Assembly: GCF_036373705.1 (NCBI RefSeq)
Contig: NC_089863.1
Span: 4,485,444-4,549,443 of the forward strand
Origin: Amia ocellicauda
Taxonomy: Eukaryota; Chordata; Actinopteri; Amiiformes; Amiidae
DNA: 64,000 bases
Direction: 5' to 3'
Position numbers and translations under genes: made by a program
Part shown: in pieces, positions 1 to 64,000 of the stretch
Layout of the letters: each line of letters starts with the position of its first letter
Position numbering within the stretch: the stretch's first letter is position 1
The notes under the pieces: model-generated
Told to the model about the DNA's origin: nothing
Databases searched by the model: none
Seen by the model: only the letters and a program-made list of their open reading frames with translations

Positions 1-47
1 TAAGTCACCCTGGCTATGGTGTCTGCTAAGAAATCGAATTAAAAAAT
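1..47 (+). mobile_element. 3' tail of a V-SINE-like element cut by the window edge
   Basis: The window opens inside the element of the unit before unit 1. Only the L2-like tail (gtaagtcaccctgg-type motif, then tctgctaag) and a short A-rich end are present. Confidence 0.8.
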
Positions 48-602
48 ACGTTGATATGAATCTCCATTGATTTATTTCTGTGTTCAACATGTATAATTCA
101 TGTATTTATTATTATCTTCTCTCTGCATTTATTTTTTATTCTGCCTTGGATTATCCTCCATACATGTCGCACAAATGAATGTACAATGCATTCTGGCCCT
201 TCTCATCACTACAACAAGCAAAGCCAAAATATGAAAGAGAACGTGAGTTGAAAAGGTGAGGTGGTGTTTTTCTCTTTATATCTCTATTTACAGAGTAGAC
301 GAAATGCAGAGGAGGAAATATAAATAGAAAAGAAGAAAAAATGTCAACGAAGAACTGTAAATGCACAGAGGGAAATGTGAACATAAAATTGGTATTACAT
401 ACGGACATACGATTTTTCTTAGATCTATGTAAAAATGTAATATTTTATAGCATAGAGCGAAGTAATATGAACTGAAACAGACTATTTGAAGAAGTCTAAA
501 TACATCTGCTTGTTCAAAACAGAATACACTGTTTGGTTCTTGTTGTGAATACATTGGGGTGGATATATTTACGAATGGTATGGTGGTTGTGATCAAGAAG
601 TG
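48..602. other. AT-rich spacer of unit 1, no gene recognised
   Basis: About 555 bp between the SINE tail and the tRNA-Ala terminator. It is AT-rich, with purine-rich stretches around 300-345 and oligo-A and oligo-T runs. I recognise no RNA gene, transposon terminus or conserved protein domain. Most sites that separate the unit haplotypes lie here: T/A near 137, G/C near 175, C/G near 226, T/G near 360, A/T near 413, and a cluster at 473-536. The same spacer precedes tRNA-Ala in every later unit. In unit 35 it has gained 8 bp at 54197-54204. Confidence 0.8.
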
Positions 603-607
603 AAAAA
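603..607 (-). terminator. Pol III T-run terminator for tRNA-Ala (unit 1)
   Basis: On the transcribed minus strand this is TTTTT, the first run of four or more T after tRNA-Ala, and it lies 85 nt beyond the mature 3' end. That is a long trailer for a tRNA gene. The same run lies 89-85 bp below the low-coordinate end of tRNA-Ala in the other units, except units 16, 19 and 22, where it is interrupted. Confidence 0.75.
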
Positions 608-691
608 TGATGACCCCTCGTATGCTTGTGAGGATCTCAGCAGGGCTGTCCTGCGGGCTGAAGACGGGTCTGGTAGCAAATGAAGGAGCTC

Positions 692-764
692 TGGAGAATG
701 CGGGCATCGGTCCCGCCACCTCTCGCATGCTAAGCGAGCGCTCTACCATCTGAGCTAATTCCCC
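692..764 (-). tRNA. tRNA-Ala-AGC: tRNA-Ala, anticodon AGC (unit 1, reference copy)
   Basis: This is a 73-nt cloverleaf read on the minus strand. The acceptor stem is GGGGAAT with ATTCTCC and discriminator A73, and it includes the G3-U70 wobble pair that marks alanine tRNAs. The D stem (GCTC/GAGC), anticodon stem (CTCGC/GCGAG) and T stem (GCGGG/CCCGC) are perfect. The anticodon loop is TTAGCAT, so A34 should be deaminated to inosine to read GCU, GCC and GCA. No CCA is encoded and there is no intron. The A box is canonical. The T loop is ACCGATG: C55 replaces the near-universal U55, and the B box departs from consensus at positions 54 and 55. The human AGC family, from memory, has A54 but keeps U55. 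The gene is divergent to tRNA-Arg, with 142 bp between the two 5' ends. Identity is sure; full activity is less certain because of C55. Confidence 0.96.
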
Positions 765-906
765 GCTGCTTCCTGTGGCAGCACCGCCCTGTGCAGCGCC
801 GGCTGCAGGTTCGCTCTGAACTTTGCATCCCTTTGGGTTCACTGATACCCTGTTCCAGGACAGAAGAAGCTGTTTCCATCGGATTGCTTGAGTGCGTCCA
901 AACGTG
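765..906. promoter_or_regulatory. GC-rich 142-bp interval between divergent tRNA 5' ends (unit 1)
   Basis: This interval holds the 5' flanks of both tRNA genes. It is far more GC- and CpG-rich than the spacers, with a small CAGC/GCTG inverted repeat near 795-806. No TATA box is seen upstream of either gene, as is usual for vertebrate tRNA genes, whose promoters are internal. The interval would hold TFIIIB sites for both genes, which is inferred from position only. Variants: units 14, 15, 17, 18 and 25 carry aaccg instead of aaacg just before tRNA-Arg, units 20 and 23 have T for the G immediately before its first base, and unit 35 lacks most of the interval. Confidence 0.6.
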
Positions 907-979
907 GGGCCAGTGGCGCAATGGATAACGCGTCTGACTACGAATCAGAAGACTGTAGGTTCGACTCCTACCTGGCTCG
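907..979 (+). tRNA. tRNA-Arg-ACG: tRNA-Arg, anticodon ACG (unit 1, reference copy)
   Basis: This is a 73-nt cloverleaf. The acceptor stem GGGCCAG pairs with CTGGCTC, with discriminator G73. The anticodon stem TCTGA/TCAGA is perfect and the loop is CTACGAA with ACG at 940-942; A34 is expected to become inosine and read CGU, CGC and CGA. The T arm GTAGG-TTCGACT-CCTAC is perfect. The D loop keeps A20, an arginine identity base together with C35. The A box and the B box (GGTTCGACTCC) are canonical; there is no intron and no encoded CCA. Compared with the human gene from memory, the T stem differs by two compensated pairs (49:65 and 50:64) and position 37 is A rather than G. It lies head-to-head with tRNA-Ala. 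Confidence 0.97.
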
Positions 980-1005
980 AAAGCATCTACATCCAACTCT
1001 CACTG

Positions 1006-1009
1006 TTTT
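1006..1009 (+). terminator. Pol III T-run terminator for tRNA-Arg (unit 1)
   Basis: TTTT, 27 nt after the mature 3' end and followed by CTTCT. It is the first run of four T downstream of tRNA-Arg and is kept in all units, including unit 35, where the base pattern just before it has changed from cactg to cgctg. Confidence 0.75.
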
Positions 1010-1410
1010 CTTCTCATATCTGGCGACCAGCAGCACTACATCATAGTGTGCCGGACCAGGCATGGGAGGACCATCAAAGTCACCGCTACCACACTCCAAT
1101 CTCATTCCATGATGATTATCAAACCAATGCACCAGTGTGACTGAGGTGCAACATACATTCAATGTCTTCATGGCTCCATCTGCTCATTCAATTCAACCTG
1201 TACCCGACTGCTGCCTCTCACCTGAAACGTAGTCAACAGAAATGCGCACTTGTATCACACCTTGTCGACACTGTTAATGTGTCATTGACACCCAATAACC
1301 TGACATGTTGCTTAATCCGTTTAATCTCAATTCTTTCATAATAAGACTCTGTTACAATAAGACACTTCCACAACACTACATTCATTTGAACAGATAATCA
1401 CTTTTGAATA
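1010..1410. other. Spacer between tRNA-Arg and the SINE, no gene recognised
   Basis: About 400 bp of moderately AT-rich sequence with no RNA gene or transposon I can name. It carries several unit-typing sites: G/A in the gcagcac motif near 1030, G/T near 1053, A/T near 1129, C/G near 1168, A/C near 1227, A/T near 1297, and gaacagataatc against gaatagacaatc near 1389-1400. Every later unit has the same stretch. Confidence 0.8.
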
Positions 1411-1636
1411 CAGTGTGGAGTAGTGGTTTGGGCTCTGTACCCTGTAGCACAGCACGGTGTGTGCAATCTCTGGTACACTTACTACTCTTGAGCAAGGGAC
1501 TTTAGCTGGATTGCACCAGTTAATGCCCACCCATGCCAATGGGTTAAGTGTAAGGAAAACAAAATGTGGTAATATCTCGTTAACATCTGTAAGTCACCCT
1601 GGCTATGGTGTCTGCTAAGAAATCGAATTAAAAAAT
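1411..1636 (+). mobile_element. V-SINE-like tRNA-headed SINE, old copy (unit 1)
   Basis: The head resembles a tRNA-derived Pol III promoter: tagtggtttgg at 1421-1431 fits an A box, but the expected B box near 1459-1470 is degraded (gtgcaatctc in place of the GGTTCGAnnCC pattern). The middle, about 1481-1520, has the V-SINE core pattern cttgagcaagg-ctttagct-gattgc-ccagt. The 3' end, 1589-1619, matches the L2-type LINE tail shared by V-SINEs (gtaagtc-ccctgg-gtgtctgctaag), followed by a short A-rich end. I find no clear target-site duplication. It spans the conventional unit 1/unit 2 border. It was present before the array amplified, because all units share it. G-form at 1508. V-SINEs are described from lampreys, cartilaginous fishes, lungfish and teleosts. 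Confidence 0.8.
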
Positions 1637-2280
1637 ACGTTGATATGAATCTCCATTGATTTATTTCTGTGTTCAACATGTATAATTCATGTATTTATTA
1701 TTATCTTCTCTCTGCATTTATTTTTAATTCTGCCTTGGATTATCCTCCATACATGTCGCACAAATGAATGTACAATGCATTCTGGCCCTTCTCATCACTA
1801 CAACAAGCAAAGGCAAAATATGAAAGAGAACGTGAGTTGAAAAGGTGAGGTGGTGTTTTTCTCTTTATATCTCTATTTACAGAGTAGACGAAATGCAGAG
1901 GAGGAAATATAAATAGAAAAGAAGAAAAAATGTCAACGAAGAACTGTAAAGGCACAGAGGGAAATGTGAACATAAAATTGGTATTACATACGGACATACG
2001 ATTTTTCTTAGATCTATGTAAAAATGTAATATTTTATAGCATAGAGCGAAGTAATATGAACTGATACAGAATATTAGATGAAGTCTAAATACATCTGTTT
2101 GTTCAAAACAGAATACACTGTATTGTTCTTGTTGTGAATACATTGGGGTGGATATATTTACGAATGGTATGGTGGTTGTGATCAAGAAGTGAAAAATGAC
2201 GACCCCTCGTATGCTTGTGAGGATCTCAGCAGGGCTGTCCTGCGGGCTGAAGACGGGTCTGGTAGCAGATGAAGGAGCTC

Positions 2281-2353
2281 TGGAGAATGCGGGCATCGGT
2301 CCCGCCACCTCTCGCATGCTAAGCGAGCGCTCTACCATCTGAGCTAATTCCCC
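2281..2353 (-). tRNA. tRNA-Ala-AGC: tRNA-Ala(AGC), unit 2
   Basis: Same sequence as the unit 1 gene, including C55. T-run at 2192-2196. Confidence 0.95.
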
Positions 2354-2495
2354 GCTGCTTCCTGTGGCAGCACCGCCCTGTGCAGCGCCGGCTGCAGGTT
2401 CGCTCTGAACTTTGCATCCCTTTGGGTTCACTGATACCCTGTTCCAGGACAGAAGAAGCTGTTTCCATCGGATTGCTTGAGTGCGTCCAAACGTG

Positions 2496-2568
2496 GGGCC
2501 AGTGGCGCAATGGATAACGCGTCTGACTACGAATCAGAAGACTGTAGGTTCGACTCCTACCTGGCTCG
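2496..2568 (+). tRNA. tRNA-Arg-ACG: tRNA-Arg(ACG), unit 2
   Basis: Same sequence as the unit 1 gene; the 3' flank is of the unit 1 type (gaaagcatctacatcc). Confidence 0.97.
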
Positions 2569-2999
2569 AAAGCATCTACATCCAACTCTCACTGTTTTCT
2601 TCTCATATCTGGCGACCAGCAGCACTACATCATAGTGTGCCGGACCAGGCATGGGAGGACCATCAAAGTCACCGCTACCACACTCCAATCTCATTCCATG
2701 ATGATTATCAAACCAATGCACCAGTGTGACTGAGGTGCAACATACATTCAATGTGTTCATGGCTCCATCTGCTCATTCAATTCAACCTGTACCCGACTGC
2801 TGCCTCTCACCTGAAACGTAGTCAACAGAAATGCGCACTTGTATCACACCTTGTCGACACTGTTAATGTGTCATTGACACCCAATAACCTGACATGTTGC
2901 TTAATCCGTTTAATCTCAATTCTTTCATAATAAGACTCTGTTACAATAAGACACTTCCACAACACTACATTCATTTGAACAGATAATCACTTTTGAATA

Positions 3000-3225
3000 C
3001 AGTGTGGAGTAGTGGTTTGGGCTCTGTACCCTGTAGCACAGCACGGTGTGTGCAATCTCTGGTACACTTACTACTCTTGAGCAAGGGACTTTAGCTAGAT
3101 TGCACCAGTTAATGCCCACCCATGCCAATGGGTTAAGTGTAAGGAAAACAAAATGTGGTAATATCTCGTTAACATCTGTAAGTCACCCTGGCTATGGTGT
3201 CTGCTAAGAAATCGAATTAAAAAAT
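3000..3225 (+). mobile_element. V-SINE-like element, unit 2
   Basis: A-form (A at element position 98 where unit 1 has G). Confidence 0.78.
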
Positions 3226-3869
3226 ACGTTGATATGAATCTCCATTGATTTATTTCTGTGTTCAACATGTATAATTCATGTATTTATTATTATCTTCTCT
3301 CTGCATTTATTTTTAATTCTGCCTTGGATTATCCTCCATACATGTCGCACAAATGAATGTACAATGCATTCTGGCCCTTCTCATCACTACAACAAGCAAA
3401 GGCAAAATATGAAAGAGAACGTGAGTTGAAAAGGTGAGGTGGTGTTTTTCTCTTTATATCTCTATTTACAGAGTAGACGAAATGCAGAGGAGGAAATATA
3501 AATAGAAAAGAAGAAAAAATGTCAACGAAGAACTGTAAATGCACAGAGGGAAATGTGAACATAAAATTGGTATTACATACGGACATACGTTTTTTCTTAG
3601 ATCTATGTAAAAATGTAATATTTTATAGCATAGAGCGAAGTAATATGAACTGATACAGAATATTAGATGAAGTCTAAATACATCTGTTTGTTCAAAACAG
3701 AATACACTGTATTGTTCTTGTTGTGAATACATTGGGGTGGATATATTTACGAATGGTATGGTGGTTGTGATCAAGAAGTGAAAAATGATGACCCCTCGTA
3801 TGCTTGTGAGGATCTCAGCAGGGCTGTCCTGCGGGCTGACGACGGGTCTGGTAGCAGATGAAGGAGCTC

Positions 3870-3942
3870 TGGAGAATGCGGGCATCGGTCCCGCCACCTC
3901 TCGCATGCTAAGCGAGCGCTCTACCATCTGAGCTAATTCCCC
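3870..3942 (-). tRNA. tRNA-Ala-AGC: tRNA-Ala(AGC), unit 3
   Basis: Same sequence as the unit 1 gene. Confidence 0.95.
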
Positions 3943-4084
3943 GCTGCTTCCTGTGGCAGCACCGCCCTGTGCAGCGCCGGCTGCAGGTTCGCTCTGAACT
4001 TTGCATCCCTTTGGGTTCACTGATACCCTGTTCCAGGACAGAAGAAGCTGTTTCCATCGGATTGCTTGAGTGCGTCCAAACGTG

Positions 4085-4157
4085 GGGCCAGTGGCGCAAT
4101 GGATAACGCGTCTGACTACGAATCAGAACACTGTAGGTTCGACTCCTACCTGGCTCG
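4085..4157 (+). tRNA. tRNA-Arg-ACG: tRNA-Arg(ACG), unit 3, variable-loop variant
   Basis: One change, G45 to C in the variable loop (aagac becomes aacac). No stem pair is broken, so it probably still folds. First unit with the second 3' flank type (gacagcatctacaacc). Confidence 0.93.
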
Positions 4158-4588
4158 ACAGCATCTACAACCAACTCTCACTGTTTTCTTCTCATATCTG
4201 GCGACCAGCAGCACTACATCATAGTGTGCCTGACCAGGCATGGGAGGACCATCAAAGTCACCGCTACCACACTCCAATCTCATTCCATGATGATTATCAA
4301 ACCATTGCACCAGTGTGACTGAGGTGCAACATACATTCAATGTGTTCATGGCTCCATCTGCTCATTCAATTCAACCTGTACCCGACTGCTGCCTCTCACC
4401 TGAAACGTAGTCAACAGAAATGCGCACTTGTATCACACCTTGTCGACACTGTTAATGTGTCATTGACACCCAATATCCTGACATGTTGCTTAATCCGTTT
4501 AATCTCAATTCTTTCATAATAAGACTCTGTTACAATAAGACACTTCCACAACACTACATTCATTTGAATAGACAATCACTTTTGAATA

Positions 4589-4814
4589 CAGTGTGGAGTA
4601 GTGGTTTGGGCTCTGTACCCTGTAGCACAGCACGGTGTGTGCAATCTCTGGTACACTTACTACTCTTGAGCAAGGGACTTTAGCTAGATTGCACCAGTTA
4701 ATGCCCACCCATGCCAATGGGTTAAGTGTAAGGAAAACAAAATGTGGTAATATCTCGTTAACATCTGTAAGTCACCCTGGCTATGGTGTCTGCTAAGAAA
4801 TCGAATTAAAAAAT
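4589..4814 (+). mobile_element. V-SINE-like element, unit 3
   Basis: A-form; preceded by the gaatagacaatc flank type. Confidence 0.78.
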
Positions 4815-5458
4815 ACGTTGATATGAATCTCCATTGATTTATTTCTGTGTTCAACATGTATAATTCATGTATTTATTATTATCTTCTCTCTGCATTTATT
4901 TTTAATTCTGCCTTGGATTATCCTCCATACATGTCGCACAAATGAATGTACAATGCATTCTGGCCCTTCTCATCACTACAACAAGCAAAGGCAAAATATG
5001 AAAGAGAACGTGAGTTGAAAAGGTGAGGTGGTGTTTTTCTCTTTATATCTCTATTTACAGAGTAGACGAAATGCAGAGGAGGAAATATAAATAGAAAAGA
5101 AGAAAAAATGTCAACGAAGAACTGTAAAGGCACAGAGGGAAATGTGAACATAAAATTGGTATTACATACGGACATACGTTTTTTCTTAGATCTATGTAAA
5201 AATGTAATATTTTATAGCATAGAGCGAAGTAATATGAACTGATACAGAATATTAGATGAAGTCTAAATACATCTGTTTGTTCAAAACAGAATACACTGTA
5301 TTGTTCTTGTTGTGAATACATTGGGGTGGATATATTTACGAATGGTATGGTGGTTGTGATCAAGAAGTGAAAAATGATGACCCCTCGTATGCTTGTGAGG
5401 ATCTCAGCAGGGCTGTCCTGCGGGCTGACGACGGGTCTGGTAGCAGATGAAGGAGCTC

Positions 5459-5531
5459 TGGAGAATGCGGGCATCGGTCCCGCCACCTCTCGCATGCTAA
5501 GCGAGCGCTCTACCATCTGAGCTAATTCCCC
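5459..5531 (-). tRNA. tRNA-Ala-AGC: tRNA-Ala(AGC), unit 4
   Basis: Same sequence as the unit 1 gene. Confidence 0.95.
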
Positions 5532-5673
5532 GCTGCTTCCTGTGGCAGCACCGCCCTGTGCAGCGCCGGCTGCAGGTTCGCTCTGAACTTTGCATCCCTT
5601 TGGGTTCACTGATACCCTGTTCCAGGACAGAAGAAGCTGTTTCCATCGGATTGCTTGAGTGCGTCCAAACGTG

Positions 5674-5746
5674 GGGCCAGTGGCGCAATGGATAACGCGT
5701 CTGACTACGAATCAGAAGACTGTAGGTTCGACTCCTACCTGGCTCG
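5674..5746 (+). tRNA. tRNA-Arg-ACG: tRNA-Arg(ACG), unit 4
   Basis: Same gene sequence as unit 1; second 3' flank type. Confidence 0.97.
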
Positions 5747-6177
5747 ACAGCATCTACAACCAACTCTCACTGTTTTCTTCTCATATCTGGCGACCAGCAG
5801 CACTACATCATAGTGTGCCGGACCAGGCATGGGAGGACCATCAAAGTCACCGCTACCACACTCCAATCTCATTCCATGATGATTATCAAACCATTGCACC
5901 AGTGTGACTGAGGTGCAACATACATTCAATGTGTTCATGGCTCCATCTGCTCATTCAATTCAACCTGTACCCGACTGCTGCCTCTCACCTGAAACGTAGT
6001 CAACAGAAATGCGCACTTGTATCACACCTTGTCGACACTGTTAATGTGTCATTGACACCCAATATCCTGACATGTTGCTTAATCCGTTTAATCTCAATTC
6101 TTTCATAATAAGACTCTGTTACAATAAGACACTTCCACAACACTACATTCATTTGAATAGACAATCACTTTTGAATA

Positions 6178-6403
6178 CAGTGTGGAGTAGTGGTTTGGGC
6201 TCTGTACCCTGTAGCACAGCACGGTGTGTGCAATCTCTGGTACACTTACTACTCTTGAGCAAGGGACTTTAGCTAGATTGCACCAGTTAATGCCCACCCA
6301 TGCCAATGGGTTAAGTGTAAGGAAAACAAAATGTGGTAATATCTCGTTAACATCTGTAAGTCACCCTGGCTATGGTGTCTGCTAAGAAATCGAATTAAAA
6401 AAT
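6178..6403 (+). mobile_element. V-SINE-like element, unit 4
   Basis: A-form; gaatagacaatc flank. Confidence 0.78.
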
Positions 6404-7047
6404 ACGTTGATATGAATCTCCATTGATTTATTTCTGTGTTCAACATGTATAATTCATGTATTTATTATTATCTTCTCTCTGCATTTATTTTTAATTCTGC
6501 CTTGGATTATCCTCCATACATGTCGCACAAATGAATGTACAATGCATTCTGGCCCTTCTCATCACTACAACAAGCAAAGGCAAAATATGAAAGAGAACGT
6601 GAGTTGAAAAGGTGAGGTGGTGTTTTTCTCTTTATATCTCTATTTACAGAGTAGACGAAATGCAGAGGAGGAAATATAAATAGAAAAGAAGAAAAAATGT
6701 CAACGAAGAACTGTAAAGGCACAGAGGGAAATGTGAACATAAAATTGGTATTACATACGGACATACGTTTTTTCTTAGATCTATGTAAAAATGTAATATT
6801 TTATAGCATAGAGCGAAGTAATATGAACTGATACAGAATATTAGATGAAGTCTAAATACATCTGTTTGTTCAAAACAGAATACACTGTATTGTTCTTGTT
6901 GTGAATACATTGGGGTGGATATATTTACGAATGGTATGGTGGTTGTGATCAAGAAGTGAAAAATGACGACCCCTCGTATGCTTGTGAGGATCTCAGCAGG
7001 GCTGTCCTGCGGGCTGAAGACGGGTCTGGTAGCAGATGAAGGAGCTC

Positions 7048-7120
7048 TGGAGAATGCGGGCATCGGTCCCGCCACCTCTCGCATGCTAAGCGAGCGCTCT
7101 ACCATCTGAGCTAATTCCCC
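7048..7120 (-). tRNA. tRNA-Ala-AGC: tRNA-Ala(AGC), unit 5
   Basis: Same sequence as the unit 1 gene. Confidence 0.95.
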
Positions 7121-7262
7121 GCTGCTTCCTGTGGCAGCACCGCCCTGTGCAGCGCCGGCTGCAGGTTCGCTCTGAACTTTGCATCCCTTTGGGTTCACTG
7201 ATACCCTGTTCCAGGACAGAAGAAGCTGTTTCCATCGGATTGCTTGAGTGCGTCCAAACGTG

Positions 7263-7335
7263 GGGCCAGTGGCGCAATGGATAACGCGTCTGACTACGAA
7301 TCAGAAGACTGTAGGTTCGACTCCTACCTGGCTCG
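7263..7335 (+). tRNA. tRNA-Arg-ACG: tRNA-Arg(ACG), unit 5
   Basis: Same gene sequence as unit 1; second 3' flank type. Confidence 0.97.
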
Positions 7336-7766
7336 ACAGCATCTACAACCAACTCTCACTGTTTTCTTCTCATATCTGGCGACCAGCAACACTACATCAT
7401 AGTGTGCCGGACCAGGCATGGGAGGACCATCAAAGTCACCGCTACCACACTCCAATCTCATTCCATGATGATTATCAAACCATTGCACCAGTGTGACTGA
7501 GGTGCAACATACATTCAATGTCTTCATGGCTCCATCTGCTCATTCAATTCAACCTGTACCCGACTGCTGCCTCTCACCTGAAACGTAGTCAACAGAAATG
7601 CGCACTTGTATCACACCTTGTCGACACTGTTAATGTGTCATTGACACCCAATATCCTGACATGTTGCTTAATCCGTTTAATCTCAATTCTTTCATAATAA
7701 GACTCTGTTACAATAAGACACTTCCACAACACTACATTCATTTGAATAGACAATCACTTTTGAATA

Positions 7767-7992
7767 CAGTGTGGAGTAGTGGTTTGGGCTCTGTACCCTG
7801 TAGCACAGCACGGTGTGTGCAATCTCTGGTACACTTACTACTCTTGAGCAAGGGACTTTAGCTAGATTGCACCAGTTAATGCCCACCCATGCCAATGGGT
7901 TAAGTGTAAGGAAAACAAAATGTGGTAATATCTCGTTAACATCTGTAAGTCACCCTGGCTATGGTGTCTGCTAAGAAATCGAATTAAAAAAT
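7767..7992 (+). mobile_element. V-SINE-like element, unit 5
   Basis: A-form; gaatagacaatc flank. Confidence 0.78.
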
Positions 7993-8636
7993 ACGTTGAT
8001 ATGAATCTCCATTGATTTATTTCTGTGTTCAACATGTATAATTCATGTATTTATTATTATCTTCTCTCTGCATTTATTTTTAATTCTGCCTTGGATTATC
8101 CTCCATACATGTCGCACAAATGAATGTACAATGCATTCTGGCCCTTCTCATCACTACAACAAGCAAAGGCAAAATATGAAAGAGAACGTGAGTTGAAAAG
8201 GTGAGGTGGTGTTTTTCTCTTTATATCTCTATTTACAGAGTAGACGAAATGCAGAGGAGGAAATATAAATAGAAAAGAAGAAAAAATGTCAACGAAGAAC
8301 TGTAAAGGCACAGAGGGAAATGTGAACATAAAATTGGTATTACATACGGACATACGTTTTTTCTTAGATCTATGTAAAAATGTAATATTTTATAGCATAG
8401 AGCGAAGTAATATGAACTGATACAGAATATTAGATGAAGTCTAAATACATCTGTTTGTTCAAAACAGAATACACTGTATTGTTCTTGTTGTGAATACATT
8501 GGGGTGGATATATTTACGAATGGTATGGTGGTTGTGATCAAGAAGTGAAAAATGACGACCCCTCGTATGCTTGTGAGGATCTCAGCAGGGCTGTCCTGCG
8601 GGCTGAAGACGGGTCTGGTAGCAGATGAAGGAGCTC

Positions 8637-8709
8637 TGGAGAATGCGGGCATCGGTCCCGCCACCTCTCGCATGCTAAGCGAGCGCTCTACCATCTGAGC
8701 TAATTCCCC
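8637..8709 (-). tRNA. tRNA-Ala-AGC: tRNA-Ala(AGC), unit 6
   Basis: Same sequence as the unit 1 gene. Confidence 0.95.
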
Positions 8710-8851
8710 GCTGCTTCCTGTGGCAGCACCGCCCTGTGCAGCGCCGGCTGCAGGTTCGCTCTGAACTTTGCATCCCTTTGGGTTCACTGATACCCTGTTC
8801 CAGGACAGAAGAAGCTGTTTCCATCGGATTGCTTGAGTGCGTCCAAACGTG

Positions 8852-8924
8852 GGGCCAGTGGCGCAATGGATAACGCGTCTGACTACGAATCAGAAGACTG
8901 TAGGTTCGACTCCTACCTGGCTCG
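8852..8924 (+). tRNA. tRNA-Arg-ACG: tRNA-Arg(ACG), unit 6
   Basis: Same gene sequence as unit 1; second 3' flank type. Confidence 0.97.
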
Positions 8925-9355
8925 ACAGCATCTACAACCAACTCTCACTGTTTTCTTCTCATATCTGGCGACCAGCAGCACTACATCATAGTGTGCCGGA
9001 CCAGGCATGGGAGGACCATCAAAGTCACCGCTACCACACTCCAATCTCATTCCATGATGATTATCAAACCATTGCACCAGTGTGACTGAGGTGCAACATA
9101 CATTCAATGTCTTCATGGCTCCATCTGCTCATTCAATTCAACCTGTACCCGACTGCTGCCTCTCACCTGAACCGTAGTCAACAGAAATGCGCACTTGTAT
9201 CACACCTTGTCGACACTGTTAATGTGTCATTGACACCCAATAACCTGACATGTTGCTTAATCCGTTTAATCTCAATTCTTTCATAATAAGACTCTGTTAC
9301 AATAAGACACTTCCACAACACTACATTCATTTGAACAGATAATCACTTTTGAATA

Positions 9356-9581
9356 CAGTGTGGAGTAGTGGTTTGGGCTCTGTACCCTGTAGCACAGCAC
9401 GGTGTGTGCAATCTCTGGTACACTTACTACTCTTGAGCAAGGGACTTTAGCTAGATTGCACCAGTTAATGCCCACCCATGCCAATGGGTTAAGTGTAAGG
9501 AAAACAAAATGTGGTAATATCTCGTTAACATCTGTAAGTCACCCTGGCTATGGTGTCTGCTAAGAAATCGAATTAAAAAAT
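9356..9581 (+). mobile_element. V-SINE-like element, unit 6
   Basis: A-form; gaacagataatc flank. Confidence 0.78.
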
Positions 9582-10225
9582 ACGTTGATATGAATCTCCA
9601 TTGATTTATTTCTGTGTTCAACATGTATAATTCATGTATTTATTATTATCTTCTCTCTGCATTTATTTTTTATTCTGCCTTGGATTATCCTCCATACATG
9701 TCGCACAAATGAATGTACAATGCATTCTGGCCCTTCTCATCACTACAACAAGCAAAGCCAAAATATGAAAGAGAACGTGAGTTGAAAAGGTGAGGTGGTG
9801 TTTTTCTCTTTATATCTCTATTTACAGAGTAGACGAAATGCAGAGGAGGAAATATAAATAGAAAAGAAGAAAAAATGTCAACGAAGAACTGTAAATGCAC
9901 AGAGGGAAATGTGAACATAAAATTGGTATTACATACGGACATACGATTTTTCTTAGATCTATGTAAAAATGTAATATTTTATAGCATAGAGCGAAGTAAT
10001 ATGAACTGAAACAGACTATTTGAAGAAGTCTAAATACATCTGCTTGTTCAAAACAGAATACACTGTTTGGTTCTTGTTGTGAATACATTGGGGTGGATAT
10101 ATTTACGAATGGTATGGTGGTTGTGATCAAGAAGTGAAAAATGATGACCCCTCGTATGCTTGTGAGGATCTCAGCAGGGCTGTCCTGCGGGCTGACGACG
10201 GGTCTGGTAGCAGATGAAGGAGCTC

Positions 10226-10298
10226 TGGAGAATGCGGGCATCGGTCCCGCCACCTCTCGCATGCTAAGCGAGCGCTCTACCATCTGAGCTAATTCCCC
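10226..10298 (-). tRNA. tRNA-Ala-AGC: tRNA-Ala(AGC), unit 7
   Basis: Same sequence as the unit 1 gene. The spacer to its left is of unit 1 type, but the site just below the gene (gacgacgg) is of the second type, so this unit is a mosaic. Confidence 0.95.
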
Positions 10299-10440
10299 GC
10301 TGCTTCCTGTGGCAGCACCGCCCTGTGCAGCGCCGGCTGCAGGTTCGCTCTGAACTTTGCATCCCTTTGGGTTCACTGATACCCTGTTCCAGGACAGAAG
10401 AAGCTGTTTCCATCGGATTGCTTGAGTGCGTCCAAACGTG

Positions 10441-10513
10441 GGGCCAGTGGCGCAATGGATAACGCGTCTGACTACGAATCAGAAGACTGTAGGTTCGACT
10501 CCTACCTGGCTCG
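10441..10513 (+). tRNA. tRNA-Arg-ACG: tRNA-Arg(ACG), unit 7
   Basis: Same gene sequence as unit 1; unit 1 type 3' flank. Confidence 0.97.
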
Positions 10514-10944
10514 AAAGCATCTACATCCAACTCTCACTGTTTTCTTCTCATATCTGGCGACCAGCAGCACTACATCATAGTGTGCCGGACCAGGCATGGG
10601 AGGACCATCAAAGTCACCGCTACCACACTCCAATCTCATTCCATGATGATTATCAAACCAATGCACCAGTGTGACTGAGGTGCAACATACATTCAATGTC
10701 TTCATGGCTCCATCTGCTCATTCAATTCAACCTGTACCCGACAGCTGCCTCTCACCTGAAACGTAGTCAACAGAAATGCGCACTTGTATCACACCTTGTC
10801 GACACTGTTAATGTGTCATTGACACCCAATAACCTGACATGTTGCTTAATCCGTTTAATCTCAATTCTTTCATAATAAGACTCTGTTACAATAAGACACT
10901 TCCACAACACTACATTCATTTGAACAGATAATCACTTTTGAATA

Positions 10945-11170
10945 CAGTGTGGAGTAGTGGTTTGGGCTCTGTACCCTGTAGCACAGCACGGTGTGTGCAA
11001 TCTCTGGTACACTTACTACTCTTGAGCAAGGGACTTTAGCTGGATTGCACCAGTTAATGCCCACCCATGCCAATGGGTTAAGTGTAAGGAAAACAAAATG
11101 TGGTAATATCTCGTTAACATCTGTAAGTCACCCTGGCTATGGTGTCTGCTAAGAAATCGAATTAAAAAAT
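10945..11170 (+). mobile_element. V-SINE-like element, unit 7
   Basis: G-form, as in unit 1. Confidence 0.78.
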
Positions 11171-11814
11171 ACGTTGATATGAATCTCCATTGATTTATTT
11201 CTGTGTTCAACATGTATAATTCATGTATTTATTATTATCTTCTCTCTGCATTTATTTTTAATTCTGCCTTGGATTATCCTCCATACATGTCGCACAAATG
11301 AATGTACAATGCATTCTGGCCCTTCTCATCACTACAACAAGCAAAGGCAAAATATGAAAGAGAACGTGAGTTGAAAAGGTGAGGTGGTGTTTTTCTCTTT
11401 ATATCTCTATTTACAGAGTAGACGAAATGCAGAGGAGGAAATATAAATAGAAAAGAAGAAAAAATGTCAACGAAGAACTGTAAAGGCACAGAGGGAAATG
11501 TGAACATAAAATTGGTATTACATACGGACATACGTTTTTTCTTAGATCTATGTAAAAATGTAATATTTTATAGCATAGAGCGAAGTAATATGAACTGATA
11601 CAGAATATTAGATGAAGTCTAAATACATCTGTTTGTTCAAAACAGAATACACTGTATTGTTCTTGTTGTGAATACATTGGGGTGGATATATTTACGAATG
11701 GTATGGTGGTTGTGATCAAGAAGTGAAAAATGACGACCCCTCGTATGCTTGTGAGGATCTCAGCAGGGCTGTCCTGCGGGCTGAAGACGGGTCTGGTAGC
11801 AGATGAAGGAGCTC

Positions 11815-11887
11815 TGGAGAATGCGGGGATCGGTCCCGCCACCTCTCGCATGCTAAGCGAGCGCTCTACCATCTGAGCTAATTCCCC
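11815..11887 (-). tRNA. tRNA-Ala-AGC: tRNA-Ala(AGC), unit 8, T-loop variant
   Basis: G60 is changed to C in the T loop, on top of the shared C55. All stems are intact. Confidence 0.92.
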
Positions 11888-12029
11888 GCTGCTTTCTGTG
11901 GCAGCACCGCCCTGTGCAGCGCCGGCTGCAGGTTCGCTCTGAACTTTGCATCCCTTTGGGTTCACTGATACCCTGTTCCAGGACAGAAGAAGCTGTTTCC
12001 ATCGGATTGCTTGAGTGCGTCCAAACGTG

Positions 12030-12102
12030 GGGCCAGTGGCGCAATGGATAACACGTCTGACTACGAATCAGAAGACTGTAGGTTCGACTCCTACCTGGCT
12101 CG
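12030..12102 (+). tRNA. tRNA-Arg-ACG: tRNA-Arg(ACG), unit 8, D-stem mismatch
   Basis: G24 is changed to A (ataacgcg becomes ataacacg), so the 11:24 C-G pair becomes C-A in a D stem that already has a C-A at 13:22. Folding may be weakened; the anticodon and T arm are intact. Confidence 0.85.
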
Positions 12103-12533
12103 ACAGCATCTACAACCAACTCTCACTGTTTTCTTCTCATATCTGGCGACCAGCAACACTACATCATAGTGTGCCTGACCAGGCATGGGAGGACCATCAA
12201 AGTCACCGCTACCACACTCCAATCTCATTCCATGATGATTATCAAACCATTGCACCAGTGTGACTGAGGTGCAACATACATTCAATGTGTTCATGGCTCC
12301 ATCTGCTCATTCAATTCAACCTGTACCCGACTGCTGCCTCTCACCTGAACCGTAGTCAACAGAAATGCGCACTTGTATCACACCTTGTCGACACTGTTAA
12401 TGTGTCATTGACACCCAATAACCTGACATGTTGCTTAATCCGTTTAATCTCAATTCTTTCATAATAAGACTCTGTTACAATAAGACACTTCCACAACACT
12501 ACATTCATTTGAACAGATAATCACTTTTGAATA

Positions 12534-12759
12534 CAGTGTGGAGTAGTGGTTTGGGCTCTGTACCCTGTAGCACAGCACGGTGTGTGCAATCTCTGGTACA
12601 CTTACTACTCTTGAGCAAGGGACTTTAGCTAGATTGCACCAGTTAATGCCCACCCATGCCAATGGGTTAAGTGTAAGGAAAACAAAATGTGGTAATATCT
12701 CGTTAACATCTGTAAGTCACCCTGGCTATGGTGTCTGCTAAGAAATCGAATTAAAAAAT
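12534..12759 (+). mobile_element. V-SINE-like element, unit 8
   Basis: A-form; gaacagataatc flank. Confidence 0.78.
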
Positions 12760-13403
12760 ACGTTGATATGAATCTCCATTGATTTATTTCTGTGTTCAAC
12801 ATGTATAATTCATGTATTTATTATTATCTTCTCTCTGCATTTATTTTTTATTCTGCCTTGGATTATCCTCCATACATGTCGCACAAATGAATGTACAATG
12901 CATTCTGGCCCTTCTCATCACTACAACAAGCAAAGCCAAAATATGAAAGAGAACGTGAGTTGAAAAGGTGAGGTGGTGTTTTTCTCTTTATATCTCTATT
13001 TACAGAGTAGACGAAATGCAGAGGAGGAAATATAAATAGAAAAGAAGAAAAAATGTCAACGAAGAACTGTAAATGCACAGAGGGAAATGTGAACATAAAA
13101 TTGGTATTACATACGGACATACGATTTTTCTTAGATCTATGTAAAAATGTAATATTTTATAGCATAGAGCGAAGTAATATGAACTGAAACAGACTATTTG
13201 AAGAAGTCTAAATACATCTGCTTGTTCAAAACAGAATACACTGTTTGGTTCTTGTTGTGAATACATTGGGGTGGATATATTTACGAATGGTATGGTGGTT
13301 GTGATCAAGAAGTGAAAAATGATGACCCCTCGTATGCTTGTGAGGATCTCAGCAGGGCTGTCCTGCGGGCTGAAGACGGGTCTGGTAGCAAATGAAGGAG
13401 CTC

Positions 13404-13476
13404 TGGAGAATGCGGGCATCGGTCCCGCCACCTCTCGCATGCTAAGCGAGCGCTCTACCATCTGAGCTAATTCCCC
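13404..13476 (-). tRNA. tRNA-Ala-AGC: tRNA-Ala(AGC), unit 9
   Basis: Same sequence as the unit 1 gene, in a unit of unit 1 haplotype. Confidence 0.95.
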
Positions 13477-13618
13477 GCTGCTTCCTGTGGCAGCACCGCC
13501 CTGTGCAGCGCCGGCTGCAGGTTCGCTCTGAACTTTGCATCCCTTTGGGTTCACTGATACCCTGTTCCAGGACAGAAGAAGCTGTTTCCATCGGATTGCT
13601 TGAGTGCGTCCAAACGTG

Positions 13619-13691
13619 GGGCCAGTGGCGCAATGGATAACGCGTCTGACTACGAATCAGAAGACTGTAGGTTCGACTCCTACCTGGCTCG
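13619..13691 (+). tRNA. tRNA-Arg-ACG: tRNA-Arg(ACG), unit 9
   Basis: Same gene and 3' flank as unit 1. Confidence 0.97.
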
Positions 13692-14122
13692 AAAGCATCT
13701 ACATCCAACTCTCACTGTTTTCTTCTCATATCTGGCGACCAGCAGCACTACATCATAGTGTGCCGGACCAGGCATGGGAGGACCATCAAAGTCACCGCTA
13801 CCACACTCCAATCTCATTCCATGATGATTATCAAACCAATGCACCAGTGTGACTGAGGTGCAACATACATTCAATGTCTTCATGGCTCCATCTGCTCATT
13901 CAATTCAACCTGTACCCGACTGCTGCCTCTCACCTGAAACGTAGTCAACAGAAATGCGCACTTGTATCACACCTTGTCGACACTGTTAATGTGTCATTGA
14001 CACCCAATAACCTGACATGTTGCTTAATCCGTTTAATCTCAATTCTTTCATAATAAGACTCTGTTACAATAAGACACTTCCACAACACTACATTCATTTG
14101 AACAGATAATCACTTTTGAATA

Positions 14123-14348
14123 CAGTGTGGAGTAGTGGTTTGGGCTCTGTACCCTGTAGCACAGCACGGTGTGTGCAATCTCTGGTACACTTACTACTCT
14201 TGAGCAAGGGACTTTAGCTGGATTGCACCAGTTAATGCCCACCCATGCCAATGGGTTAAGTGTAAGGAAAACAAAATGTGGTAATATCTCGTTAACATCT
14301 GTAAGTCACCCTGGCTATGGTGTCTGCTAAGAAATCGAATTAAAAAAT
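14123..14348 (+). mobile_element. V-SINE-like element, unit 9
   Basis: G-form. Confidence 0.78.
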
Positions 14349-14992
14349 ACGTTGATATGAATCTCCATTGATTTATTTCTGTGTTCAACATGTATAATTC
14401 ATGTATTTATTATTATCTTCTCTCTGCATTTATTTTTAATTCTGCCTTGGATTATCCTCCATACATGTCGCACAAATGAATGTACAATGCATTCTGGCCC
14501 TTCTCATCACTACAACAAGCAAAGGCAAAATATGAAAGAGAACGTGAGTTGAAAAGGTGAGGTGGTGTTTTTCTCTTTATATCTCTATTTACAGAGTAGA
14601 CGAAATGCAGAGGAGGAAATATAAATAGAAAAGAAGAAAAAATGTCAACGAAGAACTGTAAAGGCACAGAGGGAAATGTGAACATAAAATTGGTATTACA
14701 TACGGACATACGTTTTTTCTTAGATCTATGTAAAAATGTAATATTTTATAGCATAGAGCGAAGTAATATGAACTGATACAGAATATTAGATGAAGTCTAA
14801 ATACATCTGTTTGTTCAAAACAGAATACACTGTATTGTTCTTGTTGTGAATACATTGGGGTGGATATATTTACGAATGGTATGGTGGTTGTGATCAAGAA
14901 GTGAAAAATGACGACCCCTCGTATGCTTGTGAGGATCTCAGCAGGGCTGTCCTGCGGGCTGAAGACGGGTCTGGTAGCAGATGAAGGAGCTC

Positions 14993-15065
14993 TGGAGAAT
15001 GCGGGGATCGGTCCCGCCACCTCTCGCATGCTAAGCGAGCGCTCTACCATCTGAGCTAATTCCCC
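14993..15065 (-). tRNA. tRNA-Ala-AGC: tRNA-Ala(AGC), unit 10, T-loop variant
   Basis: Carries the same C60 change as unit 8. Confidence 0.92.
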
Positions 15066-15207
15066 GCTGCTTTCTGTGGCAGCACCGCCCTGTGCAGCGC
15101 CGGCTGCAGGTTCGCTCTGAACTTTGCATCCCTTTGGGTTCACTGATACCCTGTTCCAGGACAGAAGAAGCTGTTTCCATCGGATTGCTTGAGTGCGTCC
15201 AAACGTG

Positions 15208-15280
15208 GGGCCAGTGGCGCAATGGATAACACGTCTGACTACGAATCAGAAGACTGTAGGTTCGACTCCTACCTGGCTCG
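15208..15280 (+). tRNA. tRNA-Arg-ACG: tRNA-Arg(ACG), unit 10, D-stem mismatch
   Basis: Carries the same A24 change as unit 8. Confidence 0.85.
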
Positions 15281-15711
15281 ACAGCATCTACAACCAACTC
15301 TCACTGTTTTCTTCTCATATCTGGCGACCAGCAACACTACATCATAGTGTGCCTGACCAGGCATGGGAGGACCATCAAAGTCACCGCTACCACACTCCAA
15401 TCTCATTCCATGATGATTATCAAACCATTGCACCAGTGTGACTGAGGTGCAACATACATTCAATGTGTTCATGGCTCCATCTGCTCATTCAATTCAACCT
15501 GTACCCGACTGCTGCCTCTCACCTGAACCGTAGTCAACAGAAATGCGCACTTGTATCACACCTTGTCGACACTGTTAATGTGTCATTGACACCCAATAAC
15601 CTGACATGTTGCTTAATCCGTTTAATCTCAATTCTTTCATAATAAGACTCTGTTACAATAAGACACTTCCACAACACTACATTCATTTGAACAGATAATC
15701 ACTTTTGAATA

Positions 15712-15937
15712 CAGTGTGGAGTAGTGGTTTGGGCTCTGTACCCTGTAGCACAGCACGGTGTGTGCAATCTCTGGTACACTTACTACTCTTGAGCAAGGGA
15801 CTTTAGCTAGATTGCACCAGTTAATGCCCACCCATGCCAATGGGTTAAGTGTAAGGAAAACAAAATGTGGTAATATCTCGTTAACATCTGTAAGTCACCC
15901 TGGCTATGGTGTCTGCTAAGAAATCGAATTAAAAAAT
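15712..15937 (+). mobile_element. V-SINE-like element, unit 10
   Basis: A-form; gaacagataatc flank. Confidence 0.78.
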
Positions 15938-16581
15938 ACGTTGATATGAATCTCCATTGATTTATTTCTGTGTTCAACATGTATAATTCATGTATTTATT
16001 ATTATCTTCTCTCTGCATTTATTTTTTATTCTGCCTTGGATTATCCTCCATACATGTCGCACAAATGAATGTACAATGCATTCTGGCCCTTCTCATCACT
16101 ACAACAAGCAAAGCCAAAATATGAAAGAGAACGTGAGTTGAAAAGGTGAGGTGGTGTTTTTCTCTTTATATCTCTATTTACAGAGTAGACGAAATGCAGA
16201 GGAGGAAATATAAATAGAAAAGAAGAAAAAATGTCAACGAAGAACTGTAAATGCACAGAGGGAAATGTGAACATAAAATTGGTATTACATACGGACATAC
16301 GATTTTTCTTAGATCTATGTAAAAATGTAATATTTTATAGCATAGAGCGAAGTAATATGAACTGAAACAGACTATTTGAAGAAGTCTAAATACATCTGCT
16401 TGTTCAAAACAGAATACACTGTTTGGTTCTTGTTGTGAATACATTGGGGTGGATATATTTACGAATGGTATGGTGGTTGTGATCAAGAAGTGAAAAATGA
16501 TGACCCCTCGTATGCTTGTGAGGATCTCAGCAGGGCTGTCCTGCGGGCTGAAGACGGGTCTGGTAGCAAATGAAGGAGCTC

Positions 16582-16654
16582 TGGAGAATGCGGGCATCGG
16601 TCCCGCCACCTCTCGCATGCTAAGCGAGCGCTCTACCATCTGAGCTAATTCCCC
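16582..16654 (-). tRNA. tRNA-Ala-AGC: tRNA-Ala(AGC), unit 11
   Basis: Same sequence as the unit 1 gene. Confidence 0.95.
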
Positions 16655-16796
16655 GCTGCTTCCTGTGGCAGCACCGCCCTGTGCAGCGCCGGCTGCAGGT
16701 TCGCTCTGAACTTTGCATCCCTTTGGGTTCACTGATACCCTGTTCCAGGACAGAAGAAGCTGTTTCCATCGGATTGCTTGAGTGCGTCCAAACGTG

Positions 16797-16869
16797 GGGC
16801 CAGTGGCGCAATGGATAACGCGTCTGACTACGAATCAGAAGACTGTAGGTTCGACTCCTACCTGGCTCG
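16797..16869 (+). tRNA. tRNA-Arg-ACG: tRNA-Arg(ACG), unit 11
   Basis: Same gene and 3' flank as unit 1. Confidence 0.97.
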
Positions 16870-17300
16870 AAAGCATCTACATCCAACTCTCACTGTTTTC
16901 TTCTCATATCTGGCGACCAGCAGCACTACATCATAGTGTGCCGGACCAGGCATGGGAGGACCATCAAAGTCACCGCTACCACACTCCAATCTCATTCCAT
17001 GATGATTATCAAACCAATGCACCAGTGTGACTGAGGTGCAACATACATTCAATGTCTTCATGGCTCCATCTGCTCATTCAATTCAACCTGTACCCGACTG
17101 CTGCCTCTCACCTGAAACGTAGTCAACAGAAATGCGCACTTGTATCACACCTTGTCGACACTGTTAATGTGTCATTGACACCCAATAACCTGACATGTTG
17201 CTTAATCCGTTTAATCTCAATTCTTTCATAATAAGACTCTGTTACAATAAGACACTTCCACAACACTACATTCATTTGAACAGATAATCACTTTTGAATA

Positions 17301-17526
17301 CAGTGTGGAGTAGTGGTTTGGGCTCTGTACCCTGTAGCACAGCACGGTGTGTGCAATCTCTGGTACACTTACTACTCTTGAGCAAGGGACTTTAGCTGGA
17401 TTGCACCAGTTAATGCCCACCCATGCCAATGGGTTAAGTGTAAGGAAAACAAAATGTGGTAATATCTCGTTAACATCTGTAAGTCACCCTGGCTATGGTG
17501 TCTGCTAAGAAATCGAATTAAAAAAT
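17301..17526 (+). mobile_element. V-SINE-like element, unit 11
   Basis: G-form. Confidence 0.78.
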
Positions 17527-18170
17527 ACGTTGATATGAATCTCCATTGATTTATTTCTGTGTTCAACATGTATAATTCATGTATTTATTATTATCTTCTC
17601 TCTGCATTTATTTTTAATTCTGCCTTGGATTATCCTCCATACATGTCGCACAAATGAATGTACAATGCATTCTGGCCCTTCTCATCACTACAACAAGCAA
17701 AGGCAAAATATGAAAGAGAACGTGAGTTGAAAAGGTGAGGTGGTGTTTTTCTCTTTATATCTCTATTTACAGAGTAGACGAAATGCAGAGGAGGAAATAT
17801 AAATAGAAAAGAAGAAAAAATGTCAACGAAGAACTGTAAAGGCACAGAGGGAAATGTGAACATAAAATTGGTATTACATACGGACATACGATTTTTCTTA
17901 GATCTATGTAAAAATGTAATATTTTATAGCATAGAGCGAAGTAATATGAACTGATACAGAATATTAGATGAAGTCTAAATACATCTGTTTGTTCAAAACA
18001 GAATACACTGTATTGTTCTTGTTGTGAATACATTGGGGTGGATATATTTACGAATGGTATGGTGGTTGTGATCAAGAAGTGAAAAATGACGACCCCTCGT
18101 ATGCTTGTGAGGATCTCAGCAGGGCTGTCCTGCGGGCTGAAGACGGGTCTGGTAGCAGATGAAGGAGCTC

Positions 18171-18243
18171 TGGAGAATGCGGGCATCGGTCCCGCCACCT
18201 CTCGCATGCTAAGCGAGCGCTCTACCATCTGAGCTAATTCCCC
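18171..18243 (-). tRNA. tRNA-Ala-AGC: tRNA-Ala(AGC), unit 12
   Basis: Same sequence as the unit 1 gene; the spacer is like that of unit 2. Confidence 0.95.
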
Positions 18244-18385
18244 GCTGCTTCCTGTGGCAGCACCGCCCTGTGCAGCGCCGGCTGCAGGTTCGCTCTGAAC
18301 TTTGCATCCCTTTGGGTTCACTGATACCCTGTTCCAGGACAGAAGAAGCTGTTTCCATCGGATTGCTTGAGTGCGTCCAAACGTG

Positions 18386-18458
18386 GGGCCAGTGGCGCAA
18401 TGGATAACGCGTCTGACTACGAATCAGAAGACTGTAGGTTCGACTCCTACCTGGCTCG
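18386..18458 (+). tRNA. tRNA-Arg-ACG: tRNA-Arg(ACG), unit 12
   Basis: Same gene and 3' flank as unit 1. Confidence 0.97.
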
Positions 18459-18889
18459 AAAGCATCTACATCCAACTCTCACTGTTTTCTTCTCATATCT
18501 GGCGACCAGCAGCACTACATCATAGTGTGCCGGACCAGGCATGGGAGGACCATCAAAGTCACCGCTACCACACTCCAATCTCATTCCATGATGATTATCA
18601 AACCAATGCACCAGTGTGACTGAGGTGCAACATACATTCAATGTCTTCATGGCTCCATCTGCTCATTCAATTCAACCTGTACCCGACTGCTGCCTCTCAC
18701 CTGAAACGTAGTCAACAGAAATGCGCACTTGTATCACACCTTGTCGACACTGTTAATGTGTCATTGACACCCAATAACCTGACATGTTGCTTAATCCGTT
18801 TAATCTCAATTCTTTCATAATAAGACTCTGTTACAATAAGACACTTCCACAACACTACATTCATTTGAACAGATAATCACTTTTGAATA

Positions 18890-19115
18890 CAGTGTGGAGT
18901 AGTGGTTTGGGCTCTGTACCCTGTAGCACAGCACGGTGTGTGCAATCTCTGGTACACTTACTACTCTTGAGCAAGGGACTTTAGCTGGATTGCACCAGTT
19001 AATGCCCACCCATGCCAATGGGTTAAGTGTAAGGAAAACAAAATGTGGTAATATCTCGTTAACATCTGTAAGTCACCCTGGCTATGGTGTCTGCTAAGAA
19101 ATCGAATTAAAAAAT
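18890..19115 (+). mobile_element. V-SINE-like element, unit 12
   Basis: G-form. Confidence 0.78.
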
Positions 19116-19759
19116 ACGTTGATATGAATCTCCATTGATTTATTTCTGTGTTCAACATGTATAATTCATGTATTTATTATTATCTTCTCTCTGCATTTAT
19201 TTTTAATTCTGCCTTGGATTATCCTCCATACATGTCGCACAAATGAATGTACAATGCATTCTGGCCCTTCTCATCACTACAACAAGCAAAGGCAAAATAT
19301 GAAAGAGAACGTGAGTTGAAAAGGTGAGGTGGTGTTTTTCTCTTTATATCTCTATTTACAGAGTAGACGAAATGCAGAGGAGGAAATATAAATAGAAAAG
19401 AAGAAAAAATGTCAACGAAGAACTGTAAAGGCACAGAGGGAAATGTGAACATAAAATTGGTATTACATACGGACATACGTTTTTTCTTAGATCTATGTAA
19501 AAATGTAATATTTTATAGCATAGAGCGAAGTAATATGAACTGATACAGAATATTAGATGAAGTCTAAATACATCTGTTTGTTCAAAACAGAATACACTGT
19601 ATTGTTCTTGTTGTGAATACATTGGGGTGGATATATTTACGAATGGTATGGTGGTTGTGATCAAGAAGTGAAAAATGACGACCCCTCGTATGCTTGTGAG
19701 GATCTCAGCAGGGCTGTCCTGCGGGCTGACGACGGGTCTGGTAGCAGATGAAGGAGCTC

Positions 19760-19832
19760 TGGAGAATGCGGGCATCGGTCCCGCCACCTCTCGCATGCTA
19801 AGCGAGCGCTCTACCATCTGAGCTAATTCCCC
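19760..19832 (-). tRNA. tRNA-Ala-AGC: tRNA-Ala(AGC), unit 13
   Basis: Same sequence as the unit 1 gene. Confidence 0.95.
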
Positions 19833-19974
19833 GCTGCTTCCTGTGGCAGCACCGCCCTGTGCAGCGCCGGCTGCAGGTTCGCTCTGAACTTTGCATCCCT
19901 TTGGGTTCACTGATACCCTGTTCCAGGACAGAAGAAGCTGTTTCCATCGGATTGCTTGAGTGCGTCCAAACGTG

Positions 19975-20047
19975 GGGCCAGTGGCGCAATGGATAACGCG
20001 TCTGACTACGAATCAGAAGACTGTAGGTTCGACTCCTACCTGGCTCG
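19975..20047 (+). tRNA. tRNA-Arg-ACG: tRNA-Arg(ACG), unit 13
   Basis: Same gene sequence as unit 1; second 3' flank type. Confidence 0.97.
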
Positions 20048-20478
20048 ACAGCATCTACAACCAACTCTCACTGTTTTCTTCTCATATCTGGCGACCAGCA
20101 ACACTACATCATAGTGTGCCGGACCAGGCATGGGAGGACCATCAAAGTCACCGCTACCACACTCCAATCTCATTCCATGATGATTATCAAACCATTGCAC
20201 CAGTGTGACTGAGGTGCAACATACATTCAATGTCTTCATGGCTCCATCTGCTCATTCAATTCAACCTGTACCCGACTGCTGCCTCTCACCTGAAACGTAG
20301 TCAACAGAAATGCGCACTTGTATCACACCTTGTCGACACTGTTAATGTGTCATTGACACCCAATATCCTGACATGTTGCTTAATCCGTTTAATCTCAATT
20401 CTTTCATAATAAGACTCTGTTACAATAAGACACTTCCACAACACTACATTCATTTGAATAGACAATCACTTTTGAATA

Positions 20479-20704
20479 CAGTGTGGAGTAGTGGTTTGGG
20501 CTCTGTACCCTGTAGCACAGCACGGTGTGTGCAATCTCTGGTACACTTACTACTCTTGAGCAAGGGACTTTAGCTAGATTGCACCAGTTAATGCCCACCC
20601 ATGCCAATGGGTTAAGTGTAAGGAAAACAAAATGTGGTAATATCTCGTTAACATCTGTAAGTCACCCTGGCTATGGTGTCTGCTAAGAAATCGAATTAAA
20701 AAAT
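20479..20704 (+). mobile_element. V-SINE-like element, unit 13
   Basis: A-form; gaatagacaatc flank. Confidence 0.78.
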
Positions 20705-21348
20705 ACGTTGATATGAATCTCCATTGATTTATTTCTGTGTTCAACATGTATAATTCATGTATTTATTATTATCTTCTCTCTGCATTTATTTTTAATTCTG
20801 CCTTGGATTATCCTCCATACATGTCGCACAAATCAATGTACAATGCATTCTGGCCCTTCTCATCACTACAACAAGCAAAGGCAAAATATGAAAGAGAACG
20901 TGAGTTGAAAAGGTGAGGTGGTGTTTTTCTCTTTATATCTCTATTTACAGAGTAGACGAAATGCAGAGGAGGAAATATAAATAGAAAAGAAGAAAAAATG
21001 TCAACGAAGAACTGTAAATGCACAGAGGGAAATGTGAACATAAAATTGGTATTACATACGGACATACGTTTTTTCTTAGATCTATGTAAAAATGTAATAT
21101 TTTATAGCATAGAGCGAAGTAATATGAACTGATACAGAATATTAGATGAAGTCTAAATACATCTGTTTGTTCAAAACAGAATACACTGTATTGTTCTTGT
21201 TGTGAATACATTGGGGTGGATATATTTACGAATGGTATGGTGGTTGTGATCAAGAAGTGAAAAATGATGACCCCTCGTATGCTTGTGAGGATCTCAGCAG
21301 GGCTGTCCTGCGGGCTGACGACGGGTCTGGTAGCAGATGAAGGAGCTC

Positions 21349-21421
21349 TGGAGAATGCGGGCATCGGTCCCGCCACCTCTCGCATGCTAAGCGAGCGCTC
21401 TACCATCTGAGCTAATTCCCC
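21349..21421 (-). tRNA. tRNA-Ala-AGC: tRNA-Ala(AGC), unit 14
   Basis: Same sequence as the unit 1 gene. Confidence 0.95.
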
Positions 21422-21563
21422 GCTGCTTCCTGTGGCAGCACCGCCCTGTGCAGCGCCGGCTGCAGGTTCGCTCTGAACTTTGCATCCCTTTGGGTTCACT
21501 GATACCCTGTTCCAGGACAGAAGAAGCTGTTTCCATCGGATTGCTTGAGTGCGTCCAACCGTG

Positions 21564-21636
21564 GGGCCAGTGGCGCAATGGATAACGCGTCTGACTACGA
21601 ATCAGAAGACTGTAGGTTCGACTCCTACCTGGCTCG
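21564..21636 (+). tRNA. tRNA-Arg-ACG: tRNA-Arg(ACG), unit 14
   Basis: Same gene sequence as unit 1; the 5' flank reads aaccg, not aaacg. Confidence 0.97.
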
Positions 21637-22067
21637 ACAGCATCTACAACCAACTCTCACTGTTTTCTTCTCATATCTGGCGACCAGCAGCACTACATCA
21701 TAGTGTGCCTGACCAGGCATGGGAGGACCATCAAAGTCACCGCTACCACACTCCAATCTCATTCCATGATGATTATCAAACCATTGCACCAGTGTGACTG
21801 AGGTGCAACATACATTCAATGTGTTCATGGCTCCATCTGCTCATTCAATTCAACCTGTACCCGACTGCTGCCTCTCACCTGAAACGTAGTCAACAGAAAT
21901 GCGCACTTGTATCACACCTTGTCGACACTGTTAATGTGTCATTGACACCCAATATCCTGACATGTTGCTTAATCCGTTTAATCTCAATTCTTTCATAATA
22001 AGACTCTGTTACAATAAGACACTTCCACAACACTACATTCATTTGAATAGACAATCACTTTTGAATA

Positions 22068-22293
22068 CAGTGTGGAGTAGTGGTTTGGGCTCTGTACCCT
22101 GTAGCACAGCACGGTGTGTGCAATCTCTGGTACACTTACTACTCTTGAGCAAGGGACTTTAGCTAGATTGCACCAGTTAATGCCCACCCATGCCAATGGG
22201 TTAAGTGTAAGGAAAACAAAATGTGGTAATATCTCGTTAACATCTGTAAGTCACCCTGGCTATGGTGTCTGCTAAGAAATCGAATTAAAAAAT
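22068..22293 (+). mobile_element. V-SINE-like element, unit 14
   Basis: A-form; gaatagacaatc flank. Confidence 0.78.
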
Positions 22294-22937
22294 ACGTTGA
22301 TATGAATCTCCATTGATTTATTTCTGTGTTCAACATGTATAATTCATGTATTTATTATTATCTTCTCTCTGCATTTATTTTTAATTCTGCCTTGGATTAT
22401 CCTCCATACATGTCGCACAAATCAATGTACAATGCATTCTGGCCCTTCTCATCACTACAACAAGCAAAGGCAAAATATGAAAGAGAACGTGAGTTGAAAA
22501 GGTGAGGTGGTGTTTTTCTCTTTATATCTCTATTTACAGAGTAGACGAAATGCAGAGGAGGAAATATAAATAGAAAAGAAGAAAAAATGTCAACGAAGAA
22601 CTGTAAATGCACAGAGGGAAATGTGAACATAAAATTGGTATTACATACGGACATACGTTTTTTCTTAGATCTATGTAAAAATGTAATATTTTATAGCATA
22701 GAGCGAAGTAATATGAACTGATACAGAATATTAGATGAAGTCTAAATACATCTGTTTGTTCAAAACAGAATACACTGTATTGTTCTTGTTGTGAATACAT
22801 TGGGGTGGATATATTTACGAATGGTATGGTGGTTGTGATCAAGAAGTGAAAAATGATGACCCCTCGTATGCTTGTGAGGATCTCAGCAGGGCTGTCCTGC
22901 GGGCTGACGACGGGTCTGGTAGCAGATGAAGGAGCTC

Positions 22938-23010
22938 TGGAGAATGCGGGCATCGGTCCCGCCACCTCTCGCATGCTAAGCGAGCGCTCTACCATCTGAG
23001 CTAATTCCCC
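22938..23010 (-). tRNA. tRNA-Ala-AGC: tRNA-Ala(AGC), unit 15
   Basis: Same sequence as the unit 1 gene. Confidence 0.95.
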
Positions 23011-23152
23011 GCTGCTTCCTGTGGCAGCACCGCCCTGTGCAGCGCCGGCTGCAGGTTCGCTCTGAACTTTGCATCCCTTTGGGTTCACTGATACCCTGTT
23101 CCAGGACAGAAGAAGCTGTTTCCATCGGATTGCTTGAGTGCGTCCAACCGTG

Positions 23153-23225
23153 GGGCCAGTGGCGCAATGGATAACGCGTCTGACTACGAATCAGAAGACT
23201 GTAGGTTCGACTCCTACCTGGCTCG
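23153..23225 (+). tRNA. tRNA-Arg-ACG: tRNA-Arg(ACG), unit 15
   Basis: Same gene sequence as unit 1; aaccg 5' flank. Confidence 0.97.
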
Positions 23226-23656
23226 ACAGCATCTACAACCAACTCTCACTGTTTTCTTCTCATATCTGGCGACCAGCAGCACTACATCATAGTGTGCCTG
23301 ACCAGGCATGGGAGGACCATCAAAGTCACCGCTACCACACTCCAATCTCATTCCATGATGATTATCAAACCATTGCACCAGTGTGACTGAGGTGCAACAT
23401 ACATTCAATGTGTTCATGGCTCCATCTGCTCATTCAATTCAACCTGTACCCGACTGCTGCCTCTCACCTGAAACGTAGTCAACAGAAATGCGCACTTGTA
23501 TCACACCTTGTCGACACTGTTAATGTGTCATTGACACCCAATATCCTGACATGTTGCTTAATCCGTTTAATCTCAATTCTTTCATAATAAGACTCTGTTA
23601 CAATAAGACACTTCCACAACACTACATTCATTTGAATAGACAATCACTTTTGAATA

Positions 23657-23882
23657 CAGTGTGGAGTAGTGGTTTGGGCTCTGTACCCTGTAGCACAGCA
23701 CGGTGTGTGCAATCTCTGGTACACTTACTACTCTTGAGCAAGGGACTTTAGCTAGATTGCACCAGTTCATGCCCACCCATGCCAATGGGTTAAGTGTAAG
23801 GAAAACAAAATGTGGTAATATCTCGTTAACATCTGTAAGTCACCCTGGCTATGGTGTCTGCTAAGAACTCGAATTAAAAAAT
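23657..23882 (+). mobile_element. V-SINE-like element, unit 15
   Basis: A-form with two private C changes, at element positions 112 (gttcatgc) and 212 (gaactcg). These always precede a Y-type unit (16, 19, 22). Confidence 0.78.
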
Positions 23883-24265
23883 ACGTTGATATGAATCTCC
23901 ATTGATTTATTTCTGTGTTCAACATGTATAATTCATGTATTTATTATTATCTTCTCTCTGCATTTATTTTTAATTCTGCCTTGGATTATCCTCCATACAT
24001 GTCGCACAAATGAATGTACAATGCATTCTGGCCCTTCTCATCACTACAACAAGCAAAGGCAAAATATGAAAGAGAACGTGAGTTGAAAAGGTGAGGTGGT
24101 GTTTTTCTCTTTATATCTCTATTTACAGAGTAGACGAAATGCAGAGGAGGAAATATAAATAGAAAAGAAGAAAAAATGTCAACGAAGAACTGTAAAGGCA
24201 CAGAGGGAAATGTGAACATAAAATTGGTATTACATACGGACATACGTTTTTTCTTAGATCTATGT

Positions 24266-24439
24266 AAAAATGTAATATTTTATAGCATAGAGCGTAGTAA
24301 TATGAACTGATACAGAATATTAGATGAAGTCTAAATACATCTGTTTGTTCAGAACAGAATACACTGTATTGTTCTTGTTGTGAATACATTGGGGTGGATA
24401 TATTTACGAATGGTATGGTGGTTGTGATCAAGAAGTGAG
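24266..24439 (-). promoter_or_regulatory. Displaced tRNA-Ala terminator region, unit 16
   Basis: The T-run normally 85 nt past tRNA-Ala is interrupted by a change at 24439, and the next run is interrupted at 24352. The first intact TTTTT on the minus strand is then 24270-24266, about 257 nt past the gene. Units 19 and 22 share this. Confidence 0.7.
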
Positions 24440-24526
24440 AAATGACGACCCCTCGTATGCTTGTGAGGATCTCAGCAGGGCTGTCCTGCGGGCTGAAGAC
24501 GGGTCTGGTAGCAGATGAAGGAGCTC

Positions 24527-24599
24527 TGGAGAATGCGGGCATCGGTCCCGCCACCTCTCGCATGCTAAGCGAGCGCTCTACCATCTGAGCTAATTCCCC
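24527..24599 (-). tRNA. tRNA-Ala-AGC: tRNA-Ala(AGC), unit 16
   Basis: Gene sequence as in unit 1, but the two nearest downstream T-runs are broken. Confidence 0.94.
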
Positions 24600-24741
24600 G
24601 CTGCTTCCTGTGGCAGCACCGCCCTGTGCAGCGCCGGCTGCAGGTTCGCTCTGAACTTTGCATCCCTTTGGGTTCACTGATACCCTGTTCCAGGACAGAA
24701 GAAGCTGTTTCCATCGGATTGCTTGAGTGCGTCCAAACGTG

Positions 24742-24814
24742 GGGCCAGTGGCGCAATGGATAACGCGTCTGACTACGAATCAGAAGACTGTAGGTTCGAC
24801 TCCTACCTGGCTCG
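24742..24814 (+). tRNA. tRNA-Arg-ACG: tRNA-Arg(ACG), unit 16
   Basis: Same gene sequence as unit 1. Confidence 0.97.
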
Positions 24815-25245
24815 ACAGCATCTACAACCAACTCTCACTGTTTTCTTCTCATATCTGGCGACCAGCAACACTACATCATAGTGTGCCTGACCAGGCATGG
24901 GAGGACCATCAAAGTCACCGCTACCACACTCCAATCTCATTCCATGATGATTATCAAACCATTGCACCAGTGTGACTGAGGTGCAACATACATTCAATGT
25001 GTTCATGGCTCCATCTGCTCATTCAATTCAACCTGTACCCGACTGCTGCCTCTCACCTGAAACGTAGTCAACAGAAATGCGCACTTGTATCACACCTTGT
25101 CGACACTGTTAATGTGTCATTGACACCCAATATCCTGACATGTTGCTTAATCCGTTTAATCTCAATTCTTTCATAATAAGACTCTGTTACAATAAGACAC
25201 TTCCACAACACTACATTCATTTGAATAGACAATCACTTTTGAATA

Positions 25246-25471
25246 CAGTGTGGAGTAGTGGTTTGGGCTCTGTACCCTGTAGCACAGCACGGTGTGTGCA
25301 ATCTCTGGTACACTTACTACTCTTGAGCAAGGGACTTTAGCTAGATTGCACCAGTTAATGCCCACCCATGCCAATGGGTTAAGTGTAAGGAAAACAAAAT
25401 GTGGTAATATCTCGTTAACATCTGTAAGTCACCCTGGCTATGGTGTCTGCTAAGAAATCGAATTAAAAAAT
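25246..25471 (+). mobile_element. V-SINE-like element, unit 16
   Basis: A-form; gaatagacaatc flank. Confidence 0.78.
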
Positions 25472-26115
25472 ACGTTGATATGAATCTCCATTGATTTATT
25501 TCTGTGTTCAACATGTATAATTCATGTATTTATTATTATCTTCTCTCTGCATTTATTTTTAATTCTGCCTTGGATTATCCTCCATACATGTCGCACAAAT
25601 CAATGTACAATGCATTCTGGCCCTTCTCATCACTACAACAAGCAAAGGCAAAATATGAAAGAGAACGTGAGTTGAAAAGGTGAGGTGGTGTTTTTCTCTT
25701 TATATCTCTATTTACAGAGTAGACGAAATGCAGAGGAGGAAATATAAATAGAAAAGAAGAAAAAATGTCAACGAAGAACTGTAAATGCACAGAGGGAAAT
25801 GTGAACATAAAATTGGTATTACATACGGACATACGTTTTTTCTTAGATCTATGTAAAAATGTAATATTTTATAGCATAGAGCGAAGTAATATGAACTGAT
25901 ACAGAATATTAGATGAAGTCTAAATACATCTGTTTGTTCAAAACAGAATACACTGTTTGGTTCTTGTTGTGAATACATTGGGGTGGATATATTTACGAAT
26001 GGTATGGTGGTTGTGATCAAGAAGTGAAAAATGATGACCCCTCGTATGCTTGTGAGGATCTCAGCAGGGCTGTCCTGCGGGCTGACGACGGGTCTGGTAG
26101 CAGATGAAGGAGCTC

Positions 26116-26188
26116 TGGAGAATGCGGGCATCGGTCCCGCCACCTCTCGCATGCTAAGCGAGCGCTCTACCATCTGAGCTAATTCCCC
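26116..26188 (-). tRNA. tRNA-Ala-AGC: tRNA-Ala(AGC), unit 17
   Basis: Same sequence as the unit 1 gene. Confidence 0.95.
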
Positions 26189-26330
26189 GCTGCTTCCTGT
26201 GGCAGCACCGCCCTGTGCAGCGCCGGCTGCAGGTTCGCTCTGAACTTTGCATCCCTTTGGGTTCACTGATACCCTGTTCCAGGACAGAAGAAGCTGTTTC
26301 CATCGGATTGCTTGAGTGCGTCCAACCGTG

Positions 26331-26403
26331 GGGCCAGTGGCGCAATGGATAACGCGTCTGACTACGAATCAGAAGACTGTAGGTTCGACTCCTACCTGGC
26401 TCG
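26331..26403 (+). tRNA. tRNA-Arg-ACG: tRNA-Arg(ACG), unit 17
   Basis: Same gene sequence as unit 1; aaccg 5' flank. Confidence 0.97.
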
Positions 26404-26834
26404 ACAGCATCTACAACCAACTCTCACTGTTTTCTTCTCATATCTGGCGACCAGCAGCACTACATCATAGTGTGCCTGACCAGGCATGGGAGGACCATCA
26501 AAGTCACCGCTACCACACTCCAATCTCATTCCATGATGATTATCAAACCATTGCACCAGTGTGACTGAGGTGCAACATACATTCAATGTGTTCATGGCTC
26601 CATCTGCTCATTCAATTCAACCTGTACCCGACTGCTGCCTCTCACCTGAAACGTAGTCAACAGAAATGCGCACTTGTATCACACCTTGTCGACACTGTTA
26701 ATGTGTCATTGACACCCAATATCCTGACATGTTGCTTAATCCGTTTAATCTCAATTCTTTCATAATAAGACTCTGTTACAATAAGACACTTCCACAACAC
26801 TACATTCATTTGAATAGACAATCACTTTTGAATA

Positions 26835-27060
26835 CAGTGTGGAGTAGTGGTTTGGGCTCTGTACCCTGTAGCACAGCACGGTGTGTGCAATCTCTGGTAC
26901 ACTTACTACTCTTGAGCAAGGGACTTTAGCTAGATTGCACCAGTTAATGCCCACCCATGCCAATGGGTTAAGTGTAAGGAAAACAAAATGTGGTAATATC
27001 TCGTTAACATCTGTAAGTCACCCTGGCTATGGTGTCTGCTAAGAAATCGAATTAAAAAAT
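26835..27060 (+). mobile_element. V-SINE-like element, unit 17
   Basis: A-form; gaatagacaatc flank. Confidence 0.78.
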
Positions 27061-27704
27061 ACGTTGATATGAATCTCCATTGATTTATTTCTGTGTTCAA
27101 CATGTATAATTCATGTATTTATTATTATCTTCTCTCTGCATTTATTTTTAATTCTGCCTTGGATTATCCTCCATACATGTCGCACAAATCAATGTACAAT
27201 GCATTCTGGCCCTTCTCATCACTACAACAAGCAAAGGCAAAATATGAAAGAGAACGTGAGTTGAAAAGGTGAGGTGGTGTTTTTCTCTTTATATCTCTAT
27301 TTACAGAGTAGACGAAATGCAGAGGAGGAAATATAAATAGAAAAGAAGAAAAAATGTCAACGAAGAACTGTAAATGCACAGAGGGAAATGTGAACATAAA
27401 ATTGGTATTACATACGGACATACGTTTTTTCTTAGATCTATGTAAAAATGTAATATTTTATAGCATAGAGCGAAGTAATATGAACTGATACAGAATATTA
27501 GATGAAGTCTAAATACATCTGTTTGTTCAAAACAGAATACACTGTATTGTTCTTGTTGTGAATACATTGGGGTGGATATATTTACGAATGGTATGGTGGT
27601 TGTGATCAAGAAGTGAAAAATGATGACCCCTCGTATGCTTGTGAGGATCTCAGCAGGGCTGTCCTGCGGGCTGACGACGGGTCTGGTAGCAGATGAAGGA
27701 GCTC

Positions 27705-27777
27705 TGGAGAATGCGGGCATCGGTCCCGCCACCTCTCGCATGCTAAGCGAGCGCTCTACCATCTGAGCTAATTCCCC
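27705..27777 (-). tRNA. tRNA-Ala-AGC: tRNA-Ala(AGC), unit 18
   Basis: Same sequence as the unit 1 gene. Confidence 0.95.
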
Positions 27778-27919
27778 GCTGCTTCCTGTGGCAGCACCGC
27801 CCTGTGCAGCGCCGGCTGCAGGTTCGCTCTGAACTTTGCATCCCTTTGGGTTCACTGATACCCTGTTCCAGGACAGAAGAAGCTGTTTCCATCGGATTGC
27901 TTGAGTGCGTCCAACCGTG

Positions 27920-27992
27920 GGGCCAGTGGCGCAATGGATAACGCGTCTGACTACGAATCAGAAGACTGTAGGTTCGACTCCTACCTGGCTCG
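27920..27992 (+). tRNA. tRNA-Arg-ACG: tRNA-Arg(ACG), unit 18
   Basis: Same gene sequence as unit 1; aaccg 5' flank. Confidence 0.97.
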
Positions 27993-28423
27993 ACAGCATC
28001 TACAACCAACTCTCACTGTTTTCTTCTCATATCTGGCGACCAGCAGCACTACATCATAGTGTGCCTGACCAGGCATGGGAGGACCATCAAAGTCACCGCT
28101 ACCACACTCCAATCTCATTCCATGATGATTATCAAACCATTGCACCAGTGTGACTGAGGTGCAACATACATTCAATGTGTTCATGGCTCCATCTGCTCAT
28201 TCAATTCAACCTGTACCCGACTGCTGCCTCTCACCTGAAACGTAGTCAACAGAAATGCGCACTTGTATCACACCTTGTCGACACTGTTAATGTGTCATTG
28301 ACACCCAATATCCTGACATGTTGCTTAATCCGTTTAATCTCAATTCTTTCATAATAAGACTCTGTTACAATAAGACACTTCCACAACACTACATTCATTT
28401 GAATAGACAATCACTTTTGAATA

Positions 28424-28649
28424 CAGTGTGGAGTAGTGGTTTGGGCTCTGTACCCTGTAGCACAGCACGGTGTGTGCAATCTCTGGTACACTTACTACTC
28501 TTGAGCAAGGGACTTTAGCTAGATTGCACCAGTTCATGCCCACCCATGCCAATGGGTTAAGTGTAAGGAAAACAAAATGTGGTAATATCTCGTTAACATC
28601 TGTAAGTCACCCTGGCTATGGTGTCTGCTAAGAACTCGAATTAAAAAAT
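28424..28649 (+). mobile_element. V-SINE-like element, unit 18
   Basis: A-form with the C112 and C212 changes, as in unit 15. Confidence 0.78.
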
Positions 28650-29293
28650 ACGTTGATATGAATCTCCATTGATTTATTTCTGTGTTCAACATGTATAATT
28701 CATGTATTTATTATTATCTTCTCTCTGCATTTATTTTTAATTCTGCCTTGGATTATCCTCCATACATGTCGCACAAATGAATGTACAATGCATTCTGGCC
28801 CTTCTCATCACTACAACAAGCAAAGGCAAAATATGAAAGAGAACGTGAGTTGAAAAGGTGAGGTGGTGTTTTTCTCTTTATATCTCTATTTACAGAGTAG
28901 ACGAAATGCAGAGGAGGAAATATAAATAGAAAAGAAGAAAAAATGTCAACGAAGAACTGTAAAGGCACAGAGGGAAATGTGAACATAAAATTGGTATTAC
29001 ATACGGACATACGTTTTTTCTTAGATCTATGTAAAAATGTAATATTTTATAGCATAGAGCGTAGTAATATGAACTGATACAGAATATTAGATGAAGTCTA
29101 AATACATCTGTTTGTTCAGAACAGAATACACTGTATTGTTCTTGTTGTGAATACATTGGGGTGGATATATTTACGAATGGTATGGTGGTTGTGATCAAGA
29201 AGTGAGAAATGACGACCCCTCGTATGCTTGTGAGGATCTCAGCAGGGCTGTCCTGCGGGCTGAAGACGGGTCTGGTAGCAGATGAAGGAGCTC

Positions 29294-29366
29294 TGGAGAA
29301 TGCGGGCATCGGTCCCGCCACCTCTCGCATGCTAAGCGAGCGCTCTACCATCTGAGCTAATTCCCC
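29294..29366 (-). tRNA. tRNA-Ala-AGC: tRNA-Ala(AGC), unit 19
   Basis: Gene as in unit 1; downstream T-runs interrupted as in unit 16. Confidence 0.94.
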
Positions 29367-29508
29367 GCTGCTTCCTGTGGCAGCACCGCCCTGTGCAGCG
29401 CCGGCTGCAGGTTCGCTCTGAACTTTGCATCCCTTTGGGTTCACTGATACCCTGTTCCAGGACAGAAGAAGCTGTTTCCATCGGATTGCTTGAGTGCGTC
29501 CAAACGTG

Positions 29509-29581
29509 GGGCCAGTGGCGCAATGGATAACGCGTCTGACTACGAATCAGAAGACTGTAGGTTCGACTCCTACCTGGCTCG
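29509..29581 (+). tRNA. tRNA-Arg-ACG: tRNA-Arg(ACG), unit 19
   Basis: Same gene sequence as unit 1. Confidence 0.97.
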
Positions 29582-30012
29582 ACAGCATCTACAACCAACT
29601 CTCACTGTTTTCTTCTCATATCTGGCGACCAGCAACACTACATCATAGTGTGCCTGACCAGGCATGGGAGGACCATCAAAGTCACCGCTACCACACTCCA
29701 ATCTCATTCCATGATGATTATCAAACCATTGCACCAGTGTGACTGAGGTGCAACATACATTCAATGTGTTCATGGCTCCATCTGCTCATTCAATTCAACC
29801 TGTACCCGACTGCTGCCTCTCACCTGAAACGTAGTCAACAGAAATGCGCACTTGTATCACACCTTGTCGACACTGTTAATGTGTCATTGACACCCAATAT
29901 CCTGACATGTTGCTTAATCCGTTTAATCTCAATTCTTTCATAATAAGACTCTGTTACAATAAGACACTTCCACAACACTACATTCATTTGAATAGACAAT
30001 CACTTTTGAATA

Positions 30013-30238
30013 CAGTGTGGAGTAGTGGTTTGGGCTCTGTACCCTGTAGCACAGCACGGTGTGTGCAATCTCTGGTACACTTACTACTCTTGAGCAAGGG
30101 ACTTTAGCTAGATTGCACCAGTTAATGCCCACCCATGCCAATGGGTTAAGTGTAAGGAAAACAAAATGTGGTAATATCTCGTTAACATCTGTAAGTCACC
30201 CTGGCTATGGTGTCTGCTAAGAAATCGAATTAAAAAAT
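30013..30238 (+). mobile_element. V-SINE-like element, unit 19
   Basis: A-form; gaatagacaatc flank. Confidence 0.78.
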
Positions 30239-30882
30239 ACGTTGATATGAATCTCCATTGATTTATTTCTGTGTTCAACATGTATAATTCATGTATTTAT
30301 TATTATCTTCTCTCTGCATTTATTTTTAATTCTGCCTTGGATTATCCTCCATACATGTCGCACAAATGAATGTACAATGCATTCTGGCCCTTCTCATCAC
30401 TACAACAAGCAAAGGCAAAATATGAAAGAGAACGTGAGTTGAAAAGGTGAGGTGGTGTTTTTCTCTTTATATCTCTATTTACAGAGTAGACGAAATGCAG
30501 AGGAGGAAATATAAATAGAAAAGAAGAAAAAATGTCAACGAAGAACTGTAAAGGCACAGAGGGAAATGTGAACATACAATTGGTATTACATACGGACATA
30601 CGTTTTTTCTTAGATCTATGTAAAAATGTAATATTTTATAGCATAGAGCGAAGTAATATGAACTGATACAGAATATTAGATGAAGTCTAAATACATCTGT
30701 TTGTTCAAAACAGAATACACTGTATTGTTCTTGTTGTGAATACATTGGGGTGGATATATTTACGAATGGTATGGTGGTTGTGATCAAGAAGTGAAAAATG
30801 ACGACCCCTCGTATGCTTGTGAGGATCTCAGCAGGGCTGTCCTGCGGGCTGAAGACGGGTCTGGTAGCAGATGAAGGAGCTC

Positions 30883-30955
30883 TGGAGAATGCGGGCATCG
30901 GTCCCGCCACCTCTCGCATGCTAAGCGAGCGCTCTACCATCTGAGCTAATTCCCC
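30883..30955 (-). tRNA. tRNA-Ala-AGC: tRNA-Ala(AGC), unit 20
   Basis: Same sequence as the unit 1 gene. Confidence 0.95.
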
Positions 30956-31097
30956 GCTGCTTCCTGTGGCAGCACCGCCCTGTGCAGCGCCGGCTGCAGG
31001 TTCGCTCTGAACTTTGCATCCCTTTGGGTTCACTGATACCCTGTTCCAGGACAGAAGAAGCTGTTTCCATCGGATTGATTGAGTGCGTCCAAACGTT

Positions 31098-31170
31098 GGG
31101 CCAGTGGCGCAATGGATAACGCGTCTGACTACGAATCAGAAGACTGTAGGTTCGACTCCTACCTGGCTCG
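31098..31170 (+). tRNA. tRNA-Arg-ACG: tRNA-Arg(ACG), unit 20
   Basis: Mature gene as in unit 1. The base immediately upstream is T instead of G, and the 5' flank also has gattgattg for gattgcttg. Confidence 0.97.
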
Positions 31171-31601
31171 ACAGCATCTACAACCAACTCTCACTGTTTT
31201 CTTCTCATATCTGGCGACCAGCAGCACTACATCATAGTGTGCCGGACCAGGCATGGGAGGACCATCAAAGTCACCGCTACCACACTCCAATCTCATTCCA
31301 TGATGATTATCAAACCATTGCACCAGTGTGACTGAGGTGCAACATACATTCAATGTCTTCATGGCTCCATCTGCTCATTCAATTCAACCTGTACCCGACT
31401 GCTGCCTCTCACCTGAACCGTAGTCAACAGAAATGCGCACTTGTATCACACCTTGTCGACACTGTTAATGTGTCATTGACACCCAATAACCTGACATGTT
31501 GCTTAATCCGTTTAATCTCAATTCTTTCATAATAAGACTCTGTTACAATAAGACACTTCCACAACACTACATTCATTTGAACAGATAATCACTTTTGAAT
31601 A

Positions 31602-31827
31602 CAGTGTGGAGTAGTGGTTTGGGCTCTGTACCCTGTAGCACAGCACGGTGTGTGCAATCTCTGGTACACTTACTACTCTTGAGCAAGGGACTTTAGCTAG
31701 ATTGCACCAGTTAATGCCCACCCATGCCAATGGGTTAAGTGTAAGGAAAACAAAATGTGGTAATATCTCGTTAACATCTGTAAGTCACCCTGGCTATGGT
31801 GTCTGCTAAGAAATCGAATTAAAAAAT
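31602..31827 (+). mobile_element. V-SINE-like element, unit 20
   Basis: A-form; gaacagataatc flank. Confidence 0.78.
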
Positions 31828-32471
31828 ACGTTGATATGAATCTCCATTGATTTATTTCTGTGTTCAACATGTATAATTCATGTATTTATTATTATCTTCT
31901 CTCTGCATTTATTTTTTATTCTGCCTTGGATTATCCTCCATACATGTCGCACAAATGAATGTACAATGCATTCTGGCCCTTCTCATCACTACAACAAGCA
32001 AAGCCAAAATATTAAAGAGAACGTGAGTTGAAAAGGTGAGGTGGTGTTTTTCTCTTTATATCTCTATTTACAGAGTAGACGAAATGCAGAGGAGGAAATA
32101 TAAATAGAAAAGAAGAAAAAATGTCAACGAAGAACTGTAAATGCACAGAGGGAAATGTGAACATAAAATTGGTATTACATACGGACATACGATTTTTCTT
32201 AGATCTATGTAAAAATGTAATATTTTATAGCATAGAGCGAAGTAATATGAACTGAAACAGACTATTTGAAGAAGTCTAAATACATCTGCTTGTTCAAAAC
32301 AGAATACACTGTTTGGTTCTTGTTGTGAATACATTGGGGTGGATATATTTACGAATGGTATGGTGGTTGTGATCAAGAAGTGAAAAATGATGACCCCTCG
32401 TATGCTTGTGAGGATCTCAGCAGGGCTGTCCTGCGGGCTGACGACGGGTCTGGTAGCAGATGAAGGAGCTC

Positions 32472-32544
32472 TGGAGAATGCGGGCATCGGTTCCGCCACC
32501 TCTCGCATGCTAAGCGAGCGCTCTACCATCTGAGCTAATTCCCC
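32472..32544 (-). tRNA. tRNA-Ala-AGC: tRNA-Ala(AGC), unit 21, T-stem pair 53:61 broken
   Basis: G53 is changed to A, so the near-invariant G53-C61 pair that closes the T loop becomes A-C. With C55 next to it, the B box has three departures from consensus. Reduced or no function is likely. Confidence 0.8.
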
Positions 32545-32686
32545 GCTGCTTCCTGTGGCAGCACCGCCCTGTGCAGCGCCGGCTGCAGGTTCGCTCTGAA
32601 CTTTGCATCCCTTTGGGTTCACTGATACCCTGTTCCAGGACAGAAGAAGCTGTTTCCATCGGATTGCTTGAGTGCGTCCAAACGTG

Positions 32687-32761
32687 GGGCCAGTGGCGCA
32701 ATGGATAACGCGTCTGACTACGAATCAGAAGACTGTAGAGGTTCGACTCCTACCTGGCTCG
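32687..32761 (+). pseudogene. tRNA-Arg(ACG)-like, unit 21, 2-bp insertion in T stem
   Basis: The gene is 75 nt long. An extra AG/GA follows the variable loop (ctgtagg becomes ctgtagagg), so the T stem's 5' strand aligns as AGAGG against CCTAC, with two of five pairs lost. The acceptor stem, the anticodon arm (ACG) and the B box are intact, so it may be transcribed but is unlikely to fold or be processed normally. Confidence 0.8.
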
Positions 32762-33192
32762 ACAGCATCTACAACCAACTCTCACTGTTTTCTTCTCATA
32801 TCTGGCGACCAGCAGCACTACATCATAGTGTGCCTGACCAGGCATGGGAGGACCATCAAAGTCACCGCTACCACACTCCAATCTCATTCCATGATGATTA
32901 TGAAACCAATGCACCAGTGTGACTGAGGTGCAACATACATTCAATGTCTTCATGGCTCCATCTGCTCATTCAATTCAACCTGTACCCGACTGCTGCCTCT
33001 CACCTGAAACGTAGTCAACAGAAATGCGCACTTGTATCACACCTTGTCGACACTGTTAATGTGTCATTGACACCCAATAACCTGACATGTTGCTTAATCC
33101 GTTTAATCTCAATTCTTTCATAATAAGACTCTGTTACAATAAGACACTTCCACAACACTACATTCATTTGAATAGACAATCACTTTTGAATA

Positions 33193-33418
33193 CAGTGTGG
33201 AGTAGTGGTTTGGGCTCTGTACCCTGTAGCACAGCACGGTGTGTGCAATCTCTGGTACACTTACTACTCTTGAGCAAGGGACTTTAGCTAGATTGCACCA
33301 GTTCATGCCCACCCATGCCAATGGGTTAAGTGTAAGGAAAACAAAATGTGGTAATATCTCGTTAACATCTGTAAGTCACCCTGGCTATGGTGTCTGCTAA
33401 GAACTCGAATTAAAAAAT
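33193..33418 (+). mobile_element. V-SINE-like element, unit 21
   Basis: A-form with C112 and C212, i.e. the unit 15/18 type, unlike its sister unit 24. Confidence 0.78.
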
Positions 33419-34062
33419 ACGTTGATATGAATCTCCATTGATTTATTTCTGTGTTCAACATGTATAATTCATGTATTTATTATTATCTTCTCTCTGCATT
33501 TATTTTTAATTCTGCCTTGGATTATCCTCCATACATGTCGCACAAATGAATGTACAATGCATTCTGGCCCTTCTCATCACTACAACAAGCAAAGGCAAAA
33601 TATGAAAGAGAACGTGAGTTGAAAAGGTGAGGTGGTGTTTTTCTCTTTATATCTCTATTTACAGAGTAGACGAAATGCAGAGGAGGAAATATAAATAGAA
33701 AAGAAGAAAAAATGTCAACGAAGAACTGTAAAGGCACAGAGGGAAATGTGAACATAAAATTGGTATTACATACGGACATACGTTTTTTCTTAGATCTATG
33801 TAAAAATGTAATATTTTATAGCATAGAGCGTAGTAATATGAACTGATACAGAATATTAGATGAAGTCTAAATACATCTGTTTGTTCAGAACAGAATACAC
33901 TGTATTGTTCTTGTTGTGAATACATTGGGGTGGATATATTTACGAATGGTATGGTGGTTGTGATCAAGAAGTGAGAAATGACGACCCCTCGTATGCTTGT
34001 GAGGATCTCAGCAGGGCTGTCCTGCGGGCTGAAGACGGGTCTGGTAGCAGATGAAGGAGCTC

Positions 34063-34135
34063 TGGAGAATGCGGGCATCGGTCCCGCCACCTCTCGCATG
34101 CTAAGCGAGCGCTCTACCATCTGAGCTAATTCCCC
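34063..34135 (-). tRNA. tRNA-Ala-AGC: tRNA-Ala(AGC), unit 22
   Basis: Gene as in unit 1; downstream T-runs interrupted as in units 16 and 19. Confidence 0.94.
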
Positions 34136-34277
34136 GCTGCTTCCTGTGGCAGCACCGCCCTGTGCAGCGCCGGCTGCAGGTTCGCTCTGAACTTTGCATC
34201 CCTTTGGGTTCACTGATACCCTGTTCCAGGACAGAAGAAGCTGTTTCCATCGGATTGCTTGAGTGCGTCCAAACGTG

Positions 34278-34350
34278 GGGCCAGTGGCGCAATGGATAAC
34301 GCGTCTGACTACGAATCAGAAGACTGTAGGTTCGACTCCTACCTGGCTCG
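34278..34350 (+). tRNA. tRNA-Arg-ACG: tRNA-Arg(ACG), unit 22
   Basis: Same gene sequence as unit 1. Confidence 0.97.
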
Positions 34351-34781
34351 ACAGCATCTACAACCAACTCTCACTGTTTTCTTCTCATATCTGGCGACCA
34401 GCAACACTACATCATAGTGTGCCTGACCAGGCATGGGAGGACCATCAAAGTCACCGCTACCACACTCCAATCTCATTCCATGATGATTATCAAACCATTG
34501 CACCAGTGTGACTGAGGTGCAACATACATTCAATGTGTTCATGGCTCCATCTGCTCATTCAATTCAACCTGTACCCGACTGCTGCCTCTCACCTGAAACG
34601 TAGTCAACAGAAATGCGCACTTGTATCACACCTTGTCGACACTGTTAATGTGTCATTGACACCCAATATCCTGACATGTTGCTTAATCCGTTTAATCTCA
34701 ATTCTTTCATAATAAGACTCTGTTACAATAAGACACTTCCACAACACTACATTCATTTGAATAGACAATCACTTTTGAATA

Positions 34782-35007
34782 CAGTGTGGAGTAGTGGTTT
34801 GGGCTCTGTACCCTGTAGCACAGCACGGTGTGTGCAATCTCTGGTACACTTACTACTCTTGAGCAAGGGACTTTAGCTAGATTGCACCAGTTAATGCCCA
34901 CCCATGCCAATGGGTTAAGTGTAAGGAAAACAAAATGTGGTAATATCTCGTTAACATCTGTAAGTCACCCTGGCTATGGTGTCTGCTAAGAAATCGAATT
35001 AAAAAAT
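34782..35007 (+). mobile_element. V-SINE-like element, unit 22
   Basis: A-form; gaatagacaatc flank. Confidence 0.78.
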
Positions 35008-35651
35008 ACGTTGATATGAATCTCCATTGATTTATTTCTGTGTTCAACATGTATAATTCATGTATTTATTATTATCTTCTCTCTGCATTTATTTTTAATT
35101 CTGCCTTGGATTATCCTCCATACATGTCGCACAAATGAATGTACAATGCATTCTGGCCCTTCTCATCACTACAACAAGCAAAGGCAAAATATGAAAGAGA
35201 ACGTGAGTTGAAAAGGTGAGGTGGTGTTTTTCTCTTTATATCTCTATTTACAGAGTAGACGAAATGCAGAGGAGGAAATATAAATAGAAAAGAAGAAAAA
35301 ATGTCAACGAAGAACTGTAAAGGCACAGAGGGAAATGTGAACATACAATTGGTATTACATACGGACATACGTTTTTTCTTAGATCTATGTAAAAATGTAA
35401 TATTTTATAGCATAGAGCGAAGTAATATGAACTGATACAGAATATTAGATGAAGTCTAAATACATCTGTTTGTTCAAAACAGAATACACTGTATTGTTCT
35501 TGTTGTGAATACATTGGGGTGGATATATTTACGAATGGTATGGTGGTTGTGATCAAGAAGTGAAAAATGACGACCCCTCGTATGCTTGTGAGGATCTCAG
35601 CAGGGCTGTCCTGCGGGCTGAAGACGGGTCTGGTAGCAGATGAAGGAGCTC

Positions 35652-35724
35652 TGGAGAATGCGGGCATCGGTCCCGCCACCTCTCGCATGCTAAGCGAGCG
35701 CTCTACCATCTGAGCTAATTCCCC
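35652..35724 (-). tRNA. tRNA-Ala-AGC: tRNA-Ala(AGC), unit 23
   Basis: Same sequence as the unit 1 gene. Confidence 0.95.
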
Positions 35725-35866
35725 GCTGCTTCCTGTGGCAGCACCGCCCTGTGCAGCGCCGGCTGCAGGTTCGCTCTGAACTTTGCATCCCTTTGGGTTC
35801 ACTGATACCCTGTTCCAGGACAGAAGAAGCTGTTTCCATCGGATTGATTGAGTGCGTCCAAACGTT

Positions 35867-35939
35867 GGGCCAGTGGCGCAATGGATAACGCGTCTGACTA
35901 CGAATCAGAAGACTGTAGGTTCGACTCCTACCTGGCTCG
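35867..35939 (+). tRNA. tRNA-Arg-ACG: tRNA-Arg(ACG), unit 23
   Basis: Mature gene as in unit 1; upstream base T as in unit 20. Confidence 0.97.
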
Positions 35940-36370
35940 ACAGCATCTACAACCAACTCTCACTGTTTTCTTCTCATATCTGGCGACCAGCAGCACTACA
36001 TCATAGTGTGCCGGACCAGGCATGGGAGGACCATCAAAGTCACCGCTACCACACTCCAATCTCATTCCATGATGATTATCAAACCATTGCACCAGTGTGA
36101 CTGAGGTGCAACATACATTCAATGTCTTCATGGCTCCATCTGCTCATTCAATTCAACCTGTACCCGACTGCTGCCTCTCACCTGAACCGTAGTCAACAGA
36201 AATGCGCACTTGTATCACACCTTGTCGACACTGTTAATGTGTCATTGACACCCAATAACCTGACATGTTGCTTAATCCGTTTAATCTCAATTCTTTCATA
36301 ATAAGACTCTGTTACAATAAGACACTTCCACAACACTACATTCATTTGAACAGATAATCACTTTTGAATA

Positions 36371-36596
36371 CAGTGTGGAGTAGTGGTTTGGGCTCTGTAC
36401 CCTGTAGCACAGCACGGTGTGTGCAATCTCTGGTACACTTACTACTCTTGAGCAAGGGACTTTAGCTAGATTGCACCAGTTAATGCCCACCCATGCCAAT
36501 GGGTTAAGTGTAAGGAAAACAAAATGTGGTAATATCTCGTTAACATCTGTAAGTCACCCTGGCTATGGTGTCTGCTAAGAAATCGAATTAAAAAAT
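36371..36596 (+). mobile_element. V-SINE-like element, unit 23
   Basis: A-form; gaacagataatc flank. Confidence 0.78.
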
Positions 36597-37240
36597 ACGT
36601 TGATATGAATCTCCATTGATTTATTTCTGTGTTCAACATGTATAATTCATGTATTTATTATTATCTTCTCTCTGCATTTATTTTTTATTCTGCCTTGGAT
36701 TATCCTCCATACATGTCGCACAAATGAATGTACAATGCATTCTGGCCCTTCTCATCACTACAACAAGCAAAGCCAAAATATTAAAGAGAACGTGAGTTGA
36801 AAAGGTGAGGTGGTGTTTTTCTCTTTATATCTCTATTTACAGAGTAGACGAAATGCAGAGGAGGAAATATAAATAGAAAAGAAGAAAAAATGTCAACGAA
36901 GAACTGTAAATGCACAGAGGGAAATGTGAACATAAAATTGGTATTACATACGGACATACGATTTTTCTTAGATCTATGTAAAAATGTAATATTTTATAGC
37001 ATAGAGCGAAGTAATATGAACTGAAACAGACTATTTGAAGAAGTCTAAATACATCTGCTTGTTCAAAACAGAATACACTGTTTGGTTCTTGTTGTGAATA
37101 CATTGGGGTGGATATATTTACGAATGGTATGGTGGTTGTGATCAAGAAGTGAAAAATGATGACCCCTCGTATGCTTGTGAGGATCTCAGCAGGGCTGTCC
37201 TGCGGGCTGACGACGGGTCTGGTAGCAGATGAAGGAGCTC

Positions 37241-37313
37241 TGGAGAATGCGGGCATCGGTTCCGCCACCTCTCGCATGCTAAGCGAGCGCTCTACCATCT
37301 GAGCTAATTCCCC
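37241..37313 (-). tRNA. tRNA-Ala-AGC: tRNA-Ala(AGC), unit 24, T-stem pair 53:61 broken
   Basis: Same A53 change as unit 21. Confidence 0.8.
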
Positions 37314-37455
37314 GCTGCTTCCTGTGGCAGCACCGCCCTGTGCAGCGCCGGCTGCAGGTTCGCTCTGAACTTTGCATCCCTTTGGGTTCACTGATACCCT
37401 GTTCCAGGACAGAAGAAGCTGTTTCCATCGGATTGCTTGAGTGCGTCCAAACGTG

Positions 37456-37530
37456 GGGCCAGTGGCGCAATGGATAACGCGTCTGACTACGAATCAGAAG
37501 ACTGTAGAGGTTCGACTCCTACCTGGCTCG
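37456..37530 (+). pseudogene. tRNA-Arg(ACG)-like, unit 24, 2-bp insertion in T stem
   Basis: Same 2-bp insertion as unit 21, inherited through the block duplication. Confidence 0.8.
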
Positions 37531-37961
37531 ACAGCATCTACAACCAACTCTCACTGTTTTCTTCTCATATCTGGCGACCAGCAGCACTACATCATAGTGT
37601 GCCTGACCAGGCATGGGAGGACCATCAAAGTCACCGCTACCACACTCCAATCTCATTCCATGATGATTATGAAACCAATGCACCAGTGTGACTGAGGTGC
37701 AACATACATTCAATGTCTTCATGGCTCCATCTGCTCATTCAATTCAACCTGTACCCGACTGCTGCCTCTCACCTGAAACGTAGTCAACAGAAATGCGCAC
37801 TTGTATCACACCTTGTCGACACTGTTAATGTGTCATTGACACCCAATAACCTGACATGTTGCTTAATCCGTTTAATCTCAATTCTTTCATAATAAGACTC
37901 TGTTACAATAAGACACTTCCACAACACTACATTCATTTGAACAGATAATCACTTTTGAATA

Positions 37962-38187
37962 CAGTGTGGAGTAGTGGTTTGGGCTCTGTACCCTGTAGCA
38001 CAGCACGGTGTGTGCAATCTCTGGTACACTTACTACTCTTGAGCAAGGGACTTTAGCTAGATTGCACCAGTTAATGCCCACCCATGCCAATGGGTTAAGT
38101 GTAAGGAAAACAAAATGTGGTAATATCTCGTTAACATCTGTAAGTCACCCTGGCTATGGTGTCTGCTAAGAAATCGAATTAAAAAAT
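37962..38187 (+). mobile_element. V-SINE-like element, unit 24
   Basis: A-form; gaacagataatc flank; lacks C112 and C212. Confidence 0.78.
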
Positions 38188-38831
38188 ACGTTGATATGAA
38201 TCTCCATTGATTTATTTCTGTGTTCAACATGTATAATTCATGTATTTATTATTATCTTCTCTCTGCATTTATTTTTAATTCTGCCTTGGATTATCCTCCA
38301 TACATGTCGCACAAATCAATGTACAATGCATTCTGGCCCTTCTCATCACTACAACAAGCAAAGGCAAAATATGAAAGAGAACGTGAGTTGAAAAGGTGAG
38401 GTGGTGTTTTTCTCTTTATATCTCTATTTACAGAGTAGACGAAATGCAGAGGAGGAAATATAAATAGAAAAGAAGAAAAAATGTCAACGAAGAACTGTAA
38501 ATGCACAGAGGGAAATGTGAACATAAAATTGGTATTACATACGGACATACGTTTTTTCTTAGATCTATGTAAAAATGTAATATTTTATAGCATAGAGCGA
38601 AGTAATATGAACTGATACAGAATATTAGATGAAGTCTAAATACATCTGTTTGTTCAAAACAGAATACACTGTATTGTTCTTGTTGTGAATACATTGGGGT
38701 GGATATATTTACGAATGGTATGGTGGTTGTGATCAAGAAGTGAAAAATGATGACCCCTCGTATGCTTGTGAGGATCTCAGCAGGGCTGTCCTGCGGGCTG
38801 ACGACGGGTCTGGTAGCAGATGAAGGAGCTC

Positions 38832-38904
38832 TGGAGAATGCGGGCATCGGTCCCGTCACCTCTCGCATGCTAAGCGAGCGCTCTACCATCTGAGCTAATT
38901 CCCC
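38832..38904 (-). tRNA. tRNA-Ala-AGC: tRNA-Ala(AGC), unit 25, T-stem mismatch 49:65
   Basis: G49 is changed to A, making A-C at the base of the T stem. The remaining four pairs hold. The promoter interval also has ctgcaagttcg for ctgcaggttcg. Confidence 0.87.
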
Positions 38905-39046
38905 GCTGCTTCCTGTGGCAGCACCGCCCTGTGCAGCGCCGGCTGCAAGTTCGCTCTGAACTTTGCATCCCTTTGGGTTCACTGATACCCTGTTCCAGGA
39001 CAGAAGAAGCTGTTTCCATCGGATTGCTTGAGTGCGTCCAACCGTG

Positions 39047-39119
39047 GGGCCAGTGGCGCAATGGATAACGCGTCTGACTACGAATCAGAAGACTGTAGGT
39101 TCGACTCCTACCTGGCTCG
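39047..39119 (+). tRNA. tRNA-Arg-ACG: tRNA-Arg(ACG), unit 25
   Basis: Same gene sequence as unit 1; aaccg 5' flank (X type). Confidence 0.97.
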
Positions 39120-39550
39120 ACAGCATCTACAACCAACTCTCACTGTTTTCTTCTCATATCTGGCGACCAGCAGCACTACATCATAGTGTGCCTGACCAGG
39201 CATGGGAGGACCATCAAAGTCACCGCTACCACACTCCAATCTCATTCCATGATGATTATCAAACCATTGCACCAGTGTGACTGAGGTGCAACATACATTC
39301 AATGTGTTCATGGCTCCATCTGCTCATTCAATTCAACCTGTACCCGACTGCTGCCTCTCACCTGAAACGTAGTCAACAGAAATGCGCACTTGTATCACAC
39401 CTTGTCGACACTGTTAATGTGTCATTGACACCCAATATCCTGACATGTTGCTTAATCCGTTTAATCTCAATTCTTTCATAATAAGACTCTGTTACAATAA
39501 GACACTTCCACAACACTACATTCATTTGAATAGACAATCACTTTTGAATA

Positions 39551-39776
39551 CAGTGTGGAGTAGTGGTTTGGGCTCTGTACCCTGTAGCACAGCACGGTGT
39601 GTGCAATCTCTGGTACACTTACTACTCTTGAGCAAGGGACTTTAGCTAGATTGCACCAGTTAATGCCCACCCATGCCAATGGGTTAAGTGTAAGGAAAAC
39701 AAAATGTGGTAATATCTCGTTAACATCTGTAAGTCACCCTGGCTATGGTGTCTGCTAAGAAATCGAATTAAAAAAT
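39551..39776 (+). mobile_element. V-SINE-like element, unit 25
   Basis: A-form; gaatagacaatc flank. Confidence 0.78.
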
Positions 39777-40420
39777 ACGTTGATATGAATCTCCATTGAT
39801 TTATTTCTGTGTTCAACATGTATAATTCATGTATTTATTATTATCTTCTCTCTGCATTTATTTTTAATTCTGCCTTGGATTATCCTCCATACATGTCGCA
39901 CAAATGAATGTACAATGCATTCTGGCCCTTCTCATCACTACAACAAGCAAAGGCAAAATATGAAAGAGAACGTGAGTTGAAAAGGTGAGGTGGTGTTTTT
40001 CTCTTTATATCTCTATTTACAGAGTAGACGAAATGCAGAGGAGGAAATATAAATAGAAAAGAAGAAAAAATGTCAACGAAGAACTGTAAAGGCACAGAGG
40101 GAAATGTGAACATAAAATTGGTATTACATACGGACATACGTTTTTTCTTAGATCTATGTAAAAATGTAATATTTTATAGCATAGAGCGAAGTAATATGAA
40201 CTGATACAGAATATTAGATGAAGTCTAAATACATCTGTTTGTTCAAAACAGAATACACTGTATTGTTCTTGTTGTGAATACATTGGGGTGGATATATTTA
40301 CGAATGGTATGGTGGTTGTGATCAAGAAGTGAAAAATGACGACCCCTCGTATGCTTGTGAGGATCTCAGCAGGGCTGTCCTGCGGGCTGAAGACGGGTCT
40401 GGTAGCAGATGAAGGAGCTC

Positions 40421-40493
40421 TGGAGAATGCGGGCATCGGTCCCGCCACCTCTCGCATGCTAAGCGAGCGCTCTACCATCTGAGCTAATTCCCC
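40421..40493 (-). tRNA. tRNA-Ala-AGC: tRNA-Ala(AGC), unit 26
   Basis: Same sequence as the unit 1 gene. Confidence 0.95.
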
Positions 40494-40635
40494 GCTGCTT
40501 CCTGTGGCAGCACCGCCCTGTGCAGCGCCGGCTGCAGGTTCGCTCTGAACTTTGCATCCCTTTGGGTTCACTGATACCCTGTTCCAGGACAGAAGAAGCT
40601 GTTTCCATCGGATTGCTTGAGTGCGTCCAAACGTG

Positions 40636-40708
40636 GGGCCAGTGGCGCAATGGATAACGCGTCTGACTACGAATCAGAAGACTGTAGGTTCGACTCCTAC
40701 CTGGCTCG
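40636..40708 (+). tRNA. tRNA-Arg-ACG: tRNA-Arg(ACG), unit 26
   Basis: Same gene sequence as unit 1. Confidence 0.97.
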
Positions 40709-41139
40709 ACAGCATCTACAACCAACTCTCACTGTTTTCTTCTCATATCTGGCGACCAGCAACACTACATCATAGTGTGCCGGACCAGGCATGGGAGGAC
40801 CATCAAAGTCACCGCTACCACACTCCAATCTCATTCCATGATGATTATCAAACCATTGCACCAGTGTGACTGAGGTGCAACATACATTCAATGTGTTCAT
40901 GGCTCCATCTGCTCATTCAATTCAACCTGTACCCGACTGCTGCCTCTCACCTGAAACGTAGTCAACAGAAATGCGCACTTGTATCACACCTTGTCGACAC
41001 TGTTAATGTGTCATTGACACCCAATATCCTGACATGTTGCTTAATCCGTTTAATCTCAATTCTTTCATAATAAGACTCTGTTACAATAAGACACTTCCAC
41101 AACACTACATTCATTTGAATAGACAATCACTTTTGAATA

Positions 41140-41365
41140 CAGTGTGGAGTAGTGGTTTGGGCTCTGTACCCTGTAGCACAGCACGGTGTGTGCAATCTCT
41201 GGTACACTTACTACTCTTGAGCAAGGGACTTTAGCTAGATTGCACCAGTTAATGCCCACCCATGCCAATGGGTTAAGTGTAAGGAAAACAAAATGTGGTA
41301 ATATCTCGTTAACATCTGTAAGTCACCCTGGCTATGGTGTCTGCTAAGAAATCGAATTAAAAAAT
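41140..41365 (+). mobile_element. V-SINE-like element, unit 26
   Basis: A-form; gaatagacaatc flank. Confidence 0.78.
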
Positions 41366-42009
41366 ACGTTGATATGAATCTCCATTGATTTATTTCTGTG
41401 TTCAACATGTATAATTCATGTATTTATTATTATCTTCTCTCTGCATTTATTTTTAATTCTGCCTTGGATTATCCTCCATACATGTCGCACAAATGAATGT
41501 ACAATGCATTCTGGCCCTTCTCATCACTACAACAAGCAAAGGCAAAATATGAAAGAGAACGTGAGTTGAAAAGGTGAGGTGGTGTTTTTCTCTTTATATC
41601 TCTATTTACAGAGTAGACGAAATGCAGAGGAGGAAATATAAATAGAAAAGAAGAAAAAATGTCAACGAAGAACTGTAAATGCACAGAGGGAAATGTGAAC
41701 ATAAAATTGGTATTACATACGGACATACGTTTTTTCTTAGATCTATGTAAAAATGTAATATTTTATAGCATAGAGCGAAGTAATATGAACTGATACAGAA
41801 TATTAGATGAAGTCTAAATACATCTGTTTGTTCAAAACAGAATACACTGTATTGTTCTTGTTGTGAATACATTGGGGTGGATATATTTACGAATGGTATG
41901 GTGGTTGTGATCAAGAAGTGAAAAATGACGACCCCTCGTATGCTTGTGAGGATCTCAGCAGGGCTGTCCTGCGGGCTGAAGACGGGTCTGGTAGCAGATG
42001 AAGGAGCTC

Positions 42010-42082
42010 TGGAGAATGCGGGCATCGGTCCCGCCACCTCTCGCATGCTAAGCGAGCGCTCTACCATCTGAGCTAATTCCCC
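42010..42082 (-). tRNA. tRNA-Ala-AGC: tRNA-Ala(AGC), unit 27
   Basis: Same sequence as the unit 1 gene. Confidence 0.95.
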
Positions 42083-42224
42083 GCTGCTTCCTGTGGCAGC
42101 ACCGCCCTGTGCAGCGCCGGCTGCAGGTTCGCTCTGAACTTTGCATCCCTTTGGGTTCACTGATACCCTGTTCCAGGACAGAAGAAGCTGTTTCCATCGG
42201 ATTGCTTGAGTGCGTCCAAACGTG

Positions 42225-42297
42225 GGGCCAGTGGCGCAATGGATAACGCGTCTGACTACGAATCAGAAGACTGTAGGTTCGACTCCTACCTGGCTCG
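42225..42297 (+). tRNA. tRNA-Arg-ACG: tRNA-Arg(ACG), unit 27
   Basis: Same gene sequence as unit 1. Confidence 0.97.
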
Positions 42298-42728
42298 ACA
42301 GCATCTACAACCAACTCTCACTGTTTTCTTCTCATATCTGGCGACCAGCAACACTACATCATAGTGTGCCGGACCAGGCATGGGAGGACCATCAAAGTCA
42401 CCGCTACCACACTCCAATCTCATTCCATGATGATTATCAAACCATTGCACCAGTGTGACTGAGGTGCAACATACATTCAATGTGTTCATGGCTCCATCTG
42501 CTCATTCAATTCAACCTGTTCCCGACTGCTGCCTCTCACCTGAAACGTAGTCAACAGAAATGCGCACTTGTATCACACCTTGTCGACACTGTTAATGTGT
42601 CATTGACACCCAATATCCTGACATGTTGCTTAATCCGTTTAATCTCAATTCTTTCATAATAAGACTCTGTTACAATAAGACACTTCCACAACACTACATT
42701 CATTTGAATAGACAATCACTTTTGAATA

Positions 42729-42954
42729 CAGTGTGGAGTAGTGGTTTGGGCTCTGTACCCTGTAGCACAGCACGGTGTGTGCAATCTCTGGTACACTTAC
42801 TACTCTTGAGCAAGGGACTTTAGCTAGATTGCACCAGTTAATGCCCACCCATGCCAATGGGTTAAGTGTAAGGAAAACAAAATGTGGTAATATCTCGTTA
42901 ACATCTGTAAGTCACCCTGGCTATGGTGTCTGCTAAGAAATCGAATTAAAAAAT
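42729..42954 (+). mobile_element. V-SINE-like element, unit 27
   Basis: A-form; gaatagacaatc flank. Confidence 0.78.
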
Positions 42955-43598
42955 ACGTTGATATGAATCTCCATTGATTTATTTCTGTGTTCAACATGTA
43001 TAATTCATGTATTTATTATTATCTTCTCTCTGCATTTATTTTTAATTCTGCCTTGGATTATCCTCCATACATGTCGCACAAATGAATGTACAATGCATTC
43101 TGGCCCTTCTCATCACTACAACAAGCAAAGGCAAAATATGAAAGAGAACGTGAGTTGAAAAGGTGAGGTGGTGTTTTTCTCTTTATATCTCTATTTACAG
43201 AGTAGACGAAATGCAGAGGAGGAAATATAAATAGAAAAGAAGAAAAAATGTCAACGAAGAACTGTAAATGCACAGAGGGAAATGTGAACATAAAATTGGT
43301 ATTACATACGGACATACGTTTTTTCTTAGATCTATGTAAAAATGTAATATTTTATAGCATAGAGCGAAGTAATATGAACTGATACAGAATATTAGATGAA
43401 GTCTAAATACATCTGTTTGTTCAAAACAGAATACACTGTATTGTTCTTGTTGTGAATACATTGGGGTGGATATATTTACGAATGGTATGGTGGTTGTGAT
43501 CAAGAAGTGAAAAATGACGACCCCTCGTATGCTTGTGAGGATCTCAGCAGGGCTGTCCTGCGGGCTGAAGACGGGTCTGGTAGCAGATGAAGGAGCTC

Positions 43599-43671
43599 TG
43601 GAGAATGCGGGCATCGGTCCCGCCACCTCTCGCATGCTAAGCGAGCGCTCTACCATCTGAGCTAATTCCCC
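43599..43671 (-). tRNA. tRNA-Ala-AGC: tRNA-Ala(AGC), unit 28
   Basis: Same sequence as the unit 1 gene. Confidence 0.95.
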
Positions 43672-43813
43672 GCTGCTTCCTGTGGCAGCACCGCCCTGTG
43701 CAGCGCCGGCTGCAGGTTCGCTCTGAACTTTGCATCCCTTTGGGTTCACTGATACCCTGTTCCAGGACAGAAGAAGCTGTTTCCATCGGATTGCTTGAGT
43801 GCGTCCAAACGTG

Positions 43814-43886
43814 GGGCCAGTGGCGCAATGGATAACGCGTCTGACTACGAATCAGAAGACTGTAGGTTCGACTCCTACCTGGCTCG
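43814..43886 (+). tRNA. tRNA-Arg-ACG: tRNA-Arg(ACG), unit 28
   Basis: Same gene sequence as unit 1. Confidence 0.97.
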
Positions 43887-44317
43887 ACAGCATCTACAAC
43901 CAACTCTCACTGTTTTCTTCTCATATCTGGCGACCAGCAACACTACATCATAGTGTGCCGGACCAGGCATGGGAGGACCATCAAAGTCACCGCTACCACA
44001 CTCCAATCTCATTCCATGATGATTATCAAACCATTGCACCAGTGTGACTGAGGTGCAACATACATTCAATGTGTTCATGGCTCCATCTGCTCATTCAATT
44101 CAACCTGTACCCGACTGCTGCCTCTCACCTGAAACGTAGTCAACAGAAATGCGCACTTGTATCACACCTTGTCGACACTGTTAATGTGTCATTGACACCC
44201 AATATCCTGACATGTTGCTTAATCCGTTTAATCTCAATTCTTTCATAATAAGACTCTGTTACAATAAGACACTTCCACAACACTACATTCATTTGAATAG
44301 ACAATCACTTTTGAATA

Positions 44318-44543
44318 CAGTGTGGAGTAGTGGTTTGGGCTCTGTACCCTGTAGCACAGCACGGTGTGTGCAATCTCTGGTACACTTACTACTCTTGAGC
44401 AAGGGACTTTAGCTAGATTGCACCAGTTAATGCCCACCCATGCCAATGGGTTAAGTGTAAGGAAAACAAAATGTGGTAATATCTCGTTAACATCTGTAAG
44501 TCACCCTGGCTATGGTGTCTGCTAAGAAATCGAATTAAAAAAT
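44318..44543 (+). mobile_element. V-SINE-like element, unit 28
   Basis: A-form; gaatagacaatc flank. Confidence 0.78.
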
Positions 44544-45187
44544 ACGTTGATATGAATCTCCATTGATTTATTTCTGTGTTCAACATGTATAATTCATGTA
44601 TTTATTATTATCTTCTCTCTGCATTTATTTTTAATTCTGCCTTGGATTATCCTCCATACATGTCGCACAAATGAATGTACAATGCATTCTGGCCCTTCTC
44701 ATCACTACAACAAGCAAAGGCAAAATATGAAAGAGAACGTGAGTTGAAAAGGTGAGGTGGTGTTTTTCTCTTTATATCTCTATTTACAGAGTAGACGAAA
44801 TGCAGAGGAGGAAATATAAATAGAAAAGAAGAAAAAATGTCAACGAAGAACTGTAAATGCACAGAGGGAAATGTGAACATAAAATTGGTATTACATACGG
44901 ACATACGTTTTTTCTTAGATCTATGTAAAAATGTAATATTTTATAGCATAGAGCGAAGTAATATGAACTGATACAGAATATTAGATGAAGTCTAAATACA
45001 TCTGTTTGTTCAAAACAGAATACACTGTATTGTTCTTGTTGTGAATACATTGGGGTGGATATATTTACGAATGGTATGGTGGTTGTGATCAAGAAGTGAA
45101 AAATGACGACCCCTCGTATGCTTGTGAGGATCTCAGCAGGGCTGTCCTGCGGGCTGAAGACGGGTCTGGTAGCAGATGAAGGAGCTC

Positions 45188-45260
45188 TGGAGAATGCGGG
45201 CATCGGTCCCGCCACCTCTCGCATGCTAAGCGAGCGCTCTACCATCTGAGCTAATTCCCC
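45188..45260 (-). tRNA. tRNA-Ala-AGC: tRNA-Ala(AGC), unit 29
   Basis: Same sequence as the unit 1 gene. Confidence 0.95.
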
Positions 45261-45402
45261 GCTGCTTCCTGTGGCAGCACCGCCCTGTGCAGCGCCGGCT
45301 GCAGGTTCGCTCTGAACTTTGCATCCCTTTGGGTTCACTGATACCCTGTTCCAGGACAGAAGAAGCTGTTTCCATCGGATTGCTTGAGTGCGTCCAAACG
45401 TG

Positions 45403-45475
45403 GGGCCAGTGGCGCAATGGATAACGCGTCTGACTACGAATCAGAAGACTGTAGGTTCGACTCCTACCTGGCTCG
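45403..45475 (+). tRNA. tRNA-Arg-ACG: tRNA-Arg(ACG), unit 29
   Basis: Same gene sequence as unit 1. Confidence 0.97.
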
Positions 45476-45906
45476 ACAGCATCTACAACCAACTCTCACT
45501 GTTTTCTTCTCATATCTGGCGACCAGCAACACTACATCATAGTGTGCCGGACCAGGCATGGGAGGACCATCAAAGTCACCGCTACCACACTCCAATCTCA
45601 TTCCATGATGATTATCAAACCATTGCACCAGTGTGACTGAGGTGCAACATACATTCAATGTGTTCATGGCTCCATCTGCTCATTCAATTCAACCTGTACC
45701 CGACTGCTGCCTCTCACCTGAAACGTAGTCAACAGAAATGCGCACTTGTATCACACCTTGTCGACACTGTTAATGTGTCATTGACACCCAATATCCTGAC
45801 ATGTTGCTTAATCCGTTTAATCTCAATTCTTTCATAATAAGACTCTGTTACAATAAGACACTTCCACAACACTACATTCATTTGAATAGACAATCACTTT
45901 TGAATA

Positions 45907-46132
45907 CAGTGTGGAGTAGTGGTTTGGGCTCTGTACCCTGTAGCACAGCACGGTGTGTGCAATCTCTGGTACACTTACTACTCTTGAGCAAGGGACTTTA
46001 GCTAGATTGCACCAGTTAATGCCCACCCATGCCAATGGGTTAAGTGTAAGGAAAACAAAATGTGGTAATATCTCGTTAACATCTGTAAGTCACCCTGGCT
46101 ATGGTGTCTGCTAAGAAATCGAATTAAAAAAT
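45907..46132 (+). mobile_element. V-SINE-like element, unit 29
   Basis: A-form; gaatagacaatc flank. Confidence 0.78.
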
Positions 46133-46776
46133 ACGTTGATATGAATCTCCATTGATTTATTTCTGTGTTCAACATGTATAATTCATGTATTTATTATTAT
46201 CTTCTCTCTGCATTTATTTTTAATTCTGCCTTGGATTATCCTCCATACATGTCGCACAAATGAATGTACAATGCATTCTGGCCCTTCTCATCACTACAAC
46301 AAGCAAAGGCAAAATATGAAAGAGAACGTGAGTTGAAAAGGTGAGGTGGTGTTTTTCTCTTTATATCTCTATTTACAGAGTAGACGAAATGCAGAGGAGG
46401 AAATATAAATAGAAAAGAAGAAAAAATGTCAACGAAGAACTGTAAAGGCACAGAGGGAAATGTGAACATAAAATTGGTATTACATACGGACATACGTTTT
46501 TTCTTAGATCTATGTAAAAATGTAATATTTTATAGCATAGAGCGAAGTAATATGAACTGATACAGAATATTAGATGAAGTCTAAATACATCTGTTTGTTC
46601 AAAACAGAATACACTGTATTGTTCTTGTTGTGAATACATTGGGGTGGATATATTTACGAATGGTATGGTGGTTGTGATCAAGAAGTGAAAAATGACGACC
46701 CCTCGTATGCTTGTGAGGATCTCAGCAGGGCTGTCCTGCGGGCTGAAGACGGGTCTGGTAGCAGATGAAGGAGCTC

Positions 46777-46849
46777 TGGAGAATGCGGGCATCGGTCCCG
46801 CCACCTCTCGCATGCTAAGCGAGCGCTCTACCATCTGAGCTAATTCCCC
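46777..46849 (-). tRNA. tRNA-Ala-AGC: tRNA-Ala(AGC), unit 30
   Basis: Same sequence as the unit 1 gene. Confidence 0.95.
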
Positions 46850-46991
46850 GCTGCTTCCTGTGGCAGCACCGCCCTGTGCAGCGCCGGCTGCAGGTTCGCT
46901 CTGAACTTTGCATCCCTTTGGGTTCACTGATACCCTGTTCCAGGACAGAAGAAGCTGTTTCCATCGGATTGCTTGAGTGCGTCCAAACGTG

Positions 46992-47064
46992 GGGCCAGTG
47001 GCGCAATGGATAACGCGTCTGACTACGAATCAGAAGACTGTAGGTTCGACTCCTACCTGGCTCG
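46992..47064 (+). tRNA. tRNA-Arg-ACG: tRNA-Arg(ACG), unit 30
   Basis: Same gene sequence as unit 1. Confidence 0.97.
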
Positions 47065-47495
47065 ACAGCATCTACAACCAACTCTCACTGTTTTCTTCTC
47101 ATATCTGGCGACCAGCAGCACTACATCATAGTGTGCCGGACCAGGCATGGGAGGACCATCAAAGTCACCGCTACCACACTCCAATCTCATTCCATGATGA
47201 TTATCAAACCATTGCACCAGTGTGACTGAGGTGCAACATACATTCAATGTGTTCATGGCTCCATCTGCTCATTCAATTCAACCTGTACCCGACTGCTGCC
47301 TCTCACCTGAAACGTAGTCAACAGAAATGCGCACTTGTATCACACCTTGTCGACACTGTTAATGTGTCATTGACACCCAATATCCTGACATGTTGCTTAA
47401 TCCGTTTAATCTCAATTCTTTCATAATAAGACTCTGTTACAATAAGACACTTCCACAACACTACATTCATTTGAATAGACAATCACTTTTGAATA

Positions 47496-47721
47496 CAGTG
47501 TGGAGTAGTGGTTTGGGCTCTGTACCCTGTAGCACAGCACGGTGTGTGCAATCTCTGGTACACTTACTACTCTTGAGCAAGGGACTTTAGCTAGATTGCA
47601 CCAGTTAATGCCCACCCATGCCAATGGGTTAAGTGTAAGGAAAACAAAATGTGGTAATATCTCGTTAACATCTGTAAGTCACCCTGGCTATGGTGTCTGC
47701 TAAGAAATCGAATTAAAAAAT
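47496..47721 (+). mobile_element. V-SINE-like element, unit 30
   Basis: A-form; gaatagacaatc flank. Confidence 0.78.
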
Positions 47722-48365
47722 ACGTTGATATGAATCTCCATTGATTTATTTCTGTGTTCAACATGTATAATTCATGTATTTATTATTATCTTCTCTCTGC
47801 ATTTATTTTTAATTCTGCCTTGGATTATCCTCCATACATGTCGCACAAATGAATGTACAATGCATTCTGGCCCTTCTCATCACTACAACAAGCAAAGGCA
47901 AAATATGAAAGAGAACGTGAGTTGAAAAGGTGAGGTGGTGTTTTTCTCTTTATATCTCTATTTACAGAGTAGACGAAATGCAGAGGAGGAAATATAAATA
48001 GAAAAGAAGAAAAAATGTCAACGAAGAACTGTAAAGGCACAGAGGGAAATGTGAACATAAAATTGGTATTACATACGGACATACGTTTTTTCTTAGATCT
48101 ATGTAAAAATGTAATATTTTATAGCATAGAGCGAAGTAATATGAACTGATACAGAATATTAGATGAAGTCTAAATACATCTGTTTGTTCAAAACAGAATA
48201 CACTGTATTGTTCTTGTTGTGAATACATTGGGGTGGATATATTTACGAATGGTATGGTGGTTGTGATCAAGAAGTGAAAAATGACGACCCCTCGTATGCT
48301 TGTGAGGATCTCAGCAGGGCTGTCCTGCGGGCTGAAGACGGGTCTGGTAGCAGATGAAGGAGCTC

Positions 48366-48438
48366 TGGAGAATGCGGGCATCGGTCCCGCCACCTCTCGC
48401 ATGCTAAGCGAGCGCTCTACCATCTGAGCTAATTCCCC
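48366..48438 (-). tRNA. tRNA-Ala-AGC: tRNA-Ala(AGC), unit 31
   Basis: Same sequence as the unit 1 gene. Confidence 0.95.
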
Positions 48439-48580
48439 GCTGCTTCCTGTGGCAGCACCGCCCTGTGCAGCGCCGGCTGCAGGTTCGCTCTGAACTTTGC
48501 ATCCCTTTGGGTTCACTGATACCCTGTTCCAGGACAGAAGAAGCTGTTTCCATCGGATTGCTTGAGTGCGTCCAAACGTG

Positions 48581-48653
48581 GGGCCAGTGGCGCAATGGAT
48601 AACGCGTCTGACTACGAATCAGAAGACTGTAGGTTCGACTCCTACCTGGCTCG
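48581..48653 (+). tRNA. tRNA-Arg-ACG: tRNA-Arg(ACG), unit 31
   Basis: Same gene sequence as unit 1; the downstream spacer has gcaacac where units 30 and 32 have gcagcac. Confidence 0.97.
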
Positions 48654-49084
48654 ACAGCATCTACAACCAACTCTCACTGTTTTCTTCTCATATCTGGCGA
48701 CCAGCAACACTACATCATAGTGTGCCGGACCAGGCATGGGAGGACCATCAAAGTCACCGCTACCACACTCCAATCTCATTCCATGATGATTATCAAACCA
48801 TTGCACCAGTGTGACTGAGGTGCAACATACATTCAATGTGTTCATGGCTCCATCTGCTCATTCAATTCAACCTGTACCCGACTGCTGCCTCTCACCTGAA
48901 ACGTAGTCAACAGAAATGCGCACTTGTATCACACCTTGTCGACACTGTTAATGTGTCATTGACACCCAATATCCTGACATGTTGCTTAATCCGTTTAATC
49001 TCAATTCTTTCATAATAAGACTCTGTTACAATAAGACACTTCCACAACACTACATTCATTTGAATAGACAATCACTTTTGAATA

Positions 49085-49310
49085 CAGTGTGGAGTAGTGG
49101 TTTGGGCTCTGTACCCTGTAGCACAGCACGGTGTGTGCAATCTCTGGTACACTTACTACTCTTGAGCAAGGGACTTTAGCTAGATTGCACCAGTTAATGC
49201 CCACCCATGCCAATGGGTTAAGTGTAAGGAAAACAAAATGTGGTAATATCTCGTTAACATCTGTAAGTCACCCTGGCTATGGTGTCTGCTAAGAAATCGA
49301 ATTAAAAAAT
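49085..49310 (+). mobile_element. V-SINE-like element, unit 31
   Basis: A-form; gaatagacaatc flank. Confidence 0.78.
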
Positions 49311-49954
49311 ACGTTGATATGAATCTCCATTGATTTATTTCTGTGTTCAACATGTATAATTCATGTATTTATTATTATCTTCTCTCTGCATTTATTTTTA
49401 ATTCTGCCTTGGATTATCCTCCATACATGTCGCACAAATGAATGTACAATGCATTCTGGCCCTTCTCATCACTACAACAAGCAAAGGCAAAATATGAAAG
49501 AGAACGTGAGTTGAAAAGGTGAGGTGGTGTTTTTCTCTTTATATCTCTATTTACAGAGTAGACGAAATGCAGAGGAGGAAATATAAATAGAAAAGAAGAA
49601 AAAATGTCAACGAAGAACTGTAAAGGCACAGAGGGAAATGTGAACATAAAATTGGTATTACATACGGACATACGTTTTTTCTTAGATCTATGTAAAAATG
49701 TAATATTTTATAGCATAGAGCGAAGTAATATGAACTGATACAGAATATTAGATGAAGTCTAAATACATCTGTTTGTTCAAAACAGAATACACTGTATTGT
49801 TCTTGTTGTGAATACATTGGGGTGGATATATTTACGAATGGTATGGTGGTTGTGATCAAGAAGTGAAAAATGACGACCCCTCGTATGCTTGTGAGGATCT
49901 CAGCAGGGCTGTCCTGCGGGCTGAAGACGGGTCTGGTAGCAGATGAAGGAGCTC

Positions 49955-50027
49955 TGGAGAATGCGGGCATCGGTCCCGCCACCTCTCGCATGCTAAGCGA
50001 GCGCTCTACCATCTGAGCTAATTCCCC
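49955..50027 (-). tRNA. tRNA-Ala-AGC: tRNA-Ala(AGC), unit 32
   Basis: Same sequence as the unit 1 gene. Confidence 0.95.
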
Positions 50028-50169
50028 GCTGCTTCCTGTGGCAGCACCGCCCTGTGCAGCGCCGGCTGCAGGTTCGCTCTGAACTTTGCATCCCTTTGGG
50101 TTCACTGATACCCTGTTCCAGGACAGAAGAAGCTGTTTCCATCGGATTGCTTGAGTGCGTCCAAACGTG

Positions 50170-50242
50170 GGGCCAGTGGCGCAATGGATAACGCGTCTGA
50201 CTACGAATCAGAAGACTGTAGGTTCGACTCCTACCTGGCTCG
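50170..50242 (+). tRNA. tRNA-Arg-ACG: tRNA-Arg(ACG), unit 32
   Basis: Same gene sequence as unit 1. Confidence 0.97.
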
Positions 50243-50673
50243 ACAGCATCTACAACCAACTCTCACTGTTTTCTTCTCATATCTGGCGACCAGCAGCACT
50301 ACATCATAGTGTGCCGGACCAGGCATGGGAGGACCATCAAAGTCACCGCTACCACACTCCAATCTCATTCCATGATGATTATCAAACCATTGCACCAGTG
50401 TGACTGAGGTGCAACATACATTCAATGTGTTCATGGCTCCATCTGCTCATTCAATTCAACCTGTACCCGACTGCTGCCTCTCACCTGAAACGTAGTCAAC
50501 AGAAATGCGCACTTGTATCACACCTTGTCGACACTGTTAATGTGTCATTGACACCCAATATCCTGACATGTTGCTTAATCCGTTTAATCTCAATTCTTTC
50601 ATAATAAGACTCTGTTACAATAAGACACTTCCACAACACTACATTCATTTGAATAGACAATCACTTTTGAATA

Positions 50674-50899
50674 CAGTGTGGAGTAGTGGTTTGGGCTCTG
50701 TACCCTGTAGCACAGCACGGTGTGTGCAATCTCTGGTACACTTACTACTCTTGAGCAAGGGACTTTAGCTAGATTGCACCAGTTAATGCCCACCCATGCC
50801 AATGGGTTAAGTGTAAGGAAAACAAAATGTGGTAATATCTCGTTAACATCTGTAAGTCACCCTGGCTATGGTGTCTGCTAAGAAATCGAATTAAAAAAT
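50674..50899 (+). mobile_element. V-SINE-like element, unit 32
   Basis: A-form; gaatagacaatc flank. Confidence 0.78.
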
Positions 50900-51543
50900 A
50901 CGTTGATATGAATCTCCATTGATTTATTTCTGTGTTCAACATGTATAATTCATGTATTTATTATTATCTTCTCTCTGCATTTATTTTTAATTCTGCCTTG
51001 GATTATCCTCCATACATGTCGCACAAATGAATGTACAATGCATTCTGGCCCTTCTCATCACTACAACAAGCAAAGGCAAAATATGAAAGAGAACGTGAGT
51101 TGAAAAGGTGAGGTGGTGTTTTTCTCTTTATATCTCTATTTACAGAGTAGACGAAATGCAGAGGAGGAAATATAAATAGAAAAGAAGAAAAAATGTCAAC
51201 GAAGAACTGTAAATGCACAGAGGGAAATGTGAACATAAAATTGGTATTACATACGGACATACGATTTTTCTTAGATCTATGTAAAAATGTAATATTTTAT
51301 AGCATAGAGCGAAGTAATATGAACTGATACAGAATATTAGATGAAGTCTAAATACATCTGTTTGTTCAAAACAGAATACACTGTATTGTTCTTGTTGTGA
51401 ATACATTGGGGTGGATATATTTACGAATGGTATGGTGGTTGTGATCAAGAAGTGAAAAATGACGACCCCTCGTATGCTTGTGAGGATCTCAGCAGGGCTG
51501 TCCTGCGGGCTGAAGACGGGTCTGGTAGCAGATGAAGGAGCTC

Positions 51544-51616
51544 TGGAGAATGCGGGCATCGGTCCCGCCACCTCTCGCATGCTAAGCGAGCGCTCTACCA
51601 TCTGAGCTAATTCCCC
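51544..51616 (-). tRNA. tRNA-Ala-AGC: tRNA-Ala(AGC), unit 33
   Basis: Same sequence as the unit 1 gene. Confidence 0.95.
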
Positions 51617-51758
51617 GCTGCTTCCTGTGGCAGCACCGCCCTGTGCAGCGCCGGCTGCAGGTTCGCTCTGAACTTTGCATCCCTTTGGGTTCACTGATAC
51701 CCTGTTCCAGGACAGAAGAAGCTGTTTCCATCGGATTGCTTGAGTGCGTCCAAACGTG

Positions 51759-51831
51759 GGGCCAGTGGCGCAATGGATAACGCGTCTGACTACGAATCAG
51801 AAGACTGTAGGTTCGACTCCTACCTGGCTCG
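51759..51831 (+). tRNA. tRNA-Arg-ACG: tRNA-Arg(ACG), unit 33
   Basis: Same gene sequence as unit 1. Confidence 0.97.
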
Positions 51832-52262
51832 ACAGCATCTACAACCAACTCTCACTGTTTTCTTCTCATATCTGGCGACCAGCAGCACTACATCATAGTG
51901 TGCCGGACCAGGCATGGGAGGACCATCAAAGTCACCGCTACCACACTCCAATCTCATTCCATGATGATTATCAAACCATTGCACCAGTGTGACTGAGGTG
52001 CAACATACATTCAATGTGTTCATGGCTCCATCTGCTCATTCAATTCAACCTGTACCCGACTGCTGCCTCTCACCTGAAACGTAGTCAACAGAAATGCGCA
52101 CTTGTATCACACCTTGTCGACACTGTTAATGTGTCATTGACACCCAATATCCTGACATGTTGCTTAATCCGTTTAATCTCAATTCTTTCATAATAAGACT
52201 CTGTTACAATAAGACACTTCCACAACACTACATTCATTTGAATAGACAATCACTTTTGAATA

Positions 52263-52488
52263 CAGTGTGGAGTAGTGGTTTGGGCTCTGTACCCTGTAGC
52301 ACAGCACGGTGTGTGCAATCTCTGGTACACTTACTACTCTTGAGCAAGGGACTTTAGCTAGATTGCACCAGTTAATGCCCACCCATGCCAATGGGTTAAG
52401 TGTAAGGAAAACAAAATGTGGTAATATCTCGTTAACATCTGTAAGTCACCCTGGCTATGGTGTCTGCTAAGAAATCGAATTAAAAAAT
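52263..52488 (+). mobile_element. V-SINE-like element, unit 33
   Basis: A-form; gaatagacaatc flank. Confidence 0.78.
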
Positions 52489-53132
52489 ACGTTGATATGA
52501 ATCTCCATTGATTTATTTCTGTGTTCAACATGTATAATTCATGTATTTATTATTATCTTCTCTCTGCATTTATTTTTAATTCTGCCTTGGATTATCCTCC
52601 ATACATGTCGCACAAATGAATGTACAATGCATTCTGGCCCTTCTCATCACTACAACAAGCAAAGGCAAAATATGAAAGAGAACGTGAGTTGAAAAGGTGA
52701 GGTGGTGTTTTTCTCTTTATATCTCTATTTACAGAGTAGACGAAATGCAGAGGAGGAAATATAAATAGAAAAGAAGAAAAAATGTCAACGAAGAACTGTA
52801 AAGGCACAGAGGGAAATGTGAACATAAAATTGGTATTACATACGGACATACGTTTTTTCTTAGATCTATGTAAAAATGTAATATTTTATAGCATAGAGCG
52901 AAGTAATATGAACTGATACAGAATATTAGATGAAGTCTAAATACATCTGTTTGTTCAAAACAGAATACACTGTATTGTTCTTGTTGTGAATACATTGGGG
53001 TGGATATATTTACGAATGGTATGGTGGTTGTGATCAAGAAGTGAAAAATGACGACCCCTCGTATGCTTGTGAGGATCTCAGCAGGGCTGTCCTGCGGGCT
53101 GAAGACGGGTCTGGTAGCAGATGAAGGAGCTC

Positions 53133-53205
53133 TGGAGAATGCGGGCATCGGTCCCGCCACCTCTCGCATGCTAAGCGAGCGCTCTACCATCTGAGCTAAT
53201 TCCCC
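53133..53205 (-). tRNA. tRNA-Ala-AGC: tRNA-Ala(AGC), unit 34
   Basis: Gene as in unit 1; its 5' flank carries a cluster of four changes at 53271-53279. Confidence 0.95.
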
Positions 53206-53347
53206 GCTGCTTCCTGTGGCAGCACCGCCCTGTGCAGCGCCGGCTGCAGGTTCGCTCTGAACTTTGCATCAATATGGGTGCACTGATACCCTGTTCCAGG
53301 ACAGAAGAAGCTGTTTCCATCGGATTGCTTGAGTGCGTCCAAACGTG

Positions 53348-53420
53348 GGGCCAGTGGCGCAATGGATAACGCGTCTGACTACGAATCAGAAGACTGTAGG
53401 TTCGACTCCTACCTGGCTCG
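53348..53420 (+). tRNA. tRNA-Arg-ACG: tRNA-Arg(ACG), unit 34
   Basis: Gene as in unit 1; the 3' flank is intermediate (gacagcatctacaccc), a form shared only with unit 35. Confidence 0.97.
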
Positions 53421-53851
53421 ACAGCATCTACACCCAACTCTCACTGTTTTCTTCTCATATCTGGCGACCAGCAGCACTACATCATAGTGTGCCGGACCAG
53501 GCATGGGAGGACCATCAAAGTCACCGCTACCACACTCCAATCTCATTCCATGATGATTATCAAACCATTGCACCAGTGTGACTGAGGTGCAACATACATT
53601 CAATGTGTTCATGGCTCCATCTGCTCATTCAATTCAACCTGTACCCGACTGCTGCCTCTCACCTGAACCGTAGTCAACAGAAATGCGCACTTGTATCACA
53701 CCTTGTCGACACTGTTAATGTGTCATTGACACCCAATAACCTGACATGTTGCTTAATCCGTTTAATCTCAATTCTTTCATAATAAGACTCTGTTACAATA
53801 AGACACTTCCACAACACTACATTCATTTGAATAGACAATCACTTTTGAATA

Positions 53852-54077
53852 CAGTGTGGAGTAGTGGTTTGGGCTCTGTACCCTGTAGCACAGCACGGTG
53901 TGTGCAATCTCTGGTACACTTACTACTCTTGAGCAAGGGACTTTAGCTAGATTGCACCAGTTAATGCCCACCCATGCCAATGGGTTAAGTGTAAGGAAAA
54001 CAAAATGTGGTAATATCTCGTTAACATCTGTAAGTCACCCTGGCTATGGTGTCTGCTAAGAAATCGAATTAAAAAAT
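53852..54077 (+). mobile_element. V-SINE-like element, unit 34
   Basis: A-form; gaatagacaatc flank. Confidence 0.78.
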
Positions 54078-54729
54078 ACGTTGATATGAATCTCCATTGA
54101 TTTATTTCTGTGTTCAACATGTATAATTCATGTATTTATTATTATCTTCTCTCTGCATTTATTTTTAATTCTGCCTTGGATTATCCTCCATACATGATAG
54201 CCTGTCGCACAAATGAATGTACAATGCATTCTGGCCCTTTTTATCACTACAACAAGTAAAGCCAAAATATGAAAGAGAACGTGAGTTGAAAAGGTGAGGT
54301 GGTGTTTTTCTCTTTATATCTCTATTTACAGAGTAGACGAAATGCAGAGGAGGAAATATAAATAGAAAAGAAGAAAGAATGTCAACGAAGAACTGTAAAT
54401 GCACAGAGGGAAATGTGAACATAAAATTGGTATTACATACGGACATACGTTTTTTCTTAGATCTATGTAAAAATGTAATATTTTATAGCATAGAGCGAAG
54501 TAATATGAACTGATACAGAATATTTGATGAAGTCTAAATACATCTGTTTGTTCAAAACAGAATACACTGTATTGTTCTTGTTGTGAATACATTGGGGTGG
54601 ATATATTTACGAATGGTATGGTGGTTGTGATCAAGAAGTGAAAAACGACGACCCCTCGTATGCTTGTGAGGATCTCAGCAGGGCTGTCCTGCAGGCTGAA
54701 GACGGGTCTGGTAACAGATGAAGGAGCTC

Positions 54730-54802
54730 TGGAGAATGCGGGCATCGGTCCCGCCACCTATCGCATGCTAAGCGAGCGCTCTACCATCTGAGCTAATACC
54801 CT
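54730..54802 (-). pseudogene. Broken tRNA-Ala(AGC), unit 35
   Basis: The 87-bp deletion replaced the 5' end. The acceptor strand now reads AGGGTAT instead of GGGGAAT, giving A1-C72 and U5-U68 mismatches, and the native 5' flank is gone. A further change makes 27:43 C-U in the anticodon stem. The anticodon AGC and the T arm (with C55) remain. It is very unlikely to make a working alanine tRNA. Confidence 0.9.
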
Positions 54803-54857
54803 GTTCCAGGACAGAAGAAGCTGTTTCCATCGGATTGCTTGAGTGCGTCCAAACGTG

Positions 54858-54930
54858 GGGCCAGTGGCGCAATGGATAACGCGTCTGACTTCGAATCAGA
54901 AGACTGTAGGTTCGACTCCTACCTGGCTCG
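54858..54930 (+). tRNA. tRNA-Arg-TCG: tRNA-Arg with anticodon TCG, unit 35 (anticodon switch)
   Basis: Identical to the unit 1 gene except for one A-to-T change at 54891, which is position 34, so the anticodon is TCG rather than ACG. All stems, the A and B boxes, A20 and G73 are kept. It should still be charged with arginine, since C35 and A20 are intact, but it would read CGA and CGG with an unmodified-type U34 instead of CGU/CGC/CGA through inosine. Only 55 bp now separates it from the broken tRNA-Ala, yet its own first 60 bp of 5' flank is present. Confidence 0.93.
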
Positions 54931-55361
54931 ACAGCATCTACACCCAACTCTCGCTGTTTTCTTCTCATATCTGGCGACCAGCAGCACTACATCATAGTGT
55001 GCCGGACCAGGCATGGGAGGACCATCAAAGTCACCGCTACCACACTCCAATCTCATTCCATGATGATTATCAAACCATTGCACCAGTGTGACTGAGGTGC
55101 AACATACATTCAATGTGTTCATGGCTCCATCTGCTCATTCAATTCAACCTGTACCCGACTGCTGCCTCTCACCTGAACCGTAGTCAACAGAAATGCGCAC
55201 TTGTATCACACCTTGTCGACACTGTTAATGTGTCATTGACACCCAATATCCTGACATGTTGCTTAATCCGTTTAATCTCAATTCTTTCATAATAAGACTC
55301 TGTTACAATAAGACACTTCCACAACACTACATTCATTTGAATAGACAATCACTTTTGAATA

Positions 55362-55587
55362 CAGTGTGGAGTAGTGGTTTGGGCTCTGTACCCTGTCGCA
55401 CAGCACGGTGTGTGCAATCTCTGGTACACTTACTACTCTTGAGCAAGGGACTTTAGCTAGATTGCACCAGTTAATGCCCACCCATGCCAATGGGTTAAGT
55501 GTAAGGAAAACAAAATGTGGTAATATCTCGTTAACATCTGTAAGTCACCCTGGCTTTGGTGTCTGCTAAGAAATCGAATTAAAAAAT
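55362..55587 (+). mobile_element. V-SINE-like element, unit 35
   Basis: A-form with private changes in the head (ctgtcgcac for ctgtagcac) and the tail (ggctttgg for ggctatgg). Confidence 0.78.
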
Positions 55588-56231
55588 ACGTTGATATGAA
55601 TCTCCATTGATTTATTTCTGTGTTCAACATGTATAATTCATGTATTTATTATTATCTTCTCTCTGCATTTATTTTTAATTCTGCCTTGGATTATCCTACA
55701 TACATGTCGCACAAGTGAATGTACAATGCATTCTGGCCCTTCTCATCACTACAACAAGCAAAGCCAAAATATGAAAGAGAAAGTGAGTTGAAAAGGTGAG
55801 GTGGTGTTTTTCTCTTTATATCTCTATTTACAGAGTAGACGAAATGCAGAGGAGGAAATATAAATAGAAAAGAAGAAAAAATGTCAACGAAGAACTGTAA
55901 ATGCACAGAGGGAAATGTGAACATAAAATTGGTATTACATACGGACATACGTTTTTTCTTAGATCTATGTAAAAATGTAATATTTTATAGCATAGAGCGA
56001 AGTAATATGAACTGATACAGAATATTTGATGAAGTCTAAATACATCTGTTTGTTCAAAACAGAATACACTGTATTGTTCTTGTTGTGAATACATTGGGGT
56101 GGATATATTTACGAATGGTATGGTGGTTGTGATCAAGAAGTGAAAAATGACGACCCCTCGTATGCTTGTGAGGATCTCAGCAGGGCTGTCCTGCGGGCTG
56201 AAGACGGGTCTGATAGCAGATGAAGGAGCTC

Positions 56232-56304
56232 TGGAGAATGCGGGCATCGGTCCCGCCACCTCTCGCATGCTAAGCGAGCGCTCTACCATCTGAGCTAATT
56301 CCCC
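56232..56304 (-). tRNA. tRNA-Ala-AGC: tRNA-Ala(AGC), unit 36
   Basis: Gene as in unit 1; the spacer downstream has several private changes (tcctacatac, caagtgaatg, gtctgatagc). Confidence 0.95.
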
Positions 56305-56446
56305 GCTGCTTCCTGTGGCAGCACCGCCCTGTGCAGCGCCGGCTGCAGGTTCGCTCTGAACTTTGCATCCCTTTGGGTTCACTGATACCCTGTTCCAGGA
56401 CAGAAGAAGCTGTTTCCATCGGATTGCTTGAGTGCGTCCAAACGTG

Positions 56447-56519
56447 GGGCCAGTGGCGCAATGGATAACGCGTCTGACTACGAATCAGAAGACTGTAGGT
56501 TCGACTCCTACCTGGCTCG
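56447..56519 (+). tRNA. tRNA-Arg-ACG: tRNA-Arg(ACG), unit 36
   Basis: Same gene sequence as unit 1. Confidence 0.97.
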
Positions 56520-56950
56520 ACAGCATCTACAACCAACTCTCACTGTTTTCTTCTCATATCTGGCGACCAGCAGCACTACATCATAGTGTGCCGGACCAGG
56601 CATGGGAGGACCATCAAAGTCACCGCTACCACACTCCAATCTCATTCCATGATGATTATCAAACCATTGCACCAGTGTGACTGAGGTGCAACATACATTC
56701 AATGTGTTCATGGCTCCATCTGCTCATTCAATTCAACCTGTACCCGACTGCTGCCTCTCACCTGAACCGTAGTCAACAGAAATGCGCACTTGTATCACAC
56801 CTTGTCGACACTGTTAATGTGTCATTGACACCCAATAACCTGACATGTTGCTTAATCCGTTTAATCTCAATTCTTTCATAATAAGACTCTGTTACAATAA
56901 GACACTTCCACAACACTACATTCATTTGAACAGATAATCACTTTTGAATA

Positions 56951-57176
56951 CAGTGTGGAGTAGTGGTTTGGGCTCTGTACCCTGTAGCACAGCACGGTGT
57001 GTGCAATCTCTGGTACACTTACTACTCTTGAGCAAGGGACTTTAGCTAGATTGCACCAGTTAATGCCCACCCATGCCAATGGGTTAAGTGTAAGGAAAAC
57101 AAAATGTGGTAATATCTCGTTAACATCTGTAAGTCACCCTGGCTATGGTGTCTGCTAAGAAATCGAATTAAAAAAT
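56951..57176 (+). mobile_element. V-SINE-like element, unit 36
   Basis: A-form; gaacagataatc flank. Confidence 0.78.
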
Positions 57177-57820
57177 ACGTTGATATGAATCTCCATTGAT
57201 TTATTTCTGTGTTCAACATGTATAATTCATGTATTTATTATTATCTTCTCTCTGCATTTATTTTTAATTCTGCCTTGGATTATCCTCCATACATGTCGCA
57301 CAAATGAATGTACAATGCATTCTGGCCCTTCTCATCACTACAACAAGCAAAGGCAAAATATGAAAGAGAACGTGAGTTGAAAAGGTGAGGTGGTGTTTTT
57401 CTCTTTATATCTCTATTTACAGAGTAGACGAAATGCAGAGGAGGAAATATAAATAGAAAAGAAGAAAAAATGTCAACGAAGAACTGTAAATGCACAGAGG
57501 GAAATGTGAACATAAAATTGGTATTACATACGGACATACGTTTTTTCTTAGATCTATGTAAAAATGTAATATTTTATAGCATAGAGCGAAGTAATATGAA
57601 CTGATACAGAATATTAGATGAAGTCTAAATACATCTGTTTGTTCAAAACAGAATACACTGTATTGTTCTTGTTGTGAATACATTGGGGTGGATATATTTA
57701 CGAATGGTATGGTGGTTGTGATCAAGAAGTGAAAAATGATGACCCCTCGTATGCTTGTGAGGATCTCAGCAGGGCTGTCCTGCGGGCTGACGACGGGTCT
57801 GGTAGCAGATGAAGGAGCTC

Positions 57821-57893
57821 TGGAGAATGCGGGCATCGGTCCCGCCACCTCTCGCATGCTAAGCGAGCGCTCTACCATCTGAGCTAATTCCCC
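57821..57893 (-). tRNA. tRNA-Ala-AGC: tRNA-Ala(AGC), unit 37
   Basis: Same sequence as the unit 1 gene. Confidence 0.95.
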
Positions 57894-58035
57894 GCTGCTT
57901 CCTGTGGCAGCACCGCCCTGTGCAGCGCCGGCTGCAGGTTCGCTCTGAACTTTGCATCCCTTTGGGTTCACTGATACCCTGTTCCAGGACAGAAGAAGCT
58001 GTTTCCATCGGATTGCTTGAGTGCGTCCAAACGTG

Positions 58036-58108
58036 GGGCCAGTGGCGCAATGGATAACGCGTCTGACTACGAATCAGAAGACTGTAGGTTCGACTCCTAC
58101 CTGGCTCG
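58036..58108 (+). tRNA. tRNA-Arg-ACG: tRNA-Arg(ACG), unit 37
   Basis: Same gene sequence as unit 1. Confidence 0.97.
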
Positions 58109-58539
58109 ACAGCATCTACAACCAACTCTCACTGTTTTCTTCTCATATCTGGCGACCAGCAACACTACATCATAGTGTGCCTGACCAGGCATGGGAGGAC
58201 CATCAAAGTCACCGCTACCACACTCCAATCTCATTCCATGATGATTATCAAACCATTGCACCAGTGTGACTGAGGTGCAACATACATTCAATGTGTTCAT
58301 GGCTCCATCTGCTCATTCAATTCAACCTGTACCCGACTGCTGCCTCTCACCTGAAACGTAGTCAACAGAAATGCGCACTTGTATCACACCTTGTCGACAC
58401 TGTTAATGTGTCATTGACACCCAATATCCTGACATGTTGCTTAATCCGTTTAATCTCAATTCTTTCATAATAAGACTCTGTTACAATAAGACACTTCCAC
58501 AACACTACATTCATTTGAATAGACAATCACTTTTGAATA

Positions 58540-58765
58540 CAGTGTGGAGTAGTGGTTTGGGCTCTGTACCCTGTAGCACAGCACGGTGTGTGCAATCTCT
58601 GGTACACTTACTACTCTTGAGCAAGGGACTTTAGCTAGATTGCACCAGTTAATGCCCACCCATGCCAATGGGTTAAGTGTAAGGAAAACAAAATGTGGTA
58701 ATATCTCGTTAACATCTGTAAGTCACCCTGGCTATGGTGTCTGCTAAGAAATCGAATTAAAAAAT
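58540..58765 (+). mobile_element. V-SINE-like element, unit 37
   Basis: A-form; gaatagacaatc flank. Confidence 0.78.
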
Positions 58766-59409
58766 ACGTTGATATGAATCTCCATTGATTTATTTCTGTG
58801 TTCAACATGTATAATTCATGTATTTATTATTATCTTCTCTCTGCATTTATTTTTAATTCTGCCTTGGATTATCCTCCATACATGTCGCACAAATGAATGT
58901 ACAATGCATTCTGGCCCTTCTCATCACTACAACAAGCAAAGGCAAAATATGAAAGAGAACGTGAGTTGAAAAGGTGAGGTGGTGTTTTTCTCTTTATATC
59001 TCTATTTACAGAGTAGACGAAATGCAGAGGAGGAAATATAAATAGAAAAGAAGAAAAAATGTCAACGAAGAACTGTAAAGGCACAGAGGGAAATGTGAAC
59101 ATAAAATTGGTATTACATACGGACATACGTTTTTTCTTAGATCTATGTAAAAATGTAATATTTTATAGCATAGAGCGAAGTAATATGAACTGATACAGAA
59201 TATTAGATGAAGTCTAAATACATCTGTTTGTTCAAAACAGAATACACTGTATTGTTCTTGTTGTGAATACATTGGGGTGGATATATTTACGAATGGTATG
59301 GTGGTTGTGATCAAGAAGTGAAAAATGATGACCCCTCGTATGCTTGTGAGGATCTCAGCAGGGCTGTCCTGCGGGCTGAAGACGGGTCTGGTAGCAGATG
59401 AAGGAGCTC

Positions 59410-59482
59410 TGGAGAATGCGGGCATCGGTCCCGCCACCTCTCGCATGCTAAGCGAGCGCTCTACCATCTGAGCTAATTCCCC
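59410..59482 (-). tRNA. tRNA-Ala-AGC: tRNA-Ala(AGC), unit 38
   Basis: Same sequence as the unit 1 gene. Confidence 0.95.
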
Positions 59483-59624
59483 GCTGCTTCCTGTGGCAGC
59501 ACCGCCCTGTGCAGCGCCGGCTGCAGGTTCGCTCTGAACTTTGCATCCCTTTGGGTTCACTGATACCCTGTTCCAGGACAGAAGAAGCTGTTTCCATCGG
59601 ATTGCTTGAGTGCGTCCAAACGTG

Positions 59625-59697
59625 GGGCCAGTGGCGCAATGGATAACGCGTCTGACTACGAATCAGAAGACTGTAGGTTCGACTCCTACCTGGCTCG
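59625..59697 (+). tRNA. tRNA-Arg-ACG: tRNA-Arg(ACG), unit 38
   Basis: Same gene sequence as unit 1. Confidence 0.97.
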
Positions 59698-60128
59698 ACA
59701 GCATCTACAACCAACTCTCACTGTTTTCTTCTCATATCTGGCGACCAGCAGCACTACATCATAGTGTGCCGGACCAGGCATGGGAGGACCATCAAAGTCA
59801 CCGCTACCACACTCCAATCTCATTCCATGATGATTATCAAACCATTGCACCAGTGTGACTGAGGTGCAACATACATTCAATGTGTTCATGGCTCCATCTG
59901 CTCATTCAATTCAACCTGTACCCGACTGCTGCCTCTCACCTGAACCGTAGTCAACAGAAATGCGCACTTGTATCACACCTTGTCGACACTGTTAATGTGT
60001 CATTGACACCCAATAACCTGACATGTTGCTTAATCCGTTTAATCTCAATTCTTTCATAATAAGACTCTGTTACAATAAGACACTTCCACAACACTACATT
60101 CATTTGAACAGATAATCACTTTTGAATA

Positions 60129-60354
60129 CAGTGTGGAGTAGTGGTTTGGGCTCTGTACCCTGTAGCACAGCACGGTGTGTGCAATCTCTGGTACACTTAC
60201 TACTCTTGAGCAAGGGACTTTAGCTAGATTGCACCAGTTAATGCCCACCCATGCCAATGGGTTAAGTGTAAGGAAAACAAAATGTGGTAATATCTCGTTA
60301 ACATCTGTAAGTCACCCTGGCTATGGTGTCTGCTAAGAAATCGAATTAAAAAAT
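60129..60354 (+). mobile_element. V-SINE-like element, unit 38
   Basis: A-form; gaacagataatc flank. Confidence 0.78.
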
Positions 60355-60998
60355 ACGTTGATATGAATCTCCATTGATTTATTTCTGTGTTCAACATGTA
60401 TAATTCATGTATTTATTATTATCTTCTCTCTGCATTTATTTTTTATTCTGCCTTGGATTATCCTCCATACATGTCGCACAAATGAATGTACAATGCATTC
60501 TGGCCCTTCTCATCACTACAACAAGCAAAGCCAAAATATGAAAGAGAACGTGAGTTGAAAAGGTGAGGTGGTGTTTTTCTCTTTATATCTCTATTTACAG
60601 AGTAGACGAAATGCAGAGGAGGAAATATAAATAGAAAAGAAGAAAAAATGTCAACGAAGAACTGTAAAGGCACAGAGGGAAATGTGAACATAAAATTGGT
60701 ATTACATACGGACATACGTTTTTTCTTAGATCTATGTAAAAATGTAATATTTTATAGCATAGAGCGAAGTAATATGAACTGATACAGAATATTAGATGAA
60801 GTCTAAATACATCTGTTTGTTCAAAACAGAATACACTGTATTGTTCTTGTTGTGAATACATTGGGGTGGATATATTTACGAATGGTATGGTGGTTGTGAT
60901 CAAGAAGTGAAAAATGACGACCCCTCGTATGCTTGTGAGGATCTCAGCAGGGCTGTCCTGCGGGCTGAAGACGGGTCTGGTAGCAGATGAAGGAGCTC

Positions 60999-61071
60999 TG
61001 GAGAATGCGGGCATCGGTCCCGCCACCTCTCGCATGCTAAGCGAGCGCTCTACCATCTGAGCTAATTCCCC
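60999..61071 (-). tRNA. tRNA-Ala-AGC: tRNA-Ala(AGC), unit 39
   Basis: Gene as in unit 1. The first part of the spacer (ttttttattc, aaagccaaaat) is of unit 1 type, the rest of second type. Confidence 0.95.
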
Positions 61072-61213
61072 GCTGCTTCCTGTGGCAGCACCGCCCTGTG
61101 CAGCGCCGGCTGCAGGTTCGCTCTGAACTTTGCATCCCTTTGGGTTCACTGATACCCTGTTCCAGGACAGAAGAAGCTGTTTCCATCGGATTGCTTGAGT
61201 GCGTCCAAACGTG

Positions 61214-61286
61214 GGGCCAGTGGCGCAATGGATAACGCGTCTGACTACGAATCAGAAGACTGTAGGTTCGACTCCTACCTGGCTCG
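61214..61286 (+). tRNA. tRNA-Arg-ACG: tRNA-Arg(ACG), unit 39
   Basis: Same gene sequence as unit 1; second 3' flank type. Confidence 0.97.
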
Positions 61287-61717
61287 ACAGCATCTACAAC
61301 CAACTCTCACTGTTTTCTTCTCATATCTGGCGACCAGCAGCACTACATCATAGTGTGCCGGACCAGGCATGGGAGGACCATCAAAGTCACCGCTACCACA
61401 CTCCAATCTCATTCCATGATGATTATCAAACCATTGCACCAGTGTGACTGAGGTGCAACATACATTCAATGTGTTCATGGCTCCATCTGCTCATTCAATT
61501 CAACCTGTACCCGACTGCTGCCTCTCACCTGAAACGTAGTCAACAGAAATGCGCACTTGTATCACACCTTGTCGACACTGTTAATGTGTCATTGACACCC
61601 AATATCCTGACATGTTGCTTAATCCGTTTAATCTCAATTCTTTCATAATAAGACTCTGTTACAATAAGACACTTCCACAACACTACATTCATTTGAATAG
61701 ACAATCACTTTTGAATA

Positions 61718-61943
61718 CAGTGTGGAGTAGTGGTTTGGGCTCTGTACCCTGTAGCACAGCACGGTGTGTGCAATCTCTGGTACACTTACTACTCTTGAGC
61801 AAGGGACTTTAGCTAGATTGCACCAGTTAATGCCCACCCATGCCAATGGGTTAAGTGTAAGGAAAACAAAATGTGGTAATATCTCGTTAACATCTGTAAG
61901 TCACCCTGGCTATGGTGTCTGCTAAGAAATCGAATTAAAAAAT
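61718..61943 (+). mobile_element. V-SINE-like element, unit 39
   Basis: A-form; gaatagacaatc flank. Confidence 0.78.
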
Positions 61944-62587
61944 ACGTTGATATGAATCTCCATTGATTTATTTCTGTGTTCAACATGTATAATTCATGTA
62001 TTTATTATTATCTTCTCTCTGCATTTATTTTTAATTCTGCCTTGGATTATCCTCCATACATGTCGCACAAATGAATGTACAATGCATTCTGGCCCTTCTC
62101 ATCACTACAACAAGCAAAGGCAAAATATGAAAGAGAACGTGAGTTGAAAAGGTGAGGTGGTGTTTTTCTCTTTATATCTCTATTTACAGAGTAGACGAAA
62201 TGCAGAGGAGGAAATATAAATAGAAAAGAAGAAAAAATGTCAACGAAGAACTGTAAAGGCACAGAGGGAAATGTGAACATAAAATTGGTATTACATACGG
62301 ACATACGTTTTTTCTTAGATCTATGTAAAAATGTAATATTTTATAGCATAGAGCGAAGTAATATGAACTGATACAGAATATTAGATGAAGTCTAAATACA
62401 TCTGTTTGTTCAAAACAGAATACACTGTATTGTTCTTGTTGTGAATACATTGGGGTGGATATATTTACGAATGGTATGGTGGTTGTGATCAAGAAGTGAA
62501 AAATGATGACCCCTCGTATGCTTGTGAGGATCTCAGCAGGGCTGTCCTGCGGGCTGACGACGGGTCTGGTAGCAGATGAAGGAGCTC

Positions 62588-62660
62588 TGGAGAATGCGGG
62601 CATCGGTCCCGCCACCTCTCGCATGCTAAGCGAGCGCTCTACCATCTGAGCTAATTCCCC
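62588..62660 (-). tRNA. tRNA-Ala-AGC: tRNA-Ala(AGC), unit 40
   Basis: Gene as in unit 1; the left part of the unit is of second type. Confidence 0.95.
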
Positions 62661-62802
62661 GCTGCTTCCTGTGGCAGCACCGCCCTGTGCAGCGCCGGCT
62701 GCAGGTTCGCTCTGAACTTTGCATCCCTTTGGGTTCACTGATACCCTGTTCCAGGACAGAAGAAGCTGTTTCCATCGGATTGCTTGAGTGCGTCCAAACG
62801 TG

Positions 62803-62875
62803 GGGCCAGTGGCGCAATGGATAACGCGTCTGACTACGAATCAGAAGACTGTAGGTTCGACTCCTACCTGGCTCG
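62803..62875 (+). tRNA. tRNA-Arg-ACG: tRNA-Arg(ACG), unit 40
   Basis: Gene and 3' flank as in unit 1, so the haplotype switches within the tRNA pair of this unit. Confidence 0.97.
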
Positions 62876-63306
62876 AAAGCATCTACATCCAACTCTCACT
62901 GTTTTCTTCTCATATCTGGCGACCAGCAGCACTACATCATAGTGTGCCGGACCAGGCATGGGAGGACCATCAAAGTCACCGCTACCACACTCCAATCTCA
63001 TTCCATGATGATTATCAAACCAATGCACCAGTGTGACTGAGGTGCAACATACATTCAATGTCTTCATGGCTCCATCTGCTCATTCAATTCAACCTGTACC
63101 CGACTGCTGCCTCTCACCTGAAACGTAGTCAACAGAAATGCGCACTTGTATCACACCTTGTCGACACTGTTAATGTGTCATTGACACCCAATAACCTGAC
63201 ATGTTGCTTAATCCGTTTAATCTCAATTCTTTCATAATAAGACTCTGTTACAATAAGACACTTCCACAACACTACATTCATTTGAACAGATAATCACTTT
63301 TGAATA

Positions 63307-63532
63307 CAGTGTGGAGTAGTGGTTTGGGCTCTGTACCCTGTAGCACAGCACGGTGTGTGCAATCTCTGGTACACTTACTACTCTTGAGCAAGGGACTTTA
63401 GCTGGATTGCACCAGTTAATGCCCACCCATGCCAATGGGTTAAGTGTAAGGAAAACAAAATGTGGTAATATCTCGTTAACATCTGTAAGTCACCCTGGCT
63501 ATGGTGTCTGCTAAGAAATCGAATTAAAAAAT
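63307..63532 (+). mobile_element. V-SINE-like element, unit 40
   Basis: G-form, as in unit 1. Confidence 0.78.
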
Positions 63533-64000
63533 ACGTTGATATGAATCTCCATTGATTTATTTCTGTGTTCAACATGTATAATTCATGTATTTATTATTAT
63601 CTTCTCTCTGCATTTATTTTTAATTCTGCCTTGGATTATCCTCCATACATGTCGCACAAATGAATGTACAATGCATTCTGGCCCTTCTCATCACTACAAC
63701 AAGCAAAGGCAAAATATGAAAGAGAACGTGAGTTGAAAAGGTGAGGTGGTGTTTTTCTCTTTATATCTCTATTTACAGAGTAGACGAAATGCAGAGGAGG
63801 AAATATAAATAGAAAAGAAGAAAAAATGTCAACGAAGAACTGTAAAGGCACAGAGGGAAATGTGAACATAAAATTGGTATTACATACGGACATACGTTTT
63901 TTCTTAGATCTATGTAAAAATGTAATATTTTATAGCATAGAGCGAAGTAATATGAACTGATACAGAATATTAGATGAAGTCTAAATACATCTGTTTGTTC
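63486..64000 (+). repeat. Partial unit 41 at the window edge
   Basis: First 515 bp of another unit: SINE tail and AT-rich spacer of the second haplotype. It stops before tRNA-Ala, so the array goes on beyond the window. Confidence 0.95.

Follow-up and report, generated by a model that had tools for sequence, protein, structure and literature searches.

Introduction

Changes of anticodon between isoacceptors, and tandem arrays of tRNA genes, have each been described before, and the closest of the described systems share one or more features with the locus studied here. The isoacceptor shifts collected by Rogers and Griffiths-Jones (2014, PMC3923123) are, in the part of that paper drawn on here, one-base changes of the anticodon in an unchanged tRNA body. 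There, 39 of 44 isoacceptor shifts fall at the first anticodon base, as does the change that we describe (A34T), and the shifts are tied to gene redundancy. Those shifts came from comparisons of synteny across species, in five groups without fish, whereas the present one is found among its sister genes, mixed with them and in many copies. In yeast, likewise, a point mutation in a multi-copy arginine tRNA gene changed UCU to CCU and produced a working chimeric tRNA (Yona et al., 2013, PMC3868979); as far as the part of that report used here goes, the switch there arose under selection once a gene had been deleted, and its function was tested, whereas the TCG genes of our array are described here from sequence.

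The genomic setting has its precedents as well. Tandem clusters with two tRNA families per cluster, as in the Ala/Arg array considered below, were described by Bermudez-Santana et al. (2010, PMC2888827). One figure legend of that paper gives a cluster with Arg(TCT) copies and Thr (AGT or TGT), so that mixed isoacceptors within a cluster are already on record; a history of switching is absent from its cluster account in the part cited. The human 1q23.3 repeat (Darrow and Chadwick, 2014, PMC4041453) is also a vertebrate tandem array with several tRNAs per unit, genes on both strands and copy-number variation; it differs in its 7.3-kb unit and in its tRNAs, and the portion of the paper used here makes no mention of the anticodon. 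The arrays of Entamoeba (PMC2652664, in part) also carry tRNA genes as tandem units, but in a protist and with another unit design. The TCG family described below fits the known class of isoacceptor shifts, in the known setting of tandem tRNA arrays. A literature search returned no description of this particular array, which is weak evidence that none exists.

Results

The DNA analysed, which we call the window, is a stretch of 64,000 nucleotides (C20:4485444-4549443) from a 988-Mb assembly of 385 contigs, and it was this assembly that we searched. The window lies within a tandem tRNA array, of which it holds 40 near-identical units of ~1589 bases, head to tail; each unit carries one tRNA-Ala (AGC) on the minus strand and one tRNA-Arg on the plus strand. 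For the window, ARAGORN lists 40 tRNA-Arg and 37 tRNA-Ala genes, and Rfam lists 40 of each. Tandem Repeats Finder, whose longest period is 500, returned 0 rows. The tRNA bodies look vertebrate-like and, together with a SINE-like tail, may point to a fish. For the array-wide analysis we took C20:4335001-4599443, which holds 155 Arg genes spaced ~1589 bases apart. Unit statistics cover 39 of the 40 window units and 154 of the 155 on C20, the first unit being set aside in both. For TCG-unit identities, variable columns and block matching on C20, 443 bases of one gap were read as N; the same bases were filled for the frequency spectrum, the random-window test and the counts of flanks, deletions and insertions.

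Several features of the array are recorded here for their own sake. There is higher-order structure in window units 20-22 and 23-25 (29671-39208), where units 20 and 21 recur base for base as 23 and 24, and the pairs 9 and 11, 15 and 18, and 16 and 19 are identical in their substitutions. The Arg genes at 32687-32761 and 37456-37530 of the window have a T arm lengthened by two bases (GTAGAGG) and still score 53.2 bits in Rfam; C20 has five such genes. Unit 34 carries four clustered substitutions between its Ala and Arg genes (53271-53280) that are private to it within the window. A second tRNA array, outside the window, begins at about C20:4592238, directly next to the last Ala/Arg unit; its genes are Leu(TAA) and Leu(TAG), on opposite strands.

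Unit 35 of the window (53510..55019) has 1510 bases against the usual 1589. Its tRNA-Arg gene (54858..54930, plus strand; found by ARAGORN and by Rfam RF00005) has the anticodon TCG at 54891..54893, the only one of the 40 window Arg genes to do so, the other 39 being ACG. The alignment of units 2-40 and that of the 40 Arg genes both place the difference in a single base, T for A at 54891 (position 34 of the tRNA), with the other 72 of the 73 bases equal to those of the commonest gene of the array. ACG and TCG are both arginine anticodons, here on one and the same body. The preliminary description had presented this as a switch from one arginine isoacceptor to another, in an otherwise intact gene of a redundant array, and the sequence comparison agrees on each count. 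The gene scores 66.5 bits in Rfam, where the usual ACG gene scores 63.7 and the cut-off is 29, and so does not look like a pseudogene. The internal promoter, recognised by its match to the box consensus, is identical to that of the neighbouring units (units 34-36 compared), with an A box TGGCGCAATGG at 54865..54875 and a B box GGTTCGACTCC at 54909..54919, both on the plus strand. A likely Pol III terminator, the TTTT at 54957..54960 (plus strand, 26 bases 3' of the gene), matches those of units 34 and 36.

The arginine identity bases had also been described as kept, and A20, C35, G36 and A38 are indeed all unchanged. In the part of a review used here, arginine identity in plants, mammals and E. 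coli depends mainly on A20 and C35, with G36, and A38 is added in plants; determinants vary between species. When the unmodified TCG transcript is folded as a single strand, a slipped anticodon arm (pairs 32-35/42-45) is favoured over the cloverleaf with a probability of 0.97-0.98. A human ACG and a human TCG sequence, both approximate, folded imperfectly too, so the prediction of a slipped arm weighs little.

Judged from the window alone, the change of anticodon is weak evidence and unremarkable. With 66 of 1589 columns variable over 39 units, the Arg anticodon would be expected to hold 0.12 variants (P ~0.12, or ~0.04 when position 34 is taken by itself), and 10 of the 25 singleton substitutions in the window lie in unit 35, 20 of the 25 in units 34-36. 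Searches with the exact tRNA-Arg pattern gave 0 matches in a genome-contig collection and 0 in a viral-contig collection.

The picture is different at the scale of the genome. The exact 73-base TCG gene is present in at least 38 copies, 23 on C20, 10 on C136 and 5 on C231, with none elsewhere among the matches reported for the whole assembly; the repeat counts from this exact search are lower bounds, some stretches being read as N, and the reversed pattern gave 0 matches in the same genome. A 201-base query that holds the gene, and begins just past the deletion junction described below, scored at 40 places out of 268 candidates, at least 31 of them at the full 363 bits. ARAGORN divides the 155 Arg genes of the C20 array into 131 ACG and 24 TCG, with every non-TCG gene being ACG. 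The TCG genes are identical over their 73 bases in 23 of 24 cases, the remaining one also carrying T54A, and they fall into two zones, with 11 among units 23-57 and 13 among units 123-146. The view of unit 35 as a snapshot of a single case thus gives way to a family that makes up 24 of the 155 Arg genes of C20, and these array-wide copies also reject a reading of unit 35 as an isolated divergent unit with a chance anticodon variant.

Both C136 and C231 are near-identical to parts of the C20 array, and their numbers of TCG units differ. Four pieces of C136, 34.8 of its 78.9 kb, match C20 at 99.97-100%. C231 (32 kb) equals the window for 4 kb on the upstream side of the unit 35 TCG gene and 1.4 kb on its downstream side; after this identical stretch it has an additional TCG unit in which the start of the Ala gene is complete, followed by 19.3 kb that match C20 at 99.94%, and it holds 5 TCG among 21 Arg genes. 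To us these two contigs look like an alternate haplotype of the array, with unequal numbers of TCG genes; if so, the 38 copies include alleles.

Unit 35 also differs from most units in its tRNA-Ala gene (AGC; 54730..54802, minus strand). A deletion of 87 bases that lies between the two tRNA genes, with its junction at 54795..54796 in the unit alignment and a 2-base AT microhomology there, joins the start of the Ala gene to sequence near the Arg promoter. The first bases of the gene are thereby replaced by the junction, and because the junction supplies the replacement bases, just two acceptor pairs are mismatched and G3.U70 is kept; G43T adds one mismatch in the anticodon stem. The gene is absent from the ARAGORN list for the window and has the lowest Rfam score of the 40 Ala matches (38.4 bits, against a gathering score of 29). 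The unit had been said to have lost its tRNA-Ala, which is true of the gene start, now deleted, and fits the three mismatched pairs, and is too strong for a gene whose acceptor stem is largely rebuilt and which still reaches 38.4 bits. No run of four T occurs within 84 bases 3' of the Ala gene (e.g. 56232-56304, minus strand) in units 34-36, a long way for a Pol III terminator.

Over the C20 array, the deletion is present in 13 of the 24 TCG units and in 0 of the 130 ACG units, and the full Ala start in the other 11 of 24. The anticodon switch had been noted as lying in the same unit as the loss of the Ala gene; as these 11 units show, the two were not a joint event in unit 35. A deletion confined to TCG units, 11 of which keep a full Ala start, argues that TCG most likely came first, the deletion having arisen in a unit that was already TCG. 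Together with the count of 131 ACG against 24 TCG genes on C20, this nesting of the deletion within TCG points to ACG as the ancestral state.

How did the anticodon change come to lie in two zones and on different backgrounds? An 8-base insertion, TGATAGCC (54195..54202 in unit 35), marks 17 of the 24 TCG units; among the 130 others, five have it, and all of these sit close to the array's right end. The deletion and the insertion occur in all four combinations (125, 16, 7 and 6 of the 154 units), and therefore units recombine. One type of 62-base 5' flank is common to 22 of 24 TCG units and is present also in 92 of 130 ACG units, and one type of 3' flank is common to 19 of 24 TCG units and is present also in 18 ACG units; that these flanks of TCG units also occur on ACG units fits a single point mutation on a common ACG haplotype. 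Identical TCG units recur at distant places (U033=U052; U034=U053=U143; U134=U137; U135=U138=U140), and the 8-unit blocks U033-U040 and U052-U059, each with 4 TCG units, show 9 differences in total. The units nearest to window unit 35 are units 27, 23 and 30 (7, 8 and 8 substitutions), all TCG with the deletion. The four combinations, the block copies and the extra unit of C231, on what would be the other haplotype, are what unequal exchange with change of copy number leaves behind.

The frequencies of variants over the 154 units allow the anticodon change to be compared with the rest of the array. The two tRNA genes together show 24 base variants, and the flanks show 176. At least 10 copies are reached by just one of the 24 tRNA-gene variants, A34T with its 24 copies, and by 53 of the 176 flank variants (Fisher p 0.006); the next tRNA-gene variant has 6 copies, and the top flank variants have 73, 72 and 71. 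The test gives p 0.0007 without A34T (0 of 23), p 0.009 without the right-edge units and p 0.055 when counted per site, all of these p values being too sharp since the test takes linked variants as independent. Random pairs of 73-base windows show equally few common variants in 1.5% of draws. Variable columns are not fewer in the tRNA genes, either in the window (7/146 versus 59/1443, p 0.66) or on C20 (22/146 versus 167/1443, p 0.23). Within TCG units the Arg gene is variable in 1 of 73 columns versus 81 of 1443 (p 0.18), which we set aside as evidence of selection because choosing units by a shared base lowers diversity nearby. We read the spectrum as one in which most tRNA-gene changes are kept rare and the anticodon change is tolerated.

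Discussion

The account that we favour, and hold to be fairly probable, is that an anticodon shift between isoacceptors was multiplied by unequal exchange within a tandem tRNA array. In one tRNA-Arg(ACG) gene of the Ala/Arg array, position 34 would have mutated once from A to T, giving a tRNA-Arg(TCG) gene; unequal exchange, along with the duplication of blocks, would then have carried TCG into about one in six of the array's Arg genes; and the 87-base deletion that damages the adjacent Ala gene would have arisen later, inside the TCG lineage. By the decoding rules, ICG reads CGU, CGC and CGA, and UCG reads CGA and, by wobble, CGG. A working tRNA-Arg(UCG) is most likely made and would read CGA (and CGG by wobble) in place of CGU, CGC and CGA. 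With more than 100 ACG copies left, its effect would be near-neutral, so that it would have spread by array turnover. The base itself, the copy number, the nested deletion, the recombination of variants and the copied blocks are seen in the sequence, whereas transcription, charging with arginine, decoding and near-neutrality are what we infer; the TCG family is probably functional and near-neutral.

The strongest competitor keeps the spread and gives up the function: a silent or dead TCG gene, untranscribed or unused, was carried along passively as blocks were duplicated. Much of what we observe would look the same in that case, since TCG-bearing blocks were copied as blocks and 53 of 176 flank variants reach at least 10 copies without any known function; the damage to Ala in 13 of 24 units of the TCG lineage and the predicted slipping of the anticodon arm also fit a gene of little use. 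What speaks against it is that neither the gene body nor the promoter boxes are damaged in 23 of the 24 TCG copies and that all other tRNA-gene variants stay at 6 copies or fewer, and we regard passive carriage as possible and distinctly less probable than amplification of a functional gene.

If instead an extra supply of Arg(UCG) was favoured, selection for a second isoacceptor drove the spread. A34T is the one tRNA-gene variant to have spread (24 of 154 units, the next in 6), which is what such selection would do, but with 24 copies it falls comfortably within what flank variants reach, so that drift suffices and no positive selection is needed; we think this improbable. Conversion between tRNA genes is a known process, and an unlinked, older tRNA-Arg-TCG gene might have donated the anticodon in place of a point mutation. 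That would be very surprising here, where the gene differs from its ACG sisters in 1 of 73 bases, the flanks are those of ACG units, and vertebrate Arg-TCG genes have a body that differs from that of the array gene. Least credible is that the T is a sequencing or assembly error of a single unit. A near-identical tandem array is hard to assemble, and this one does contain a run of N, but at least 38 exact copies lie on three contigs and on several linked backgrounds, and C231, the second assembled version of the unit 35 locus, carries the T as well.

What is less usual about the array, on the favoured account of a shift amplified by unequal exchange, is that the shift is caught in the middle of its spread. 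Anticodon shifts are mostly inferred between species, and here the intermediate state is visible within one array, with 131 genes of the old type and 24 of the new on C20, together with nested later changes and apparent differences in copy number between assembled versions. Two questions become testable as a result: whether the variant spreads like any flank variant, and whether its dosage affects the tRNA pool. A bolder reading, which we offer as rather doubtful, is that the array mass-produces a new and used tRNA-Arg(UCG) family, with A34T as the one tRNA-gene variant permitted by selection, its copy number varying between haplotypes and its genes supplying a real share of Arg-UCG. If that were true, the turnover of a tandem array would act as a dial for isoacceptor dosage.
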